In this document: one piece after another, positions 1 to 64,000 of the stretch
How positions within the stretch are numbered: position 1 is the first letter of the stretch
How the letters are laid out: every line of letters starts with the position of its first letter
DNA from: Pseudoclavibacter chungangensis
GTDB taxonomy: Bacteria > Actinomycetota > Actinomycetes > Actinomycetales > Microbacteriaceae
Length of the DNA: 64,000 nt
NCBI RefSeq assembly: GCF_013410545.1
Contig: NZ_JACCFV010000001.1
Span: 3,921,008-3,985,007, forward strand
Reading direction: 5' to 3'
The notes under the pieces: generated by a model
The model's database searches: none
What the model was told of the DNA's origin: nothing
The model's input: the letters and a program-made list of their open reading frames with translations, nothing else
Translations under genes and position numbers: made by a program

Positions 1-87
1 GACGGATCCGTCGACGGGGCGACGACGCCCGCGGAGCTCGTGGTCCGGGAGTCGACGGCGCCGCCGCGGGGGAGTACCCCGGACTGA
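1..87 (+). CDS. LacI-family transcriptional regulator, C-terminal end only (partial)
   Basis: The first 28 codons in frame 1 end at a TGA and include the stretch LVVRESTAPPRG, which is the usual C-terminal signature of LacI/GalR sugar-responsive repressors. The rest of the gene lies upstream of the window. It sits just before an arabinose operon preceded by a perfect LacI-type palindrome, so it is probably the local repressor of that operon; this link is inferred from position. A short GC-rich inverted repeat (94-100 with 107-113) follows the stop and could help terminate transcription. Confidence 0.7.
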   Translation, partial: DGSVDGATTPAELVVRESTAPPRGSTPD

Positions 88-697
88 GGGCGGGGCCGGC
101 CGCGACGCCGGCCTCGGTGGCGGCCCGTCGTGATCGGTCGGGTGGGTGTGTCCCGGGGCGGGGTGGGAGAGGACACGACACTCGTCGTGTTGGTGGATCC
201 GCGGGATGCGTCGGGTGGGGCGTCCTCAGCCGAGGGCAGGGCGGCCGCGACGCGCGTCGACGCGTCGGGCCTGCGTGTCCTGTCGCGCACGTGCACCCCC
301 GACCGAGGCGGGGCACGCCGCAACGCTCGTCGCGACGGCGGGACCCACCGCACGGTGACACCTCCCGCCGACGTCGGAGCCCTCGCCGGCCCCCGGATGC
401 CCGCCGCGCGGTGTCCGGAGCGCGCGACGCCGGTGCCCGCCTTCCTCGGGGCGCGTCTGAGCCGTCGGCTCCCGACGGCTGTGCGGGCCGGTCGGTCGCC
501 CGCTGGTCGCTCGCGGGACCGAGGCGACCGGCGTGACGGCTGCGAGCCGGGGCAAGATTCGAAACGGCTCTTGTTACCGGTAACATCATCGTGGGCAACA
601 CGTTCGGTCCTGCGCCGACACCGCGCACACCCTGACCGGTGCCGCGCGGCACGGCCCGTTCGGGCGACACGACCCGAGATCTCAAGGAGGAGATGGC
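88..697. other. 610-bp intergenic region upstream of the arabinose operon
   Basis: No convincing gene is visible. The open frames here are arginine- and proline-rich products of high GC without recognisable domains. The region holds a short inverted repeat after the regulator stop, the palindromic operator at 572-585, and a strong AAGGAGGA ribosome-binding site at about 684-691 for the binding-protein gene. The operon promoter should lie close to the operator, but I cannot assign -35/-10 boxes with confidence. Confidence 0.5.
572..585. promoter_or_regulatory. LacI-type operator of the arabinose operon
   Basis: TGTTACCGGTAACA is a perfect 14-bp palindrome with a central CG, the typical form of LacI/GalR operators. 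It lies about 110 bp upstream of the first operon gene and downstream of a LacI-family gene end. Repression by that regulator, relieved by arabinose or a derivative, is inferred. Confidence 0.65.
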
Positions 698-1687
698 ATG
701 GCACACAGGAATCGGATCCGATCGCTCATCGGTCTCGCCGCGGCAGGCGCGATGGCGCTCACACTCGGCGCGTGCGCGAGCGGTGGCGACGGCGGTGGCG
801 GCGACACGATCACCGTCGGATTCGTCGCCGTCGGTCCCGAGGGCAACTGGCGCGCGGCGAACGAGGCGAACATCCAAGAGACGTTCTCGGCCGACGCCGG
901 CTTCGACCTCAAGTACGCACCCGCGGCGAACCTCGACCAGAAGTCGCAGATCGATGCCTTCACGTCGTTCGTCGACGAGGGCGTCGACGTGATCCTGCTC
1001 TCGGCAACCGAAGCCACCGGCTGGGAGGATTCGCTCAAGCGCGCGCAGGAGGCGGAGATCCCCCTGGTCCTCATCGACCGCGGTATCGAGCCGGACGACC
1101 CGAGCCTCTATGTCACACGAATCGCGCCCGACAACGTCACGGTCGCCGAGTCCGTCGCGACCTGGGCGGTCGACGAGTTCCCGGACGGCGCGAAGTACTT
1201 CGTGCTCGAGGGTCCCTCGGGCGTCGGCGTCGTGAACGAGCGCAACCAGGGCTGGGACAACGTCGCCGGTGCGGCGACGAAGCTGGAGAAGGTCGGCTCC
1301 CAGACCGCGGACTGGTCGACCGAGGAGGCGAAGAGCGTCTTCGAGACGGTCCTCAAGGACAACGGCAACGACATCCAACTCGTCATCGCCCAGAACGACG
1401 AGATGGGCCTCGGGGCCGTGCAGGCCGTCGAGGAGGCAGGACTCGTGCCCGGTGTGGACGTGAAGATCGCGACGATCGACGGGACGACCCCGGCACTCGA
1501 GGCACTCGCCGCGGGCAAGCTGAGCTTCGTCGCCGAGTACAACCCGCTGTTCGGCCCGACCGCGCTCGAAGCCGTCCAGCAGGTGCTCGCGGGCGAGACC
1601 GTCGAGCCCGACATCACGGTCCCGAGCGTGGTGTTCGCCACCCCCGAGGACGCACAGAAGGCACTCGACGAGGGCCGCGAGTACTGA
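698..1687 (+). CDS. Sugar ABC transporter substrate-binding lipoprotein (YtfQ/AraU-like)
   Basis: A 329-residue periplasmic-binding-protein-like lipoprotein. The N-terminus is a lipoprotein signal peptide (basic start, hydrophobic core, lipobox LGAC with Cys26) followed by a Gly/Asp linker. The mature part follows the Peripla_BP_4 pattern of pentose and galactofuranose binders, with FVAVGPEGNWRAANEA near the start and a late DGTTPALEALAAG segment. It should be anchored outside the membrane and deliver sugar to the two permeases encoded downstream. A strong AAGGAGGA site sits 6 bases before the ATG. Linkage to araD, araB and araA indicates L-arabinose (probably furanose) or arabinosides as substrate; this is inferred from context. 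Confidence 0.88.
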   Translation: MAHRNRIRSLIGLAAAGAMALTLGACASGGDGGGGDTITVGFVAVGPEGNWRAANEANIQETFSADAGFDLKYAPAANLDQKSQIDAFTSFVDEGVDVILLSATEATGWEDSLKRAQEAEIPLVLIDRGIEPDDPSLYVTRIAPDNVTVAESVATWAVDEFPDGAKYFVLEGPSGVGVVNERNQGWDNVAGAATKLEKVGSQTADWSTEEAKSVFETVLKDNGNDIQLVIAQNDEMGLGAVQAVEEAGLVPGVDVKIATIDGTTPALEALAAGKLSFVAEYNPLFGPTALEAVQQVLAGETVEPDITVPSVVFATPEDAQKALDEGREY

Positions 1688-1786
1688 TCCGACACCGACG
1701 GCCGGGCGTCGCCGCCCACCGGGTTCCTTCGGCGAGCCCGCACGACCGCGACGCCCGGCCCGTCGGCCCCACACAACGGAGTGATC

Positions 1787-3456
1787 ATGGACGCACGCAC
1801 GCCCGTCGTCGAGATGACGGGCATCACCATCGCCTTCCCGGGCGTGAAGGCGCTCGACGGTGTCGACTTCCGCCTGCTGCCGGGCGAGGTCCACACCCTC
1901 ATGGGCGAGAACGGCGCCGGCAAGTCGACGCTCATCAAGGCCCTCACCGGGGTCTACCCGATCGATGCGGGCACGATCTCGGTGCTCGGCGAGCCGCGCA
2001 GTTTCCGCACGACCGCCGACGCGCAGGCCGCGGGCATCTCGACCGTGTACCAGGAGGTCAATCTCTGCACGAATCTCGACATCGGCGAGAACCTCATGCT
2101 CGGCCACGAGGTGCGCGGCTGGTTCGGCATCGACTGGCGGGCGACCTACGCCGCCGCGAGGGACGTCCTCGAGGGGATGGGCCTCGGGCACCTCGACCCG
2201 CGCGCACCGCTGTCGAGCATCTCCATCGCGATGCAGCATCTCGTCGCGATCAGCCGCGCGACGGTGACCGACTCCCGTGTGCTCATCCTCGACGAGCCCA
2301 CGTCGAGCCTCGACGCGGGCGAGGTCGCGGCACTCTTCGACGTCATGCGCGATCGCCGCGACCGAGGCGTCGCGATCCTCTTCGTCTCACACTTCCTCGA
2401 TCAGGTGTACGAGATCAGCGACCGCATCACGGTGCTCCGCAACGGCACGTTCGTCGGCGAATACCCGACCGCGGATCTCGACCGGTCGACCCTCATCTCG
2501 CTCATGATCGGCAAGGAGCTCGCGGTCCTCGACTCGATCGATCGGGAGGCGAGCGAGCTCGCCGACCACGAGCCGCGGCGCGTGCTCCTCGAGGCGAACG
2601 GCATCGCACGGAAGGGGCGCGTCGAGCCGACCGATCTCGTCGTCCGGCGCGGTGAGGTGCTCGGTGTCGCCGGGCTCCTCGGATCGGGCCGCACCGAACT
2701 CGCACGGCTCCTCTCCGGAGCCGATCGCGCAGACGCCGGGTCGATCGACATCGACGGGCGGACCGTGACCCTCGCGACACCCGACGCCGGGCTCCGGCAC
2801 GGCATCGCGTACTCGACCGAGAACCGGCGCGACGAGGGCATCGTCGGCGACCTCACGGTGCGCGAGAACCTCATCCTCGCCGTGCAGGCCAGGCGCGGCT
2901 GGGCACGGCCCATCCCGAAGGCCGAGAAGGAACGGATCGTGCAGACCTACATGACCGAACTCGGGGTACGGCCCGCCGACCCCGACCGACCGATCCGCAA
3001 CCTCTCCGGCGGCAATCAACAGAAGGTGCTGCTCGGCCGCTGGCTCGCGACGGGTCCCGAGCTGCTCATCCTCGACGAGCCCACGCGCGGCATCGACATC
3101 GGGGCCAAGGCCGAGATCCAGGAGGCCGTCGTCGAGCTCGCGAAGCAGGGCACCTCCGTCGTCTTCATCTCCTCGGAACTGGAGGAGGTCGTACGGCTGA
3201 GCGAGCGGATCGTCGTCATGAAGGATCACCGCAAGATCGGCGAGATCGAGGTGGATGCGACGACGACGGCGCAGTCGATCGTCGACGCGATCGCGTCGGA
3301 CGGGAGATTGCGGACGGGGACGTGGCCGACGACGGCGGCGAACCCGCCGGACGGATGCCGCGCGACGAGCCGGGCGCCGAGGGCGAGCCTGACGCCGAGG
3401 TCGCTTCCGACATCCCCGACGAACGCGGTGACGACGAACGGGAGACGAGCGCATGA
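1787..3456 (+). CDS. Sugar ABC transporter ATP-binding protein (YtfR/AraG type), apparent frameshift near 3303
   Basis: A double-ATPase of the RbsA/MglA/YtfR type that energises sugar import. The first half has Walker A GENGAGKST (about residues 40-48) and Walker B LILDEPTSSLD. The second half has a degenerate Walker A (LLGSGRTEL), an intact LSGGNQQK signature and LILDEPTRGID; this asymmetry is normal for the family. After IVDAIASDG the frame breaks. One extra base around 3301-3306 (GGGAG) restores an acidic tail that ends in a TGA overlapping the next ATG (ATGA at 3453-3456), as elsewhere in the operon. Without the correction the frame runs into the permease gene as unrelated sequence. GTG 1781 is an alternative start. 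Assembly error is the likeliest cause. Confidence 0.85.
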
Positions 3457-4581
3457 CGACCCCACCACCCGTGCTCGCGGCTCCGGCGCCACCGAAGCCG
3501 CTCGAACGCGGCCGAGATCTGCTCCGGGCGCCGTGGTTCTGGGCCCTCGTCGCGATCGCGCTGCTGCTCGTCGTGAACCTCGTCAAGGATCCCGGCTACC
3601 TCGCGCTGTCGATCAACCCGCAGAACGGGAACCTCGTCGGCAACCTCATCGACATCCTGCGCGTGAGCGCACCCGTCATCATGATCGCGGTCGGCATGTC
3701 GCTCGTCGTCGCGACGCGGGGCATCGACCTGTCGGTCGGTTCGATCATGGTCGTCTCGGGCGCCGTGTCGATGGAGTTCCTGAAGAGCGCCGCCGCGGCC
3801 GACTCGGTCGGTGCGGCACTCGCGGCCGTGGGCCTCGCGCTCCTCGTCAGCACCCTCATCGGTGCCGTCAACGGCGTCCTCATCACGACGCTCGGACTGC
3901 AGCCGTTCATCAGCACACTCATCATGATGCTCGCCGGGCGCGGTATCGCGAAGGTCATCACGGCCGGGCAGAACACGAACGCCGCGAACGCACCGTTCCA
4001 GTGGATCGCGAACGGCTACGTCGTCGGCCTGCCCGTCGTGTTCCTCCTCGCGGTCGGCATCACCGTGCTCGTCGCGCTCATCGTGCGGCGCTCCGCGTTC
4101 GGACTCATGATCGAGGCGATCGGCATCAACCCCGCCGCGAGCCGCATGGCGGGTATCCGCCCCGCGGGGTTCGTCGTCGCGGTCTACACGCTGAGCGGCC
4201 TGCTCGCGGGCATCGCCGGCATCTTCGCCGTCGGCTCGGTCATGACCGTCGACATCTCCCGCACGGGGTACCAGCTCGAACTCGACGCGATCCTCGCCGT
4301 CGTCATCGGCGGCACCTCGCTCGCCGGCGGACGGTTCTCGATCGGCGGTGCGTTCGTCGGGGCACTGCTCATCGCGACGCTCGACAAGACGATCGTGTTC
4401 CTCGGCATCCCGGCCTCGGCGACGCCCGCATTCAAAGGCCGCCGTGATCGTCCTGCTGTGCCTGCTGCAGTCGCAGCGGGTCCGCGCCCTGTTCGCGCGA
4501 CGCCGAGCGGCGACACCGTCCGTCCCGGGCGTCCCGCCCGCCGAGGGCGTCTCACCCACCACCGAAGGGAGCAGCGCATGA
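3453..4581 (+). CDS. Sugar ABC transporter permease 1 (YtfT-like), apparent frameshift near 4435
   Basis: Inner-membrane permease of the BPD_transp_2 (RbsC/YtfT) family with about eight to ten hydrophobic segments and the family motif GIDLSVGSIM after the second segment. The start overlaps the ATPase stop (ATGA). After ATPAFK the frame breaks. Removing one A from the AAA at about 4433-4435 gives the usual last membrane segment (AAVIVLLCLLQSQRVRALF) and a TGA overlapping the next ATG at 4578. Read literally, the sequence fuses both permeases into one 721-residue frame, which is not a credible protein. The two permeases are expected to form the heterodimeric channel. Confidence 0.85.
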
Positions 4582-5618
4582 CCGCGACACCGATCGCGAG
4601 CCGCATTCCCGCGGCACAGCGACTCGTCGAGCGGACGAGGACCGCGTTCCGCTCCAACCCGTCCGTGCTGCCGACGCTCGCGGCCGTCGTCATCACGATC
4701 GCGATGATCGTATACGGCGAGATCGCGTACGGCCGCATCCTGCAGTACAACACGCTGTCGAACCTGCTCATCAACAACGCACACGTCATCATCCTCGCGG
4801 TCGGCATGACGTTCGTGATCCTCACAGGCGGCATCGACCTCTCGGTCGGCGCGGTCATCGCCGTGTCCTCCGTCGCGGGCGTCATGCTCGCGAACGCCGG
4901 CTGGAACCCCTGGCTCGCCGTGCTCGTGATGATCCTCATCGGGACCGCGACCGGCGCGGTGTCCGGCGTCCTCATCCAGTACTTCGATGTGCAACCGTTC
5001 ATCGCGACGCTCGCGATGATGTTCCTTGGCCGCGGCCTCGCGTCCATCCTCAGCACCGAGCCCCAGCGGCTCGCCGACGACTCCCCGATGCGCGCGCTCG
5101 GTGCGCCGATCACGATCATCGACGGGCCGAAGGTGAACGATCTCGTCGTGACGGGCGGTGTCGTCATCGCGGTCGCCCTCGTGCTCGCCGCCCTGTTCGT
5201 CCTGCACCGCACGCGCCTCGGGCGCACCGTGTACGCGATCGGCGGGTCGGAGGCGTCGGCGAAGCTTATGGGCCTGCCCGTGCACCGCACGAAGCTCACC
5301 GTCTACCTCGTGAGCGGCACGCTCGCGGGCGTCGCCGCCGTGGTCTACACGGCGCGGCTCGGCATCGGGCAGAACATCACGGGCATCGGTTGGGAGCTCG
5401 ACGCGATCGCCGCGACGGTCATCGGCGGCACCCTGCTCACCGGCGGCGCGGGCTTCGTGCTCGGCTCGGTCGTCGGGGCGATCGTGCTCGGCCTCATGAA
5501 CGTGCTCATCACGCGCGACGGCACGATCAAGCCGGAGACGGTGACGATCATCACGGGCGGCATCCTGCTCGTGTTCGTGCTGCTCCAGCGTGCGGTGACG
5601 CGACGGAAGGACGAATGA
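4578..5618 (+). CDS. Sugar ABC transporter permease 2 (YjfF-like)
   Basis: A 346-residue permease of the same BPD_transp_2 family as the preceding gene, with the conserved GGIDLSVGAVI motif, GWELDAIAATVIGGT, and a hydrophobic C-terminus ending RRKDE. The paired permease arrangement is that of the ytfQRT-yjfF (galactofuranose) and araUVWZ-type (arabinose) importers, whereas classic araFGH or rbs systems have one permease. It is translationally coupled on both sides: ATGA with the upstream permease once the frame there is corrected, and ATGA with araD. Confidence 0.88.
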   Translation: MTATPIASRIPAAQRLVERTRTAFRSNPSVLPTLAAVVITIAMIVYGEIAYGRILQYNTLSNLLINNAHVIILAVGMTFVILTGGIDLSVGAVIAVSSVAGVMLANAGWNPWLAVLVMILIGTATGAVSGVLIQYFDVQPFIATLAMMFLGRGLASILSTEPQRLADDSPMRALGAPITIIDGPKVNDLVVTGGVVIAVALVLAALFVLHRTRLGRTVYAIGGSEASAKLMGLPVHRTKLTVYLVSGTLAGVAAVVYTARLGIGQNITGIGWELDAIAATVIGGTLLTGGAGFVLGSVVGAIVLGLMNVLITRDGTIKPETVTIITGGILLVFVLLQRAVTRRKDE

Positions 5619-6430
5619 TGGACGAGCGCACGGACGACGTCGCCGACGGCACCACTACGGACGCGGACCTCGCCGGCGCCCGCCCGGCGGCAGCCGACCG
5701 CGACGAGCGCGACCTCGTCGACGACAGAGCCGGGCACGACGACCTGGACGCGCGCATCGACGCGGTGCGGCGCGACGTCGCGGCGTTGCACGCCGAGCTC
5801 GTCCGCTACGGCCTCGTCGTGTGGACCGGCGGCAACGTGTCCGGACGCGTTCCGGGCGCCGAGCTGTTCGTCATCAAGCCCTCGGGGGTGTCGTACGACG
5901 AACTCGCGCCCGAGAACATGATCGTCTGCGACCTGGACGGCCGGGCCGTGCCCGGATCGCCGGGCAGCGAGCGCAGTCCGTCGAGCGACACAGCGGCGCA
6001 CGCGTACGTGTACCGGCACATGCCCGAGGTCGGTGGCGTCGTCCACACGCACTCGACGTTCGCGGTCGCCTGGGCGGCGCGCGGCGAGGAGATCCCGTGC
6101 GTCATCACGGCGATGGCCGACGAGTTCGGTGGTCCCGTGCCCGTCGGACCGTTCGCGATCATCGGCGACGACTCGATCGGGCGGGGCATCGTCGAGACGC
6201 TGTCCGGCCACCGGAGCCGTGCCGTGCTCATGCGCGGCCACGGGCCGTTCACGATCGGTGTGTCGCCGCGCGACGCGGTGAAGGCGGCCGTCATGGTCGA
6301 GGACGTCGCGCGCTCCGTGCACCACGCGCTCGAGGCGGGGCCCGTCGAACCGCTCCCCGTCGACGCGATCGACCGGCTGTACGAGCGCTACCAGCACGTG
6401 TACGGCCAGGCGGGGGACGAGCGACGATGA
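5615..6430 (+). CDS. araD: L-ribulose-5-phosphate 4-epimerase
   Basis: Class II aldolase/adducin family enzyme that converts L-ribulose 5-phosphate to D-xylulose 5-phosphate, the last step of arabinose entry into the pentose phosphate pathway. Visible motifs are [25 protein letters not shown], the zinc-binding HTHS and a later [10 protein letters not shown] carrying the third histidine. At 271 residues it is about 40 longer than usual, because of an acidic low-complexity N-terminal extension before DLDARIDAV. The start at 5615 (or the adjacent ATG at 5618) overlaps the permease stop. The stop overlaps the next start. Confidence 0.92.
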
Positions 6431-8037
6431 GCGCCGCCGATCTCGTCAGCGACGGCCGTGCGACGCTCGGCATCGAGCTCGGCTCGACGCGCATCAAGGC
6501 GTGCCTCGTCGGCGAGGATCCGCACGACGTCCTCGCGGTCGGCGTGCACGCGTGGGAGAACGAGTTCGTCGACGGCATCTGGACGTACGCACTCGACGCC
6601 GTGCACGAGGGGCTCCGGCTCGCCTACGCGGATCTCGTGCGGGACGTGCAGGGCCGGTACGGGGTCGTCCCCACCGCGTTCGCGGCGATGGGCGTGTCCG
6701 CCATGATGCACGGCTACCTCGCGTTCGATACCGCGGGCCGTCAGCTCGTGCCGTTCCGGACGTGGCGCAACACGTCCACGAGGGTCGCGTCCGCGCAACT
6801 CGGGGACGCGCTCGGGCTCGACATCCCGCTGCGCTGGTCGATCGCGCACGTCCACCAGGCGGTGCTCGACGAGGAGGCACACGTTCCCGAACTCGACGCC
6901 GTCACGACGCTCGCCGGATACGTCCACGAGCGGCTCACGGGGCGCCGAGTGCTCGGGATCGGCGATGCCTCCGGCATGTTCCCGATCGACACCGCGCGCG
7001 GCGACTACGACGCCGCGGCGCTCGACGCGTACGAACGCCTCGCGGCGGGCCAGCTGCCGCGACCGCTCCGGCACCTGCTGCCCGAGGTGCTCCCGGCCGG
7101 GCGACCCGCGGGCGTCCTCACCGCGGCGGGCGCCGTGCTGCTCGATCCGAGCGGCACGCTGCGGCCCGGCGTCCCACTCTGCCCGCCCGAGGGCGATGCG
7201 GGCACGGGCATGGTCGCGACGAACGCGATCACGCCGCGCACCGCGAACGTGAGCGTCGGGACGAGCGTGTTCGCGATGGTCGTCCTCGACCGTCCGCTCA
7301 CGGCCCGCCACGAGGAACTCGATCTCGTCACGACGCCCGACGGCGAACCCGTTGCGATGGTGCACTGCAACAACGGGGCGAGCGAACTCGCCGCGTGGGT
7401 CGGACTGTTCGCGCGCTTCGCATCGGCCGCGGGCCTCGCGCTCGAGCCGGACGTGGCGTTCGCCGTGCTCCTCCGCGAGGCCCTCGACGGGGACGCCGAC
7501 GCGGGCGGGCTCCTCGCGTACAACCACCTCGCGGGCGAGCCCGTCGTCGGCCTCGACGAGGGGCGCCCGCTGTTCGTGCGGACCCCGGACAGCTCGTTCA
7601 CCCTCGCGAACACCGTGCGCGCACAGCTGTACGGCGTGTTCGCGGGACTCGCGATCGGCATGCGCGTGCTCACGGACGAGGGCGTCACCCTCGAACGCGT
7701 GCTCGCCCACGGCGGGCTGTTCCGCACCGAGGGCGTCGCGCAGCGCACCCTCGCCGCCGCGCTCGAGGCGCCCGTCGCGGTCTCCTCGAACGCCTCCGAG
7801 GGCGGCGCATGGGGCATCGCGGTGCTCGCCTCGTATCTCGCCCACGCGCAACGCACATCGTTGCGCGACTACCTCGACGACGTGTTCCGCGCCACCGCGA
7901 CGAACGTCGTCGACCCCGATGCCGGCGACGCCGCCGGCTTCGGCAGCTATCTCGAGCGGTACCGGGCGGGACTCGCGGTCGAGGCCGCGGCGACGCGTGC
8001 GCTGCCGATCACCGACCGACCAAAGGGAGCAGCATGA
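6427..8037 (+). CDS. araB: FGGY-family L-ribulokinase
   Basis: A 536-residue FGGY carbohydrate kinase. The N-terminal ATPase-fold motif is [16 protein letters not shown]; the substrate region includes [10 protein letters not shown] and a later [14 protein letters not shown]; the C-terminal domain has the glycine-rich [19 protein letters not shown] and [10 protein letters not shown]. Between araD and araA it must supply ribulose phosphorylation, so L-ribulokinase is the natural role. The sequence looks nearer to the xylulokinase-like branch than to E. coli AraB, so the exact name rests partly on context. Both ends overlap neighbouring genes by ATGA. Confidence 0.87.
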
Positions 8038-9545
8038 GCCGCAGTCCACTCACCACCACGCTCGACGGCTACGAGGTGTGGTTCGTCACCGGCAGCCAGA
8101 GCCTCTACGGCGAGGAGACGCTGCGGCAGGTGGCCGAGCAATCGCGCACCGTCGTCGAGGGGCTCGCCGAGCTTCCCGTGCGCGTCGTGTGGAAGCCCGT
8201 CCTGACCGATCCCGACGCGATCCGGCGCCTCGCCCTCGAGGCGAACGCCGACGACACCGTCATCGGCGTCATCGCCTGGATGCACACGTTCAGCCCCGCG
8301 AAGATGTGGATCGCGGGCCTCGAACGGCTCGCGAAGCCGCTGCTCCACCTGCACACGCAGGCCAACGTCGAGCTGCCCTGGGACGAGATCGACTTCGACT
8401 TCATGAACCTCAACCAGGCCGCGCACGGCGACCGCGAGTTCGGGTACATCCAGACGCGGCTGGGTGTGCCGCGCAAGACGGTCGTCGGGCACGTACACAA
8501 CGCCGCCGTGCGCTCGTCGATCGAGACGTGGCAGCGGGCCGCCGCCGGACGCCAGGCCGCGCAGACGCTGAAACTCGCGCGCTTCGGCGACAACATGCGC
8601 TTCGTCGCCGTGACCGAGGGCGACAAGACGGAGGCCGAGATCCGCTTCGGCGTGCAGGTCAACACGTGGGGTGTGAACGATCTCGCGGCGGCCGTCGACG
8701 CGGCGACGGCCGCCGAGGTCGACGCGCTCGTCGAGGAGTACCTGGACCGCTACGACGTCGCACCCGAGCTGCTCCCCGGTGCCGAGCGGCACGCCTCGCT
8801 GCGGGACGGCGCGGCGATCGAACTCGGCCTGCGCTCCTTCCTCGAGGAGGGTGGCTTCGGGGCCTTCACGACGTCGTTCGAGGACCTCGGGGCGCTCCGG
8901 CAGCTTCCGGGGCTCGCGGTGCAGCGACTCATGGCCGAGGGGTACGGCTTCGGCGCGGAGGGCGATTGGAAGACCGCGATCCTCGTGCGCGTCGCGAACG
9001 TCATGGGTGCCGGCCTGCCGGGCGGCGCGAGCCTCATGGAGGACTACACCTACGACCTCGTCGAGGGCGAGGAGCGCATCCTCGGCGCCCACATGCTGGA
9101 GGTCTCGCCGTCGCTCACGACCGCACGGCCCCGCCTCGAGGTGCACCCGCTCGGTATCGGCGGCAAGGACGATCCGGTGCGGCTCGTCTTCACCGCCGAT
9201 CCGGGCCCGGCTGTCGTCGTCGCGCTGAGCGATCTGCGCGAGCGCTTCCGTCTCGTTGCGAACGTCGTCGAGAACGTCGAGTCGCCGGAACTGCCAAAGC
9301 TCCCCGTCGGGCGGGCCGTGTGGCGGCCGGCACCGGATCTTGCGACGTCGGCAGCGTGCTGGCTCACGGCGGGCGCGGCGCACCACACGGTCATGTCGAC
9401 GGCCGTCGGGATCGAGGCGTTCCAGGACTTCGCGGACATGACGCGCACGGAGCTCGTCGTGATCGACGAGTCGACGACCGTCCGCGGCTTCGCCGACGCG
9501 CTCCGTTGGAACCAGGCCTACTGGCGACTGGCCCAGGGCCTGTAA
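8034..9545 (+). CDS. araA: L-arabinose isomerase
   Basis: A 503-residue enzyme, the usual family length, isomerising L-arabinose to L-ribulose in the cytoplasm. Recognisable segments are [11 protein letters not shown] at the N-terminus, the metal-site neighbourhoods [15 protein letters not shown] and [16 protein letters not shown] followed by GAHMLEV, and the C-terminal AAHHTVMST histidine region. An AAGGGAG ribosome-binding site precedes the ATG, which overlaps the kinase stop. It is the last gene of the operon; a 57-bp perfect hairpin follows 46 bp downstream. Confidence 0.96.
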
Positions 9546-9591
9546 CGAGACGCCCTGCAGCGCGCGCCACAGCCGAGCGCGCCGCCGCCGG

Positions 9592-9648
9592 GTTCCGGGT
9601 GGTTCTCGGGGTTCCGGGTGCCCCGGAACCCCGAGAACCACCCGGAAC
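9592..9648. repeat. 57-bp hairpin element (27-nt arms, 3-nt loop), copy 1
   Basis: A perfect inverted repeat: 27-base arms (9592-9618 and 9622-9648) around the loop TGC, starting GTTCCGGGTGGTTCTCGGGG. It lies between the convergent araA and isochorismatase-like genes. It could act as a bidirectional terminator, although no clear T-run follows. A second copy is at 11802-11858 and a structural analogue at 38018-38074. Confidence 0.85.
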
Positions 9649-9663
9649 GCGAATGGGCGCGGC

Positions 9664-10140
9664 TCAGCGCACGTGTGCGCCGAGTGATGTGAGTGCGCGG
9701 AGGCCCGCGTCGTGATTCGCCGCGGTGTCGGATCGACAGGCATCGGCGATCACCGTGACCTCGAAGCCCAGTCGGTGCGCCGATCTCGCGGCGTGGAGGA
9801 CGCCGTGATCGGTGAGCAGGCCCGTCAGCACCACGTGCGCGACGCCCCGAATGCGCAGGTTCGTCTCGAGATCGGGGTCGTCGAACGCATCGCGGCCCGA
9901 CTTGCTGAGCACGAGCGCGTCCGCCGGCGGCGCGAGCGCGGGGATGAACCGGGCTTCCGCGGACCGCGGGTCACCGCGCTCGCCGCCGTCCGCGTCGAGG
10001 TAGCGGAGGCAGAACAGGTGGGCGCCGCGCGCACGCTGCGCGACGCGCACCCGCTCCGCACGGGTGACGACCGCCGGATCGTCGACGAGCGCGACGATCC
10101 ACCCCTGGAAGTCGATCTCGAGCAGCGCGGTGCCGGGCAT
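9664..10140 (-). CDS. Isochorismatase-like cysteine hydrolase family protein
   Basis: A 158-residue protein with the compact isochorismatase fold pattern: an early catalytic-type Asp in LEIDFQGW, a Lys in VLSKSGRDAF, and the late VVLTGLLTDHGVLHAARSA segment. At the usual nucleophile position (TDxCV in nicotinamidase-type hydrolases) this protein has Gly (TDHGV), which resembles true isochorismatases rather than Cys hydrolases. The substrate is unknown. The start overlaps the aldo-keto reductase stop (TGATG), so the two are co-translated under the MerR gene. Confidence 0.75.
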   Translation of the reverse strand: MPGTALLEIDFQGWIVALVDDPAVVTRAERVRVAQRARGAHLFCLRYLDADGGERGDPRSAEARFIPALAPPADALVLSKSGRDAFDDPDLETNLRIRGVAHVVLTGLLTDHGVLHAARSAHRLGFEVTVIADACRSDTAANHDAGLRALTSLGAHVR

Positions 10141-11138
10141 CAGTAGCGCGATCCCGCGGCGGCGGGCAGGCCGTCGAGGATCGACAGGTCGTCCGCACCG
10201 AGTTCGAGCGTCGTAGCGCCGAGATTCTCGTCGAGTCGTGTGATGCGTGTCGTGCCGGGGATCGGGATGACCTCGGGCCCCCGCGCGAGGACCCACGCGA
10301 GCGCCACCTGTGCGGGGGTCGCGCCGTGGCGCTCGGCGATCTCGCGAACCGTCTCGACGAGCCGCAGATTGGTGCGTGCGGCGTCGCCGGTGAAGCGGGG
10401 GAGGTGCGCGCGGAAGTCGGAGTCGGGGAGCGTCCCGGGGTCGAGTGCGCCCGTCAGGAAGCCGCGGCCGAGGGGAGAGAACGGGACGAAGATCGCCTCG
10501 TGGGCGGCGCACCAGCCCACGAGGTCGCCAGCCGCCGCACCGTCGGAGTTCGTGCCGACCCCGAGCGCATCACGCGTCCACAGCGACAGCTCCGACTGGA
10601 TCGCGGCGACCGGGTGGATCCCGTGCGCGGTGTCGGCCTGTTCGGTCGTGACCTCACTGAGACCGATGGCGCGCACCTTGCCCGCCCGGACAGCCTCGGC
10701 GAGCGTGCCCCAGCTCTCCTCGACGGGCACCTGCGGGTCGATCCGGTGCAGGTAGTACAGGTCGATCACGTCGACGCCGAGCCGGCGGAGACTCGCGTCG
10801 ACGGCCTCGCGCAGGTGTTTCGGGCGGCCATCGCGCTCGAGCGTCGGACGCCCGTCGACGACGTGCCCGACGAGGCCGCCCTTCGTGGCGATGATCGCCT
10901 CGTCACGACGACCGCTGATCGCTCGTCCGACGAGCTCCTCGTTGGTGCCGGCGGCGTAGGCGTCGCTCGTGTCGAGGAGGGTGATGCCGCGGTCGAGGGC
11001 GGCGCGGATGACGTCGACGCCGTCGACCGAGTATGCGTCGGCGCGTGATGTGTAGGCCCACGACATGCCCATGCAGCCGAGGCCGATCGGTGCCGTGGTG
11101 CGGCCGAGTGCGGGGATGGTTCTGGTGGGGGTGCTCAT
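10140..11138 (-). CDS. Aldo/keto reductase
   Basis: A 332-residue NADPH-dependent oxidoreductase with a TIM-barrel AKR pattern. The N-terminus carries IGLGCMGMSWAY, followed by the catalytic Asp and Tyr in TLLDTSDAYAAG, the Lys in IIATKGG and the His in DLYYLHRID. The cofactor-side segment VIPIPGTTRITRLDENLGA is near the C-terminus. It most resembles the AKR13/YakC-like group of general aldehyde and ketone reductases; the substrate cannot be told. It overlaps the MerR gene upstream (ATGA) and the hydrolase downstream. Confidence 0.9.
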   Translation of the reverse strand: MSTPTRTIPALGRTTAPIGLGCMGMSWAYTSRADAYSVDGVDVIRAALDRGITLLDTSDAYAAGTNEELVGRAISGRRDEAIIATKGGLVGHVVDGRPTLERDGRPKHLREAVDASLRRLGVDVIDLYYLHRIDPQVPVEESWGTLAEAVRAGKVRAIGLSEVTTEQADTAHGIHPVAAIQSELSLWTRDALGVGTNSDGAAAGDLVGWCAAHEAIFVPFSPLGRGFLTGALDPGTLPDSDFRAHLPRFTGDAARTNLRLVETVREIAERHGATPAQVALAWVLARGPEVIPIPGTTRITRLDENLGATTLELGADDLSILDGLPAAAGSRY

Positions 11139-11752
11139 TCGTGCTCCGTTCCGTGGGTCGTTCCGAGCGTCGTGGCCCGGGGCGCTGCGTGCGCCGTCGC
11201 GTTCGTGTGGGAGGTGCCGTCGGTGATCCGGTCGCCGATCGGCTCGGAGGCCCGCTGCGCCTTTCGCTGCGCCGCGGGCACCGGCGCGCCGTCGCAGCCG
11301 AGGCCGGCGGCGATGAGTGCGCGGTAGTGGTCGATCTTCGTGTCGAGTGCGTCGACGGCGGCGTCGATCTCGTGCCTGCGCCGCTCGAGCAGTTCGCGTG
11401 TGCGTTCGAGGACGGCGATGCGCCGGCCGTGCGTGGTCGCGCCACCGTCGAGGAGGGCGACGAACTCGCGCATCGAGGAGGTCGGCATGCCGGTCGCTCG
11501 CAACGACGCGAGCAGACGGACGAGACCCTGTTCGCGGACGTCGTAGCGACGGGTGCCGTTGCTCGAACGGTGCACGCGGGGGAGCATGCCCTCGCGCTCG
11601 TACCAGCGGAGTGTGTCGATGCTCAGCCCGGAGCGCACGGCCATCTCGGCGATGCCGATAGGGGCGGTGCCGTCGGTGTCCCGGGAATCGGCGGGGGCCG
11701 GTGAACGCCGATGCGTGACGACGGCGGGGCGGCGGGCCGAAGTGATCTCCAT
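11135..11752 (-). CDS. MerR-family transcriptional regulator
   Basis: A 205-residue regulator. A 30-residue leader precedes the MerR winged HTH (GIAEMAVRSGLSIDTLRWYEREGMLPR, then RRYDVREQGLVRLLASLRATGM). A coiled-coil helix (RRIAVLERTRELLERRRHEIDAAVDALDTKI) and a polar tail follow. The start at 11752 (MEITSARR) avoids reading through the 57-bp hairpin. It is the first gene of a three-gene operon and most likely controls the aldo/keto reductase. No metal-binding cysteine cluster is visible, so an organic inducer is more likely; that is an inference. Confidence 0.9.
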   Translation of the reverse strand: MEITSARRPAVVTHRRSPAPADSRDTDGTAPIGIAEMAVRSGLSIDTLRWYEREGMLPRVHRSSNGTRRYDVREQGLVRLLASLRATGMPTSSMREFVALLDGGATTHGRRIAVLERTRELLERRRHEIDAAVDALDTKIDHYRALIAAGLGCDGAPVPAAQRKAQRASEPIGDRITDGTSHTNATAHAAPRATTLGTTHGTEHE

Positions 11753-11801
11753 GCCGGGCACGTTAGGCGCTGGAGTGCACTCGAGCGCAAGAGCCGCCCG
11801 A

Positions 11802-11858
11802 GTTCCGGGTGGTTTTCGGGGTTCCGGGTGCCCCGCAACCCCGAAAACCACCCGGAAC
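11802..11858. repeat. 57-bp hairpin element, copy 2
   Basis: A 27-nt arm / TGC loop / 27-nt arm inverted repeat matching the copy at 9592-9648. Relative to that copy one arm has C to T (TTTTCGG versus TTCTCGG) and the opposite arm has the matching G to A, so pairing is preserved. One unpaired position remains near the loop. It lies upstream of the MerR gene and downstream of the tRNA-Phe terminator. Confidence 0.85.
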
Positions 11859-11921
11859 GCTGCTGCGGACCGAGTTGGGGCGGCAGGGCCGCGGGGGTGC
11901 GAGAGTGGGGGAGAAACAAGA

Positions 11922-11949
11922 GAACCCCCGCAGTGGAGTGCGGGGGTTC
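11922..11949 (-). terminator. Intrinsic terminator after the tRNA genes
   Basis: An 11-bp GC-rich stem (GAACCCCCGCA with TGCGGGGGTTC) and 6-nt loop. On the minus strand it is followed by TCTTGTTTCT, a U-rich run. It lies directly 3' of tRNA-Phe on the minus strand. Confidence 0.8.
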
Positions 11950-11951
11950 AG

Positions 11952-12024
11952 TGGCTCCGACGGGCGTCGATCCCGTGACCTCACGATTTTCAGTCGTGCG
12001 CTCTACCAACTGAGCTACAGAGCC
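11952..12024 (-). tRNA. tRNA-Phe(GAA)
   Basis: 73 nt on the minus strand, starting GGCTCTGTAGCTCAGTTGG and ending in the acceptor strand CGGAGCC plus discriminator A. The anticodon stem is CACGA/TCGTG with loop CTGAAAA, giving anticodon GAA. The CCA end is not encoded. Confidence 0.95.
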
Positions 12025-12099
12025 GAGAGGGCGAACCCTCCGGGCGAACATGTCGCCTGAAACGGAACGCCCGCTCCGAAGAACGGGCGTTCCGACTCG

Positions 12100-12173
12100 C
12101 GACCCTGACGGGACTTGAACCCGCGACCTCCGCCGTGACAGGGCGGCACGCTAACCAACTGCGCCACAGGGCC
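12100..12173 (-). tRNA. tRNA-Asp(GTC)
   Basis: 74 nt on the minus strand, starting GGCCCTGTGGCGCAGTTGG, with anticodon stem CCGCC/GGCGG around CTGTCAC (anticodon GTC), T-arm GGGTTCAAGTCCC and discriminator G. Confidence 0.95.
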
Positions 12174-12238
12174 TTGCGTATTGAATTGCGACAGTTCACT
12201 CTACACGACCCGGCGACCGGATCGTGACCCACCAATCG

Positions 12239-12311
12239 TGACCCCAACGGGATTCGAACCCGTGTTAGCGCCGTGAAAGGGCGCCGTCCTAGGCCACTAG
12301 ACGATGGGGCC
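12239..12311 (-). tRNA. tRNA-Glu(TTC)
   Basis: 73 nt on the minus strand, starting GGCCCCATCGTCTAGTGG, with anticodon stem GCGCC/GGCGC around CTTTCAC (anticodon TTC), T-arm GGGTTCGAATCCC and discriminator A. It is first in a Glu-Asp-Phe tRNA cluster. Confidence 0.95.
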
Positions 12312-12935
<624 letters not shown>

Positions 12936-14552
12936 ATGGCGTACGCCACGAAGTCGGAGCGGCGCTCCGGGCGCAGGGGGCGCGTGCCCCTCGGGCTCGG
13001 CGCACTTGCGGCCGCGGTCCTCGTCGCCACCGGACTCGCTGCCCCGGCCTTCGCCGACGAGACGTACGCCACCTGGGAGGACGTCGTCGCCGCCCAGGGC
13101 AACGTCGACCGCGCCCAGGCGCTCATCACCGAGATCCAGAACCAGATCAGCTCCCTCGACGCGGACGTCGCCACCGCGGACGAGGCCTCGCGCGTGGCGG
13201 GCGACGCCTACGGCGACGCCATGACGGCGTCGGCCGAGAAGTCCGCCGAAGTGCAGATGCTGCAGCAGCAGGCGGACGAGGCGACGGCCACGGCCGAGGC
13301 GTCGGCCGAACAGGCCGGTCGACTCGCTGCCGCGATGGCCACTCGCAGCGGCGGCAACCCCGAGCTCACGCTCCTCAGCCAGCCGCAGAACGCCGACAAC
13401 CTGCTGTACCAGCTCGGCACGATCTCCAAGCTCTCGGCGCAGACCGACGGGATCTACCAGGAGGCCGTCACCCAGAAGAACACCGCGACGTCGCTCGGCG
13501 AGCAGGCGCAGGCCGCCCTCGACGAGCTCCAGGTGCTCGAGACCGATGCGAAGACGAAGTTCGATGCCGCACAACGCACGCAGCTGCAACTCCAGGCGCA
13601 GAAGAGCGCGGCGAACACGCAGCGAGCCGAACTCCAGGCGATGCTCGGGCCGCTCACCGAACAGCGGGACGTCACGGCCGCGGACTACCAGAACGGCCAG
13701 CGCTTCCAGCAGGAACAGCTCGAGCGCGAGAACCGCGAGCGTGCGGAGGCCGCCGCGGCGGCGCAGGAGAAGGCCTACGAGGAGGCCGTCGCCGACGCCG
13801 AGCGCGCCGGTGTCGAGCCGCCGGCCAAGCCGGACATCCAGACCGAGGCGCCGCCGGTGGTCGTGCCGGACGCCCCCCAGGTGGATTCCGACGGGACGCT
13901 CGTCGACCCCGAGACGGTGCCCGAGCCCGCCCAGTCCGAGACGCCGACACCGGCCCCGACGACCACCGAGCCGGTCGCCACGGACGCCCCCCAGCCGACC
14001 GTGGACCCGGTCCCGGCTCCCCAGCCCAAGCCCAGCATCGACCCGTTCGTACCGCCCACGAAGCCCGACATCGAGGTGGTCCCGGAGCCCACCCCCGAGC
14101 CCGAGCCGCAACCGGCAGACGGCGTCGCCGCGGGCTACGCGGGCCCCATCGACAATGCGGTCGTGACCGACGAGTACGGCATGCGCTACCACCCGATCTC
14201 CGGCGAGTACCGGATGCACTGGGGCCTCGACCTCGGCGTGAACGGCGGGACGTGCGGCGCGCCGCTCAAGGCGGTGCACGCGGGGACGGTCACGTACGCC
14301 GGCTACAACGGCGGCTACGGGAACCACATCGTGCTCGACATCGGCGGTGGCGTCACCGTGTCCTACTCGCACATCATGGAGGGCGGCATCAACGTCGTCG
14401 TCGGCCAGTGGGTGAACGCGGGCGACGTGCTCGCCTATGCGGGCACCACCGGTTCGTCGACCGGTTGCCACCTGCACTTCGAGGTCATGAACTTCGGGGA
14501 GAACATCGACCCGAAGCCCTGGCTCGCCGGTCTCGGTATCTACTACTACTGA
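12936..14552 (+). CDS. Secreted M23-family peptidoglycan peptidase with coiled-coil domain
   Basis: A 538-residue exported protein. The signal peptide ends near APAFA-DETY. Residues about 40-290 form a long Ala/Gln/Glu-rich coiled coil like those of RipA/EnvC-type cell-wall hydrolase regulators. Residues about 295-395 are a Pro/Thr/Glu linker. The C-terminus is an M23 (LytM) domain with the zinc motifs HWGLD and HLHFE, both intact, so it is predicted active against peptide cross-links of peptidoglycan. A role in septum cleavage is inferred from the coiled-coil plus LytM layout. It is convergent with ppa across a bidirectional terminator. Confidence 0.93.
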   Translation: MAYATKSERRSGRRGRVPLGLGALAAAVLVATGLAAPAFADETYATWEDVVAAQGNVDRAQALITEIQNQISSLDADVATADEASRVAGDAYGDAMTASAEKSAEVQMLQQQADEATATAEASAEQAGRLAAAMATRSGGNPELTLLSQPQNADNLLYQLGTISKLSAQTDGIYQEAVTQKNTATSLGEQAQAALDELQVLETDAKTKFDAAQRTQLQLQAQKSAANTQRAELQAMLGPLTEQRDVTAADYQNGQRFQQEQLERENRERAEAAAAAQEKAYEEAVADAERAGVEPPAKPDIQTEAPPVVVPDAPQVDSDGTLVDPETVPEPAQSETPTPAPTTTEPVATDAPQPTVDPVPAPQPKPSIDPFVPPTKPDIEVVPEPTPEPEPQPADGVAAGYAGPIDNAVVTDEYGMRYHPISGEYRMHWGLDLGVNGGTCGAPLKAVHAGTVTYAGYNGGYGNHIVLDIGGGVTVSYSHIMEGGINVVVGQWVNAGDVLAYAGTTGSSTGCHLHFEVMNFGENIDPKPWLAGLGIYYY

Positions 14553-14603
14553 CACCGGCCTCCCGGTCGCGACCGTTCTTCCCCGGTGACGGACGCGACC
14601 GAA

Positions 14604-14639
14604 CGAAGGGCGTCGCTCCTGCAGGAGCGACGCCCTTCG
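14604..14639. terminator. Bidirectional terminator between the M23 peptidase gene and ppa
   Basis: A 36-bp perfect palindrome (CGAAGGGCGTCGCTCCTG and its complement) between the two convergent stop codons. Either strand gives a strong GC-rich hairpin. Confidence 0.8.
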
Positions 14640-14662
14640 CGTGCGTTCGGACGATCGTGTCG

Positions 14663-15151
14663 CTACTCGGCGGGCACGTAGGCCGCGATCGAGGCCTCGA
14701 CGATCTTCTCGGCGTCCGCGGCCGAACCCCAGCTGTCGACCTTGACCCACTTGCCGGGCTCGAGGTCCTTGTAGTGCTCGAAGAAGTGCTTGAGCTGGTC
14801 CTTCGTCGACTGGTCGACGTCGTCGAGATCCTGGATGTGGGCCCAGCGCGGGTCCTTGTAGGGCACGCAGAGGATCTTGTCGTCGCCGCCGGCCTCGTCC
14901 GACATGTGCAGGACGCCGACGGGGCGCACCTTCAGCCCGACACCGGGGAACAGCGGGTACTCGAGCAGCACGAGTGCGTCGAGCGGGTCACCGTCGTCGG
15001 CGAGCGTGTGCTCGAAGAACCCGTAGTCGACCGGATAGACGAACGGCGTGAACAGGACGCGGTCGAGGTACACGCGACCGGTCTCGTGGTCCACCTCGTA
15101 CTTGTTCTTGCTCCCTCGCGGGATCTCGATGACGACGTCATAGGTGCCCAT
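14663..15151 (-). CDS. ppa: Inorganic pyrophosphatase
   Basis: A 162-residue family I soluble pyrophosphatase hydrolysing PPi to phosphate and pulling biosynthetic reactions forward. The start [19 protein letters not shown] is typical, and the active-site [12 protein letters not shown] and KDPRW segments are present. Length matches actinobacterial enzymes. The start at 15151 was chosen because upstream sequence has no family similarity. Confidence 0.97.
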
Positions 15152-15314
15152 TGGGACGCTCCTTGTGGTGGAAAGCCGACCCGGCGCCGACGACGGGGCG
15201 CGGGCAGCGAACGAAGCGGTCGACCCCGCACACGGCGTGAGCGACCGCGCGGGCCCTGCGACCCGCGTCATCAGGCTAATGGATGCTCTCGGGGTCCCGT
15301 GGCAGTCTGGGGAC

Positions 15315-15545
15315 ATGAACGCACACCTCTCGTCGGGCGAGGCCCGCCCCTCCCGCGCCGCTCGCGGATTCCTGCTCGTGTCCGGCACCATTCGTCTCGC
15401 GCTCCAGGCCGCGGCGGTCGTGAGCATCGTCCGTCGTCGCCCCGAGGCGATCAACGGTCCGAAGTGGCTGTGGCTGTTGATCAGCTGCATCGGCTTCGCC
15501 GGCCCGATCGCATATCTCCTCGGTGGGCGGAAGATCGGCAGGTGA
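15315..15545 (+). CDS. Small membrane protein with PLDc_N-like domain
   Basis: A 76-residue protein with two hydrophobic segments: [22 protein letters not shown], then [23 protein letters not shown]. The second matches the short PLD-nuclease N-terminal (PLDc_N) pattern of a Trp-rich segment, G-P-I-x-Y and a final GR(K). No catalytic domain follows, so it is probably a stand-alone membrane protein of unknown role. The ATG follows GGGGAC. It lies between ppa and tilS, where dacB is often found in relatives. Confidence 0.7.
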
Positions 15546-15596
15546 GCCGGATGGAGACGCGTGCTCCGGCCGCCGAAGGCCAGTAGGCTGGTGCCC

Positions 15597-16637
15597 GTGT
15601 CCGACCGTCCTCGCCTCACGCCGCCCGTCGCCGACATCCGTCGTGCCGTCCGCGGTGTCCTCAAGGGCTCGACGGCGCCGGGCGATCTCGTGCTCGTCGC
15701 ATTGAGCGGCGGCCCCGACTCCCTTGCCCTCGCCGCAGCCACCGCGTTCGAAGCGCCGCGGGCCGGACGCCGCGCGGGTGCCGTGATCATCGACCACGGA
15801 CTCCAACCGGATTCGGCGGCGGTCGCGGAGCGCGCCGCCTCGCAGGCGCGCGAACTCGGGCTCGACCCGGTCATCGTCGTGCGCGTCACCGTGACCGAGA
15901 CGGACGGCGAGGGGCCGGAGGCCGCGGCACGCACGGCCCGCTACGAGGCGATCGAGGCGACCCGCAAGGAACTCGGCGCGAGCGCCGTGCTGCTCGGTCA
16001 CACCCTCGACGACCAGGCCGAGACGGTGCTGCTCGGGCTCGCGCGCGGGTCGGGCGGGAAGAGCCTGCACGGTATGGCGATCGAAACGGGGGCGCTCCTA
16101 CGCCCGCTCCTCGGGGTCCGTCGGGCCGACACGGTGCAGGCGTGTGCCGACCAGGGACTCGAGCCGTGGATCGATCCGCACAACTCCGACCCCGCGTACA
16201 CGCGGGTCCGCGTCCGTGAGCGGGTGTTGCCGATGCTCGAGGAGGAACTCGGCCCCGGGATCTCGGAGGCACTCGCGCGCACCGCGACGACGCTCCGCGA
16301 GGACTCCGAGACGCTCGACGCCCTCGCGCTCGAGTGGGCGCACGAGGTCGTCTCGACCGACGCGGACGGGCGCATCTCGCTCGATGTCGGCGGCATCGTG
16401 ACGCAGCCGCCCGCACTTCGTCAGCGCATCTGCCGCATCGTCGCCGAGCAGGGCTTCGGCGTCTCGCTCTCGCGGCGGCACACGATGGCGGTCGCGGCGC
16501 TCGCGACGGAGTGGCGGGGCCAGGGGCCGGTCGATCTGCCGGGCATCCGCGTGGAACGTCGTCAGAACCAGATCCTGTTCGGGGCGACCGAGCCGCAGGG
16601 GAGCGCGGGCGACGCCGCGGCCGCCGACACCGAATAG
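15597..16637 (+). CDS. tilS: tRNA(Ile)-lysidine synthetase
   Basis: About 346 residues. The N-type ATP pyrophosphatase P-loop SGGPDS is at [40 protein letters not shown] and the [17 protein letters not shown] segments are the TilS core. It modifies the wobble C34 of tRNA-Ile(CAU) to lysidine so that AUA is read as Ile. The start is uncertain among GTG 15561, 15591 and 15597; the last gives [10 protein letters not shown]. It is followed 51 bp later by hpt, the usual tilS-hpt-ftsH order, here interrupted on the opposite strand. Confidence 0.93.
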
Positions 16638-16688
16638 CCGAGAACGCAACACCAACCCGAACCCCCCCCCAGGGAAGGAACCCGCTTC

Positions 16689-17291
16689 GTGCGAGCCGAG
16701 GACATCGCGAACGACATCCGAGAGGTACTGCTGCCCGAGGAGCGGATCCGGCAGCGCATCGCCGAGCTGGCACGCGAGATCGAGCAGGACTACGGCGACG
16801 ACGAGCCGCTGCTCGTGGGTGTGCTGAAGGGCGCCGTCATGGTCGTGTCGGACCTCGCGCGGGAGCTCCGGATCCCCGTCACGATGGACTGGATGGCCGT
16901 GTCCTCGTACGGTTCGGGCACCGAGTCGACGGGTGTCGTGCGCATCCTCAAGGACCTCGACACCGATCTGTCGGGCCGGCGGGTGCTCATCGTCGAGGAC
17001 ATCATCGACTCGGGTCTCACCCTCTCGTGGTTGAAGGCGAATCTCGAGTCGCGTGGCCCGGCGTCGGTCGAGATCTGTGCGCTGCTGCGCAAACCCGAGC
17101 GGCTCGTGAGCGACGTGCCCGTCCGCTACGTCGGGTTCGACGTGCCGAACGAGTTCGTCATCGGCTACGGGCTCGACTACGACGAGAAGTACCGCCACCT
17201 GCGTGACATCGCGGTGATGCAGCCGCACGCCTACGGTGCGTCCTGCCACTGCGGCTCGGCGGACGACGCGGCGACGCCCGCGACACACTGA
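16689..17291 (+). CDS. hpt: Hypoxanthine phosphoribosyltransferase
   Basis: A 200-residue purine-salvage enzyme making IMP or GMP from hypoxanthine or guanine and PRPP. The PRPP-binding loop is VLIVEDIIDSGLTL. Other family blocks are GVLKGAVMVVSDLAR and YGSGTESTGVVRILKDL, with GFDVPNEFVIGYGLDYDEKYR near the end. The GTG start (16689) is preceded by AAGGAA. The C-terminal 18 residues (two Cys in ASCHCGS and an Asp/Ala/Thr tail) extend beyond most homologues. Confidence 0.95.
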   Translation: MRAEDIANDIREVLLPEERIRQRIAELAREIEQDYGDDEPLLVGVLKGAVMVVSDLARELRIPVTMDWMAVSSYGSGTESTGVVRILKDLDTDLSGRRVLIVEDIIDSGLTLSWLKANLESRGPASVEICALLRKPERLVSDVPVRYVGFDVPNEFVIGYGLDYDEKYRHLRDIAVMQPHAYGASCHCGSADDAATPATH

Positions 17292-17471
17292 CCTCCGTTT
17301 CCGTGCAGGCCGACTCACGATGATCGGGTCGGGTACGCCGGGGCGTGCTCCGTGCGTGGTCGGTGTGCGCGTGCGCGTTCGGTGAGCGCCGAGGTGGGCT
17401 CCGGTAGCGTCGATCGCGTCGGTCACGCGCCGGCGTGGACCGTCCCCTGCACGACATCCCGGAGACATCGC

Positions 17472-17687
17472 ATGAAGACCAGTACCCGAGTGCTCGCCGT
17501 GACCGCCATCGCCCTCAGCGGATTCGCTCTCGCCGGTTGCGGTGGCGAGTCGGACGACGAGCCCGAGAACTCCTCGAACGTCCAGTGGTCGAACAGCAAC
17601 CAGGAGGGTGACGACCAGCAGGGGGACGACGAGGGCGACGACGATCAGGGCGACGACGGCCAGGACGACGACGGGCAGGACGACTGA
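17472..17687 (+). CDS. Small Asp/Gly-rich putative lipoprotein
   Basis: 71 residues with a lipoprotein signal peptide (MKTSTRVLAV start, lipobox LAGC) and a mature part that is almost entirely Asp, Gly, Gln, Glu and Asn (repeated GDD/QDD units). I do not recognise a family. An anionic, perhaps cation-binding, surface tether is possible, but nothing more can be claimed. The stop codon lies inside a 65-bp tandem duplication. Confidence 0.65.
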   Translation: MKTSTRVLAVTAIALSGFALAGCGGESDDEPENSSNVQWSNSNQEGDDQQGDDEGDDDQGDDGQDDDGQDD

Positions 17688-17809
17688 TCACGTGGGTCGA
17701 CGGGGCCATCGGACCCCTGGCCGCCTGACGCGAGTACGGCGCGGACGACTGATCACGTGGGTCGACGGGGCCGCGGTCGGACCCGCGACCGCCTGACGCG
17801 AGAACGGCC
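17678..17809. repeat. 65-bp imperfect tandem duplication across the lipoprotein stop codon
   Basis: The word GGACGACTGATCACGTGGGT begins at 17678 and again at 17743. Both copies continue CGACGGGGCC and end in CCGCCTGACGCGAG. The first copy carries the stop codon of the Asp-rich lipoprotein; the second lies in the intergenic space before the convergent RNB gene. Confidence 0.85.
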
Positions 17810-17817
17810 CCGACGAC

Positions 17818-19464
17818 TCAGTCGGTGACCGCCTCGAAACGGACCGTCCGCGTGGACGCGTCGGCCGTCACGAGACGAGCGCGAACGCGGGAACCCGAGG
17901 CGGGTTCGCCGCCGCACGCGGCGATGACGGGTGGATCGAGCACGAAGATCTCGGCGTCGTGCTTCTCCGTGGCGGGCCGGAGCACGGCCGCATCGAACAC
18001 GTCGCCCACGTGTGGTGCCAGCACGACGGCCTCGGCCTCGTCGAGGCAGGCCGCCTCGACCGCATTGGCGAGGCGTGACGACTCGGTCATCCTCGCGGGG
18101 ATCTCCGGGAGGGCCGCCACGAGCCCGGGCTCGGGTTCGATGTGCGCCTGTGCGGCGAGACAGAGTTCGATGGCGTAGCGGTCCGCGAGCCGTCGGAGGG
18201 GTGCGGTCGCGTGCGCGTACTCCGTCGCGACGCCGGCGTGCCAGCGTGCCGTCGGATCGGGGAGCGTGTGGAACCGGCGGCTCGCCGCGCTACCGGAGCC
18301 GTTCGTCGCGCTGCCGGAGCCGTTCGTCGCGCTGCCGGAGCCGTTCGTCGCGCTGCCGGAGCCGTTCGCCGCGCTGCCGGAGCCGTTGGTCGTGCTGCCC
18401 GGTTCGTCGGCCGCGCCGTGCGGTGGGTTCGCCGGTGTGTCCGGGGCGTCCGCCGGTATGCCCTGGGAGCCCGTCGGGCCGTCGTCGTCCCTGACGTCGC
18501 GCGCGTCGAAGGCGAGGTAGCCGGATCCGCGGAGCAGCTTGGTGGCCGCCGACATGAGCGCGAGCGTGCGCACGTCGGCGTCGTCGAGCGACGCCAGGAA
18601 AGCGCCCGGCGACACGTTCGGCGGCCAGCTCAGCCCGAGCGCTGCCGCGGCCGCGCGGAATGCGGCGTCGGCCTTGGCATCCGCCGCCGGAAGGGTGCGG
18701 AGGATGCCGATGCGGGCCTCGATCATGATCGACGCCGCGGCCTGCCCGGTCACGAGCGAGCACTCGGCGTTCCACGCGTCGACGACCGTGCGGGGCTCGA
18801 GTCGGAGCTGCCAGCCCGATCCGTCGTTCGTGAGGTCCTGTGCCGGCAGGCGCAGCTCGACGGCGCCGCGCTCGATCGCGAGCCGCTGCCGGGCCGCCCC
18901 GAACGCGGGGAGCGCCGCGATCGCGGCCGGTACCTCGCTGCCCTCGTCGAACGCCCGCTGGACGTGCTCGTACTCGAGCTGCGCGCGCGAACGCACGACC
19001 GCGCGCTCGACCGTGCGCCGCCGGACGACGCCGTGTTCGTCCGTCTCGATCGTCCACAGCGCGCAGGGACGGTCCTGCTCGGGCAACAGGCTCGCCGCGC
19101 CCTCGGAGAGCGAGCGCGGGTGCAGTGGCACGCTCCCGTCCGGGACGTAGACGGTCTGGCCGCGCCGCCTCGCCTCGAGGTCGAGCGCCGAATCCGGTAC
19201 GACGAACGCGCCGACGTCGGCGATCGCGTAGTGGAGAAGGAAGCCGTCCGATGTGCGCTCGAGGTGCACGGCCTGATCGAGGTCGCGGGATCCGGGCGGG
19301 TCGATCGTCACGAACGGGATGTCGCGCGCGTCGCGTCGGTCGGCGGCGAACCGGTCCGTCGCCTCGGCGGCCTCGCGCTCGACCTCCGCCGGGAACGCAT
19401 CAGGGAGTTCGAACTCACGGCGTACCCCGTCGAACTGCAGGCCCTCGGCGTTGACTCCTCGCAC
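17818..19464 (-). CDS. RNB-domain (RNase II/R-like) ribonuclease
   Basis: A 548-residue protein of the actinobacterial short RNB family. The N-terminal region leads into the catalytic FVTIDPPGSRDLDQAVHLE, where the three leading acidic metal ligands are present and the fourth position is Gln, as I recall for this actinobacterial branch. VYVPDGSVPLHPRSLSEG and the later WHAGVATEYAHATAPLRRLADRY are further RNB blocks. Predicted role: 3' to 5' RNA degradation. A low-complexity insert of about 60 residues, including five NGSGSA-type units, interrupts the domain between GYLAFDARD and FHTLPDP. GTG start at 19464. Confidence 0.88.
   Translation of the reverse strand: MRGVNAEGLQFDGVRREFELPDAFPAEVEREAAEATDRFAADRRDARDIPFVTIDPPGSRDLDQAVHLERTSDGFLLHYAIADVGAFVVPDSALDLEARRRGQTVYVPDGSVPLHPRSLSEGAASLLPEQDRPCALWTIETDEHGVVRRRTVERAVVRSRAQLEYEHVQRAFDEGSEVPAAIAALPAFGAARQRLAIERGAVELRLPAQDLTNDGSGWQLRLEPRTVVDAWNAECSLVTGQAAASIMIEARIGILRTLPAADAKADAAFRAAAAALGLSWPPNVSPGAFLASLDDADVRTLALMSAATKLLRGSGYLAFDARDVRDDDGPTGSQGIPADAPDTPANPPHGAADEPGSTTNGSGSAANGSGSATNGSGSATNGSGSATNGSGSAASRRFHTLPDPTARWHAGVATEYAHATAPLRRLADRYAIELCLAAQAHIEPEPGLVAALPEIPARMTESSRLANAVEAACLDEAEAVVLAPHVGDVFDAAVLRPATEKHDAEIFVLDPPVIAACGGEPASGSRVRARLVTADASTRTVRFEAVTD
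18293..18397. repeat. Coding 21-bp minisatellite inside the RNB gene
   Basis: Five tandem copies of a 21-bp unit (CCGGAGCCGTTCGTCGCGCT plus G on the plus strand), the last two slightly diverged. On the gene strand each unit encodes seven residues (NGSGSAT or variants). Because the unit is a multiple of three, copy-number change would lengthen or shorten a linker without a frameshift. Confidence 0.92.
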
Positions 19465-19615
19465 CCGCTCACCCTAGCCCGCCGAGTCCGCGCCGACAGC
19501 GAACACGCGTCTGCGCAGGGAGGGGCTCCGGTACGCTCGACCCGACCACACGCGCGCGTGCCGGCGCAGCGGTTTCGACCCACCGGAAGGCTTCGAGTTC
19601 GCGACTCGCTCGTCC

Positions 19616-21583
19616 ATGAAAAATCTCGCCAAGATCTTCAAGAACCCTCTCGTCATCGTCGCGCTCGCGGTGCTCGTGATCGGTATCGGATTCAGCTTCG
19701 TGAACGGCCAGGGCGTCCGAACGGTCACGACCGAGGAGGGCCTGACCCTCATCACCCAGGGACGCGCCGACGAGGTGAAGATCGTCGACGGTGAGAACCG
19801 CGTCGATGTGAAGCTCACGGAGCCCGACGCCGAGTACGGCCAGAACGTGCAGTTCTACTTCGTGCAGGCGCGCGCCGACGCGGTGGTCGACGCCGTCAAC
19901 ACGGCTGCACCGGCCGGCGGGTTCGACGACGAGGTGCCGCAGCCGAGCTGGTTCATGTCGGCGATCTCGATCCTCCTGCCGCTCCTGCTCATCGGCTTCT
20001 TCATCTGGATCATGTTCTCCGGCATGGCGGGTGGCGGCGGCGGTCGCATCATGCAGTTCGGCAAGTCGCGCGCGAAGCTCGTCTCCAAGGAGTCGCCGCA
20101 GGTGACGTTCGCCGACGTCGCGGGCGCCGACGAGGCGCTCGAGGAGTTGCAGGAGATCAAGGAGTTCCTCAAGGAGCCCGACAAGTTCCTCGCCGTCGGC
20201 GCGAAGATCCCGAAGGGCGTCCTGCTCTACGGCCCTCCCGGAACGGGAAAGACGCTCCTCGCGAAGGCCGTCGCGGGCGAGGCCGGGGTCCCCTTCTACT
20301 CCATCTCGGGCTCCGACTTCGTCGAGATGTTCGTCGGTGTCGGTGCGAGCCGCGTGCGCGACCTGTTCGAGCAGGCGAAGCAGAACTCGCCCGCCATCAT
20401 CTTCGTCGACGAGATCGACGCCGTCGGCCGCCACCGCGGCGTGGGTGTCGGCGGCGGCAACGACGAGCGCGAACAGACCCTCAACCAGCTGCTCGTCGAG
20501 ATGGACGGCTTCGACTCCACGACGAACGTCATCCTCATCGCGGCGACGAACCGCCCCGACGTGCTCGACCCCGCACTGCTGCGTCCCGGCCGGTTCGACC
20601 GTCAGATCGGCGTCGACGCTCCCGATCTGCAGGGCCGCAAGCGCATCCTCGAGGTGCACGCGAAGGGCAAGCCGCTCTCGCCGGACGTCGACCTCGCGGT
20701 CATCGCCCGGAAGACGCCGGGGTTCACGGGCGCCGATCTCGCGAACGTCCTCAACGAGGCCGCGCTGCTCACGGCGCGCTCCGACGCGCAGATCATCGAC
20801 AACCGCGCGCTCGACGAGGCCGTCGACCGCGTCATCGCCGGGCCGCAGCGACGGAGCCGCGTCATGAACGATCAGGAGAAGCTCATCACCGCGTACCACG
20901 AGGGCGGCCACGCCCTCGCGGCGGCCGCGATGCGCCACACCGATCCCGTGACGAAGATCACGATCCTGCCGCGCGGTCGCGCGCTCGGCTACACGATGGT
21001 GCTGCCGCTCGAGGACAAGTACTCGGTGACCCGCAACGAACTGCTCGACCAGCTCGCGTACGCCATGGGCGGCCGCGTCGCGGAGGAGATCGTGTTCCAC
21101 GATCCGACGACGGGCGCCTCGAACGACATCGAGAAGGCCACGAAGACGGCGCGGAAGATGGTGACCGAGTACGGCATGACCTCGTCGGTCGGCTCCGTGA
21201 AGCTCGGCGACTCGTCGAGCGAGCAGGTCTACGGCCAGCAGACCGGCGCCACGCGCAACTACTCCGAGAAGGTCGCGGAGGACATCGATCGCGAGGTGCG
21301 CGGCTTCATCGAGCAGGCGCACGACGAGGCCTGGACGGTGCTCAACGAGAACCGCGACATCCTCGACCAGCTCGCGCGCGAGCTCCTCGAACACGAGACG
21401 CTCGATCACGTCCGACTCGAGCAGATCTTCGCCGACGTCCGCAAGCTCCCCGAGCGGCCGACGTGGCTCTCGAGCCCCGAGCGTCCCGTCTCGGAGCTGC
21501 CCCCCGTGTCGCTCAAGCCGAGCCACCCGGTCGACGAGATCGGCCGCGAGGGCGGCGCGCTCGGCGACTACGACAAGTCGTAG
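19616..21583 (+). CDS. ftsH: ATP-dependent zinc metalloprotease FtsH
   Basis: A 655-residue membrane AAA+ protease. Two membrane segments (about residues 9-28 and 118-140) flank an extracytoplasmic domain. The AAA module has Walker A GPPGTGKT, Walker [13 protein letters not shown] and the second region of homology [15 protein letters not shown]. The M41 protease has the zinc motif HEGGH and downstream [10 protein letters not shown]. It degrades unassembled membrane and regulatory proteins. The tail ends GALGDYDKS. Its position after tilS-hpt and before folE is the usual actinobacterial order. Confidence 0.97.
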
Positions 21584-21611
21584 CGGTACCCACACGGACG
21601 GGGGAGCGAGC

Positions 21612-22349
21612 ATGGGCGACGGGACGGACGCGGGCGCGTCGATCGACGGGCCCGCGGTCGAGGCCGCGGTCGCCGCGTTCCTGCGGGCGATCGGGGAGGA
21701 CCCGACACGCCAGGGGCTCGCACGGACACCCGCACGCGTCGCGGAGGCGTCGCGCGAACTGCTCGGCGGCATCGGCGTCGACCCGGTGCCCGCGCTCCGG
21801 GCCGGACGATTCGCGATCCCCCTCGTGCCCGACGGCACGTACCCGGTCGCGTCGGGCACGACGCAGCCCGCCGCGGACGCGTCGGGCGACGTGCCGCTGA
21901 CCGGTCCCGACCAGCCCGTCCTCCTCCGCGGCGCACGATTCCGTTCGATGTGCGAGCACCATCTGCTGCCGTTCACGGGCACGATCAGCCTCGCGTACGT
22001 GCCGGGCGACGACATCGTCGGCTTCGGCCGGCTGCACGATCTCGTCGAGACCGTCACGACGCGCCTCACGTTGCAGGAACGCATCGGGGATGACATCGTC
22101 GACGCCCTCATGGCCGGACTCGACGCGCGCGGCGCGCTCGCCGTCATCGACGCCGTCCACGGCTGCGTGTCGCTGCGCGGATCACGACAGGAACACGGTG
22201 ACGCCGTGACCGTCGCGGCGCGCGGCGTCCTCGCCCGGCCCGAGTCGAGGCACGAGGTGATGGCGCTCATCGCGGCCGGCCCGGTTCCGGCGGGCGCGGA
22301 CGCGACGAGCGACGGCACGCGGGTTCGCGGGCGGTTCCGGCCCTCGTGA
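21612..22349 (+). CDS. folE: GTP cyclohydrolase I
   Basis: A 245-residue enzyme making dihydroneopterin triphosphate from GTP, the first folate step. Zinc ligands are visible in SMCEHHLLPFTG and in GCVSLRG; FGRLHDLVETV is also conserved. It is longer than the roughly 200-residue norm because of an insert of about 30 residues (GTYPVASGTTQPAADASGDV region) before the CEHH motif and a C-terminal extension. RBS GGGGGAG precedes the ATG. It starts the folE-folP-folB-folK cluster. Confidence 0.94.
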   Translation: MGDGTDAGASIDGPAVEAAVAAFLRAIGEDPTRQGLARTPARVAEASRELLGGIGVDPVPALRAGRFAIPLVPDGTYPVASGTTQPAADASGDVPLTGPDQPVLLRGARFRSMCEHHLLPFTGTISLAYVPGDDIVGFGRLHDLVETVTTRLTLQERIGDDIVDALMAGLDARGALAVIDAVHGCVSLRGSRQEHGDAVTVAARGVLARPESRHEVMALIAAGPVPAGADATSDGTRVRGRFRPS

Positions 22350-22445
22350 CCGCGGACGCGTCGCGCGCGCGAGCCACACGTCGTCCGGCCGGTGCCCTCG
22401 ACGGGCACGGCTCCGTGAGCGCCCGCACGGTACCGTAGGAGGCAC

Positions 22446-23363
22446 ATGAACGCCGCACCGAGCGAGACCCTGGACGCCGCGTCGCACCCGAACGAGCGAG
22501 CGGACGATCAGGCGCGTGCCGCCCGGCACCACACGCGCCCGCACATCATGGGGATCCTCAACGTCACGCCAGACTCGTTCTCCGACGGGGGCGCGTTCGA
22601 GCGGGACGATCGGACGGAACGCACGCGAGCGGCGGTCCGCGCGGCGGAACGTCTCGCGGCCGACGGCGCGACGATCGTCGACGTCGGTGGCGAGTCCACC
22701 CGCCCCGGAGCGCGTCGCGTGCCGCAGGGCGAGGAGGCGCAGCGCGTCGTCCCCGTCGTCCGGGCGCTCGCCGAGCGGGGCATCGCGGTGAGCGTCGACA
22801 CCATGAACGCGACGACCGCGGCCGCGGCCCTCGACGCCGGCGCGACCTGGATCAACGACGTGTCCGGCGGGCGGGCGGACGAGGCGATGCTGCCGCTCGT
22901 CGCCGACCGGGACACACCCTTCGTGCTGAGCCACTGGCGAGGGCACTCGATCGGCATGAACGCACTCGCCGACTACGCCGATCCGGCGCGCGAGATCCTC
23001 GACGAACTCGCTCGCGCCCGCGACGCCGCCGTCGCGGCGGGGCTCGCCGCCGAGCGCATCGTGCTCGACCCCGGACTCGGGTTCGCGAAGCGCGCCGCCG
23101 ACAACTGGGCGGTGTTGCACGCGCTGCCCTCGTTCGTCGCACTGGGGCACCCGCTGCTCGTCGGGGCCTCCCGCAAACGATTCACGGCCGACCTGCTCGC
23201 CGCGGACGCGCCCGTCACGGACCGCGACCTGCCGACGGCCATCATTTCCGCACTGTGCGCCCGCGAGGGCGTCTGGGGCCTCCGCGTCCACGACGCGGCC
23301 GTGACGCGCATCGCGCTCGACGTCGTCGACGCGTGGACGAGAGGAGCCGATCATGTCGATTGA
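22446..23363 (+). CDS. folP: Dihydropteroate synthase
   Basis: A 305-residue TIM-barrel enzyme joining p-aminobenzoate to the pterin pyrophosphate; it is the sulfonamide target. Signatures are MGILNVTPDSFSDGG, GESTRPGA, INDVSGG and the late LVGASRKRF. A hydrophilic leader of about 33 residues precedes the first strand. The 3' end overlaps folB by 11 bases. Confidence 0.95.
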   Translation: MNAAPSETLDAASHPNERADDQARAARHHTRPHIMGILNVTPDSFSDGGAFERDDRTERTRAAVRAAERLAADGATIVDVGGESTRPGARRVPQGEEAQRVVPVVRALAERGIAVSVDTMNATTAAAALDAGATWINDVSGGRADEAMLPLVADRDTPFVLSHWRGHSIGMNALADYADPAREILDELARARDAAVAAGLAAERIVLDPGLGFAKRAADNWAVLHALPSFVALGHPLLVGASRKRFTADLLAADAPVTDRDLPTAIISALCAREGVWGLRVHDAAVTRIALDVVDAWTRGADHVD

Positions 23364-24006
23364 GAGCGACCACGCGGCCGCGGCACCCGACCGGTCGGGC
23401 GAGCCCGTGCCCGACGCCGCCGCCACGCAGCGGAGCGCGCGACGCGGCCGACCCGACACGCACCCCGCGACCGCGGCCGTCCGCCTCATGCCGTCGAGGC
23501 CGGGCCCCGCGGCACACCCCGCACTGCCGCAGCCCCAACTGGACGTCATCCACATCCACCGGCTGCACGTCCGAGGGTTCCACGGCGTCCACGACCACGA
23601 GCGCGCCGAGGGACAGGACTTCTACATCGATGCCGATGTCTGGATTGACACGCGGGCCGCCGCCGCGAGCGACGACGTCGCCGACACCCTGCACTACGGG
23701 CACCTCATGATCGCCCTCGCCGACATCGCGGGCGGCGAGCCCGTCGACCTGCTCGAGACGCTCGCGGAACGACTCGCCGCCGTGACGCTCGCCTTCGCCG
23801 GGCCGCAGGCGGTCCGTATCACGGTGCACAAGCCACAGGCACCCGTCAATCTCGACTTCGAGGACGTCACGGTCTCGATCCTCCGGTTCCGGCCCGACGA
23901 CGACGGCCCGGTCTCGACGGCGACGGGCGTCGGGACACCCGATCAGGACGCGCGCGTCGGCGATCCGGAGGCACACGGCGACGACAGGAACGGGGAACCG
24001 ACATGA
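23353..24006 (+). CDS. folB: Dihydroneopterin aldolase
   Basis: The C-terminal ~125 residues are a standard FolB domain (HRLHVRGFHGVHDHERAEGQ, DTLHYGHLM, VRITVHKPQAPV), converting dihydroneopterin to hydroxymethyl-dihydropterin. The upstream ATG at 23353, preceded by GAGGAG and overlapping folP, gives a 217-residue protein with a disordered N-terminal extension of about 65 residues. An internal ATG at 23488 would give the usual length. The overlap and RBS favour the long form. Confidence 0.9.
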   Translation: MSIESDHAAAAPDRSGEPVPDAAATQRSARRGRPDTHPATAAVRLMPSRPGPAAHPALPQPQLDVIHIHRLHVRGFHGVHDHERAEGQDFYIDADVWIDTRAAAASDDVADTLHYGHLMIALADIAGGEPVDLLETLAERLAAVTLAFAGPQAVRITVHKPQAPVNLDFEDVTVSILRFRPDDDGPVSTATGVGTPDQDARVGDPEAHGDDRNGEPT

Positions 24007-24608
24007 GCGGCGAACGACGGCGAGCGGTCATCGCGCTCGGCGGCAACATGGGCGACCGGACCGAGATCCTCCGGCGGGGCATGTCCGACATCGACGAACT
24101 CGACGGCACGCGCGTCGTCATCGCCTCGAGCCTCTACGAGACGCCCGCACTCACGATGCACGGGATCGACGAGACCGTGCGGCCCTACCTCAATGCCGTC
24201 GTCATCGTCACGACCGACCGGAACCCGCACGAACTGCTCTCCCTCCTCCAGACGATCGAGGACCGTCACGGCCGACGCCGGGGCGAGCGGTGGGGGAGTC
24301 GCACGCTCGATCTCGACATCATCAGCATGGACGGCATCGAGCTCGCGACCGAGACGCTCGAGATCCCGCACCCCGCCGCCTGGCAACGGGCGTTCGTCCT
24401 CGCCCCCTGGCACGAGATCGATCCCGACGCGCAGATCCCGGGCCGGGGCAGCGTCGAACAGCTGCTGTCGGTCGCGACCGATCGCGTGCTGCTCTACGCC
24501 GAATCGGGCCTCGGGGCCCGAGGGCGCGAGGGCGTCTCGACCGACCGCGGGCTCCCGCTGCGCTGTCCCACGGAGGGCGGCGACGCGGGCACCGCCACGG
24601 AGCGCTGA
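24003..24608 (+). CDS. folK: 2-amino-4-hydroxy-6-hydroxymethyldihydropteridine pyrophosphokinase
   Basis: A 201-residue HPPK transferring pyrophosphate to hydroxymethyl-dihydropterin. Signatures are VIALGGNMGDR, the substrate loop YETPAL, and WGSRTLDLDII near the middle; PHPAAWQRAFVLAPWHEIDPD matches the C-terminal block. A polar C-terminal tail of about 35 residues follows the domain. It overlaps folB by ATGA and ends next to the DUF3180 gene. Confidence 0.94.
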   Translation: MSGERRRAVIALGGNMGDRTEILRRGMSDIDELDGTRVVIASSLYETPALTMHGIDETVRPYLNAVVIVTTDRNPHELLSLLQTIEDRHGRRRGERWGSRTLDLDIISMDGIELATETLEIPHPAAWQRAFVLAPWHEIDPDAQIPGRGSVEQLLSVATDRVLLYAESGLGARGREGVSTDRGLPLRCPTEGGDAGTATER

Positions 24609-25180
24609 TGCGTCGTACGTCGCCCGGCGTCCTCGCCCTGCTCGCCTTCATCGTCGCCGTCTCGACGTGGACGTTGGAGACGTGGCTCGTGTCAAGTGGC
24701 CGCGCCATGTTCACGCCACCGATCACCCTCGCGATCACGCTCGTCGTCCTCGCGATCGTGCTGCTCGTGCTCGCGTGGCCGATTCGTCGCTACACGGGTG
24801 AACTCGGTTCGACGCCGCGCGAGGGACGCGCCACGGACGCGACGGAGGAGGAACACGCGGAGCGCAGCGACGCGGAGCAGCGCCGCGCCGAAGCTGCGGG
24901 TCGACGACGCGTCGACCCGCAGCACGCCGTCCGCGTGCTCGCCCTCGCGAAGGCGTCGTCGCTCACGGCATCGGTCCTCGGCGGACTCGCGCTCGCCGTC
25001 GTGGTCTTCGTCGTGACGCGACCCGTCGTCGCCGCCGGGAGCACCGTCGACGCGCTCGCCTCGCTCGTCGGAGCGATCGTGCTGCTCGTCGCTGGACTCC
25101 TCGCCGAGTCGTGGTGCGCACTGCCGCCCGACGACGGTGCGCACGGGACCCGGCCGCAGCGCGCCGCGCCGACGGCCTGA
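24608..25180 (+). CDS. DUF3180-family membrane protein
   Basis: A 190-residue protein with four hydrophobic segments arranged two plus two (VLALLAFIVAVSTW and ITLAITLVVLAIVLLVLAWP, then a charged loop, ASVLGGLALAVVVFVV and LVGAIVLLVAGLLAESWCALP). It matches the actinobacterial DUF3180 family, which sits directly after folK in many relatives. The loop (about residues 68-100) is Glu/Arg/Ala-rich and longer than usual. Function unknown. Its start overlaps the folK stop. Confidence 0.85.
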   Translation: MRRTSPGVLALLAFIVAVSTWTLETWLVSSGRAMFTPPITLAITLVVLAIVLLVLAWPIRRYTGELGSTPREGRATDATEEEHAERSDAEQRRAEAAGRRRVDPQHAVRVLALAKASSLTASVLGGLALAVVVFVVTRPVVAAGSTVDALASLVGAIVLLVAGLLAESWCALPPDDGAHGTRPQRAAPTA

Positions 25181-25279
25181 GACACCGCACGCGGCTCGGC
25201 GTCCGCGGCACCCCCTACGCTTGGGGGAGTGGGCGGAACGAGCCGCCCGCGCGAACCACCGGAGCAGAGGGGCGGATCC

Positions 25280-25756
25280 GTGCTCGATCACCCGGACATC
25301 CGATGGCGGCGGGTCTCACCTCGATACGTCGTCGTGACGCTGCTCGGTGACGTGATCTGGGCGGTGGTCTTCGTGGCCGCGGCCGTGGTCGCGTTCACGG
25401 TGGGCGAGCTGCCGTGGGTCGCGGGCGGCCTCGCCGTGCTTGCGCTCGGATCGCTCGTCGGCGCGCTCCTCGCCCTCCGGCGGGCTCGGTCGATCGGGTA
25501 CGCGCTGCGCGACGACGACCTCCTCTTCCGGCGTGGTCTGCTCGTCAGCCGCATGGTCGCCGTGCCTTACGGGCGCCTGCAACTCGTGACGGTCCAGTCC
25601 GGTCCCATCGCCCGGCTCCTCGGCTTCGCGTCGCTGCGCGTCGTGACGGCGACGGCGGCCACGGGCGTGGTCCTCCCCGGCATCGTCGCGGCCGAGGCCG
25701 CCGACGTGCGCGACCGTCTCATCGCGCTCGCCGAACGACGGCGGGTCGCCGCGTGA
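25280..25756 (+). CDS. PH (bPH2/YdbS-like) domain membrane protein 1
   Basis: About 158 residues from GTG 25280, which has GAGGGG seven bases upstream; an in-frame GTG at 25229 is the alternative. Two adjacent membrane segments (VVVTLLGDVIWAVVFVAAAVVAF, then WVAGGLAVLALGSLVGALLAL) are followed by a bacterial PH domain (IGYALRDDDLLFRRGLL, VPYGRLQLVTVQSGP, GFASLRVVTATAATG). It overlaps the next, larger PH-domain gene by GTGA. A paralogue is encoded at 27732-28340. Function unknown; a membrane complex with the neighbours is inferred. Confidence 0.87.
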   Translation: MLDHPDIRWRRVSPRYVVVTLLGDVIWAVVFVAAAVVAFTVGELPWVAGGLAVLALGSLVGALLALRRARSIGYALRDDDLLFRRGLLVSRMVAVPYGRLQLVTVQSGPIARLLGFASLRVVTATAATGVVLPGIVAAEAADVRDRLIALAERRRVAA

Positions 25757-27735
25757 GCGGGGACGCCCCGCAGCCCGTCCCGGGCGGCGCGCCGACGACA
25801 CCGTCGGCCGACGGCGGCGGCTGGCGCCGGCTGCACCCCGCCTCGCCGCTCCTCCGTGGCGGGCTCGTCGCCGTCATCGTCCTCGGCTGGGTGCTCTCGC
25901 AGACGTGGAACCGACTCCTCGACTTCCTCACGAGCGGGGCGTGGCGGGGCGAACCGCTCGACCTCACCGATCCGTCGGCCGACTGGATGCAGGACGTGAC
26001 CGGCATCCCGATCCTCGTGCTCGTCGGTGCGGGCATCGTGGTCGTCGCGCTCCTCGTCGTTCTCGCCTTCTACCTGCAGTGGCGCATGCTCACGTATCGC
26101 GTGACCGACGACGTGGTCGAACTCCGTGAGGGGCTCATCCGGCGCCGCCACCGGCAGGCGCGGCTCGACCGCATCCAGTCGATCAACGTCGTGCGCCCCG
26201 CACTCGCGCGGCTCTTCGGCGCCGTCGTCCTCGACATCGAGGGGGCCGGCGACGGCACCGGCATCAAGCTGCAGTACGTGCGTGCGAGCGAGGCCGACGA
26301 GCTCCGCGCGGAGATCCTCGAACGTGCGTCCGGTGCTCGTGTGCGGAGCAGCGCGGCGCGTCCCGCACCCCTCGCCGACGGTGATGAGGGCGCGCGCGAC
26401 ACCGCAACCGGCGGCGGCACCGGGGCAATCGGGGGCGACCTGACGCCGACCGCGCACGCGCCTGCCCGCGGGTCCCTCTCCGACCTCATCTCCTCGCGCG
26501 TCGACGATCTCGTCCACGCGGACGACATCGCGAACGAGCCCAGCACCCTCGTGCAATTGAGCAAGGGCCGACTCGTCGGTACCGTCCTCGTCGATCTCGT
26601 CGTCACCGCGTTCTTCGTCGGGCTCGTGGTCGTGTTCGTCGTCGCCGTCCCGATGGCGATCGCGCGGATCGTCCTCGGTCCCGAGAGCGACCTCGCGGTG
26701 CCGTCGTGGCTGCCGTTCGTCCTGCTCGGATTCCTGCCGCCCCTCTTCTTCGTGTGCATCGGTTCGATCGCGGGTCGCCTCATCCCGTTCCTGCGGTACG
26801 ACATCCACGGCACCGTCGACGGGGTCCGTCTCGTCCGCGGCCTGTTCACCACCACGACCGAGACGCTGCCGCCGGGTCGTATCCATGCGATCGAGGTGCG
26901 TCAGCCGCTCCTCTGGCGGCCGTTCGGCTGGTGGGAGGTTCGCGTGACGCGTGCGGGCGGCCAGGCGCCGGCGGCGCAGTCGAGCGGACAGCGTCAGGCG
27001 CAGTTGCGCAACGTCGTGCTGCCCGTCGGCACGCGCGACGACGTGCAGCGCGTCATCGCCCTGTTCCTGCCGACCCGGGTCGGCGCGGGCGCCGAACGCA
27101 TGATCGACGACGGACTCGTGAAGCCCGCCCAGGGTGACGGCTACGTGCCGGCCCCACGCCGTGCACGCTGGACGCACCCCTTCTCGTTCCGCCGCATCGG
27201 GCACGTGCTCGCGACGGACGTCTTCGCAGTCCGGACCGGTGCGCTCACGCGACGGCTCGCGATCGTCCCGCTCGAACGGGTGCAGTCGATCCGCGCCGTG
27301 CAGGGACCGATCCAGAACTGGTTCCGGCTGGCTGCGGTCGCTCCCGACACGGTCGCGGGCGTCGTCGACACGCGCGTCCCGGCGGTCGACGCGAGGCAGG
27401 CGGTGCAGCTCCTCGACCGACTCGCCGCCGCCGCGATCGCGGCCGCGGCCCACGATTCGTCGCACCGGTGGGCCGAGCTCTCGGCCCGCTCCGCTGTCGT
27501 CTCCGCCCGTCTCCGGATCGCCGACGCCGCGGAGCGTGGCGTCGCGCCGGATCGTCGCTCGGTCGCGATCATGGCGGCAGCCGACGAGTTCCGCGCCACG
27601 CGGGACGGGCGGACGGCGTCGGACGCCACACCGCCGCCCGCGGGCCCCGTTCCGTGGCCCGACGTGCACGGCGGTCCGGTGCAGGGTGGCCCTGCACACG
27701 AGCGGCCGGCGAACGGCGAGGGAGGGACGACATGA
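25753..27735 (+). CDS. Multi-PH-domain (bPH2/YdbT-like) membrane protein
   Basis: A 660-residue protein with two pairs of membrane segments (about residues 32-100 and 275-350) and three bPH2-like repeats. Each repeat follows the pattern of a short strand pair, R-x-x-R-I-x-S/A-I-x-V-x-x-P, then a GxxxV/L-like turn: RLDRIQSINVVRPALARLFG, PPGRIHAIEVRQPLLWRPFG and VPLERVQSIRAVQGPIQNWF. This is the YdbT layout, found next to YdbS-like partners. GTG start coupled to the upstream gene. Function unknown; some YdbS/YdbT pairs protect against membrane-active peptides in Firmicutes, which may not hold here. Confidence 0.87.
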   Translation: MSGDAPQPVPGGAPTTPSADGGGWRRLHPASPLLRGGLVAVIVLGWVLSQTWNRLLDFLTSGAWRGEPLDLTDPSADWMQDVTGIPILVLVGAGIVVVALLVVLAFYLQWRMLTYRVTDDVVELREGLIRRRHRQARLDRIQSINVVRPALARLFGAVVLDIEGAGDGTGIKLQYVRASEADELRAEILERASGARVRSSAARPAPLADGDEGARDTATGGGTGAIGGDLTPTAHAPARGSLSDLISSRVDDLVHADDIANEPSTLVQLSKGRLVGTVLVDLVVTAFFVGLVVVFVVAVPMAIARIVLGPESDLAVPSWLPFVLLGFLPPLFFVCIGSIAGRLIPFLRYDIHGTVDGVRLVRGLFTTTTETLPPGRIHAIEVRQPLLWRPFGWWEVRVTRAGGQAPAAQSSGQRQAQLRNVVLPVGTRDDVQRVIALFLPTRVGAGAERMIDDGLVKPAQGDGYVPAPRRARWTHPFSFRRIGHVLATDVFAVRTGALTRRLAIVPLERVQSIRAVQGPIQNWFRLAAVAPDTVAGVVDTRVPAVDARQAVQLLDRLAAAAIAAAAHDSSHRWAELSARSAVVSARLRIADAAERGVAPDRRSVAIMAAADEFRATRDGRTASDATPPPAGPVPWPDVHGGPVQGGPAHERPANGEGGTT

Positions 27736-28340
27736 GCGACGGAACCGGCGCCGGTGACGCCACGGCCCCGCGGCGGCCCGACGGTGGCGAGCCGGGGTTC
27801 GAGGTTCGTGCTGCATCGCGGCGCGGGCCCGACAGCAGACCCGGCGGTGGCACGGCCCCGTCGGGAGGCACGTTCGGGGACGACGGGGCCTGGCAGCGGG
27901 TCTCCCGGAAGTACGTGATCGTCGAACTCGTGCCCGCGCTCGTGCTGAGCGCCGTGCTCGCGGCCGCCGTGGCGTTCCTCATCGCGATCGACGTTCCCTG
28001 GGGGGCCGCGATCGCGGGCTTCGCGCTCTTCTGGTGCCTGCTCGGTGCCGTCCTCGCGGTGCCGACCGCCCGGGCGATCGGCTACCGCCTGCGCGACGAC
28101 GACCTCGTGTTCCGCCGAGGTCTCGTGTGGCGGAGCGAGGTCGCCGTCCCGTACGGTCGCATGCAGCTCGTCGACATCCGCCAGGGGCCGCTCGAACGCG
28201 TCCTCGGGCTCGCATCACTCAGGCTCGTCACGGCGGCACCCGCCGGGACCGTCGTCGTCGTCGGATTCACGCGCGAACAGATCGAATCGCTGCGAGCCGG
28301 GCTCGTGGAGCTCGCCGAGTCGCGACGGGCCGGGCTGTGA
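27732..28340 (+). CDS. PH (bPH2/YdbS-like) domain membrane protein 2
   Basis: A 202-residue paralogue of the product encoded at 25280-25756. The two share IGYxLRDDDLxFRRGL, AVPYGRxQLV, the GP-x-x-R-x-LG-x-ASLR-x-VTA block and a Val-rich end. Differences are a 55-residue disordered N-terminus and its own pair of membrane segments (VELVPALVLSAVLAAAVAF, then WGAAIAGFALFWCLLGAVLAV). It overlaps the YdbT-like gene (ATGA) and the DUF2520 gene (GTGA). A YdbS-YdbT-YdbS triplet is less common than a pair. Confidence 0.87.
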   Translation: MSDGTGAGDATAPRRPDGGEPGFEVRAASRRGPDSRPGGGTAPSGGTFGDDGAWQRVSRKYVIVELVPALVLSAVLAAAVAFLIAIDVPWGAAIAGFALFWCLLGAVLAVPTARAIGYRLRDDDLVFRRGLVWRSEVAVPYGRMQLVDIRQGPLERVLGLASLRLVTAAPAGTVVVVGFTREQIESLRAGLVELAESRRAGL

Positions 28341-29065
28341 GCGCACGCGACGGCCGCCTCGGCGTCGGGGTCATCGGTCGTGGCCGCCTCGGTCCCGTCC
28401 TCGCGGCGGGACTCGCGGGCGCCGGGCACGCGATCGTCGGCGTCGAGGCGGCGGAGGGCGCGGAGCGGGACCGCGTCGAGGCACTCCTGCCGAACGTGAC
28501 GATCGCGACCGCGGCGCAGCTCGTCGAGCGGAGCGAACTCCTCATCATCGACGTCGACGATCCGCGCTCGCTCGAACCGCTCGTCGACGCCCTCACGGCG
28601 GACCGCGCGTGGGTCGCGGGGCAGCTCGTCATGCACACCGAGGCGGGGTTCGGCACGGCCCTGCTCGGGCACGCACTCGACCAGGGCGTCATCCCGCTCT
28701 CGGTGCACCCCGCGATCGACGTGACCGGTTCGTCCCTCGACCTACAGCGGCTCCGCGAGGCGTGGTGCGCGGTGACGGCCCCGCGCCCCGTGCTCCCCAT
28801 CGCACAGGCCCTCGTGGTCGAGCTCGGCGCCGAGCCCGTCGTGATCGCCGAGGAGGACCGCCCACGCTACGCCGAGGCGATCGCGACCGCGACCGACTTC
28901 ACGCACTCGATCGTGCGGCAGGCGACCGGGATCCTCGCCGAGATCGGCGTCGCGGAGCCCGGCTTCGTCCTGTCGAGCCTCGTCCGTTCGGCCGCCGACA
29001 ACGCGCTCGCCGACGCGAACCCCGTCGTGGTCGAACCCCCCACCGATCCGGAGGACCCCGAATGA
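28337..29065 (+). CDS. Rossmann-fold / DUF2520 protein
   Basis: A 242-residue protein with an N-terminal dinucleotide-binding motif (GVGVIGRGRLGPVLAAGLAGAG), a conserved LSVHPAIDVTGS segment that matches the DUF2520 junction, and an all-helical C-terminal domain. The architecture resembles 6-phosphogluconate dehydrogenase / ketopantoate reductase folds. It is directly coupled to panC (ATGA). A role as a reductase near pantothenate synthesis is often suggested for this neighbour of panC but is unproven. Confidence 0.85.
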   Translation: MSARDGRLGVGVIGRGRLGPVLAAGLAGAGHAIVGVEAAEGAERDRVEALLPNVTIATAAQLVERSELLIIDVDDPRSLEPLVDALTADRAWVAGQLVMHTEAGFGTALLGHALDQGVIPLSVHPAIDVTGSSLDLQRLREAWCAVTAPRPVLPIAQALVVELGAEPVVIAEEDRPRYAEAIATATDFTHSIVRQATGILAEIGVAEPGFVLSSLVRSAADNALADANPVVVEPPTDPEDPE

Positions 29066-29919
29066 CCGTCGTGTTGCACACGATCGACGAGGCACGCGCG
29101 TTCGTCGCCGAGGCGCGCTCGCGCGGGCAGCTCGGGCTCGTGCCGACGATGGGGGCACTGCACGACGGCCACCTCTCGCTCGTCCGGCTCGTCGCCGAGC
29201 GGGTCGAGACCGTCGTCGTGTCGATCTTCGTCAACCCCATGCAGTTCGGGCCGAACGAGGACCTCGAGCGCTACCCGCGCACGTTCGACGACGACCTCGC
29301 GAAGCTCGAGGCATCGGGCGTCGCGGCCGTGTTCGCACCGTCGGCGGCCGAGATGTACCCGCGTGGCCTCGGGCAGACCCGCGTCGTGGCCGGCCCCGCG
29401 GGGAGCATCCTCGAGGGGGAGCGTCGCCCCGGCCACTTCGACGGCGTGCTGACGGTCGTCGCGAAGCTCTTCGGCATCGTGCGGCCCGACATCGCGGTCT
29501 TCGGCCGCAAGGACGCCCAACAGCTGCACCTCATCGAACGCATGGCCGATGACCTCGACCTCGGCATCGAGATCCTCGGCGCACCGATCCTCCGCGCGGA
29601 CGACGGCGTGGCCCTCTCCAGCCGCAACGTGTTCCTCGCGCCCGACGAACGGGCCGCGGCGCGTTCCCTCCCGCGCGCGCTCGAGGCGGCGGCCGAGGCG
29701 GGGGCGCGCGGTGGCCGTTCGGCCGCGCTCGCGGCGGGCCGCGCGGTTCTCGACGGCGAGCCGCTCGTTACACTTGACTACCTGGAGATCGTCGATCCCG
29801 ACGACTTCGCGCCCGTCGACGACACCCGCCGCGGCACGGTCCTCGTGCTCGTGGCCGCACGCGTCGGAGCGACGCGGCTCATCGACAACACGTCCGTCGA
29901 TCTGGACGTCACCACCTGA
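29062..29919 (+). CDS. panC: Pantothenate synthetase (pantoate-beta-alanine ligase)
   Basis: A 285-residue enzyme joining pantoate and beta-alanine with ATP. The HIGH-like region is LVPTMGALHDGHLSLV; FVNPMQFGPNEDLERYPR, the KMSKS-region counterpart VALSSRNVFL, and FGRKDAQQLHLI are all present. The ATG overlaps the DUF2520 stop. lysS begins 15 bases downstream. Confidence 0.96.
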   Translation: MTVVLHTIDEARAFVAEARSRGQLGLVPTMGALHDGHLSLVRLVAERVETVVVSIFVNPMQFGPNEDLERYPRTFDDDLAKLEASGVAAVFAPSAAEMYPRGLGQTRVVAGPAGSILEGERRPGHFDGVLTVVAKLFGIVRPDIAVFGRKDAQQLHLIERMADDLDLGIEILGAPILRADDGVALSSRNVFLAPDERAAARSLPRALEAAAEAGARGGRSAALAAGRAVLDGEPLVTLDYLEIVDPDDFAPVDDTRRGTVLVLVAARVGATRLIDNTSVDLDVTT

Positions 29920-29934
29920 GTGCAAGGAGCACGC

Positions 29935-31437
29935 ATGTCCGCCGAGCCCACCACGGCCAACGACACCGCAGGCGACGAGCTGTCGGAGCAGGAGCAGGTT
30001 CGACTCGACAAGCGGGCGCGGCTCATCGAGGCGGGCGTCTCGCCGTACCCCGTCACGCTCCCCGTCACCCACACGATCGCGGAGGTGCGCGCGGCGTACC
30101 CCGAGCTCGAGGCGGACACGCAGACGGGCGACGTCGTCGGTGTCGCAGGCCGCGTCGTGCACCTTCGCAACACGGGCAAGCTCTGCTTCGCGGCGCTGCA
30201 GTCGGGTGACGGCGAGCGCATCCAGGTGATGCTCTCGCTCGCCGTCATCGGCCAGGACGAGCTCGACCGCTGGAAGGAGTTCGTCGACCTCGGCGACCAC
30301 GTCTTCGCGTCCGGCGAGGTGATCTCCTCGCGGCGCGGCGAGCTGAGCATCATGGCGACCGAGTGGCGCATGGCGTCGAAGGCGTTGCGTCCGCTGCCGA
30401 ACCTGCACACCGAGCTGAGCGAGGAGGGGCGCGTGCGGCAGCGGTACCTCGACCTCATCGCACGACCCGTGGCGCGCGAGGTCGTCCGGACGCGCGCGCT
30501 CACGAACGCGTCGCTCCGCGCGACGTTCGCGTCGCACGACTTCATCGAGGTCGAGACGCCGATGCTCCAGACGATGCACGGCGGGGCCGCGGCCCGCCCG
30601 TTCTCGACCCACTCGAACGCGTTCGACACCGAGCTCTTCCTCCGCATCGCGCCCGAGCTGTACCTCAAGCGCGCCGTCGTCGGCGGGCTCGAGCGGGTGT
30701 TCGAGATCAACCGGAACTTCCGCAACGAGGGGGCCGACTCCACGCACAGCCCCGAGTTCGCGATGCTCGAGGCGTACCAGGCGTACGGCGACTACAACTC
30801 GATCGCCGATCTCACGCAGGAGCTCGTGCAGAACGCCGCACTCGCCGTGTCGGGTTCGCACGTGGTCACATGGGCCGACGGCACCGAGTTCGATCTCGGC
30901 GGCGAGTGGGCACGCATCTCGATGTACCCGTCGCTCTCGGAGGCCGCGGGCGTCGAGATCACGCCCGACACACCGCTCGCCGAGCTGCAGGCGCTCGCCG
31001 ACCGGGTCGACGTCGAGGTCGCGCTGCCCACCCACGGCAAGCTCGTCGAGGAGCTGTGGGAGCACTTCGTGAAGCCCGGGCTGAGCGCGCCGACCTTCGT
31101 GCTCGACTTCCCGATCGAGACCTCGCCGCTCACGGCGAACCACCGCTCGATCGCCGGTGTCGTCGAGAAGTGGGACCTCTACGTGCGCGGCTTCGAGCTC
31201 GCGACGGGGTACTCCGAGCTCGTCGACCCCGTCGAGCAACGGCGACGCTTCGTCGAGCAGGCGACGCTCGCCGCGCGCGGTGACGACGAGGCGATGCGAC
31301 TCGACGAGGAGTTCCTCGCGGCCCTCGAACACGCGATGCCGCCCTCGGGCGGTATGGGGATGGGCATCGACCGCCTGCTCATGTCGCTCACGGGGCTCGG
31401 GATCCGCGAGACGATCCTCTTCCCGCTCGTCAAGTGA
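29935..31437 (+). CDS. lysS: Lysyl-tRNA synthetase (class II)
   Basis: A 500-residue class II synthetase with an N-terminal OB-fold anticodon-binding domain ([20 protein letters not shown]) and the three catalytic motifs: VETPMLQ (motif 1), [11 protein letters not shown] with [17 protein letters not shown] (motif 2), and [15 protein letters not shown] (motif 3). The ATG at 29935 is preceded by AAGGAG. It follows panC closely and may share its transcript. Confidence 0.97.
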
Positions 31438-31515
31438 ACCGACCGCCCGACCGCCGCGCGCGCCCGGAAGCTCCCGGTGCGCGCACGGCGGGCGGCGCGT
31501 AGACTCGACCGCACT

Positions 31516-31713
31516 ATGGACTTCCTCGCGAACGCCGTGTGGTCGGTCACGCCGACCATCCTCATCGGTCTCCTCTTCTGGGGGATCCTGCGCGGCGTGA
31601 TCACCGCCGACCGGCAGGAGCGACGTGCGCTCGCCTCGGTCGAACGCGAGGAGCGCAAACGCCTCGGGCTCCCCGATCCGGGTAGCGAGAGCGAGAACGA
31701 CACCACGGCCTGA
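31516..31713 (+). CDS. Small single-span membrane protein
   Basis: 65 residues: one membrane segment near the N-terminus (VTPTILIGLLFWGILRGVI), then a charged helix (ADRQERRALASVEREERKRLG) and a polar tail. Small proteins of this design directly after lysS are common in Microbacteriaceae, so it is likely real. Function unknown. It is followed 33 bases later by the transporter gene. Confidence 0.7.
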   Translation: MDFLANAVWSVTPTILIGLLFWGILRGVITADRQERRALASVEREERKRLGLPDPGSESENDTTA

Positions 31714-31746
31714 GACCCTCCGTCCGGGCACGACGGAGACGGGACG

Positions 31747-33141
31747 ATGGCGAAGCGGCCGCGGACGCGCCTCGGTGCGCCGTTCGCGTGGCTGCTCGGC
31801 GCGGGCGGCTCGAGCAACCTCGTCGACGGCCTGCTCCTCGCGGCCGGTCCGCTCATGGTCGCGCAACTCACCGCCGACCCGTTCTTCGTGGCCCTCGCCG
31901 TCGTCGCGCAACAGATCCCGTGGCTCCTGTTCGGCCTCCTGGCCGGGGTCATCGCCGACCGCCGCTCGCGCGTCGGCATCATCGCGATCGGGAGCGCCGC
32001 GCGGGCGCTCACCCTGTTCGCGGTCGCCGCGTTCCTCCTGACCGGCGCGATGTCGCTCCCCGTCCTGTACGCGGCACTCTTCCTCATCGGCACGACCGAA
32101 GCGTTCATGGACAACGCGTGGTCGAGCCTCGTGCCCGATGTCGTCCCCAGTGAGCACCTCGGGGTCGCGAACGCGCGGTCGTCCGGCGTCATGACGCTCA
32201 CGAACCAGCTGCTCGGGCCGGCGATCGGCGGGCTCCTGTTCGCGATCGGCGCGGCGGTCCCGTACGGCGGTGCCGCACTGCTGTCGGCTGCCGCGGTCGT
32301 TCTCGTGCTGCGGGTGCGTGTCGCCCCGAGCCCGCGACCGGGGAACGACACGGAGCCGGCGGTCGACCTCGAACGTCCGTCGACCGGTGTGATCCCCGTG
32401 ACCGTCGCGCCCGTCGAAACCGATCCCGACGGGACGGACGACGCCGTCCGCGCTGCGCAGCACGACGGGCCCGGGGCGACGCCGAGCGAGCGCGCCGGCC
32501 TCGTCCGGACGGTGCTCGACGACATCGCCGAGGGTGCCCGCTGGCTGTGGGCACACGCGCCCGTTCGTGTGCTGGCCCTCGTCATCTTCTTCTTCAACAT
32601 CACCTTCGGGATGACCTGGAGCATGCTCGTGCTCTGGTCGACCGAACGCCTCGGCCTCGGTCCGGAGGGATACGGCGCCCTGCTCGCGGTATCCGCCGTC
32701 GGTGGCATGCTCGCGGCGGCGGGGTTCCCCAGACTTGAACGAAGCATGCCGTACGGACGGATCATCCGGATCGCGCTCGTCCTCGAGACGCTCCTGCACG
32801 TCGCGATCGCGGTGACGACGAACGCGATCGTCGCGTTCGTGATCGTGTTCGTGTTCGGCGTCTACGCGACGTCCTGGGGTGCCCTCGCGAACACGATCCG
32901 GGGTCGGCTCGTGCCCACGCACGTGCGCGGCCGCGTCACCTCCGTCTACCTCCTCGGCGTGGTGGGCGGGATGGCCGGTGGTGCGTTGCTCGGCGGCCTC
33001 ATCGGCCAGGGCTTCGGCGTCGTCGCGCCGATGTGGGTCGCGGGTGCGCTCAACGTGGTGCTGCTCGCGTTCTTCTGGCGCTGGCTGCATCTCATCGGCG
33101 CCGCTGGCCAGCACACGCGCTCGCCGGATGCGTCGGGCTGA
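31747..33141 (+). CDS. MFS transporter (MFS_3, EntS-like exporter)
   Basis: A 464-residue protein with about twelve membrane segments in two halves joined by a polar loop of about 60 residues (after VLRVRVAPSPRPGN). The A-motif-like GVIADRRSRVGIIAIG follows segment two, and the second half has the matching NTIRGRLVPTHVRGRVTSVY. This is the pattern of the MFS_3 family, which includes siderophore and multidrug exporters. The substrate is not evident; no siderophore genes are adjacent. Confidence 0.88.
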   Translation: MAKRPRTRLGAPFAWLLGAGGSSNLVDGLLLAAGPLMVAQLTADPFFVALAVVAQQIPWLLFGLLAGVIADRRSRVGIIAIGSAARALTLFAVAAFLLTGAMSLPVLYAALFLIGTTEAFMDNAWSSLVPDVVPSEHLGVANARSSGVMTLTNQLLGPAIGGLLFAIGAAVPYGGAALLSAAAVVLVLRVRVAPSPRPGNDTEPAVDLERPSTGVIPVTVAPVETDPDGTDDAVRAAQHDGPGATPSERAGLVRTVLDDIAEGARWLWAHAPVRVLALVIFFFNITFGMTWSMLVLWSTERLGLGPEGYGALLAVSAVGGMLAAAGFPRLERSMPYGRIIRIALVLETLLHVAIAVTTNAIVAFVIVFVFGVYATSWGALANTIRGRLVPTHVRGRVTSVYLLGVVGGMAGGALLGGLIGQGFGVVAPMWVAGALNVVLLAFFWRWLHLIGAAGQHTRSPDASG

Positions 33142-33256
33142 CGGGGCCGGACACGATGACGGCGTTCGGGCTTCCCACAGGGTTTTCGCGAACGAGGCCC
33201 CTAGCTTTTGTCGAGCGCAACGCAACGCGCGCAGTCGACGGAAGGAAGATCATCGG

Positions 33257-34372
33257 ATGCGTCCTGTCGTCAGCGCACTCTTCGTCGCGGCCGCCGTCAC
33301 GGCGCTCGCGGGGTGTGCGGCCGTTCCGGGCGTGGCGTCGGCACAGTCCGACGAGATCACGTCGTTCGGTGACGCGATCGAGGACATGCCCGGCGTCGAC
33401 TCCGTGACGTTCGACGAGCTCGACCAGAGCGGCATGCTGGACCTCACGGTCGTTCTCGCGGACGAGGTCTCCGCCGACGAGGTCGCCGACGTCGGCATCG
33501 CGGCATCGCATTTCCGCCTCCAGGCGCTCCCGCCGGGTGTGTACACGGGCGACATCGAGATCCGGCACGGCGATTCGAGTTACAGCTACTTCGCGGCCGG
33601 CAACAACGAGACGACGCTTCGCGATCAATTGCGCTATTGGGTGGGCCTCTTCGACTCCGGCATCGAGTCGGCCGTCGTCCGGGCCTACACACCACCGATG
33701 CAATCGAGCCCGGCACCGGAATCCGCGTCGGGCGGCCCGGTGATCGTGAGCGTCCCGATCGGTCGCTACGTCGGGCTGCGGCTCGCGGACGGGCCCGGTG
33801 CGGCGGAGCCGCTCGCGCAGATGGACGCGGTCAGGGGCGTCGAGGATCCGGGGGCATCGAGCGGCCAGTGGCGCATCGAGGGCCTCGCCCCGCAGGTCAT
33901 CGCGGAGTTCCTGCAGGGGCCGATCCCGGCCCCGGACGCGGTCGAGCTCGCGAGCGCCGTCGCCGACGCGGTCCCGCGGCTGGGTGAACGAGGGTCCCTG
34001 CGCATCACCGAGGACAGATCCGACGGGGCCCTGAGCACGTCGGTCGAGATCACGACCTTCGACGACACGCTCGAGGGCGCTTCCCCGGCCGAGGCCGAGG
34101 CGCGGTTCCGCGAGCTGGAGGTGTGGACCCGGCTGCCCGGGCTCCTCACGGCGCTCGCCGGGTCGGGCGGCGACTTCGACGTCTCGGTCGTCTCGAACAC
34201 GCTCGCGGACGCCGGGAACTTCCACCTCGCGGTCGGCGTGTACGACTGCACCTTCGCGGGTGACGCCGAATGGAGCGGGCTGAGCGACGACCTCAATGCG
34301 GCCTGGATCCGCGCGACCGGTGCGAGCGACGAGGCGGGCGCCAGGCAGGCCTGCGCGGCCATCGCGAATTGA
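33257..34372 (+). CDS. Putative lipoprotein of unknown function
   Basis: A 371-residue protein starting with a lipoprotein signal (MRPVVSALFVAAAVTALAGC, lipobox LAGC, Cys20). The mature part has no catalytic motif I recognise. It contains short repeated patterns of the type D-x-V-T-F-D-E-L and S-x-V-E-I-T-T-F, suggesting two similar alpha-beta modules. A final Cys pair (YDCTF and ARQACAAI) could form a disulfide. RBS GGAAG precedes the ATG. It lies alone between the transporter and the clpC locus. Confidence 0.7.
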   Translation: MRPVVSALFVAAAVTALAGCAAVPGVASAQSDEITSFGDAIEDMPGVDSVTFDELDQSGMLDLTVVLADEVSADEVADVGIAASHFRLQALPPGVYTGDIEIRHGDSSYSYFAAGNNETTLRDQLRYWVGLFDSGIESAVVRAYTPPMQSSPAPESASGGPVIVSVPIGRYVGLRLADGPGAAEPLAQMDAVRGVEDPGASSGQWRIEGLAPQVIAEFLQGPIPAPDAVELASAVADAVPRLGERGSLRITEDRSDGALSTSVEITTFDDTLEGASPAEAEARFRELEVWTRLPGLLTALAGSGGDFDVSVVSNTLADAGNFHLAVGVYDCTFAGDAEWSGLSDDLNAAWIRATGASDEAGARQACAAIAN

Positions 34373-34514
34373 TCCGTCGCTCGACCGCGCTCGTCCCGGC
34401 GGAGCAACACGCCGCGGACGGGCATCCGATCCGCTGGCATACCGGGAATCCGGCTCACGTGCCCCGCCCGTGCGCACCGCGGCGGGTTCGTGGCCGCGAC
34501 GGAGAAAGGCCGTG

Positions 34515-34772
34515 ATGCTCGGACGATTCACCGGTCGAGCGCGCCGAGGTGACGGTCGAGCACCCGCCTTCACCGAACGAGCACGCCGCGTGATCGTCCT
34601 CGCCCAGGACGAGGCGAGCGCGTGCGGGCACGAGTTCATCGGCACCGAGCACATCCTCCTCGGTCTCGTCCGCGAGGGCGGGGGCGTCGCCGCGCAGGTG
34701 CTCGTGCGGCTCGGCGCCGACCTCGACCGGGTGCGCGGTCGGGTCGCCTCCGACTCCGGCGAGCGGACCTGA
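34515..34772 (+). CDS. Mini Clp_N-domain protein, chimera of the two ClpC N-repeats
   Basis: 85 residues. After a short basic leader comes [16 protein letters not shown], matching the first Clp_N repeat of the ClpC encoded 385 bp downstream. This runs into [30 protein letters not shown], matching the second repeat. The DNA match is high in both parts, so it arose by partial duplication and fusion of the 5' end of clpC. No AAA module is present. GGAGAAAGG lies upstream of GTG 34512/ATG 34515, so translation is plausible. It could be an adaptor or competitor for ClpC partners, or simply a decaying duplicate. Confidence 0.6.
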   Translation: MLGRFTGRARRGDGRAPAFTERARRVIVLAQDEASACGHEFIGTEHILLGLVREGGGVAAQVLVRLGADLDRVRGRVASDSGERT

Positions 34773-35156
34773 GCCACGAGCCGGGGGCCACGCGGTGCTC
34801 GAGCTGTTCGCCCACCACGTCGCGCAGCCCGGCCGACCGCGAGCGTCCCGGCCTGTCGTGACGCTCGAGCGTGCCCCTGGACGGACCCGAGACGGCGGCA
34901 CGGCTCGTGTCGATCCGGCCGATCGATCCACGGTGTCCGACGCCGGACCCGCCCGCGACGAACCCGCTCCAGGAGATGACGGGGCGCTCCGCCCCACCCC
35001 GCTGCCCGATGTCGCGCACGGGGTGTGCAGGGGCCTCGGACGAGGTCACGCCGACGGCGAACAGGTGCCCGCCCGGGAGGGGGCACGGTTACGCTCGGAT
35101 GACCGCGATCCCTCGTCCGACACGTGTAGTGGCTCGTGGCAGCTGAAGGAGACATG
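34773..35156. other. 384-bp intergenic region upstream of clpC
   Basis: No gene is supported. It contains a palindromic CGCTCGAGCG (34862-34871) and, near 35085-35100, the sequence GGTTACGCTCGGATG with a TACGCT hexamer that could be a -10 element for clpC. An AAGGAG ribosome-binding site at about 35146-35151 serves the clpC ATG. Confidence 0.45.
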
Positions 35157-37724
35157 ATGTTCGAACGCTTCACCGACCGAGCACGCCGCGTGATCGTCCT
35201 CGCCCAGGAAGAGGCGAAGATGCTCAACCACAACTACATCGGCACCGAGCACATCCTCCTCGGTCTCATCCACGAGGGCGAAGGGGTCGCCGCGAAGGCG
35301 CTCGAGTCGCTCGACATCTCGCTCGACGCGGTGCGCGAGCAGGTGCAGGACATCATCGGGCAGGGCCAGCAGCGGCCGACGGGGCACATCCCGTTCACGC
35401 CGCGCGCCAAGAAGGTGCTCGAGCTGTCGCTGCGCGAGGCCCTCCAGCTGGGCCACAACTACATCGGCACCGAGCACATCCTCCTCGGCCTCATCCGCGA
35501 GGGCGAGGGCGTCGCCGCCCAGGTGCTCGTGAAGCTCGGCGCCGACCTCAACCGCGTGCGCCAGCAGGTCATCCAGCTGCTCTCGGGCTTCCAGGGCAAG
35601 GAGCAGGTCGCCGCGGGTCCCGGCGAGCAGACGCAGGCCGCGAACCAGGGCTCGGCCGTGCTCGACCAGTTCGGCCGCAACCTCACGCAGGCCGCCCGCG
35701 AGGGCAAGCTCGACCCGGTCATCGGCCGCGAGAAGCAGATCGAGCGCGTCATGCAGATCCTCTCGCGCCGCTCGAAGAACAACCCCGTCCTGATCGGTGA
35801 GCCCGGCGTCGGCAAGACCGCCGTCGTCGAGGGCCTCGCGCAGGCGATCGTCGCGGGCCTCGTGCCCGAGACGCTCAAGGACAAGCAGGTCTACTCGCTC
35901 GACCTCGGCTCGCTCATCGCCGGCTCGCGCTACCGCGGTGACTTCGAGGAGCGCCTCAAGAAGGTCACGAAGGAGATCCGCACGCGCGGTGACATCATCG
36001 TCTTCATCGACGAGATCCACACGCTCGTCGGTGCCGGTGCGGCCGAGGGCGCGATCGACGCGGCCTCGATCCTGAAGCCGCTCCTCGCGCGCGGCGAGCT
36101 CCAGACGATCGGTGCCACGACGCTCGACGAGTACAAGAAGCACTTCGAGAAGGACGCCGCGCTCGAGCGCCGCTTCCAGCCGATCCAGGTCGAAGAGCCG
36201 TCGATCCCGCACACGATCAACATCCTCAAGGGGCTGCGCGACAAGTACGAGGCGTTCCACAAGGTCTCGATCACCGACGAGGCGATCGTCGCGGCGGCGA
36301 ACCTCGCCGACCGCTACGTGTCGGACCGCTTCCTGCCGGACAAGGCGATCGACCTCCTCGACGAGGCCGGTGCACGCCTGCGCCTGTCGGTCCTGTCGTC
36401 GCCGCCGCAGTTGCGCGAGCTCGACGACAAGATCGCGAAGGTCCGTGCCGAGAAGGAGGACGCGATCGAGCTGCAGGACTTCGAGGGCGCCGCGCGACTG
36501 CGCGACGACGAGAAGAACCTGCTCGCCGAGCGCGTGCGCCTCGAGAAGCAGTGGCGTTCGGGTGACGTCGCGGCCATGGGCACGGTCGACGCCGGGCTCA
36601 TCGCCGAGGTGCTCTCGCAGGCCACGGGCATCCCCGTGTTCAAGCTCACGGAGGAGGAGACGGCTCGTCTCGTCTTCATGGAGGACGCACTGCACCAGCG
36701 CGTCATCGGTCAGGACGAGGCCATCAAGGGCCTGTCCAAGACGATCCGCCGCACGCGTGCGGGCCTCAAGGACCCGAACCGCCCCTCGGGCTCGTTCATC
36801 TTCGCCGGTCCCACGGGCGTCGGCAAGACGGAGCTCGCGAAGGCGCTCGCGGAATTCCTGTTCGACGACGAGTCGGCGCTCATCTCGCTCGACATGTCGG
36901 AGTTCGGTGAGAAGCACACGGTCTCGCGACTGTTCGGTGCCCCTCCCGGGTTCGTCGGCTTCGAGGAGGGTGGCCAGCTCACCGAGAAGGTGCGCCGTAA
37001 GCCGTTCTCGGTCGTGCTGTTCGACGAGATCGAGAAGGCGCACCCGGACATCTTCAACTCGCTCCTGCAGGTGCTCGAGGAGGGTCGACTGACCGACGGT
37101 CAGGGTCGCGTCGTCGACTTCAAGAACACGGTCATCATCATGACGACGAACCTCGGTACGAAGGACATCGCGGGTGGCCCCGTCGGCTTCCAGGTCGAGG
37201 GCGACACGACGACGTCGTACGAGCGCATGAAGGCGAAGGTGAACGAGGAGCTGAAGAAGCACTTCAAGCCCGAGTTCCTGAACCGTGTGGACGACACGAT
37301 CGTGTTCCCGCAGCTGTCCACGAAGGAGCTGCTGCAGATCGTCGACCTGTTCGTGAAGCGCCTCGCGGACCGCATGCTCGACCGCGACATGACGGTGGAG
37401 CTGTCGGAGGACGCGAAGCTCGCGCTCATCAAGGTCGGGTTCGACCCGGCGCTCGGTGCGCGGCCGCTGCGTCGCGCGATGCAGCACGAGGTCGAGGACC
37501 TGCTGTCGGAGAAGATCCTGCGCGCGGAGCTCGTCGCGGGCGACCACGTGAAGGTCGATCACGACGGCACGGAGTTTACGTTCGAGGTCACGCAGCGGCC
37601 GACGATCTCCTCGGCGCCGGGCAGCGCATCGCTGTCGAAGTCGGTCTCGCCCGCCGGGGCGAGCGCTGGCGTCGACTCGGTCGCGGACGGCGTCGCGAAC
37701 CAGTCGGAGGCCGACGCGTCCTGA
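35157..37724 (+). CDS. clpC: ATP-dependent Clp protease ATP-binding subunit ClpC
   Basis: An 855-residue Hsp100 unfoldase of ClpP. Two Clp_N repeats (about residues 1-145), AAA-1 with Walker A GEPGVGKT and [20 protein letters not shown], a UVR-like coiled coil ([19 protein letters not shown], about residues 435-455), AAA-2 with [21 protein letters not shown] and [15 protein letters not shown], and the C-terminal D2-small domain. The start [20 protein letters not shown] is the family standard; ATG 35157 has the best RBS spacing (AAGGAG, 5 nt), and ATG 35154 is adjacent. It handles stress proteolysis and protein quality control. Confidence 0.97.
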
Positions 37725-37741
37725 TCGCGCGCTCGAACGAG

Positions 37742-37771
37742 GGAGGGGCTCACCGGATGGTGAGCCCCTCC
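37742..37771 (+). terminator. clpC terminator
   Basis: A 13-bp perfect stem (GGAGGGGCTCACC and complement) with loop GGAT, with a few further outer pairs (GAACGA/TCGTTC) and a short T-containing tract after it. It lies 18 bp after the clpC stop. Confidence 0.8.
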
Positions 37772-37822
37772 GTCGTTCCCGCGCCGCCGGGTGTCGCGTC
37801 ACGTGTCGGGCGGCGCCGTCGG

Positions 37823-37954
37823 CCGGGGTGCGTCGGCTGGCGGGCGTGTCGCTGGCCGGGGCGCGTCACCTGTCGGGCGGCACCGTTGCCGGGGCACGTC
37901 ACCTGTCGGGCGGCACCGCTGCCGGGGCGCGTCGGCTGTCGGGCTGCATTGTGC
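37823..37954. repeat. 33-bp tandem repeat, four copies
   Basis: Four head-to-tail copies of a 33-bp unit beginning CCGGGGCGCGTCACCTGTCG (starts at 37823, 37856, 37889 and 37922), the middle two nearly identical, plus a partial unit before them. The unit is 11 codons long and stays open in the frame of the downstream transporter (AGARHLSGGTV-like repeats). No convincing start exists there, so I treat it as non-coding. Confidence 0.85.
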
Positions 37955-38017
37955 GCGTGGGGTGTCGTGTGCGGTCGGTTGTCGTCGCCCGTCGAGCCAC
38001 GGAGCGCGGCATGCACG

Positions 38018-38074
38018 ATCCAGCCGGGTTGTTGCTACCGGGCCCGCGGCCCGGTAGCAACAACCCGGCTGGAT
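38018..38074. repeat. 57-bp hairpin element with the same 27-3-27 geometry, different sequence
   Basis: A perfect inverted repeat: arms 38018-38044 and 38048-38074 around the loop CGC, starting ATCCAGCCGGGTTGTTGCTA. Length, arm size and loop size equal those of the elements at 9592 and 11802, but the sequence differs except for a CCGGGTxGTT word. It sits 20 bp upstream of the proposed EamA transporter start. Confidence 0.85.
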
Positions 38075-38094
38075 GCGGCGAGTACGGTGGTCCG

Positions 38095-39372
38095 GTGCGC
38101 AATGACGGCATCGGCGACGGCAGCGGCGAGGGTGGTCCGGGTTCGGGTTCGGGCTCGGACCCCGGGTGTCGTGAGTCGCATTCGGATTCCGTAGCGGGCG
38201 TGGATCCGGTGTCGGGCGTTCCCGGTTCGGGGTCGGGGCCTGGCCCGGAGGTCGGGGGAGCGGGAGGCGACGGCAACCGTTCGGCGTCGGGCACGGGCAC
38301 CGGGGGACGGCGCATTGCGCTGATCGGCATCGGGCTCGGGCTGGTCTCGTCGATCAGCTACGCGACCGTCAACGCGCTGCTGCGCTCCGTCGCCGGCGAG
38401 GTCGACCCGTTCACGGGCGCACTCATCCGCCAGCTCCCGCTCGTGGGCGCGCTCGCACTCCTTGCGCTCGTCCTGCGTCCGCGCGCGATGCGGCCCCGGG
38501 CTCCCGAGTTCATCGGCCCGAAACTCGCACTGACGCTCCTCGCGGGCGGCGTCGTCAGCCTCTTCGTCGGCAATGCACTGCTCTTCTGGGCGCTCGACTG
38601 GGTCGGCCTCGGCATCGCGACCGCCGCCTACCTCGGCGGTCTCCTCCTCGGCAGCGCCCTCATCGGCCGCGTGTTCCTCGGCGAACGGCCCGCGCGCGGC
38701 GAGCTCGTCGGCATCGCGTTCATCGTCGTCGGACTCGTCGTGACCGCCGTCTCGGCGCAGGGTGCGGCCGGTCGCGGGGACGGTGCCGGTCCGGGCATCG
38801 CCGTGCTCGGATTCGTCTTCGCCGTCGTCACGGGTGTCTGCTACGCGACGTCGAACTCGCTCGCGCGCGTCTCGCAGCAGGTGCCCGGACGCTTCGTCGT
38901 GACGCTCTCGCTCATCACGCTCGGCGGTGTGCTCGGCCTCGTGCTGTTCATCACGATCCTCCACGGCGGCAAGCTGCCCGAGGCCTTCACCGAGCTGACC
39001 GGCCGGCAGGCGCTCGTCCTCGTGCTCGCGGGGTGCGCGAACGGCGTCGCGCTCGTGAGCATCACGGTCGCGGTGCGCTACACCACCGTCACGACGGTCT
39101 CGATGCTCAACGCGCTCGTCATCGTGTTCGGTGTGCTGTTCGGCAGGTGGTTCTTCGCCGAACCGATCACCGCGACGCTCGTGATCGGGAGCGCATGCAT
39201 CCTCGCGGGCGTGGTGATCGGACAGATCCGGTGGCGGCGGCGGGAGTGGCGCGGGCGTCGTCGTCCGGACCGGCGCACCCCGGCGGCCGTGTCACCGCTC
39301 GACGAGGCCGGGATCGTGGGGTGTCGTCGCCGGCGGGGCGATCGTGGAGCTGCCGGGCGCGGGGTGCGCTGA
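38095..39372 (+). CDS. EamA/DMT-family transporter
   Basis: About 425 residues from GTG 38095. A Gly/Ser/Asp-rich disordered N-terminus of about 75 residues is followed by ten hydrophobic segments in two EamA repeats (first repeat GIGLGLVSSISYATVNALLR onward, second AVLGFVFAVVTGVCYATSNS onward). Likely a metabolite exporter or permease of unknown substrate. The frame is open for 89 codons upstream, through the 57-bp hairpin and 33-bp repeats, but GTG 38095 is the first start beyond those repeats; the exact start is uncertain. The Arg-rich C-terminus is unusually long. Confidence 0.8.
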   Translation: MRNDGIGDGSGEGGPGSGSGSDPGCRESHSDSVAGVDPVSGVPGSGSGPGPEVGGAGGDGNRSASGTGTGGRRIALIGIGLGLVSSISYATVNALLRSVAGEVDPFTGALIRQLPLVGALALLALVLRPRAMRPRAPEFIGPKLALTLLAGGVVSLFVGNALLFWALDWVGLGIATAAYLGGLLLGSALIGRVFLGERPARGELVGIAFIVVGLVVTAVSAQGAAGRGDGAGPGIAVLGFVFAVVTGVCYATSNSLARVSQQVPGRFVVTLSLITLGGVLGLVLFITILHGGKLPEAFTELTGRQALVLVLAGCANGVALVSITVAVRYTTVTTVSMLNALVIVFGVLFGRWFFAEPITATLVIGSACILAGVVIGQIRWRRREWRGRRRPDRRTPAAVSPLDEAGIVGCRRRRGDRGAAGRGVR

Positions 39373-39388
39373 TGCCGCACGGCAACGG

Positions 39389-39619
39389 TCAGGCACCGCT
39401 CGGCAGCCGCGACTCGAGATGCGGGGGCCATCCGGTGCAGGCCTCGGCGAGATACGTGAGGCCTACCTCCGACTCGACCACGCTCCGCAACTCGCCGAGC
39501 TGCCGCAGGCGGTCGAACGCGTTGACGTCGGCGGTCTCGTGCAGCATGCCCGTCATCCACAACGAGAAGTTCTGCGGCTTCCAGATGCGCTGCAACGCGG
39601 GTCGGCATACGTGTCGACG
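39389..39619 (-). pseudogene. pobA: Remnant of 4-hydroxybenzoate 3-monooxygenase (C-terminus)
   Basis: About 76 codons on the minus strand match the end of PobA flavoprotein hydroxylases: CRPALQRIWKPQNFSLWMTG, then MLHETADVNAF and LGELRSVVESEVGLTYLAEA. The remaining 300 or so residues are missing: upstream of 39619 the sequence switches to an alcohol dehydrogenase fragment on the opposite strand. It is a gene remnant, not functional. Confidence 0.75.
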
Positions 39620-39639
39620 ATTCGTTCGTCGCTCTCGTT

Positions 39640-39877
39640 CGGTGACCCTCCCGTGCCGACACCCGGCCCCGGGGCGGCGGTCGTGCGGACACATGCCGTG
39701 AGCCTCTACGGCACGGATCTGCACATCCACGAAGACGGCTTCCCGACCGATTTGCCGCTCGTCCAGGGGCACGAGATCGCGGGGGTCGTCGTGATCCGCG
39801 ACGACGCGGGCACCGTTCGGGTGGGCGAGCGCGTCACGGTCGCCCCGCTCGTGTCGAGCGGCGAGTGCCGGGCCTGA
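39640..39877 (+). pseudogene. Zinc-dependent alcohol dehydrogenase, N-terminal fragment
   Basis: About 78 codons match the GroES-like start of threonine dehydrogenase / butanediol dehydrogenase-type MDR enzymes (VPTPGPGAAVVRTHAVSLYG, TDLHIHEDGFP, LVQGHEIAGVV, GERVTVAPLVSSGECRA), then a stop. The catalytic zinc Cys (usually SLCGTD) is Tyr here, and no cofactor domain follows. A dead fragment. Confidence 0.7.
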
Positions 39878-40418
39878 CGGGGTGGGCGCGGCAACGTGTG
39901 CCCGCACCTTTCGGTGCGCGGCGTCGCGCGGGGCCGATGCCGGAGCGAGCGTTGTGGTGGACGAGAAGGCCGACCGCATCGGGGGAACGACGAGCGCCGG
40001 GGCGGGGCCATCTGGTCTCCGGCGACATGTGCCGGCCCGGAAGCGGGGTTCGCGGACAGCGCGTCGGCGGGCGCCGCCTACCTGACCGCCGGCTCCGGTC
40101 ACGTCAAGGACCCCGCACCGATCGAGTGGTACGTCGCGCAAGGCGAGTGAGGCGATCGACGATCTCACGACGCGCACTCGGGTGCCGTTGACGGCGCTCG
40201 CGAGACCCGACTACCGGGCCGACTGGGGTGGCGCGGCGCTGGGCGGACGCAGTCTCGACAACGGCGCCTTCGACCCGTCCGAGTTTCCCCGGGCCGGCGG
40301 ACGCGTTGCGGCCGTCGTCGTACTTCCCGCCGCTGAGCATGGCCGAACACGACGACCCTAACGGCCGCGCACCCGCCCCGGAACTGATCGCCGAACGCAA
40401 GGAGCGCAGTGTAGGCAG

Positions 40419-40466
40419 TTCGCTCGTCGCTTCGCTCGTCGCTTCGCTCGTCGCTTCGCTCGTCGC
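40419..40466. repeat. 12-bp tandem repeat (four TTCGCTCGTCGC units)
   Basis: Four consecutive 12-bp units inside the FAD-dehydrogenase remnant, reading SLVA repeats in frame. Probably a slippage expansion in a gene no longer under selection. Confidence 0.9.
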
Positions 40467-40919
40467 GTCCGCGTTCCATCGTGGCGTCAGGATCATCGCG
40501 GCCGCCCGGGCGACGGGCCTGTCCCACGTGGACGAGGGGTTGGTCATCGACGTCGGCAGCTCCCGCGTGCACGCCCTTTCGTTCGTGCTCGCGACGGGTG
40601 GATTCGAACGGAATCCGCGACTGCCCGACGCTTTCCTCGCGTTCCCCGTCACGCCGATCAGCTCCCCGTCGAACGAGGGGGACGGCTTGGAGCTGGCACT
40701 CGTGGCGGGTGCTTGTGTGGCCGACATGACCGCCATCTTGTGCCCGTGCCGAGGCCGCCGGATCGCGTGTACGACGGTCGGACGTGCGGACGCAAAGGCA
40801 ACGTCGAGATGACACTGCCCGATTCGATCGTCGTGAACGCCGCGGGGGAGGGGACTGCTGCATGGGTAGGTGACATCTGATCTGGCTTGCCCGAGGGGAT
40901 GGCCTGGAAGGATGGCATC

Positions 40920-41228
40920 GTGCCAAAGCCCTATCCCACCGAGTTCCGTGACGACGTCGTGCGCGTCGCGCGCAACCGCGAGCCCGGAGTGACGATCGAG
41001 CAGATCGCGAAAGACTTCGGGGTCCACCCGATGACGCTGCAGAAGTGGTTGCGTCGCGCCGACATCGACGAGGGCGCGAAGCCCGGCCAGTCGCGGTCCG
41101 AGGCGGTCGAGATCCGGGAGCTGAAGAAGCGGAACCGGTTGCTCGAGCAGGAGAACGAGGTTCTTCGGCGGGCGGCGGCGTATCTGTCGCAGGCGAACCT
41201 GCCGGGAAAAGGTGGTACCCGCTCGTGA
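40920..41228 (+). CDS. IS3-family transposase OrfA
   Basis: A 102-residue HTH protein from GTG 40920 (PKPYPTEFRDDVVRVARN, then IEQIAKDFGVHPMTLQKWLRR) with a leucine-zipper-like tail (ELKKRNRLLEQENEVLRRAA). This is the standard OrfA that binds the IS ends. The GGAAAAGG tract near 41207 is a plausible -1 slippage site for an OrfAB fusion. The stop overlaps the orfB GTG (GTGA). Confidence 0.88.
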   Translation: MPKPYPTEFRDDVVRVARNREPGVTIEQIAKDFGVHPMTLQKWLRRADIDEGAKPGQSRSEAVEIRELKKRNRLLEQENEVLRRAAAYLSQANLPGKGGTRS

Positions 41229-42113
41229 CGGAGCTCGCCGCTGACGGGATCCCCGTCGTGGTGACGTGTCGGGTTCTCAAGCTCTCCCGCCAGCCCTACT
41301 ACCGGTGGCTGGCCGACCCCATCACTGAAAGCGAGGTGGTGGAGGCGTATCGCGCGAACGCGCTGTTCGACGCGCATCGCGAGGACCCCGAGTTCGGGCA
41401 TCGGCTCCTCGCGGACGAGGCACGCGACGCCGGCGAGGCGATGTCGGATCGGACCGCATGGCGGATCGCCTCCATGAACGGGTGGTTCAGCGCGTTCGGC
41501 AAGCCCAAGCGGGGTAGGAGCCGCCGGCCCGGCCCGCCGGTTCACGACGACCTCTGCGCCGTGGTCGATGAGGACGGTCGGACCCGGCATGTGTTCGCCG
41601 CGGACGCGCCGAACCAGCTCTGGCTGACGGACATCACCGAGCACAAGACCGTGGAGGGCAAGCTCTACCTCTGCGCGATCAAGGACGTCTACTCCGGCCG
41701 GATCGTCGGATACTCGATCGACTCGAGAATGAAGTCGCGGCTGGCCGTTCAGGCGCTCGAGAACGCCGTCCAGGTGCGCGGCGACGTCGCCGGCTGCGTG
41801 GTCCATTCGGACAGGGGATCTCAATTCCGAAGCAGGAAGATGCTCCGCGCTCTGGCCCGCCACCGCATGGTCGGGTCCATGGGCAAAGTCGGCTCCAGCG
41901 GAGACAACGCCGCGATGGAAAGCTTCTTCGCGTTGCTGCAGAAGGAACGTCCTCGACCGCCGCTCCTGGACCACACGCGAACAGCTGCGGATCGCGATAG
42001 TGACCTGGATCGAGCGGACCTACCACCGCCGACGCCGTCAAGCCCGCCTGGGCCGTTTGACGCCCATCGAGTTCGAGACCATCATGAACACGACCGACGC
42101 ACTGGCGGCGTGA
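41225..42113 (+). pseudogene. IS3-family transposase OrfB, frameshifted near 41945
   Basis: A DDE transposase (rve) of about 295 residues. HTH_21-like YRANALFDAHREDPEFGHRLL; catalytic blocks WLTDITEH (first D), VVHSDRGSQF (second D) and DNAAMESFFALLQ (E). Just after the catalytic Glu the frame breaks: AAGGAACGT should read AAGAACGTC. Removing one G restores DRRSWTTREQLRIAIVTWIE and the terminal LGRLTPIEFETIMN, ending TGA 42111-42113. Confidence 0.87.
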
Positions 42114-42567
42114 CTACAACCTGTCACCTATCCATGCAGCAGACCCGAGCGCTTCGTCAACGAGGCACTCGCGTACCAGGACACCTCGTGGATGTTCGTC
42201 GACACGGACCCTCGGACGGGCGGCAGCGAAGCGCACCGGCATGGCTCGCGTTCGAGCACGCGTTCGCGCAGCGATACCCGATCGTGGGTTTCTCGCCGGG
42301 CGCGGCCCCGATCGGGCGGTCAGCACCGACTCGTTCGGCGAGTTGGCGGATTCATTGGACATCGACGCGGCACGCCTGGAAGCGACCGTGGCGACATTGA
42401 ACGCGGACGCGGTCCCTGGACGCGACAAACGATTCCGGCGTGGCGACAGCCCACAGAACCGGTTCCTCGGGGACGCCTCGAACGAGCCGAATCCGTGCCT
42501 CGCGCCATTGACGGTGCCGCCGTTCTCGGCCGTGCCGATCCATGTCGGCGTGCTCGGGACGAGGTAG

Positions 42568-43605
42568 GTGTCGGGATCCTCGGTGCGGGGCCCATCGGCC
42601 GGACGCATGCGGAGACGGTGACGGCGACGGCGGGCTTCGCACGCACCGCGGTGACGGATCCGTTCGATGGCGGCAGGGTGCTCGCCGAGGCGTTCGGCGT
42701 CCGGCATCACCTCGACCACCACGAGCTGCCGACGGCGAACACGGTGGACGCGGTCATCATCGCTGCGCCCAAACAGTTCCACGTCCCGATGGCGCTCGAG
42801 TTCGTGGCGGCGAGCATCCCGGTGCTCGTCGAGAAGCTGGTGGCGACGTCGCTCGAGGAGGCGCTCGCGCTCGTCGAAGCGTCGGAGCGCTCGGGCGTTC
42901 CCGGCCTCGGCCACCATCGCCGCCACTATCCGGTGCCGCGACGTGCAAAGCAGCTCACCGAGGCAGGACGGCTGAGGCCGTTCGTCGTGGTCGACGTCAC
43001 CTACTTCCTGTCGAAGCCTGTCGAGTGCTTCGACATCGCCCGGCGCCGGACGGCCGCGAGCGGTGGGGCGTTCCTCAGCAACCTGATCCGCGAGATCGAC
43101 CTGCTTCGATATCTCGTCCGCGAGATCACGGATGTCACGGCGCTCGCGTCGGCGGCAACGAGCGGGGGTTCGGCGTCGAGGACACGGGCACACTGACGTT
43201 CGTGTTCGAGAACGGCGCACTGGGCTCGCCCCATCATCACGGAAACGGCGGCCGGCCCGTGGAACTGGGATCTCACCGCAGACGATTCGGGACGTCTCCC
43301 CGCTCACCAGGTGGAATCGCATCGCATCGGGAGGGGCGAGGCGTCACTCACGCTGCCGACGCTGGACGAATGGATGCACGCGGGGGAGGGGGCTGGGTGG
43401 AGCCCATGGAGGCGCGGCGCGTGCAGTGGACGGTGACGAGCGCCTACGTCGAGCAGTTGCGGTCACTTCGGCGACGTGATCGCCAGCCGCGCGGAACCGC
43501 TCGTGAGTGCGCTCGAGGGGGCAACCGACCTGGCCACCGTGGAGTTCGTGGCCGAGGCGGTCATGATGCGGAGGGTGACGGCCGTCGCGGCGCTGAACGC
43601 GCGGG
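42568..43605 (+). pseudogene. Gfo/Idh/MocA-family oxidoreductase, decayed
   Basis: The N-terminal Rossmann motif VGILGAGPIGRTHAETV, VDAVIIAAPKQFHVPMALEF and VLVEKLVATSLEEALALVE are in one frame to about 43150. GVEDTGTLTFVFENGALGS, the PHQVESHRI-like part, WVEPMEARRVQWTVTSAYVE and the terminal AEPLVSALEGATDLATVEF then follow in shifting frames. No start codon or RBS is present, because the 5' end abuts the flavoprotein remnant. The canonical EKP is EKL. Inactive NAD(P)-dependent sugar or inositol dehydrogenase relative. Confidence 0.75.
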
Positions 43606-43702
43606 GGCTGAGTCCCGCCGACGGCGGATGTGCCGTGTCCCCCACGGGGACACGGCACATCGCTGCGCTCTGTCGGTTGTCGGTTGTCGGTTGCCTGGCG
43701 TC

Positions 43703-43942
43703 TCAGAGCTCGAGCTCGTCGTGGTCCGCTTCGCTCGACGAGGCCGCAGTGCGGCTCTCGAGAATCTTCGCGAGGGTCGTTGCCCTCCGCTCGTGCTTCT
43801 CTGCATCGCTGAGCAGCTCGTCGACGTCCGCCGGCGCGTACGGCGGACCAGGCAGTCCGCGAAGGCGTGCTTTCGCCACATGCTTGGAGAGCGGCGGCAT
43901 GAGGTGGTGAATGGCCTCGTCCTCGCTGATGCGTCGCTTCAT
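43703..43942 (-). CDS. Small hypothetical protein
   Basis: 79 residues (MKRRISEDEAIHHLMPPLSK start, polar, Glu/Asp-rich C-terminus with EADHDELEL). GGAGG lies seven bases upstream of the ATG, and codon use is normal for the genome. I recognise no family. Size, charge and position beside mobile elements would fit an antitoxin-like or accessory protein, but no toxin partner is visible. Confidence 0.5.
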   Translation of the reverse strand: MKRRISEDEAIHHLMPPLSKHVAKARLRGLPGPPYAPADVDELLSDAEKHERRATTLAKILESRTAASSSEADHDELEL

Positions 43943-44055
43943 CGGAACCTCCGTCGTTGTCCGGGGTCCGGATGACCCCGCTGCGGAAAGGCTCCGTTTC
44001 GACACTGAGTAAAAATGCGAGTTCCGCCCGCGCGCGCGTCGTCGCGAATGGCTAC

Positions 44056-44079
44056 AATCAACCAATCAACCAATCAACC
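44056..44079. repeat. 8-bp tandem repeat (three AATCAACC units)
   Basis: Three perfect AATCAACC units directly after TACAATC, in an AT-rich spot 114 bp upstream of the small minus-strand gene. They may overlap its promoter. Confidence 0.85.
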
Positions 44080-44198
44080 AAGTACGTGGTTGACGCGTTG
44101 CTCGGATTCCCGATTCACAGCTTCGTGAATCCGCCGCGGTGACGAGGGGCAGCGGCCTCCCATGCCGAAAGCGCGGTCCCTTCGAAGCCATCGCGGGC

Positions 44199-44370
44199 GC
44201 TTCGCAGATGAGCGGGTGGTCGGGTAGCGCGTTGGTGCCGGGTGGGGGCGAGGACTTCCGATGATGGAAGTGCTCACACTGCGCATCCGCAGGAAGACCT
44301 TGACCTGCAGCTCGCTACCTCCGCGACCACTGACCTGACGGTGTTCTGTCGTCTCGATGAACTGGGCCTC
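44199..44370 (+). mobile_element. ISL3-family (type B-like) left-end fragment
   Basis: About 170 bp resembling the first part of the type B element at 49534: the shared CGGGTAGCGCGT, the GAGGACTTCCGATGATGGA stretch, and coding sequence for DLTVFCRLDELGLG (type B: DLSAFCGLDELGLV). It is cut at about 44370, where an IS5-like end begins. The remainder of this element is absent. Confidence 0.65.
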
Positions 44371-45077
44371 GGTTGTGTTGCTAAACCCATTGGAGGGTCG
44401 CGGCGAGGCAGATCGCGGAGTGGTAGTTGCGGGCGGTCTTGTCTGAGCGCATCGTGATGCCGCGCCATTGCTTGAGCTTGTTGAAGCACCATTCGACGAC
44501 GTTGCGGCACTTGTAGCGTTCTCGCTGCCCGCGCCCGAAGTGGATCGGTCGGCCGGGCCGCTTGAGACGGTGGGCGATCTGATCATCACGTTCGGGAATC
44601 TCGGCGACGATGCCGCGCTCGCGCAGCCAGGCGCGATTCGCTTTCGACGGGTACCCCGTGTCTACCAGCAACCGGTCCGGCCGTGACCTCGGCCTGCCGG
44701 TTCGCCCGGGGACACGGATTTCGCAGAGCACGTCGATGAGCATGCTCGTGTCCGCCGCCTGGCCTGGCGTCAACAGGAAGGCCAGCGCTCTGGCCTTCCC
44801 GTCGCAGACCAGGTGGTTCTTGGTGGTCAGCCCACCGCGGGAGCGACCGATCGCGTGGTCAAAAGGCTCCGCCCCGAACTTCTTGCAGTTCGACCTGGCC
44901 CCCTGTGTCCCGACGCAGGGTCGCCCCGTGCTGGTGCACGCGCACGATCGTCGAATCGATCGACGCGACCCAGTCCAGCTCGCCACGCTGATGCGCGAGG
45001 GAGTCGACCTTCTCGAGCACCCGCGCCCAGACACCCTGCTCGGACCAGCGGTTGAAGTTCTTGTAGATCGTGTTCCA
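44371..45077 (-). mobile_element. IS5-like (IS427 group) element, truncated
   Basis: It begins at the terminal sequence GGTTGTGTTGCTAAA (44371-44385) and carries most of an IS5-type transposase on the minus strand. It is cut at about 45077 by ISL3 sequence. A matching outer end (complement of GGGCGTGTTGCTAAA) is found at 52425-52439, beyond all later insertions. The element may therefore originally have spanned this gap, with its 5' coding end since lost. Confidence 0.7.
44381..45077 (-). pseudogene. IS5-family transposase, 5'-truncated, two frames
   Basis: On the minus strand the first part reads NTIYKNFNRWSEQGVWARVL and SLAHQRGELDWVASIDSTIV. The frame then changes to HAIGRSRGGLTTKNHLVCDG, LTPGQAADTSML and the C-terminal YKCRNVVEWCFNKLKQWRGI. 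The DDE residues (D in ASIDST, D in VDTGY, E in NVVEWCF) are present. A two-frame layout can be programmed in IS427-type elements. The N-terminal ~60 residues are missing at the ISL3 junction, so it is inactive. Confidence 0.8.
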
Positions 45078-45329
45078 GTTCCTCCGCGACGGAGTGCAGA
45101 TCGCGACGCTGGACCCGTTCGCTGGATACAAGAAGGCCCTCGACGACGAACTCGACGACGCGACCGCGGCCCTCGACGCGTTCCATGTGGTCAAGCTTGG
45201 CACCGCCGCGGTCGACGAGGTCCGCCGCCGCGTCCAGCAGGATCTTCACGGGCATCGTGGGCGCAAGGGTGATCCGCTCTACGCGATCCGCAACATCCTC
45301 CGCACCGGACGGGAGAAGCTCACTGATCG
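45078..45329 (+). pseudogene. ISL3-family transposase, internal fragment
   Basis: About 84 codons on the plus strand (DGVQIATLDPFAGYKKALDD, DAFHVVKLGTAAVDEVRRRV, DPLYAIRNILRTGREKLTD) match the middle of the type A transposase encoded nearby, in the opposite orientation and clearly diverged. Both ends are cut, by the IS5 remnant on the left and the next ISL3 element on the right. Confidence 0.85.
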
Positions 45330-45352
45330 GGCTCTTCGGACATCCGGTGGGG

Positions 45353-46145
45353 TCATGGGGTGAGGCCGCCGGCGGCGAGGAGCATGCGGAGTCGGTAGTT
45401 GTGGCGGTTGCGGTAGCCGCGGGCGAGGCGACGGTGGAGCTCGATGATCCCGTTCACTGCCTCGGTGCCCCCGTTCGATGAGCGCCCGGTGGTGAAGTAT
45501 GCCAGGAACGCGGCTCGCCAGCGTCGGAGGGTGCGGCCCAGGCGTGCGATCTCTGGGATCGGGCAGGTATGGAACGAGTCGACGACCTTCTGGGCGATCC
45601 GCCGCCCGGCGGCGAGGTCCTTCTGGTGGTAGGTGGAGCGGAGTTGTTGCGCGCACTGCCACGCGATGAACACCTCGTCGTGCGCGGGGTCGGCTTCGAT
45701 CGCCGCAGTCAGCCGCGTGCGCTGGCGGTCGGTGAGGTTCTCCGCTCCCGCGCGGAGGATGGTCTGGATCCCGTAGAGCGGGTCGCTCTTACGGCCCCGG
45801 TGGCCGAGGGTGTCTTGCTGGACGCGCCTGCGGACCTCGTCGACGGCGGCGGTGCCGAGCTTCACAACGTGGAACGCGTCGAGCACCGCGACGGCGTCCT
45901 GCAGCTTGTCGTCGATCGCGGTCTTGTAGCCGGCGAACGGATCCAACGCCGCGACCTTCACGCCTCGGCGGAACGCGTCGCCGCGCTCGGCGAGCCAGGA
46001 CGCGTAGGCCTTCCCCGACCGGCCGGGCACGAGGTCCAGCAGCCTCGCCCGCGTGTTCCCGTGGTTGTCGCGGGTGAGGTCGACCATCCCGGTCAGCTCC
46101 TTCGGTCCACGCTTGCGAGGGTCTGTGTGATGCCAGACATGCTCG
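45353..46145 (-). pseudogene. ISL3-family transposase (type A'), C-terminal part
   Basis: Residues from EHVWHHTDPRKRGPKELTGM to RLRMLLAAGGLTP, covering most of the DDE_Tnp_ISL3 domain. The 5' part of the gene lies on the other side of the inserted IS3 element (47419-47949). Confidence 0.88.
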
Positions 46146-46228
46146 TGGGCTGACCCCGTTTTGTAGGTCCAGTCGTTATGTGAGTGGTCCTGTCGCCCGA
46201 GGGTTCGGGCAGGGAGACTGGTCAGATC

Positions 46229-46540
46229 ATGACGAATAGCAGGAAGCGCCACACCCCGGAGCAGGTCGTCCGAAAGCTTGGGCAGGCCGACAGAATGCTC
46301 GCCGACGGCGCCGACGGCGCCGACGGCGCCGACGGCGCGGACGTCGCGGCGGTGTGTCGGGAGCTCGGCGTGTCCGAGCAGACGTACTACCGGTGGCGGA
46401 ACCAGTATGGCGGCCTGAAGGCCGACGACGCGAAGCGGCTCAAGGAGCTCGAGAAGCAGAACGCCACTCTGAAGCGACTGCTGGCCGAAGCGGAGCTGGA
46501 GAAGGCCGCGCTCAAGGAGTTGGCTGAGGGAAACTTCTAG
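46229..46540 (+). CDS. IS3-family transposase OrfA with expanded GAD repeat
   Basis: A 103-residue HTH protein (MTNSRKRHTPEQVVRKLGQA, CRELGVSEQTYYRWRNQYGG, then a heptad tail KQNATLKRLLAEAELEKAAL). Between QADRMLA and DVAAVCREL it has a four-unit run GADGADGADGAD, encoded by 9-bp units in a position where related OrfA proteins normally have a short loop. This suggests slippage expansion inside the transposase gene. Confidence 0.85.
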   Translation: MTNSRKRHTPEQVVRKLGQADRMLADGADGADGADGADVAAVCRELGVSEQTYYRWRNQYGGLKADDAKRLKELEKQNATLKRLLAEAELEKAALKELAEGNF

Positions 46541-47405
46541 GCCCGGGTAGGCGCCGCGCCGCCGTCGCTCACCTGATCAGGACACTGCAGGTGAGCGAGC
46601 GGATGGCGTGCCGGCTGGCCGGGCTGAGCAGGTCCGCGTACCGTCGCCCGCTCAAGGGCGACACGACCGCCGACCCGGACAGGGCGTTGCGGGACTGGCT
46701 GCGCGGTACGCAAAGAAGCACCCGCGGTGGGGATACCGCAGGGCCTACCACGACGCTCGCGGCGAGGGGTGGGCCGTGAATCACAAGAAGATCCAGCGGC
46801 TCTGGCGCGAGGAAGGCCTCCGTGTCCCCCAGCGGCGGCGGCGCAAACGCGTCGGATCCTCGACCGTTGACGCCCCGGCAGCGGTCGCCCCGAATCTCGT
46901 GTGGGCGGTGGACTTCCAGTTCGATGCCGACGAGCAGGGCCGCCCGATCAAGATCTGCTCCATCGTCGACGAGCACACCCGTGAATGCATCGGAGGGCTT
47001 GTCGAGCGGTCGATCACCGCGGACCGACTCACTGCCCACCTCGAGGACCTCGCCGCCGTCCGCGGCGCGCCCGCGGTGCTCAGATCAGACAACGGCCCGG
47101 AGTTCATCAGCGACGCGATGGCCGACTGGGCCGGCACCCGCACCGGCCTGTTCTACATTCCGCCCGGCTCGCCCTGGCACAACGGGTATCTCGAGTCGTT
47201 CAACAGCAGGCTCCGCGACGAGTGCCTGAACATCAACAGCTTCTACTCGCTGCTGCACGCCCAGGTCGTGATCGGCGACTGGAAGACCGAGTACAACCAC
47301 GACCGCCGACACTCATCGCTCGGATACCTCGCACCGGTCGACTACGCTCGGCAATGCACCCATCAACTGGAAACCGACGACTCGCACAGCGACCGGACCG
47401 AATGA
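46540..47405 (+). pseudogene. IS3-family transposase OrfB, frameshifted near 46705
   Basis: The first part (RRRAAVAHLIRTLQVSERMA, LSRSAYRRPLKGDTTADPDR) is in one frame. After ALRDWLR one base is missing (CTGCGCGGTACG for CTGCGCCGGTACG) and the rest continues one frame away: YAKKHPRWGYRRAYHDARGE, VWAVDFQFDAD (first D), LRSDNGPEFIS (second D), NGYLESFNSRLRDE (E) and a C-terminal SSLGYLAPVDYA. The catalytic triad is otherwise intact. OrfB is probably made by -1 frameshifting from orfA. Confidence 0.87.
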
Positions 47406-47418
47406 GGGGGGCGGCCCA

Positions 47419-47949
47419 CTCGTCGACTCCGAGCGTGGTCACGCCATCGAACCTGGTCTCGTCCGCGGCGAGCTTCTCCAGTTCCGGTTCGACGGCCCGC
47501 CACACCGTCTTCCACGATGTCCCGAGCTGCCGGGCCAGTCCCGCGATGGTCGCGTGCTCGCGACGCAGCTGCCCGATCGCCCACGCGACAGCGCGGGTAG
47601 TGATCGAGCCGCGCGGCGCGACCAGTCCAGGGACCTGCTCGACGAACGTCTTCCGCGGGCAGTCGGCATCGCCGCAGCGCCAGACCCGCTGCCGCCACAC
47701 GATCCGCACCCGCGTCGCTGCGGGCACGTCATGCAACACCCGTCGGCGGCGCCCCCGACCGGCCGCGACGACCCCGCACGACGGGCAACCGGTCGGAGAC
47801 GGCGGGCTCGAGACCGTGACGACGAGCAGCCCCGAGCGGCGGTCGGCGTGCTCGACATGGACACCGTCCAGGCCCAGGAGCAAGTCGCAGCGGGAACACG
47901 GGCAGGCGGCAGAGCGCGCGTCAGCGCACCCCGAACTATGGTGAGACAC
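47419..47949 (-). pseudogene. ISL3-family transposase (type A'), N-terminal part
   Basis: N-terminal zinc-ribbon region with CPCSRCDLLLGLDGVHVEH, TGCPSCGVVAAGRGRRRRVL, RQRVWRCGDADCPRKTFVEQ and the HTH-like TRAVAWAIGQLRREHATIAG, continuing to TTLGVDE, where the IS3 element begins. It completes the protein encoded at 45353-46145. Confidence 0.87.
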
Positions 47950-48068
47950 GTCGAGGTCCTCGTCATGGAACAGCAGTTGGCGCTACTGATCCTCGGGGAC
48001 CTCGACCCCTACCCACCGACCATCACCCGGCGAGCCTCACCCCCACCGGATGTCCGAAGAGCCTTAGC

Positions 48069-49525
48069 GGCTCTTCGGACATCCGGTGGGGGTCATGGGG
48101 TGAGTCCGCCGGCGGCGAGGAGCATGCGGAGTCGGTAGTTGTGACGGTTGCGGAACCCTCTGGCGAGGCGGCGGTGGAGCTCGATGATCCCGTTGACGGC
48201 CTCGGTGCCGCCGTTCGATGATCGTCCGGTCGTGAAGTAGGCCAGGAACGCTGCCTGCCAACGGCGGAGGGTGCGGCCGAGGCGGGCGATCTCGGGGATC
48301 GGGCAGGTGTGGAATGTGTCGACGACCTTCTCGGCGATCCGCCGCCCCTCGACGAGGTCCTTCTGGTGGTAGGCGGAACGCAGTTGCTGGGCGCACTGCC
48401 ATGCGACGAACACCTCGTCGTGCGCGGGGTCGGCCTCGATCGCTGCCGCGAGCCTGGTCCGCTGCTTCTCGGTGAGGTTCTCGGCGCCGGCGCGGAGGAT
48501 GGTCTGGATCCCGTAGAGCGGGTCGCCGGTCCGACCGCGATGCCCGAGGGTGTCTTGCTGGACGCGGCGGCGGACCTCGTCCACAGCGGCGGTGCCGAGC
48601 TTGACGACGTGGAACGCGTCCAGCACGGCCGTGGCGTCTTCGAGCTTGTCGTCGATCGCGGTCTTGTAGCCGGCGAACGGGTCAAGAGCTGCGACCTGCA
48701 CGTTCTTCCGGAACGCTTCGCCGCGGTCTGCGAGCCAGGACGCGTAGGCCTTCCCGGAGCGGCCGGGCACGAGGTCGAGCAGTCTGGCCCGCGTCTTTCC
48801 GGTGCTGTCGCGGCTGAGATCGACCATCCCGGTCAGTTCCTTCGGGCCGCGCTTTCGGGGGTCGACGTGATGCCAGATGTGCTCATCGACGCCGAGGGTG
48901 GTGACGTTCTCGAACCGGGACTCGTCCTCAGCCAGTTTGACCAGCTCGGGCTCGACGGCCCGCCACACCGTCTTCCACGACGTTCCGAGCTGACGGGCGA
49001 TACCGTGCACGGTGGCGTGCTCGCGGCGCAGCTGCCCGATCGCCCAGCCGACGGCGCGCGTGGTGATCGACCCGCGCCGGGCCACCAGACCCGGGAGCTG
49101 CTCCACGAACGTCCGTCGCACGCATCCCACCTCGTCGCACCGCCAGACCCGCTGCCGCCACACGATCCGCACCCGCGTCACGCCGGGCACATCATGAAGC
49201 ACCCGTCGGCGACGTCCGCGGCCGGTCGCGACGACCCCGCACGACGGGCAGCCGGTCGGTGCCGCCGGGCTCGAGACGGTCACGATCAGCAGCCCGTCAC
49301 GGCGGTCAACGTCCTCGACATGGACCCCATCGAGGCCGAGCAGCAAGTCGCAGCGGGAACACGGGCAGGCGGCGGAGCACGCGTCAGCGCACCCCGAACT
49401 ATCGTGAGACACGTCGAGGTCCTCGGTTGGAGCAGCAGTTGGCGCTACTGATCCTCGGGGACCTCGACCCCTACCCGCCGACCATCACCCGGCGAGCCTC
49501 ACCCCCACCGAATGTCCGAAGAGCC
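48069..49525 (-). mobile_element. ISL3-family element, type A, copy 1
   Basis: 1457 bp, with inverted repeats GGCTCTTCGGACATCCGGTG at the left and the complement of GGCTCTTCGGACATTCGGTG at the right. The single difference suggests the two ends have different histories. It lies 5 bp from the type A' element. The left flank is GCCTTAGC and the right flank CCTTTAGC, similar but not identical, so a clean target duplication cannot be claimed. Confidence 0.9.
48093..49412 (-). CDS. ISL3-family transposase (type A, copy 1)
   Basis: A complete 439-residue ISL3 transposase. N-terminal zinc-binding region (CPCSRC, CPSCG, CDEVGC), an HTH (AIGQLRREHATVHGIARQLG), and the DDE_Tnp_ISL3 domain with TTLGVDEHIWHH, ALDPFAGYKTAID, DAFHVVKLGTAAVDEVRRRV and a terminal GGTEAVNGIIELHRRLARGF. 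GTG start. As far as I can see the protein is identical to that of copy 2 except RNRHNYRL here and RNRDNYRL there. Probably functional. Confidence 0.93.
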   Translation of the reverse strand: MSHDSSGCADACSAACPCSRCDLLLGLDGVHVEDVDRRDGLLIVTVSSPAAPTGCPSCGVVATGRGRRRRVLHDVPGVTRVRIVWRQRVWRCDEVGCVRRTFVEQLPGLVARRGSITTRAVGWAIGQLRREHATVHGIARQLGTSWKTVWRAVEPELVKLAEDESRFENVTTLGVDEHIWHHVDPRKRGPKELTGMVDLSRDSTGKTRARLLDLVPGRSGKAYASWLADRGEAFRKNVQVAALDPFAGYKTAIDDKLEDATAVLDAFHVVKLGTAAVDEVRRRVQQDTLGHRGRTGDPLYGIQTILRAGAENLTEKQRTRLAAAIEADPAHDEVFVAWQCAQQLRSAYHQKDLVEGRRIAEKVVDTFHTCPIPEIARLGRTLRRWQAAFLAYFTTGRSSNGGTEAVNGIIELHRRLARGFRNRHNYRLRMLLAAGGLTP

Positions 49526-49643
49526 CCTTTAGCGGCTCATCGCAATCGAGGGTGTAGTGGCGGGTAGCGCGTCGCTACCCGGGTAGGGGTCGAGGTCTTC
49601 CGACGATGGAGGTTCCTACGCCTTCCAGCCGAAAGACCTCGAC

Positions 49644-50664
49644 GTGCTCCACGCTACCTTTGTCCCTGCTGACCTGTCCGCGTTCTGTGGTCTCGATGAA
49701 CTCGGGCTTGTCGCGATGCGGCAGGTAGTCGAGCCGGATCGGGCGGTCATCGAGTGCCGGGTGATCGAGCCAGACGACTGGTGCTCCCGCTGCGGGGCCG
49801 AGGGCATCCCGCGCGGGAGCGTGGTTCGGAGGCTTGCGCATGTGCCGTTCGGGATGCGTCCGACCACGCTCCTGGTGCGGGTGCGCCGCTACCGGTGCTC
49901 GGGCTGCGGTCGCCTCTGGCGGCAGGACCTGACGATGGCGGCCGAGCCCAGATCGAAGCTGTCGCGTGGCGCGCTGGCCTGGGCGCTGACCGCGCTCGTG
50001 GTCGACCACCTCACCGTCGCGCGGGTCGCGGATAATCTCGGCGTCGGCTGGCACACCGCGAACACCGCGGTCCTTGCCGAGGGCCGCCGTCGCCTCATCG
50101 ATGACCCGACCCGGCTCGATGGCGTCACGGTGATCGGTGTCGATGAGCACGCTTGGCGACACACCCGGCTCGGTGATCGGTTCGTGACCGTGGTCATCGA
50201 CCTGACGCCGGTGCGCGACGGGACGGGCCCATCGCGGCTGCTGGACATGGTCGAAGGTCGTTCGAAAGCCGTGTTCGCTGCCTGGCTGGCGCAGCAGTCG
50301 CCAGGCTTCCGCGCCGGGATCGAGGTGGTCGCGATGGACGGGTTCTCCGGGTTCAAGACCGCCGCAGCCGAAGAGCTCCCCGACGCCATCCCGGTGATGG
50401 ACCCGTTCCACGTCGTCCGGCTCGCCGGCGACGCGCTCGACCGGACGAGGCAGCGTGTTCAGCAGGACACGCTCGGGCACCGTGGTCATGCCGGTGACCC
50501 GCTCTACGGCGTTCGGCGCACCCTCCACACCGGCGCAAGCTTCCTCACCGAGAAGCAGACCGCACGGCTCGACGCGGTGTTCGCCATCGAGGAGCACGTC
50601 GAAGTCGAAGCGAGCTGGGGCATCTACCAACGCATCGTCGCTGCCTACCGCGAACCCGATAAGA
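49644..50664 (+). pseudogene. ISL3-family transposase (type B), N-terminal part
   Basis: 340 codons from GTG 49644. A zinc ribbon (CSRCGAEGIPRG, RYRCSGCGRLWRQ), an HTH (ALVVDHLTVARVADNLGVGW), GVTVIGVDEHAWRH, VVAMDGFSGFKTAA and DPFHVVRLAGDALDRTR, up to VAAYREPDK. The frame resumes at 52130 after the inserted element. The rejoined gene would encode 436 residues, the usual ISL3 length. Confidence 0.92.
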
Positions 50665-52121
50665 GGCTCTTCGGACATTCGGTGGGGGTCATGGGGTGAG
50701 TCCGCCGGCGGCGAGGAGCATGCGGAGCCGGTAGTTGTCGCGGTTGCGGAAGCCGCGGGCGAGGCGGCGGTGGAGCTCGATGATCCCGTTCACGGCCTCA
50801 GTGCCGCCGTTCGATGATCGTCCGGTCGTGAAGTAGGCCAGGAACGCTGCCTGCCAACGGCGGAGGGTGCGGCCGAGGCGGGCGATCTCGGGGATCGGGC
50901 AGGTGTGGAATGTGTCGACGACCTTCTCGGCGATCCGCCGCCCCTCGACGAGGTCCTTCTGGTGGTAGGCGGAACGCAGTTGCTGGGCGCACTGCCATGC
51001 GACGAACACCTCGTCGTGCGCGGGGTCGGCCTCGATCGCTGCCGCGAGCCTGGTCCGCTGCTTCTCGGTGAGGTTCTCGGCGCCGGCGCGGAGGATGGTC
51101 TGGATCCCGTAGAGCGGGTCGCCGGTCCGACCGCGATGCCCGAGGGTGTCTTGCTGGACGCGGCGGCGGACCTCGTCCACAGCGGCGGTGCCGAGCTTGA
51201 CGACGTGGAACGCGTCCAGCACGGCCGTGGCGTCTTCGAGCTTGTCGTCGATCGCGGTCTTGTAGCCGGCGAACGGGTCAAGAGCTGCGACCTGCACGTT
51301 CTTCCGGAACGCTTCGCCGCGGTCTGCGAGCCAGGACGCGTAGGCCTTCCCGGAGCGGCCGGGCACGAGGTCGAGCAGCCTGGCCCGCGTCTTTCCGGTG
51401 CTGTCGCGGCTGAGATCGACCATCCCGGTCAGTTCCTTCGGGCCGCGCTTTCGGGGGTCGACGTGATGCCAGATGTGCTCATCGACGCCGAGGGTGGTGA
51501 CGTTCTCGAACCGGGACTCGTCCTCAGCCAGTTTGACCAGCTCGGGCTCGACGGCCCGCCACACCGTCTTCCACGACGTTCCGAGCTGACGGGCGATACC
51601 GTGCACGGTGGCGTGCTCGCGGCGCAGCTGCCCGATCGCCCAGCCGACGGCGCGCGTGGTGATCGACCCGCGCCGGGCCACCAGACCCGGGAGCTGCTCC
51701 ACGAACGTCCGTCGCACGCATCCCACCTCGTCGCACCGCCAGACCCGCTGCCGCCACACGATCCGCACCCGCGTCACGCCGGGCACATCATGAAGCACCC
51801 GTCGGCGACGTCCGCGGCCGGTCGCGACGACCCCGCACGACGGGCAGCCGGTCGGTGCCGCCGGGCTCGAGACGGTCACGATCAGCAGCCCGTCACGGCG
51901 GTCAACGTCCTCGACATGGACCCCATCGAGGCCGAGCAGCAAGTCGCAGCGGGAACACGGGCAGGCGGCGGAGCACGCGTCAGCGCACCCCGAACTATCG
52001 TGAGACACGTCGAGGTCCTCGGTTGGAGCAGCAGTTGGCGCTACTGATCCTCGGGGACCTCGACCCCTACCCGCCGACCATCACCCGGCGAGCCTCACCC
52101 CCACCGAATGTCCGAAGAGCC
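50665..52121 (-). mobile_element. ISL3-family element, type A, copy 2
   Basis: 1457 bp, with terminal repeats GGCTCTTCGGACATTCGGTG at both ends and an exact 8-bp target duplication CGATAAGA (50657-50664 and 52122-52129). It sits inside the type B transposase gene, so it is the youngest resolvable insertion. Removing it and one duplication restores the type B frame. Confidence 0.95.
50689..52008 (-). CDS. ISL3-family transposase (type A, copy 2)
   Basis: A 439-residue complete transposase, identical to copy 1 except for one visible residue near the C-terminus (RNRDNYRL). Zinc-ribbon, HTH and DDE_Tnp_ISL3 regions are all present, with GTG start and intact ends. It is the most likely active transposase in the window. 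Confidence 0.94.
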   Translation of the reverse strand: MSHDSSGCADACSAACPCSRCDLLLGLDGVHVEDVDRRDGLLIVTVSSPAAPTGCPSCGVVATGRGRRRRVLHDVPGVTRVRIVWRQRVWRCDEVGCVRRTFVEQLPGLVARRGSITTRAVGWAIGQLRREHATVHGIARQLGTSWKTVWRAVEPELVKLAEDESRFENVTTLGVDEHIWHHVDPRKRGPKELTGMVDLSRDSTGKTRARLLDLVPGRSGKAYASWLADRGEAFRKNVQVAALDPFAGYKTAIDDKLEDATAVLDAFHVVKLGTAAVDEVRRRVQQDTLGHRGRTGDPLYGIQTILRAGAENLTEKQRTRLAAAIEADPAHDEVFVAWQCAQQLRSAYHQKDLVEGRRIAEKVVDTFHTCPIPEIARLGRTLRRWQAAFLAYFTTGRSSNGGTEAVNGIIELHRRLARGFRNRDNYRLRMLLAAGGLTP

Positions 52122-52129
52122 CGATAAGA

Positions 52130-52419
52130 CCAAGGGGAAGGAGATGATGCGGCAGGTGATCGATGCTGTCAGCAGCGGCGTCCCGGCCGCTCTCACAGAG
52201 ATCCGCCGCCTCGGCCGGACATTGAAACAGCGCGCCACCGACGTGCTCGCGTTCTTCGCCCGACCCGGCACCAGCAACGGCCCGACCGAGGCGATCAACG
52301 GCCGCCTCGAACATCTCCGCGGCTCCGCCCTGGGCTTCCGGAACCTCACCAACTACATCGCCCGGAGCCTACTCGAGACCGGCGGCTTCAGACCGCTGCT
52401 ACACCCTCGATTGCGATGA
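52130..52419 (+). pseudogene. ISL3-family transposase (type B), C-terminal part
   Basis: About 96 codons (KGKEMMRQVIDAVSSGVPAA, LGRTLKQRATDVLAFFARPG, SNGPTEAINGRLEHLRGSAL, GFRNLTNYIARSLLETGGF). This is the rest of the gene begun at 49644, including the conserved GPTEAINGR block and C-terminus ending just before the right inverted repeat. Confidence 0.92.
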
Positions 52420-52424
52420 GCCCC

Positions 52425-52439
52425 TTTAGCAACACGCCC
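52425..52439 (-). repeat. Probable outer terminal repeat of the IS5-like element
   Basis: The complement reads GGGCGTGTTGCTAAA, matching 13 of 15 bases of the IS5-like left end at 44371-44385 in inverted orientation. If both belong to one element, the whole 45078-52424 cluster was inserted into, or replaced, part of it. Confidence 0.5.
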
Positions 52440-52543
52440 TAAGCGCCTGCCACTCCGGCATCCGAATCACCGCATCGCCAGGATGCTGCCCCGAGGACGG
52501 GAGCGTCAGGCGGCTCGCGCGGGTGAGACGCGCTCGTTTCGGC

Positions 52544-54604
52544 CTACTCCGAGTTCCCCTCGTTCAAGGTCCGAAGATCGTCGACGGTGAGCTGCTGCTC
52601 GAGGTCGGCCACGTCACCTTCGAATCGCACTCCCTCGCTCATCAATACGTCCTTCGGGTTGCGAGTGTCCGTTGGATCCGTCCACCTGAATCCATCAGCG
52701 ACGTGTCCATTCCAGGAGAGAACGCGATAGGCATGCGGGCAGCCATGATGCTGTTGGAGATGTCCCGCGAGGGCTTGGGCGCTCGTGCCGACGACTTCCG
52801 CAAGCAGGTAATAGCTGGTCCAACGTCCGGCGGGAAGATTCTCGAGGATGGTATGAAGCTCCGACCAGTCGAACCGCCGCCCCGCTTCGAAGTCGTGACG
52901 ATAGTTGGTCAGGATTATGGGTTCGATGATCGGTCGGGGCCAGATTTCCACCGCGTTCAACGCCAGTCGGTGAGCTCGGTCGCGGATTTGATTCTCGCCC
53001 CATTCGGGGAGCTGTCCGAGTCCCCGGTTCAGGCGGAGGGGGCTCTCCCTGAACCCGCCCTGCATGTCGCGCTTTTGCTCGAACGGACGGTCTGAGTACT
53101 CCGGGTTGTAGCCGGTGAGTGTGAGATTTCCGAGCGTATGGAGGAAGCGCTTGTGGACTGCCTGCCAGTCGACGCCAAGCGCTTCTTGCCACGTGCTGTT
53201 CGCGTTTTGTGGCATGATGTGTTCGATTGTGTACTCTGCGACTGACACGCGTTCTTTGCGACCGTGGTTCTCGAGCCTGTCGAGAAGATATGTGCGACGC
53301 TGGAAGCTATAGATGTCCGAAGTGGTGAGGGCCTCGATGAACTCCTCGTCGGTCGGGAAGCGTCTGTAGTCGGGGAACGTGAGGAGCCGAGCCGCAATGC
53401 TTTCTGCGTACCTCGCGTCGTCGATGATCGTCGTGATCGTCGCCATCGTGTTGTTGAGGCTGTTGGTCGGGATTCGACAGGCGGCGCGGCGGAACACGTA
53501 TGAAATGACGGTGTCGAGAATCTCGATGAACTGATCTCGATCGAGAATGCCGGCCGCGTAGTCCGCGTAGAGTCGGAGTTGTAGCGGATATGCGACATCG
53601 GTGAGCTCGTCAAGATCCGTGAAGCGGTGTGCGAGATCCGTGTCCTGCTCCTGGCCGAGCGCCATTGCCGCATACCAGCGGGCGTATCGCGCGAGGTCGT
53701 CGACCAATGATGCGCGCGTGACGCCCAATGCAAACTGCTGGGACGCGTAAGCTTTGAACGCATCGTAGATGTCGGCGCGCCGAGGAATCGTGCCGCTCGT
53801 GACGGTGAGGAAGTGGCGCACGAACTGATCGAATCGCGATGGCTCGTTGCGGAACAGTGTCTCCATGGGGAACCATTGCGACTCGTACAGCCGCTCCTGC
53901 TCCGTGGGCGGAAGATCCATGAGTACGAAGTTCCGAATGAGGTCAGCCTGCGAGAGTTTCTTGCCGGTCGCATTCATCGACTCGAACACGAGCTGGGGGT
54001 CGTCGCTTCCTCGAGTGAGCTTCACGTCGACGACCACGAGTTTGTCGAGGCCGGAGCAGATCGTTGCGAGCTCTTCGGGTGTTGCTTCCCGGAGCTTCTC
54101 GACGAAGAACGTGAAGTTCGTGAATACTCGCGAGTCCGTGGAGCGAGTCGCACCGTGCCTGATCACGTCCTTGAGCGCTTCTTTGTCGGCCTGTGTCAGA
54201 ATCAGTTTGAAGTAGGCGTCGCCCGATTCATACTCATTGGTGAGGTAGATGCCTCGGATCTTGCGTGGCGAGAAGCCGTCGATCGGCTCCTGTTGGTCGT
54301 CGGGTAGCTCGTCGAGGCGGGCCGCAAGTGCCGCGAGCAGGAGGGTGACGGTCGTGACGCGCTGTTGGCCATCGATAATGAGGTCGGGCTCGCGAGAGGT
54401 TCGTGTTCCCTCGTCGCTCTCGATATACACGATGGAGCCCGTGAAATGATTCGCCAGCCGTTCGGGACTTCCAGCGCGCTCGATGTCATCCCAAAGCTGT
54501 TCGCATTCCGTCAGATCCCACGAGTACACGCGTTGGTAGATCGGGACGACGAAGCGATGCGCCTTCTTGAGCAATTCCATCAGGTTGGTATCGACAGCTT
54601 TCAT
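52544..54604 (-). CDS. DUF262-DUF1524 nuclease (GmrSD/RloF-like) with C-terminal alkyltransferase-like domain
   Basis: 686 residues. DUF262 motifs VPIYQRVYSW (about 20-29) and IDGQQRVTTV (about 77-86), with FESMNATGKKLSQADLIRNF downstream. DUF1524/HNH-type nuclease motif YTIEHIMPQN near residue 470 and NLTLTGYNPEYSDRPFEQK after it. The last ~100 residues (LPAGRWTSYYLLAEVVGTSA, QQHHGCPHAYRVLSWNGHV) look like the winged-helix of O6-alkylguanine transferase-like proteins, without a PCHR cysteine site. GmrSD-type proteins cut modified phage DNA using NTP. The start overlaps the hsdR stop (ATGA), so it belongs to the type I operon. Confidence 0.82.
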   Translation of the reverse strand: MKAVDTNLMELLKKAHRFVVPIYQRVYSWDLTECEQLWDDIERAGSPERLANHFTGSIVYIESDEGTRTSREPDLIIDGQQRVTTVTLLLAALAARLDELPDDQQEPIDGFSPRKIRGIYLTNEYESGDAYFKLILTQADKEALKDVIRHGATRSTDSRVFTNFTFFVEKLREATPEELATICSGLDKLVVVDVKLTRGSDDPQLVFESMNATGKKLSQADLIRNFVLMDLPPTEQERLYESQWFPMETLFRNEPSRFDQFVRHFLTVTSGTIPRRADIYDAFKAYASQQFALGVTRASLVDDLARYARWYAAMALGQEQDTDLAHRFTDLDELTDVAYPLQLRLYADYAAGILDRDQFIEILDTVISYVFRRAACRIPTNSLNNTMATITTIIDDARYAESIAARLLTFPDYRRFPTDEEFIEALTTSDIYSFQRRTYLLDRLENHGRKERVSVAEYTIEHIMPQNANSTWQEALGVDWQAVHKRFLHTLGNLTLTGYNPEYSDRPFEQKRDMQGGFRESPLRLNRGLGQLPEWGENQIRDRAHRLALNAVEIWPRPIIEPIILTNYRHDFEAGRRFDWSELHTILENLPAGRWTSYYLLAEVVGTSAQALAGHLQQHHGCPHAYRVLSWNGHVADGFRWTDPTDTRNPKDVLMSEGVRFEGDVADLEQQLTVDDLRTLNEGNSE

Positions 54605-57600
54605 GGAGTCACTCCCTTGGTGTTGGCGATGTGCGAGTCGAACTCGACTCGCGGCCGTTCGTTGGCGAACCGCGGTGCCAGCGACTCCATCTGGTCCATG
54701 ACCTGCATGATCGCCTCCGGCTGCTTGTCGGGTGGGTATTTGTACTTCACGAGAAGGCGTTTGATCGATGCCCGGAGCTTTGCTCGCACGTCGTCGCGGA
54801 TGGTCCAGTCGGTGCGAACGTCCCGGCGCATCACGGCGACGAGCTCGCGGGCGATCTGGGCGAGGACGTCTTTGCCCTGCATGTCCAGCGCCGACTGATT
54901 CGTCGCGACGGCGTCGTAGAACGCGAGTTCGTCAGTCGAGAGTGGGGGAGTGAAGTGCGATCCTCGGGACGATTCGGCGGCGACTTCCTTTGCGAGCTCC
55001 ACGAGTTCGGCGATGATTTCCGCGGAGGTCAGCTGCTGGTTCGTGTAGCGGTTCATGATCTCGGCGATCCGTTCCGAGAACGTCCGCTGGCGCGTGAGGT
55101 TGCCGCGCGTGGCCGTGACACCGACATCCGTGAGCGACTTGCGCAGCGCTTCGATCGCGAGATGCGCGTTGGGGGCGCATTGGGCTTTGGCGAGGTAGTC
55201 GGGTCCAAGGTCGTCGAGTGTCAGGCGCGGCAGGCCTGCGGCATCGTAGATGTCGACCACGTCGCTGGGCGCGATGGCGTCGGCGACGAGGCCGCCGAGC
55301 AGTCGTGAAACCTCGTCTGGGATCGGCTCGTCGCGCGCCTGGCGGTCGGCGGCGTCGAACTTCGCCATCCAGACGCGCACTTCCTCATAGAACGCGATCT
55401 CCTCATGGAGTTCGACGAGACCGTCGCGCCCCGACGCGAGGGCCCAGGCTCTGGCCAGCCGTCCGGTCGCGGCACGGTATCTCGACGCGAGCCGCTCGGC
55501 GCCCAACTCTTCCGCGTTGAGCGGGTTCGATGCGTCACGGAGGTGGTTCGTTGCCATCGTGGCCGCGGTGCGCCACGCGCGTGAGCCGCCCTGGGCGACG
55601 ACGGCGCGCCACTCGCAGCCCACGAGCATTTCGCGGATCTGCGCCGTCAGCTCGGCCGCAATCGCCACTGCTTCGTCGACGTCGCGACCGATCGGTCTGT
55701 TCTCTTGATCGGTGACGGTGTACTCCGAAAGCGCCTTCGCAAGGTTGTCGGCCAGCGGCGCATAGGCGACGAGCAGACCGTCTTGCTTCCCTCGGAACGT
55801 GCGATTCACCCGGGCGAGCGTCTGCATGAGCAGCGCGCCCTTGAGAGGCCGGTCGAGGTACAGGGTGTGCAGTGGGGGAGCGTCGAACCCGGTCAGCATC
55901 ATGTCTTTGACGATCACGAGTTCGAGCTCGTCGGAGGCATCCTTCAGCCGTGCCTTGATGGCCTTATTCTCGGACTCACGCCGCACGTGATCGCTCACCG
56001 GCGGGGCGTCCGAAGCGACCCCCGAATACACGACCTTGATGCGGCCCCGGCCGAGTGCATCCGAGTGCCAGTCGGGCCGTAGGGAGATGACCGCCGAGTA
56101 GAGGCGTGCGCAGATTTCGCGGGTCCCTCCGACGATGAGCGCCTTGCCTGGCGATCCGAGGAACGGTTGCATCCGCTCGCGCCGTTCTTCCCAGTGCTGC
56201 ACGAGATCGGCAGCGAGTGTCTCGATGCGCTCGGGCGCACCGTAGACGGCGTTCACGACGGCGACGGATGCTTCGAGTCGGGCGCGTTCGGTGTCGTCGA
56301 GCCCGAGCGTGACTTCGTCGGCGGCCCGGTCGATGTCGTCTTCGCTCGCGTCCGCGGCGAACGAGACCTTGATGAGTCGGGGTTCGAAGTACACGGGGAC
56401 GGTGGCGCCATCGTCCACGGCTCGCGTCAGGTCGTAGATGTCGATGTAGTCGCCGAACACTGCTCGGGTGTCGCGCTCGGCGAACGAGATCGGGGTGCCG
56501 GTGAACGCGATGAGGGTCGCGTTCGGCAATGCGTCGCGGAGGTGCCGTGCGTAGCCATTGAGGTCGTCATAGTGACTGCGGTGTGCTTCGTCGACGACGA
56601 CGATGACGTTGCGTCGGTCGGTGAGGAGTGGATGCTGCGTTCCCGACTGCTTCTCGTGCTCGGTCAGCCCGAACTTCTGGAGCGTCGTGAAGTAGATGCC
56701 GCCCGTCACCCGGTTGCCGAGCTCGTCGCGCAGCTGGGCACGTTCGCGTACCTGCGTGGGCATTTCTGCGAGCAGCAGGCTCTGCGCGAAGGTCTGGAAG
56801 AGTTGCCCATCGAGTTCGGTGCGGTCGGTGACGACGATCACGGTGGGGTTCTTGAGTAGGGGATGGCGCGAGACGAGGTTCGCGTAGAGTTCCATCTCCA
56901 TCGACTTGCCGGAGCCCTGCGTGTGCCAGATGACGCCGGCCTTGCCGCTGGTCTGCACGGCCTGCACGGTACTGCCGACGGCCTTCGTCACTGCGAAGTA
57001 CTGGTGCGGCTTTGCGATGCGCTTGGTCAGTCCATCGGCATTCTCGTCGAATGCGGTGAAGTTGCGCACGAGTTGCAGGAAGCGCTCGGGGTTGAAGAGC
57101 CCGTTGAGTGCATCGTCGATGGGTTCGACCGACATTCCGTGTTCGACTCGCGGCTGTGCGAGCGGGTCGCCATCGTCGTCGACGTTCCAGGGGGCGAAGT
57201 GGTTGAGCGGGGTGAAGGGTGTGCCGTACTTTGCGTCGAGGCCGTCGCTCGCGAGCGTGAACACGCAGAAGCGGAACGCCATCGGAAACTCGCGCAGGTA
57301 GGTCTGGAGCTGTGCGTGCGCCGGCGCGACACCTGAGGCTTCGGAGCCTGCACGCTTCAGCTCGATGACGACCAGCGGCATTCCGTTGACGAACAGGACG
57401 ATGTCGAATCGGCGGTGGTGGTCGCCCTGTCTGATAGTGACCTGGTTGACGGCGAGCCAGTCGTTGTCGAGCACGGAGCCGAGCAGCCGCAGCCGCAGAT
57501 TCTGTTCGAGGCCGTCGCTGTCGATGTAGCTCAGTGGATAACCACTGACCAGGTACTGGTGGATGCGGTAGTTCTCGGTGATCGCGTCCTGTGAGGTGGG

Positions 57601-57834
57601 CGCGGCTATTTCGGCGATCGCCTGCTGCAGGTACTCGGCGGGGACTCCGGGGTTGAGGCGGCGAAGCGCGGCGAGCAGGCGCGGGCGTATGAGCGGGTCA
57701 TCCCAGGTGTCGCGTTCGCCGCTCCCGGGGGCGATGGATTCGCCGGGGAGCGGTCGCCAGTCGAGAGGCTCGGCGAGGGTGTCGAGCGCGTCCCGCTCCC
57801 ATGCTGCTTCGGACATGGGGTTCATGGCTTCCAT
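54601..57834 (-). CDS. hsdR: Type I restriction enzyme R subunit
   Basis: About 1077 residues from ATG 57834 (MEAMNPMSEAAWERDALDTL); ATGs at 57825 and 57816 are alternatives. N-terminal PD-(D/E)xK nuclease region FDIVLFVNGMPLVVIELKRA, SF2 helicase with Walker A WHTQGSGKSMEMELYANLV, DEAH box VIVVVDEAHRSHYDDLNGY, FTGTPI and the late LTGFDAPPLHTLYLDRPLKG and QTLARVNRTFRGK motifs. It translocates DNA and cleaves it when the target is unmethylated. The stop overlaps the DUF262 gene. The GTPase gene ends 10 bases upstream. Confidence 0.95.
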   Translation of the reverse strand: MEAMNPMSEAAWERDALDTLAEPLDWRPLPGESIAPGSGERDTWDDPLIRPRLLAALRRLNPGVPAEYLQQAIAEIAAPTSQDAITENYRIHQYLVSGYPLSYIDSDGLEQNLRLRLLGSVLDNDWLAVNQVTIRQGDHHRRFDIVLFVNGMPLVVIELKRAGSEASGVAPAHAQLQTYLREFPMAFRFCVFTLASDGLDAKYGTPFTPLNHFAPWNVDDDGDPLAQPRVEHGMSVEPIDDALNGLFNPERFLQLVRNFTAFDENADGLTKRIAKPHQYFAVTKAVGSTVQAVQTSGKAGVIWHTQGSGKSMEMELYANLVSRHPLLKNPTVIVVTDRTELDGQLFQTFAQSLLLAEMPTQVRERAQLRDELGNRVTGGIYFTTLQKFGLTEHEKQSGTQHPLLTDRRNVIVVVDEAHRSHYDDLNGYARHLRDALPNATLIAFTGTPISFAERDTRAVFGDYIDIYDLTRAVDDGATVPVYFEPRLIKVSFAADASEDDIDRAADEVTLGLDDTERARLEASVAVVNAVYGAPERIETLAADLVQHWEERRERMQPFLGSPGKALIVGGTREICARLYSAVISLRPDWHSDALGRGRIKVVYSGVASDAPPVSDHVRRESENKAIKARLKDASDELELVIVKDMMLTGFDAPPLHTLYLDRPLKGALLMQTLARVNRTFRGKQDGLLVAYAPLADNLAKALSEYTVTDQENRPIGRDVDEAVAIAAELTAQIREMLVGCEWRAVVAQGGSRAWRTAATMATNHLRDASNPLNAEELGAERLASRYRAATGRLARAWALASGRDGLVELHEEIAFYEEVRVWMAKFDAADRQARDEPIPDEVSRLLGGLVADAIAPSDVVDIYDAAGLPRLTLDDLGPDYLAKAQCAPNAHLAIEALRKSLTDVGVTATRGNLTRQRTFSERIAEIMNRYTNQQLTSAEIIAELVELAKEVAAESSRGSHFTPPLSTDELAFYDAVATNQSALDMQGKDVLAQIARELVAVMRRDVRTDWTIRDDVRAKLRASIKRLLVKYKYPPDKQPEAIMQVMDQMESLAPRFANERPRVEFDSHIANTKGVTP

Positions 57835-57844
57835 GTCTTCGTGG

Positions 57845-59011
57845 TCACTTCTTGGCGATGCGCTGTTCGGCCATTTTGCGCATGACGTCGAGGAATCCGG
57901 GCACGAAGTCGCCCCAGACATTGTCGATCGCGTCGAGATCGATCTTGCCGGTGTACACCTGCTCGCACAGGCGCATCCAGCCTTCTCCTGTTGCACCGGT
58001 GAGGGCGGCTGCGACGCCCGCATTGATGACATTGCCGGCACCGGGAATGAGGGCGAGCAGGCCACCCGCGAGCGCGCGCCCGGTGAATTGCACGCCGAGC
58101 TGGGCGAGTGCACCCGCCGAGAGCATCGTCTTGATCTCGAGGTCGTAGATGACCGCGATTCGCCCCATCATTCCGAGCTGGAGCGGCGCCAGAACGGCAG
58201 CATTCGCAACGGGAACGGGGACCGCGGCGACACCGGCGGCTGCCGCCGCGGCCACGACAACCACTTTGCGGGCCATCTCTCGTTTCCAGGGGAGGTTGAG
58301 TCGCTGGGCGATGCGAAACGCATCCTTCTCGTTGTCCGGCGAGAGTTCGAGGGTCTCCGAGACGAGCTCACCGAGGCCGTGCCCCTTGGCCTTCCCGTGA
58401 CGGTCGAGGGTGGAGGTCAGCAGGAAACGTTGGAACGGGACGTCGATCGGCTGCGCGGCGTTCTCGTCGACCGGGTTGCGGAGCCAATCGCAGAACTCTT
58501 GCGCGCTGAAGCTCGGGGTCCGTTTGCCGGTAACGGGGTTCGTGATCCAGTCGACCTTCGTCAGCACGACGATGACGGGGAGCCCTCTGCGATCGAGCTC
58601 TCGAATGACGTCGATCTCCGGTTGCTGCAGCCGGCCGGCGTGGGCGTTGACGCAGTACCACACCACCGAGATCTGCTCGATCGCAGGCCGTGCGGCGATC
58701 GTGTCGAGGCTTTCTTCCAGCAGCTGGAGGGGAAGCTTTGCGCCGAGCTCGAACCCTTCGAGGTCCCAGATGCCGAGCGAGTCGTCGTGATAGTAGTTCG
58801 CTCCGCGGGTCACGGGCAGCCCCGTACCGACCTTGGCGATGTCGCGCTCGAACACCGCATTCACCAGCGACGACTTGCCGACGCCCGTCCCGCCGAGTAT
58901 CGCCAGGTTGAACCGGCCATAGCGGGACTTTGCTCCAGTGGTCGCTTCGAAGAATGGGCGCTTTTCGAGCTCCGGAGTGGAGTCTTCGGGGTGTTGAGGT
59001 TCGATAGACAT
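57845..59011 (-). CDS. Era-like GTPase with DUF697-like membrane domain
   Basis: 388 residues. G1 LAILGGTGVGKSSLVNAVF (P-loop about 40-48), G3 DLEG in GIWDLEGFELG, G4 TKVD in VIVVLTKVDW. The C-terminal ~150 residues are Ala/Val-rich and hydrophobic (KVVVVAAAAAAGVAAVPVPV, LGMMGRIAVIYDL, ALAGGLLALIPGAGNVINAG), the pattern of DUF697/YcjF-type domains. It is predicted to associate with the membrane in a GTP-dependent way. It lies between hsdS and hsdR, 10 bases before hsdR, so it is expressed with the restriction enzyme. GTPases are not part of classical type I systems. Confidence 0.85.
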   Translation of the reverse strand: MSIEPQHPEDSTPELEKRPFFEATTGAKSRYGRFNLAILGGTGVGKSSLVNAVFERDIAKVGTGLPVTRGANYYHDDSLGIWDLEGFELGAKLPLQLLEESLDTIAARPAIEQISVVWYCVNAHAGRLQQPEIDVIRELDRRGLPVIVVLTKVDWITNPVTGKRTPSFSAQEFCDWLRNPVDENAAQPIDVPFQRFLLTSTLDRHGKAKGHGLGELVSETLELSPDNEKDAFRIAQRLNLPWKREMARKVVVVAAAAAAGVAAVPVPVANAAVLAPLQLGMMGRIAVIYDLEIKTMLSAGALAQLGVQFTGRALAGGLLALIPGAGNVINAGVAAALTGATGEGWMRLCEQVYTGKIDLDAIDNVWGDFVPGFLDVMRKMAEQRIAKK

Positions 59012-59063
59012 GTCGTTTGGCCTTTCGGGATGGGGGATTCGAAGTCAATTGTGGCGAACGTGA

Positions 59064-60251
59064 TCAGGCGCCTGCAGCGGAGGCCGCGGCCTCCGCGTCG
59101 CGCACGCGCAGCTTGCCCGACATGAGCTGGGGCAGCAGCGCGTCGCGGGTCGCGGCGAGGGTGCGGTTCTCGGCGAGTGCTGCCAGCGCTGCCCCGTGTA
59201 GTGCTTCAGCCGTTGACGCAAACATGGTCAGAGCATAATCTGACGGAACACGCACTCGGAGACGTTTGAAGTTCCCACGGCTGAGCTCGAGGAATGTGGC
59301 CCCGTTGGCCCACGATAGGAATTCGCTTCGCCGGTCATCCATCTCATGGAATAGCCACCATCTCATTCTGGCATCTCGGGGTTCGACAACGATGAAGCCC
59401 TGGTTTAGCGCGGTGGGAACGATGTTGATGGCGACTGCTCCAATTGTGGCGCGTGAGGTTAAGAGAATCGCGCCGGGAGCGAATAGCTTTGAACTGCAGG
59501 CATTCAGGCCCGCGGGTGTGAGGGTCCTTGATGTGGAGTCTAAATATGGACCCGCAAGGGTGGTAATATCGGTTGGGGTTGCCCAACGGATTTCGCCATC
59601 CCAGAATTTGGCGTTCTTTGTGCTAGGTGTTCCCCCGCCGCTGATGACTGCAAGATCCGCGAACGTGGCGCCCCAATGTGCGTCTCGGACTACTAGCGCA
59701 AACTCCGACGAAGCCAACTCTATTGCAGAGGCGGCGAGGGCGGTGTTGGCCGCGATCTTGTCGTCGAGCGCGCCCAGCACCTCGGCGATCGCCTGCTGCT
59801 CGGGGATAGGTGGGAAGTCCAGACGGATTTGCGCAATGTCCTTAACGTTCAGGCTGCTGAAGACAGCACCCACGTTCATGAGTCGATCAACCTCGGACCA
59901 CCACTGGGGACTGCGGACAGCCCAGCGAAGGAAATTCTGATCATCTTGCGTTCCGTTGGTTCGAAGCAGAACGAGGTTTTCCCCAATTGCGCAGCGTAGC
60001 CCGTCGGGTATCGGTGCTGTATCTCCGACGCGCCCACGGCGTGTGACCAGTATGTCGCCCCCAATTGGAGTGGTGCGACGATTCCACTTAATGAGGTCAG
60101 TCTCTGAGATCCTGCGCGCCTTATCGACAATCACCCTGCCGTCATGGATGTCAGGAATGGTGATGTATGGGAACCCCGAAATTTGTGCTGCTGGTGTTCT
60201 GTGCTCACAGTCAAGGACGGAAACCCCGAAGTTCGAGAGTGTTTGGGTCAT
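59064..60251 (-). CDS. hsdS: Type I restriction enzyme specificity subunit
   Basis: 395 residues with two target-recognition halves. The first (about 1-145: FPYITIPDIHDGRVIVDKAR, GDILVTRRGRVG) is followed by the conserved helical region FPPIPEQQAIAEVLGALDDK. The second (about 195-350: GGGTPSTKNAKFWDGEIRWA) is followed by a degenerate second helix ending RDALLPQLMSGKLRV. It sets the bipartite methylation site. The DNA here is visibly less GC-rich than its neighbours, as expected for exchanged S genes. The start overlaps the hsdM stop (ATGA). Confidence 0.93.
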   Translation of the reverse strand: MTQTLSNFGVSVLDCEHRTPAAQISGFPYITIPDIHDGRVIVDKARRISETDLIKWNRRTTPIGGDILVTRRGRVGDTAPIPDGLRCAIGENLVLLRTNGTQDDQNFLRWAVRSPQWWSEVDRLMNVGAVFSSLNVKDIAQIRLDFPPIPEQQAIAEVLGALDDKIAANTALAASAIELASSEFALVVRDAHWGATFADLAVISGGGTPSTKNAKFWDGEIRWATPTDITTLAGPYLDSTSRTLTPAGLNACSSKLFAPGAILLTSRATIGAVAINIVPTALNQGFIVVEPRDARMRWWLFHEMDDRRSEFLSWANGATFLELSRGNFKRLRVRVPSDYALTMFASTAEALHGAALAALAENRTLAATRDALLPQLMSGKLRVRDAEAAASAAGA

Positions 60252-61852
60252 GAAACCCGCTCCAGCTGTTCCCGCACTATCGCGGCAAGACGTGCCGACT
60301 CGGTGAATTGCGCCTCAAGCTCTGTCCGAAGTCGCGCGAGCTTTTCCTCGATCGGCTCGCCGTAATCTTCAGCCTCGGGCGCGCCGACATACCGCCCAGG
60401 CGTCAGCGCATAGTCCGCGGCCTTGATCTCGGCGAGCGAGGCCGAGTAGCAGAAGCCCGGGACATCCGCGTACTCGCCGAGCGCTGCGCTCGAATCGACG
60501 CCCCGCCACGCATGGAAGGTACCTGCGATCTTTGCGATGTCGTCCTCCGACAGTGCCCGCTCGGCGCGGTCGACCATGTGACCGAGGTTGCGCGCGTCGA
60601 TGAAGAGCACCTCGCCGGCCCGAGCGCCCTTGTCCTTTGCGAAGAACCAGACGCACACCGGAATGCCGGTCGAGCGGAACAGCTGCGTCGGCAGCGCGAC
60701 CATGCACGACACCAAGTCGGCCTCGACGATCTCGGCACGGATCTTGCCCTCACCGCCAGAGTTCGACGCCATCGAGCCGTTCGCCATCACCACACCGGCC
60801 TGCCCCCCGAGGGCGAGCTTCGAGAGGATGTGCTGGATCCACGCGTAGTTCGCGTTACCGGCCGGCGGAACACCGAAGCGCCAGCGCGGATCCTCCTCGT
60901 TGCGAGCCCAGTCCTTGATGTTGAACGGCGGGTTCGCCATCACGAAATCTGCTTGCAGATCGGGGTGCAGATCGCGGGCGAAGGTGTCGCCCCAACGCGG
61001 GCCAAGATTGCCCGAGAGCCCGTGGATAGCGAGGTTCATCTTCGCCATCCGCCACGTGCGCTCGTTGAGCTCCTGCCCATAGACGGAGATGTCGCTGCCC
61101 TCGCCGTGGTGGGCGTCGAGGAACTTCTCGGCCTGCACGAACATGCCGCCCGAACCACACGCCGGGTCGTACACACGCCCCCGTGTCGGCTGCAACACCT
61201 CGACGAGCACGCGCACGACACCCGCAGGCGTATAGAACTCGCCACCCCGCTTGCCCTCGGCGGCGGCGAATTTCTCGAGGAAGTACTCGTACACCTCACC
61301 GAGCAGGTCGCGTGCGCGGCGACCGTCGGCGCCGCTCTGCCCCTGGGCCGTGAAGCGTGCCGAGTTGAAGAGGTCGACGAGTTCACCCAAGCGACGCCGG
61401 TCGACGTTGTCGCGGTTGAAGATGCGGGGGAGTGTGCCCGAGAGCTGCGGGTTCGCCCGCATGACGGCATCCATCGCCCCGTCGATCAGCAGGCCGAGCG
61501 ACCTCTCCACGCCATCCACCGACGCGCCCTTCGCGTTCTCGGCGAGGAACCCCCACCGAGCCTTCGCAGGAACCCAGAACACGCCGCGGCCCGTGTACTC
61601 GTCGGTGTCGTCGATGAGCTCGGCGATCTGCTCAGCGTCGTACCCATCGGCGGCGAGCTCGGTGCGGATGCCCGCTCGCCGCTCGTCGAACGCATCCGAC
61701 ACGTACTTCAAGAAGACGAGCCCGAGAATGACATCTTTGTACTGCGAGGCATCCATCGATCCGCGCAGTTTGTCGGCGGCCTTCCAGAGCGTGTCTTTCA
61801 GCTCCTTCATCGTTGACGGCGCCTGCGGGGCGGCTTTCGTGGCGCGGGGCAT
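60248..61852 (-). CDS. hsdM: Type I DNA adenine methyltransferase
   Basis: 534 residues from ATG 61852. The N-terminal HsdM helical domain (TLWKAADKLRGSMDASQYKD, VILGLVFLKYVSDAFDER) is followed by the N6-adenine methylase with FYTPAGVVRVLVE, SAM motif DPACGSGGMFVQAEKF and catalytic NPPF in DFVMANPPFNIKDW. LFRSTGIPVCVWFFAKDK follows. It methylates the host site as M2S and with HsdR forms the nuclease. It starts 8 bases after the stop of the upstream methylase-like gene. Confidence 0.96.
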   Translation of the reverse strand: MPRATKAAPQAPSTMKELKDTLWKAADKLRGSMDASQYKDVILGLVFLKYVSDAFDERRAGIRTELAADGYDAEQIAELIDDTDEYTGRGVFWVPAKARWGFLAENAKGASVDGVERSLGLLIDGAMDAVMRANPQLSGTLPRIFNRDNVDRRRLGELVDLFNSARFTAQGQSGADGRRARDLLGEVYEYFLEKFAAAEGKRGGEFYTPAGVVRVLVEVLQPTRGRVYDPACGSGGMFVQAEKFLDAHHGEGSDISVYGQELNERTWRMAKMNLAIHGLSGNLGPRWGDTFARDLHPDLQADFVMANPPFNIKDWARNEEDPRWRFGVPPAGNANYAWIQHILSKLALGGQAGVVMANGSMASNSGGEGKIRAEIVEADLVSCMVALPTQLFRSTGIPVCVWFFAKDKGARAGEVLFIDARNLGHMVDRAERALSEDDIAKIAGTFHAWRGVDSSAALGEYADVPGFCYSASLAEIKAADYALTPGRYVGAPEAEDYGEPIEEKLARLRTELEAQFTESARLAAIVREQLERVS

Positions 61853-61860
61853 GTCGATCC

Positions 61861-63884
61861 TTACTGAGTGGATGCCGCGGGGAGGACCGCGGCATCGGGG
61901 TGTTCGGGGACGTGGGGGTTGGGGGTGAGAGCCACTGCTCCAGCGGCGACACCGCTCGCGAGGAGCTCCGCGTACCGATCGAGTTTGGCAGCTCGGTCGA
62001 GGAGTGCGTCGCGCCGCGCAGCGATCTCGGCCAACGCCCCCGAAGAGGAGTGATCGCTCGCGGGGAAACGCGTCGGAGCAGCCATCGGTTCCACGCGCCT
62101 GGCCCGGCGGCTTGCCCGATGATGTCGATCGCGATGAGTTCGGGAACGAGCCCACCAGCGTCACCAGCCGTGACGCGCAGCACGCGTGCGGTATACCCGA
62201 CGATCTTCGAGCCCTCGACATCGACCCACGCGGCAGCGGTCGGGCCTGTACGGAAGATCACGTCGCCCGGCTGTGTGAGGGCTGCTGACGGGTGCAGCGT
62301 CGCGAACGCGAACTGATCAACACGGGTGCTGCCGATTGTGCCCGGATCGTCGAGATCGGCGGCTGACACCACGATCAATCCCTCAGTGCCGTGCAGGGTC
62401 GAGTCGAGCCGTGTTCCCGGCACCACTCGCAGATGGCCGTCGCGGACCGCGTCGGCGACCGCCACCGAGGAGCGGGGCGAATCAGTAGCGGGGATGACTC
62501 GAAGTGGTTCGATGTCGCCGCGCACCGCATCGGCGGTCGTATCGAGCAAGGCCGGAAGCTCGTGCGCATCCCGCGGAACGCGTTGCGTTGCGGGCGAGGG
62601 CATCGAACCAAGGATCGAGCCGCCGCGCGCCAACAGGGTCGACGTGCGCACGGGCCGGGCGAAGCGGAACGCGTGCGCACGCACCTCGCCCCGCGTGCCG
62701 AGGCTCGCGAGCAGATCGGAGACGAGGTCCGCTCGTGCGGCACTCGTGAGGGCGACGTCGGTGAGGTCCGCGACCAGCGTGAATCGCTCGCTGATCGTGA
62801 CCTGCGCCATCGGCGCACCCAGCACCCAGAGGGCCAGCGCTTCTCGCGGGGTGCTCTCAACGAGGCCAGGGGTGAGGCGCGCGACGCCACGAATTCGCCC
62901 AGTACGCAGGATGTCACTCCGGACGAGTTCTGCCGCCGGGTCGAGGCCGTCGACCATCGCTCGTGCCGGGCCGATCACGACAGCTGAATCCAGCGCGCCC
63001 ATTCCCAGCGCGACGTCGTCGATCGCGCGAAGCATGGCTACAGCATCGTCACCACGACCGGCCGGCACCCGAGCCACCACAACCGACCGGGATGCTTCGC
63101 GCGCGTCCGGGGCCGACAACCAGCGGCCGTCCGTGACCAGTCTGCGTCGCGAGCGGCGGGCGTCCGCTCCAACGGGCAGCGAGAGCTCGGCCTCGTCGCC
63201 GAGTTCTTCGGCGAGTGCTGCGGTCAGCTCAGCATCGTGTGGGTCGAGCACCGCCGTCACATCGTCACCACCGTCAGTGGCGTGCAGTACGAGCGCGCGG
63301 GTCGCCTCAGCGACGAGCTCGATCACGTCGTCCGCCAGATGGCCGTCGGAGCCCGCCGGGCGCAGAGAAGTCGCGCGACGTCGAGCGACGAGCGCAAGTG
63401 CGCCCGATGGGGAGTATGCGGCATCGATCAGGAGCTCGGCGTAGCTCAGCCAGTCCGCGCCGCGCTCGGCGTGCGCCTCGAGTTCCGAGCGAACGTAGTC
63501 GTCCTGCGGGTCGGTGTCTGCCGCGACCGTCCGCAAGGTCGCGGGGGAGAGGTCGACGAGTGCACCGCGCTGCGAATAGAGCGTGATGAGGGCTTCGATC
63601 TCAGCGACGGACTGTCGGTGCGAGAAGGAGAACCCGGGCGGCGTGGCCGCGGCCGCAGCGTCCGCCCGCGCCTCTCGATTGTTGCCATGCTCAGTGCGCG
63701 TGAGCCACTCGGCAACTTGTGCCGCGTCGAACAGCATTCGCCCGCCGCGCTCGTCAACGGCGCACGGAAACGGGACCGCAGCCGCCGCGAAGCGCGTGCG
63801 CCACATCGACACGACGGGTCGCTGCACCTCGGCCAGCCGGGCAATGCCGGCCAGGTCGATGAGGAGCGACGGATTCGAGGTCAT
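61861..63884 (-). CDS. HTH / methylase-like / target-recognition protein, apparent frameshift near 62087
   Basis: About 674 residues once one base is added near 62085-62089. N-terminus: MerR/AlpA-like HTH (LAGIARLAEVQRPVVSMWRT). Middle: a region following N6-methylase secondary motifs (ELVRSDILRTGRIRGVARLT, ALALWVLGAP) but with no DPACGSG or NPPF/Y that I can find. C-terminal third: HsdS-like recognition region (ALTQPGDVIFRTGPTAAAWV, YTARVLRVTAGDAGGLVPEL), then a coiled coil (LAEIAARRDALLDRAAKLDR) typical of S-subunit ends. It is the first gene of the operon. A DNA-binding regulator, or a second specificity component, is suggested. Confidence 0.72.
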
Positions 63885-63927
63885 GCAGGCAGCGTACCGA
63901 GTGCACGATCGAATCGGTGTACGACGA

Positions 63928-63945
63928 TGATAAGCGGGGTTATCA
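63928..63945. promoter_or_regulatory. Inverted repeat upstream of the defence operon, possible operator
   Basis: TGATAA-GCGGGG-TTATCA, a 6-6-6 inverted repeat 44 bp upstream of the first operon gene and in a locally AT-richer stretch. It could bind a controller, perhaps the HTH protein encoded next to it. No promoter hexamers can be assigned with confidence. Confidence 0.4.
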
Positions 63946-64000
63946 GCACGACGCGCGCATCGGTGTGCCGGGAGGCGTCACGATCTCCCCATGAACAACA

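Follow-up and report, generated by a model that had tools for sequence, protein, structure and literature searches.

A methylase homologue lacking its catalytic residue as probable controller of an actinobacterial type I restriction-modification operon with a variable cargo slot

The locus described here from Pseudoclavibacter chungangensis is a type I restriction-modification (RM) operon of a distinct actinobacterial subfamily. Its core, X-hsdM-hsdS-hsdR, is fixed, whereas a slot between hsdS and hsdR holds varying cargo, and its first gene, X, probably encodes the operon's dedicated transcriptional controller. X is linked to hsdM, has lost a catalytic residue, and is preceded by a conserved palindrome that recurs before displaced hsdR genes; together these observations suggest the controlling role. 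With its catalytic residue lost and a conserved palindrome in its promoter, X is better described as a regulator than as an extra anti-phage effector.

In the window (the whole 64,000-nucleotide stretch that was analysed), X, hsdM, hsdS, a GTPase gene, hsdR and a DUF262-DUF1524 gene follow one another on the minus strand (Table 1). The initial annotation had listed six minus-strand genes in this order with tight junctions, and both points hold, with the start coordinates of hsdM and hsdR corrected. The start of the 657-aa hsdM open reading frame (ORF) is spurious, and hsdR encodes a product of 1077 aa from its ATG, not the 1170-aa ORF. The hsdM/hsdS and hsdR/DUF262 junctions are 4-base ATGA overlaps, while gaps of 52 and 10 bases separate hsdS from the GTPase gene and the GTPase gene from hsdR. 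The locus belongs to the type I RM systems, with hsdM (motifs DPACGSGG and NPPF), hsdS and hsdR (D...ELK, GSGKS and DEAH) in a single operon and the core motifs present. The end of the window coincides with the end of the 3,985,007-base contig.

Table 1. Features of the X-hsd locus, in window coordinates.
Feature	Position	Strand	Description
Palindrome TGATAA-N6-TTATCA	63928..63945	.	proposed operator; centre ~52 bases before X start codon
X, residues 1-601	62082..63884	-	winged HTH, helical part, dead N6-methyltransferase fold, TRD-like domain
X, other-frame stretch	61861..62160	-	carries family C-terminal helix; ends at TAA 61863-61861
hsdM	60248..61852	-	ATG 61852, 534 aa; Pfam N6_Mtase 2.7e-110 and HsdM_N; catalytic motifs present
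hsdS	59064..60251	-	395 aa; two TRDs; Pfam Methylase_S in two stretches; ATGA overlap with hsdM
hsdS-hsdR cargo slot	57835..59063	-	one GTPase gene inside; based on slot comparison across relatives
GTPase	57845..59011	-	388 aa; MMR_HSR1 and DUF697-like C-terminus; G1/G3/G4 motifs present
hsdR	54601..57834	-	ATG 57834; HSDR_N, SWI2_SNF2, T1RH-like_C (Pfam); TIGR00348 above cut-off (NCBIfam)
DUF262-DUF1524 nuclease (GmrSD/RloF-type)	52544..54604	-	686 aa; GmrSD_N 1.3e-32, GmrSD_C 5.3e-27

Among 297 genomes of the order, with at most four candidates scored per genome, X lies upstream of all 25 hsdM copies at ≥62% identity and of none of the 11 at ≤58%. Named loci were the best 80 of 211 confirmed relatives, including one labelled Sporosarcina (L132), possibly a contaminated record; in 74 of these 80, hsdM follows X within 2.5 kb, making X the leading gene of the operon, as expected of a controller. 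Common inheritance could also explain this linkage to one hsdM clade. In a phylum sample of 396 genomes, full-length X was found in three (G000, G050, G621) and partial X in G537; HTH-only matches occurred in seven further genomes, and G621 has an HTH-only protein too. In viral contigs, 63 stretches matched the X pattern and none was confirmed. The methylase-like gene, the GTPase gene and the DUF262 gene had all been proposed as recurrent hsdMSR partners; the counts of 25/25 and 74/80 bear this out for the methylase-like gene (X), but not for the GTPase gene, and the DUF262 gene is sporadic.

The X product of the window has no Pfam match (E up to 0.1) and no PADLOC or NCBIfam match (E up to 0.01). 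An alignment of 72 X proteins, which leaves out those interrupted or cut by Ns (L153, L157, L165, L168, L169, L175), one at a contig end (L164) and one of 831 aa with insertions (L171), was compared by hhalign with five HTH-only, HTH-methylase-type proteins (from G453, G655, G621, G318 and G485, with G338 left out and L204 and L205 yielding no ORF under the pattern applied) and matched them over 617 columns (probability 99.6, E 1.7e-23). X is thus a homologue of HTH, N6-methyltransferase, TRD proteins along its full length, with the catalytic residue lost. All five comparison proteins carry DPACGxG together with NPP, HPP or DPP, and none of the 72 X proteins has N, D or S before PP at the motif IV place; PP is retained after Y, F, L or V in 13 of the 72, and SPPW, found twice just beyond this place, represents chance matches. 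X therefore lacks motif IV ([NDS]PP[YFW]) of the N6-adenine methyltransferases whose fold it shares, and the idea that it is an active methylase was rejected. A loose pattern finds a motif I-like stretch in 35 of the 72, so X may still bind the cofactor. For the X of Gulosibacter sediminis (L100) a structure model was available (pLDDT 89.3), and its top Foldseek matches are N6-adenine DNA methylases, with low TM-scores of 0.19-0.34 by query length. Family members are ~620-830 aa long, and 24 alignment columns are invariant in the 72 proteins.

In the window the X frame stays open past the hsdM start to 61632, with the family match lost after about residue 600, and the expected C-terminus is encoded in a different frame, which stops at 61861, where it matches the C-termini of two relatives (L101, E 1.6e-9; L100, E 3.5e-8). 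The window X is thus frame-broken near residue 600. X is also interrupted in five of the best 80 of 211 relatives (L153, L165, L168, L169, L175), four of which keep hsdM, so that X is not strictly needed.

Conservation was compared in the 52 of the 80 loci with ORFs long enough for all four genes, a set outside which L100 falls. Among the five X parts compared, conservation is highest in the winged HTH (50% mean identity). The TRD-like part has a mean pairwise identity of 46%, against 28% for HsdS, which suggests that its target is fixed. A role for X as a specificity-following subunit was rejected, as its TRD-like part is not hypervariable, unlike HsdS.

The palindrome before X in the window is perfect, and it is the sole match in the window at two mismatches or fewer (0.07 expected). 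A score of at least 10 out of 12 is reached in 78 of 81 upstream regions of X, 77 of them with a spacer of 6, compared with 8 of 810 shuffles (any spacer of 4-11) and none of 80 windows inside X. Once two misplaced X starts are corrected the spacer is exactly 6 in 79 of 81 regions, so that the X promoter holds a conserved candidate site for binding by X; excluding those two starts, the palindrome centre lies 18-171 bases (median 78) from the X start. A second set of 23 palindromes has at least eight members from contigs also among the 80 loci, and the sets are therefore not independent. The inner pairs are self-complementary in 17 of 79 and 19 of 79 cases, where the column compositions predict 30 and 38. 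A centre that is not self-complementary argues against an RNA stem, and the palindrome was rejected as an RNA hairpin.

The same palindrome, scoring at least 10, recurs within 500 bases before hsdR in nine of the 21 operons in which hsdS and hsdR are at least 2 kb apart, at similar distances of 92-137 bases, and is absent there in the other 12; it occurs in this position in none of 17 operons with a gap of 0.5-2 kb and none of 23 with less. Shuffled sequences from in front of hsdR reached this score in 0 of 420 cases for the ≥2 kb class and 6 of 1220 over all classes. An exact-core search before hsdR found two loci, compared with the nine of the scored scan. No palindrome scoring at least 10 precedes the hsd genes in any of 11 X-less operons, one of which (L207) has a score 9 site ~200 bases before hsdM, and none was found before the five HTH-methylase homologues (best score 7). 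One locus with the order R-X-M-S (L155) has no good site before X and a site scoring 9 in front of hsdR; a score of 9 or more is reached by 129 of 810 shuffles. The exact core GATAAN6TTATC is present in at least 54 of 272 genomes without X, and a backward control pattern in 29 of 297; the genome of the window has one further copy.

X would most likely bind the palindrome in front of its own gene as a dimer through the winged HTH, and would also occupy the palindrome before hsdR where long cargo separates that gene from the rest of the operon, so controlling modification jointly with restriction. X would more likely repress its own promoter, like RptR, than activate it. Another protein could instead bind the palindrome. 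A further and rather doubtful possibility is that X is both sensor and repressor, its dead methylase-TRD body imitating an HsdM-HsdS unit. It might then monitor the restriction enzyme's state, or bind phage anti-restriction DNA mimics aimed at HsdM; when the enzyme is titrated X would leave the palindrome, and infection would induce the enzyme together with the cargo effectors between hsdS and hsdR. If this is true, the decoy would serve as an alarm built into the type I operon itself.

The gap between hsdS and hsdR, measured between tblastn match ends and not ORF ends, is under 500 bases in 23 of 61 operons and at least 500 in 38, with an ORF of at least 100 aa in 37 of those 38. The 37 slots hold 96 mechanically called ORFs of this size, one of which is a piece of hsdR (HSDR_N). 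Across the subfamily the slot contains a DUF1016 nuclease, 5'-nucleotidase, HipA, Fic, Abi_2 or GTPase genes, and may be read as a list of candidate phage-defence genes riding in one operon. The GTPase of the window has the motifs GGTGVGKS, DLEG and TKVD, matches MMR_HSR1 in Pfam, with DUF697 below its cut-off, and gives a weak LeoBC match in PADLOC. A relative of it is encoded by 27 of the 297 genomes, counting that of the window, and a copy sits in the slot in one of the best 80 of 211 X loci (L100, Gulosibacter sediminis). Another copy (L066), 35% identical, is divergent beside X and outside the slot. Ten of the 11 widely read GTPase places (L066, L086-L095) have no hsd match within 15-18 kb, nor do the remaining places within flanks of up to 1.5 kb. 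With one slot copy in 80 loci and most relatives lacking hsd genes nearby, the GTPase is not the conserved hsdMSR partner that had been suggested. PrrC lies between hsdS and hsdR, and the GTPase takes this guard-like position in the window and in L100; only GTPase, P-loop or GTP-binding families matched it, and not the anticodon nuclease family. We regard it as a cargo gene, probably encoding a companion defence or growth-arrest effector.

The DUF262-DUF1524 protein has both domains of the GmrSD/RloF type with the motifs DGQQR and EHIMP (EHxxP), and matches Orf5 (2.4e-169) and HEC-06 in PADLOC. Apart from the window, such a gene lies directly after hsdR in two of 61 operons (L106, L165), several of the 61 ending inside or just after hsdR; it was expected to be a conserved partner and is a sporadic companion. 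A type I locus link and a role against modified DNA have been published for its relatives (PMC4619093, PMC11411939), and the protein is probably a nuclease of the GmrSD type that acts on modified phage DNA, a plausible role that would not be new.

X could alternatively be a fourth structural subunit, a dead M plus half-S modulating the assembly, DNA binding or activity of HsdM2HsdS, with the palindrome bound by some other regulator. Its fold, that of HsdM and methyltransferases plus a TRD, fits this proposal, as does a C-terminal helix weakly like that of HsdS (1yf2, E 0.12), and in the 52 operons X distances track those of HsdM and HsdR (Spearman 0.70 and 0.74) and not HsdS (0.26). Such co-divergence is, however, also expected from co-transmission alone, and a subunit role leaves unexplained why X and the palindrome go together, why a second copy of the palindrome stands before displaced hsdR, and why the winged HTH is better conserved than the other parts of X compared; we think this unlikely. 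That X, the GTPase and the DUF262 protein form one composite anti-phage system, as the initial annotation had inferred, would suit the close spacing and small gene overlaps of this locus, the slot copy in Gulosibacter sediminis and a GTPase relative (L088) near a DUF262 protein and helicases. The co-occurrence counts do not support such a six-gene machine: the GTPase occupies the slot in 1/80 loci and the DUF262 gene follows hsdR in 2/61 operons, other cargo replaces the GTPase, and 23/61 operons have a gap below 500 bases, which makes the composite system very unlikely. Breakage of X in the window and in 5/80 relatives would agree with a decayed methylase kept by hitch-hiking, the palindrome, whose half-site resembles a -10 hexamer, then being a core promoter or an RNA element. 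Against this stand the spacer of exactly 6 in 79/81 regions, the palindrome centre that is not self-complementary, the retention of X with hsdM in 25/25 cases and the 24 invariant columns, and we judge decay very improbable. A dedicated controller remains our preferred reading of X, and its palindrome would then help to locate regulated restriction operons.

How type I restriction stays harmless on the arrival of its genes in a new host has long been asked. Dedicated type I controllers are known from Gammaproteobacteria (RptR) and Mollicutes (HsdC), and a pseudo-methyltransferase controller with a strongly conserved, easily recognised palindrome would be a third, testable solution, in Actinomycetota. 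M.SsoII belongs to a type II system, whereas X, a protein of the N6-adenine class whose motif IV marks it as inactive, serves a type I system. M.SsoII and its relatives are described as DNA methylases whose N-terminal region regulates their own RM system, a role similar to that proposed for X, but M.SsoII is an active cytosine-5 methyltransferase with a methylation site (PMC3978073, PMC3874152). Type I controllers and embedded defence genes are thus already published; no account of the controller family proposed here turned up in the literature searched.

In Gammaproteobacteria, RptR is reported to repress type I RM islands; it is encoded by the first gene of the operon and that gene's promoter holds conserved palindromes, as for X, and its islands carry the defence module DarTG2 between hsdS and hsdR, like the cargo slot here (PMC12255303). 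That description, of a 9-kDa all-helical protein binding repeats of the 6-bp TAGCTA (PMC12255303), sets X apart: X is ~620-830 aa, combines a winged HTH, a dead methylase fold and a TRD, has one 18-bp site with a spacer of 6, and is found in Actinomycetota. HsdC of Mollicutes type I RM systems has the role proposed for X, that of a dedicated controller within the hsd operon that acts on its promoter, but is of the C-protein type with direct repeats GTGTTAN5; some of its homologues are fused to methylases, with no mention there of dead ones (PMC5282649). PrrC, RloF and TgvAB are accessory defence genes in an hsd locus, as the cargo here may be, RloF and TgvAB being placed between hsdS and hsdR (PMC3874165, PMC12707154, PMC4619093, PMC11411939, PMC2610378). 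Unlike these loci, the slot described here varies in content across one subfamily, and the DUF262-DUF1524 gene of the window lies after hsdR, outside the slot.

X, the HTH, methylase-like and TRD-like protein encoded by the first gene of the minus-strand operon, is a fixed partner of one hsdM subfamily. A survey of 297 genomes from the order, with at most four candidates scored per genome, found hsdM at E <= 1e-100 in 35 and X in 26, in G188 by a 53-residue stretch only. X lies upstream of all 25 hsdM copies with 62-100% identity, and no X match occurred in the 11 genomes whose copies show 51-58% identity. A profile search of GTDB representatives gave 211 confirmed relatives of X, of which the best 80 were examined; hsdM follows X within 2.5 kb in 74 of these 80 loci. 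The six exceptions comprise two loci where the contig ends (L158, L164), one with an hsdM-like frame 3 kb beyond (L163), one with no hsdM found (L141), one with X cut by Ns (L157) and one with X broken (L175). Judged by record title, most hosts of these 80 belong to Micrococcales; Rhodococcus, Mycolicibacterium, Propionicimonas, a Pseudonocardiaceae MAG and one genome labelled Sporosarcina also occur.

The window ends at the exact end of the 3,985,007-base contig. Its HsdM, HsdS, HsdR and DUF262-DUF1524 proteins match Pfam above cut-offs; in the GTPase, MMR_HSR1 passes the cut-off and the DUF697 match falls below it. The genes from DUF262 through hsdM have a GC content of 60-66%, against 68-69% in X and 66-75% in the remainder of the window, and the ISL3-type transposase gene sits where the lower-GC operon gives way to the high-GC chromosome. 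A DUF2130 gene starts 12 bases into the same contig and, if the contig is circular, would be divergent to X at a distance of about 130 bases.

Coordinates of the operon, its surroundings and related features in other loci
Feature	Sequence	Coordinates	Strand	Location
X, hsdM, hsdS, GTPase gene, hsdR, DUF262-DUF1524 gene	window	63884 down to 52544	minus	
ISL3-family transposase gene	window	50689-52008		directly downstream of operon
DUF2130 gene	L085	12-1226		start of the window's contig
5'-nucleotidase-like gene	L084	3781-5244		
Ltp-type 'host cell surface-exposed lipoprotein' gene	L075	9900-11141		hsdS-hsdR interval
GTPase relative and neighbours	L088	252-16474		
Second exact palindrome match, GATAAGCATATTTATC	L182	1501-1516		G000:C1:2129827

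Judged from its motifs, X is a dead methylase. Pfam gave no match in the window X, and among 24 X members gave a weak N6_Mtase match in two (best E 0.014) and HTH_17 in two. HTH-only relatives in the phylum sample led to five putative methylases that share the layout of X but keep methylase motifs, with DPACGxG in all five plus NPPY, HPPF or DPPA. A profile comparison aligned X with these homologues over 617 columns (prob 99.6, E 1.7e-23). At the place of motif IV, X has residues such as VARVP; among 72 X proteins, none has PP preceded by N, D or S, while 13 retain PP with Y, F, L or V ahead of it. A structure predicted for the Gulosibacter sediminis X (L100; 656 aa, pLDDT 89.3, pTM 0.71) matched adenine DNA methylases best, 7eew first (E 1.5e-11), followed by HsdM, PacII, BpuSI, M.TaqI and CamA, at low TM-scores of 0.19-0.34 by query length.

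A palindrome, TGATAA-N6-TTATCA, stands in front of X as a candidate operator. In the 200 bases upstream of X in 81 regions (the best 80 of 211 relatives and the window), its two halves were enriched as the words GATAACCC (54 regions, 0.33 expected) and GGTTATCA (48 regions); another word, ATTGGGGG, was also enriched (25 loci, 0.73 expected). The best palindrome score was at least 10 out of 12 in 78 of the 81, and in 77 of those the spacer is 6. Shuffles reached that score in 8 of 810 cases, with any spacer between 4 and 11 allowed, and same-length windows inside X in none of 80. Of the three misses (L165, L168, L155), the first two have an X start misplaced by a broken X, and exact-core sites lie further upstream. 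Spacer-6 sites total 79, and in L163 the spacer is 5. Across the 79, seven of the ten GATAA/TTATC positions are invariant and the other three are kept in 78, an invariance partly by construction since sites were chosen for likeness to the pattern; the shuffle control is free of this effect. In a second locus set, sharing at least eight loci with the first, 22 of 23 palindromes score at least 10 and one scores 9.

No palindrome scoring at least 10 was found in front of hsd genes in any of 11 X-less operons; L207 has a score of 9 about 200 bases before hsdM. Elsewhere in these loci, a score of 11 occurs in L212, where hsdS ends or beyond it, and another 11 in L213, downstream of hsdR. Before the five HTH-methylase homologues the best score was only 7. 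By a hand tally, 21 of 25 X-bearing genomes contain exact GATAAN6TTATC, as do 54 of 272 others (G188 included in the latter); for a backward control pattern the figure is 29 of 297. In the four X genomes without an exact match, the versions at X are imperfect and score 9 to 11 of 12. Of the two exact matches in the window's genome, the first lies at X and the second beside a stretch judged by eye to be transposase-like; this second match is letter-identical in G160 and G050.

The interval between hsdS and hsdR is a slot for variable cargo. Among 61 loci where hsdM has an hsdR downstream of it, 23 have an interval shorter than 500 bases and 38 a larger one, which in 37 cases contains an ORF of 100 aa or more. 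The 96 slot ORFs include DUF1016/YhcG nucleases (15), 5'-nucleotidase-like proteins (8), HipA (5), Abi_2 (3), Fic (3), M78 peptidases (2) and many unknowns; another set of loci adds AlbA_2, DUF4041-T5orf172 with HTH_17, NYN, ParA-like and Ltp-like lipoprotein genes. Such gaps also occur in some X-less operons, which means that the slot is not confined to the X subfamily. The 5'-nucleotidase-like cargo, seen in L084 and in the slots of L113, L114, L115, L136, L145, L147 and L167, is possibly a nucleotide-depleting effector. The Ltp-type lipoprotein is the sole cargo called in the L075 slot; Ltp-type domains are known from superinfection exclusion.

The palindrome appears to be repeated where long cargo parts hsdR from the head promoter. 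Of 21 operons with a gap of at least 2 kb, nine (L108, L115, L128, L134, L136, L145, L156, L166 and L167) have a match scoring at least 10 within 500 bases before hsdR; at that score it is absent from the other 12, from all 17 with gaps of 0.5-2 kb and from all 23 with smaller gaps. Shuffled regions reached 10 in 0 of 420 cases for the long-gap class and in 6 of 1220 over all classes. The nine sites start 92-137 bases before the scanned end, a roughly constant place. In L155, with the order R-X-M-S, a 9/12 match precedes hsdR, which alone could be chance as 129 of 810 shuffles reach 9.

One HTH protein, with one palindrome in its own promoter that recurs before a displaced hsdR, fits the pattern of a dedicated controller, and X is probably the controller of its operon. 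A bolder and much less likely reading would make X a sensor as well. The even conservation of X supports fixed rather than variable recognition: mean identity over 52 operons is 46% in its TRD-like part, 28% in HsdS, 78% in HsdM and 69% in HsdR. In the window, the X frame runs open into hsdM and the C-terminus known from relatives, which have intact copies, lies in another frame, so the window X is frame-broken near residue 600; the break may be real or a sequencing error. X is likewise interrupted in five of the best 80 of 211 relatives (L153, L165, L168, L169, L175); the controller may be lost recurrently or be switched on and off.

The initial annotation had taken the GTPase for a functional part of a composite system; among the best 80 of 211 relatives, the Gulosibacter sediminis locus alone has it again in the slot, where a Fic gene follows it. 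Elsewhere, the GTPase relatives examined have unrelated neighbours, apart from the one in L088, which sits close to a DUF262 protein, an MTES_1575 helicase-nuclease and a large helicase of MrfA type; this locus shows no hsd match. L088 may be a further defence locus that employs this family of GTPases; L089 resembles it, with one neighbour DUF262-like by eye. The DUF262-DUF1524 gene immediately follows hsdR in the window, L165 and L106. Its relatives at E <= 1e-80 occur in 9 of 297 genomes; the four others examined (L096-L099) have no close hsdR beside them, and L099 has weak hsdM and hsdR matches nearby.

Searches of the open PubMed Central library listed no paper in which an inactive HTH-methylase controls a type I operon. 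Controllers of type I operons are already published, namely RptR (PMC12255303) and HsdC (PMC5282649), as are PrrC, TgvAB and DarTG2 as cargo embedded in hsd operons, and RloF and TgvAB are DUF262-DUF1524 relatives embedded in type I loci (PMC4619093, PMC11411939).
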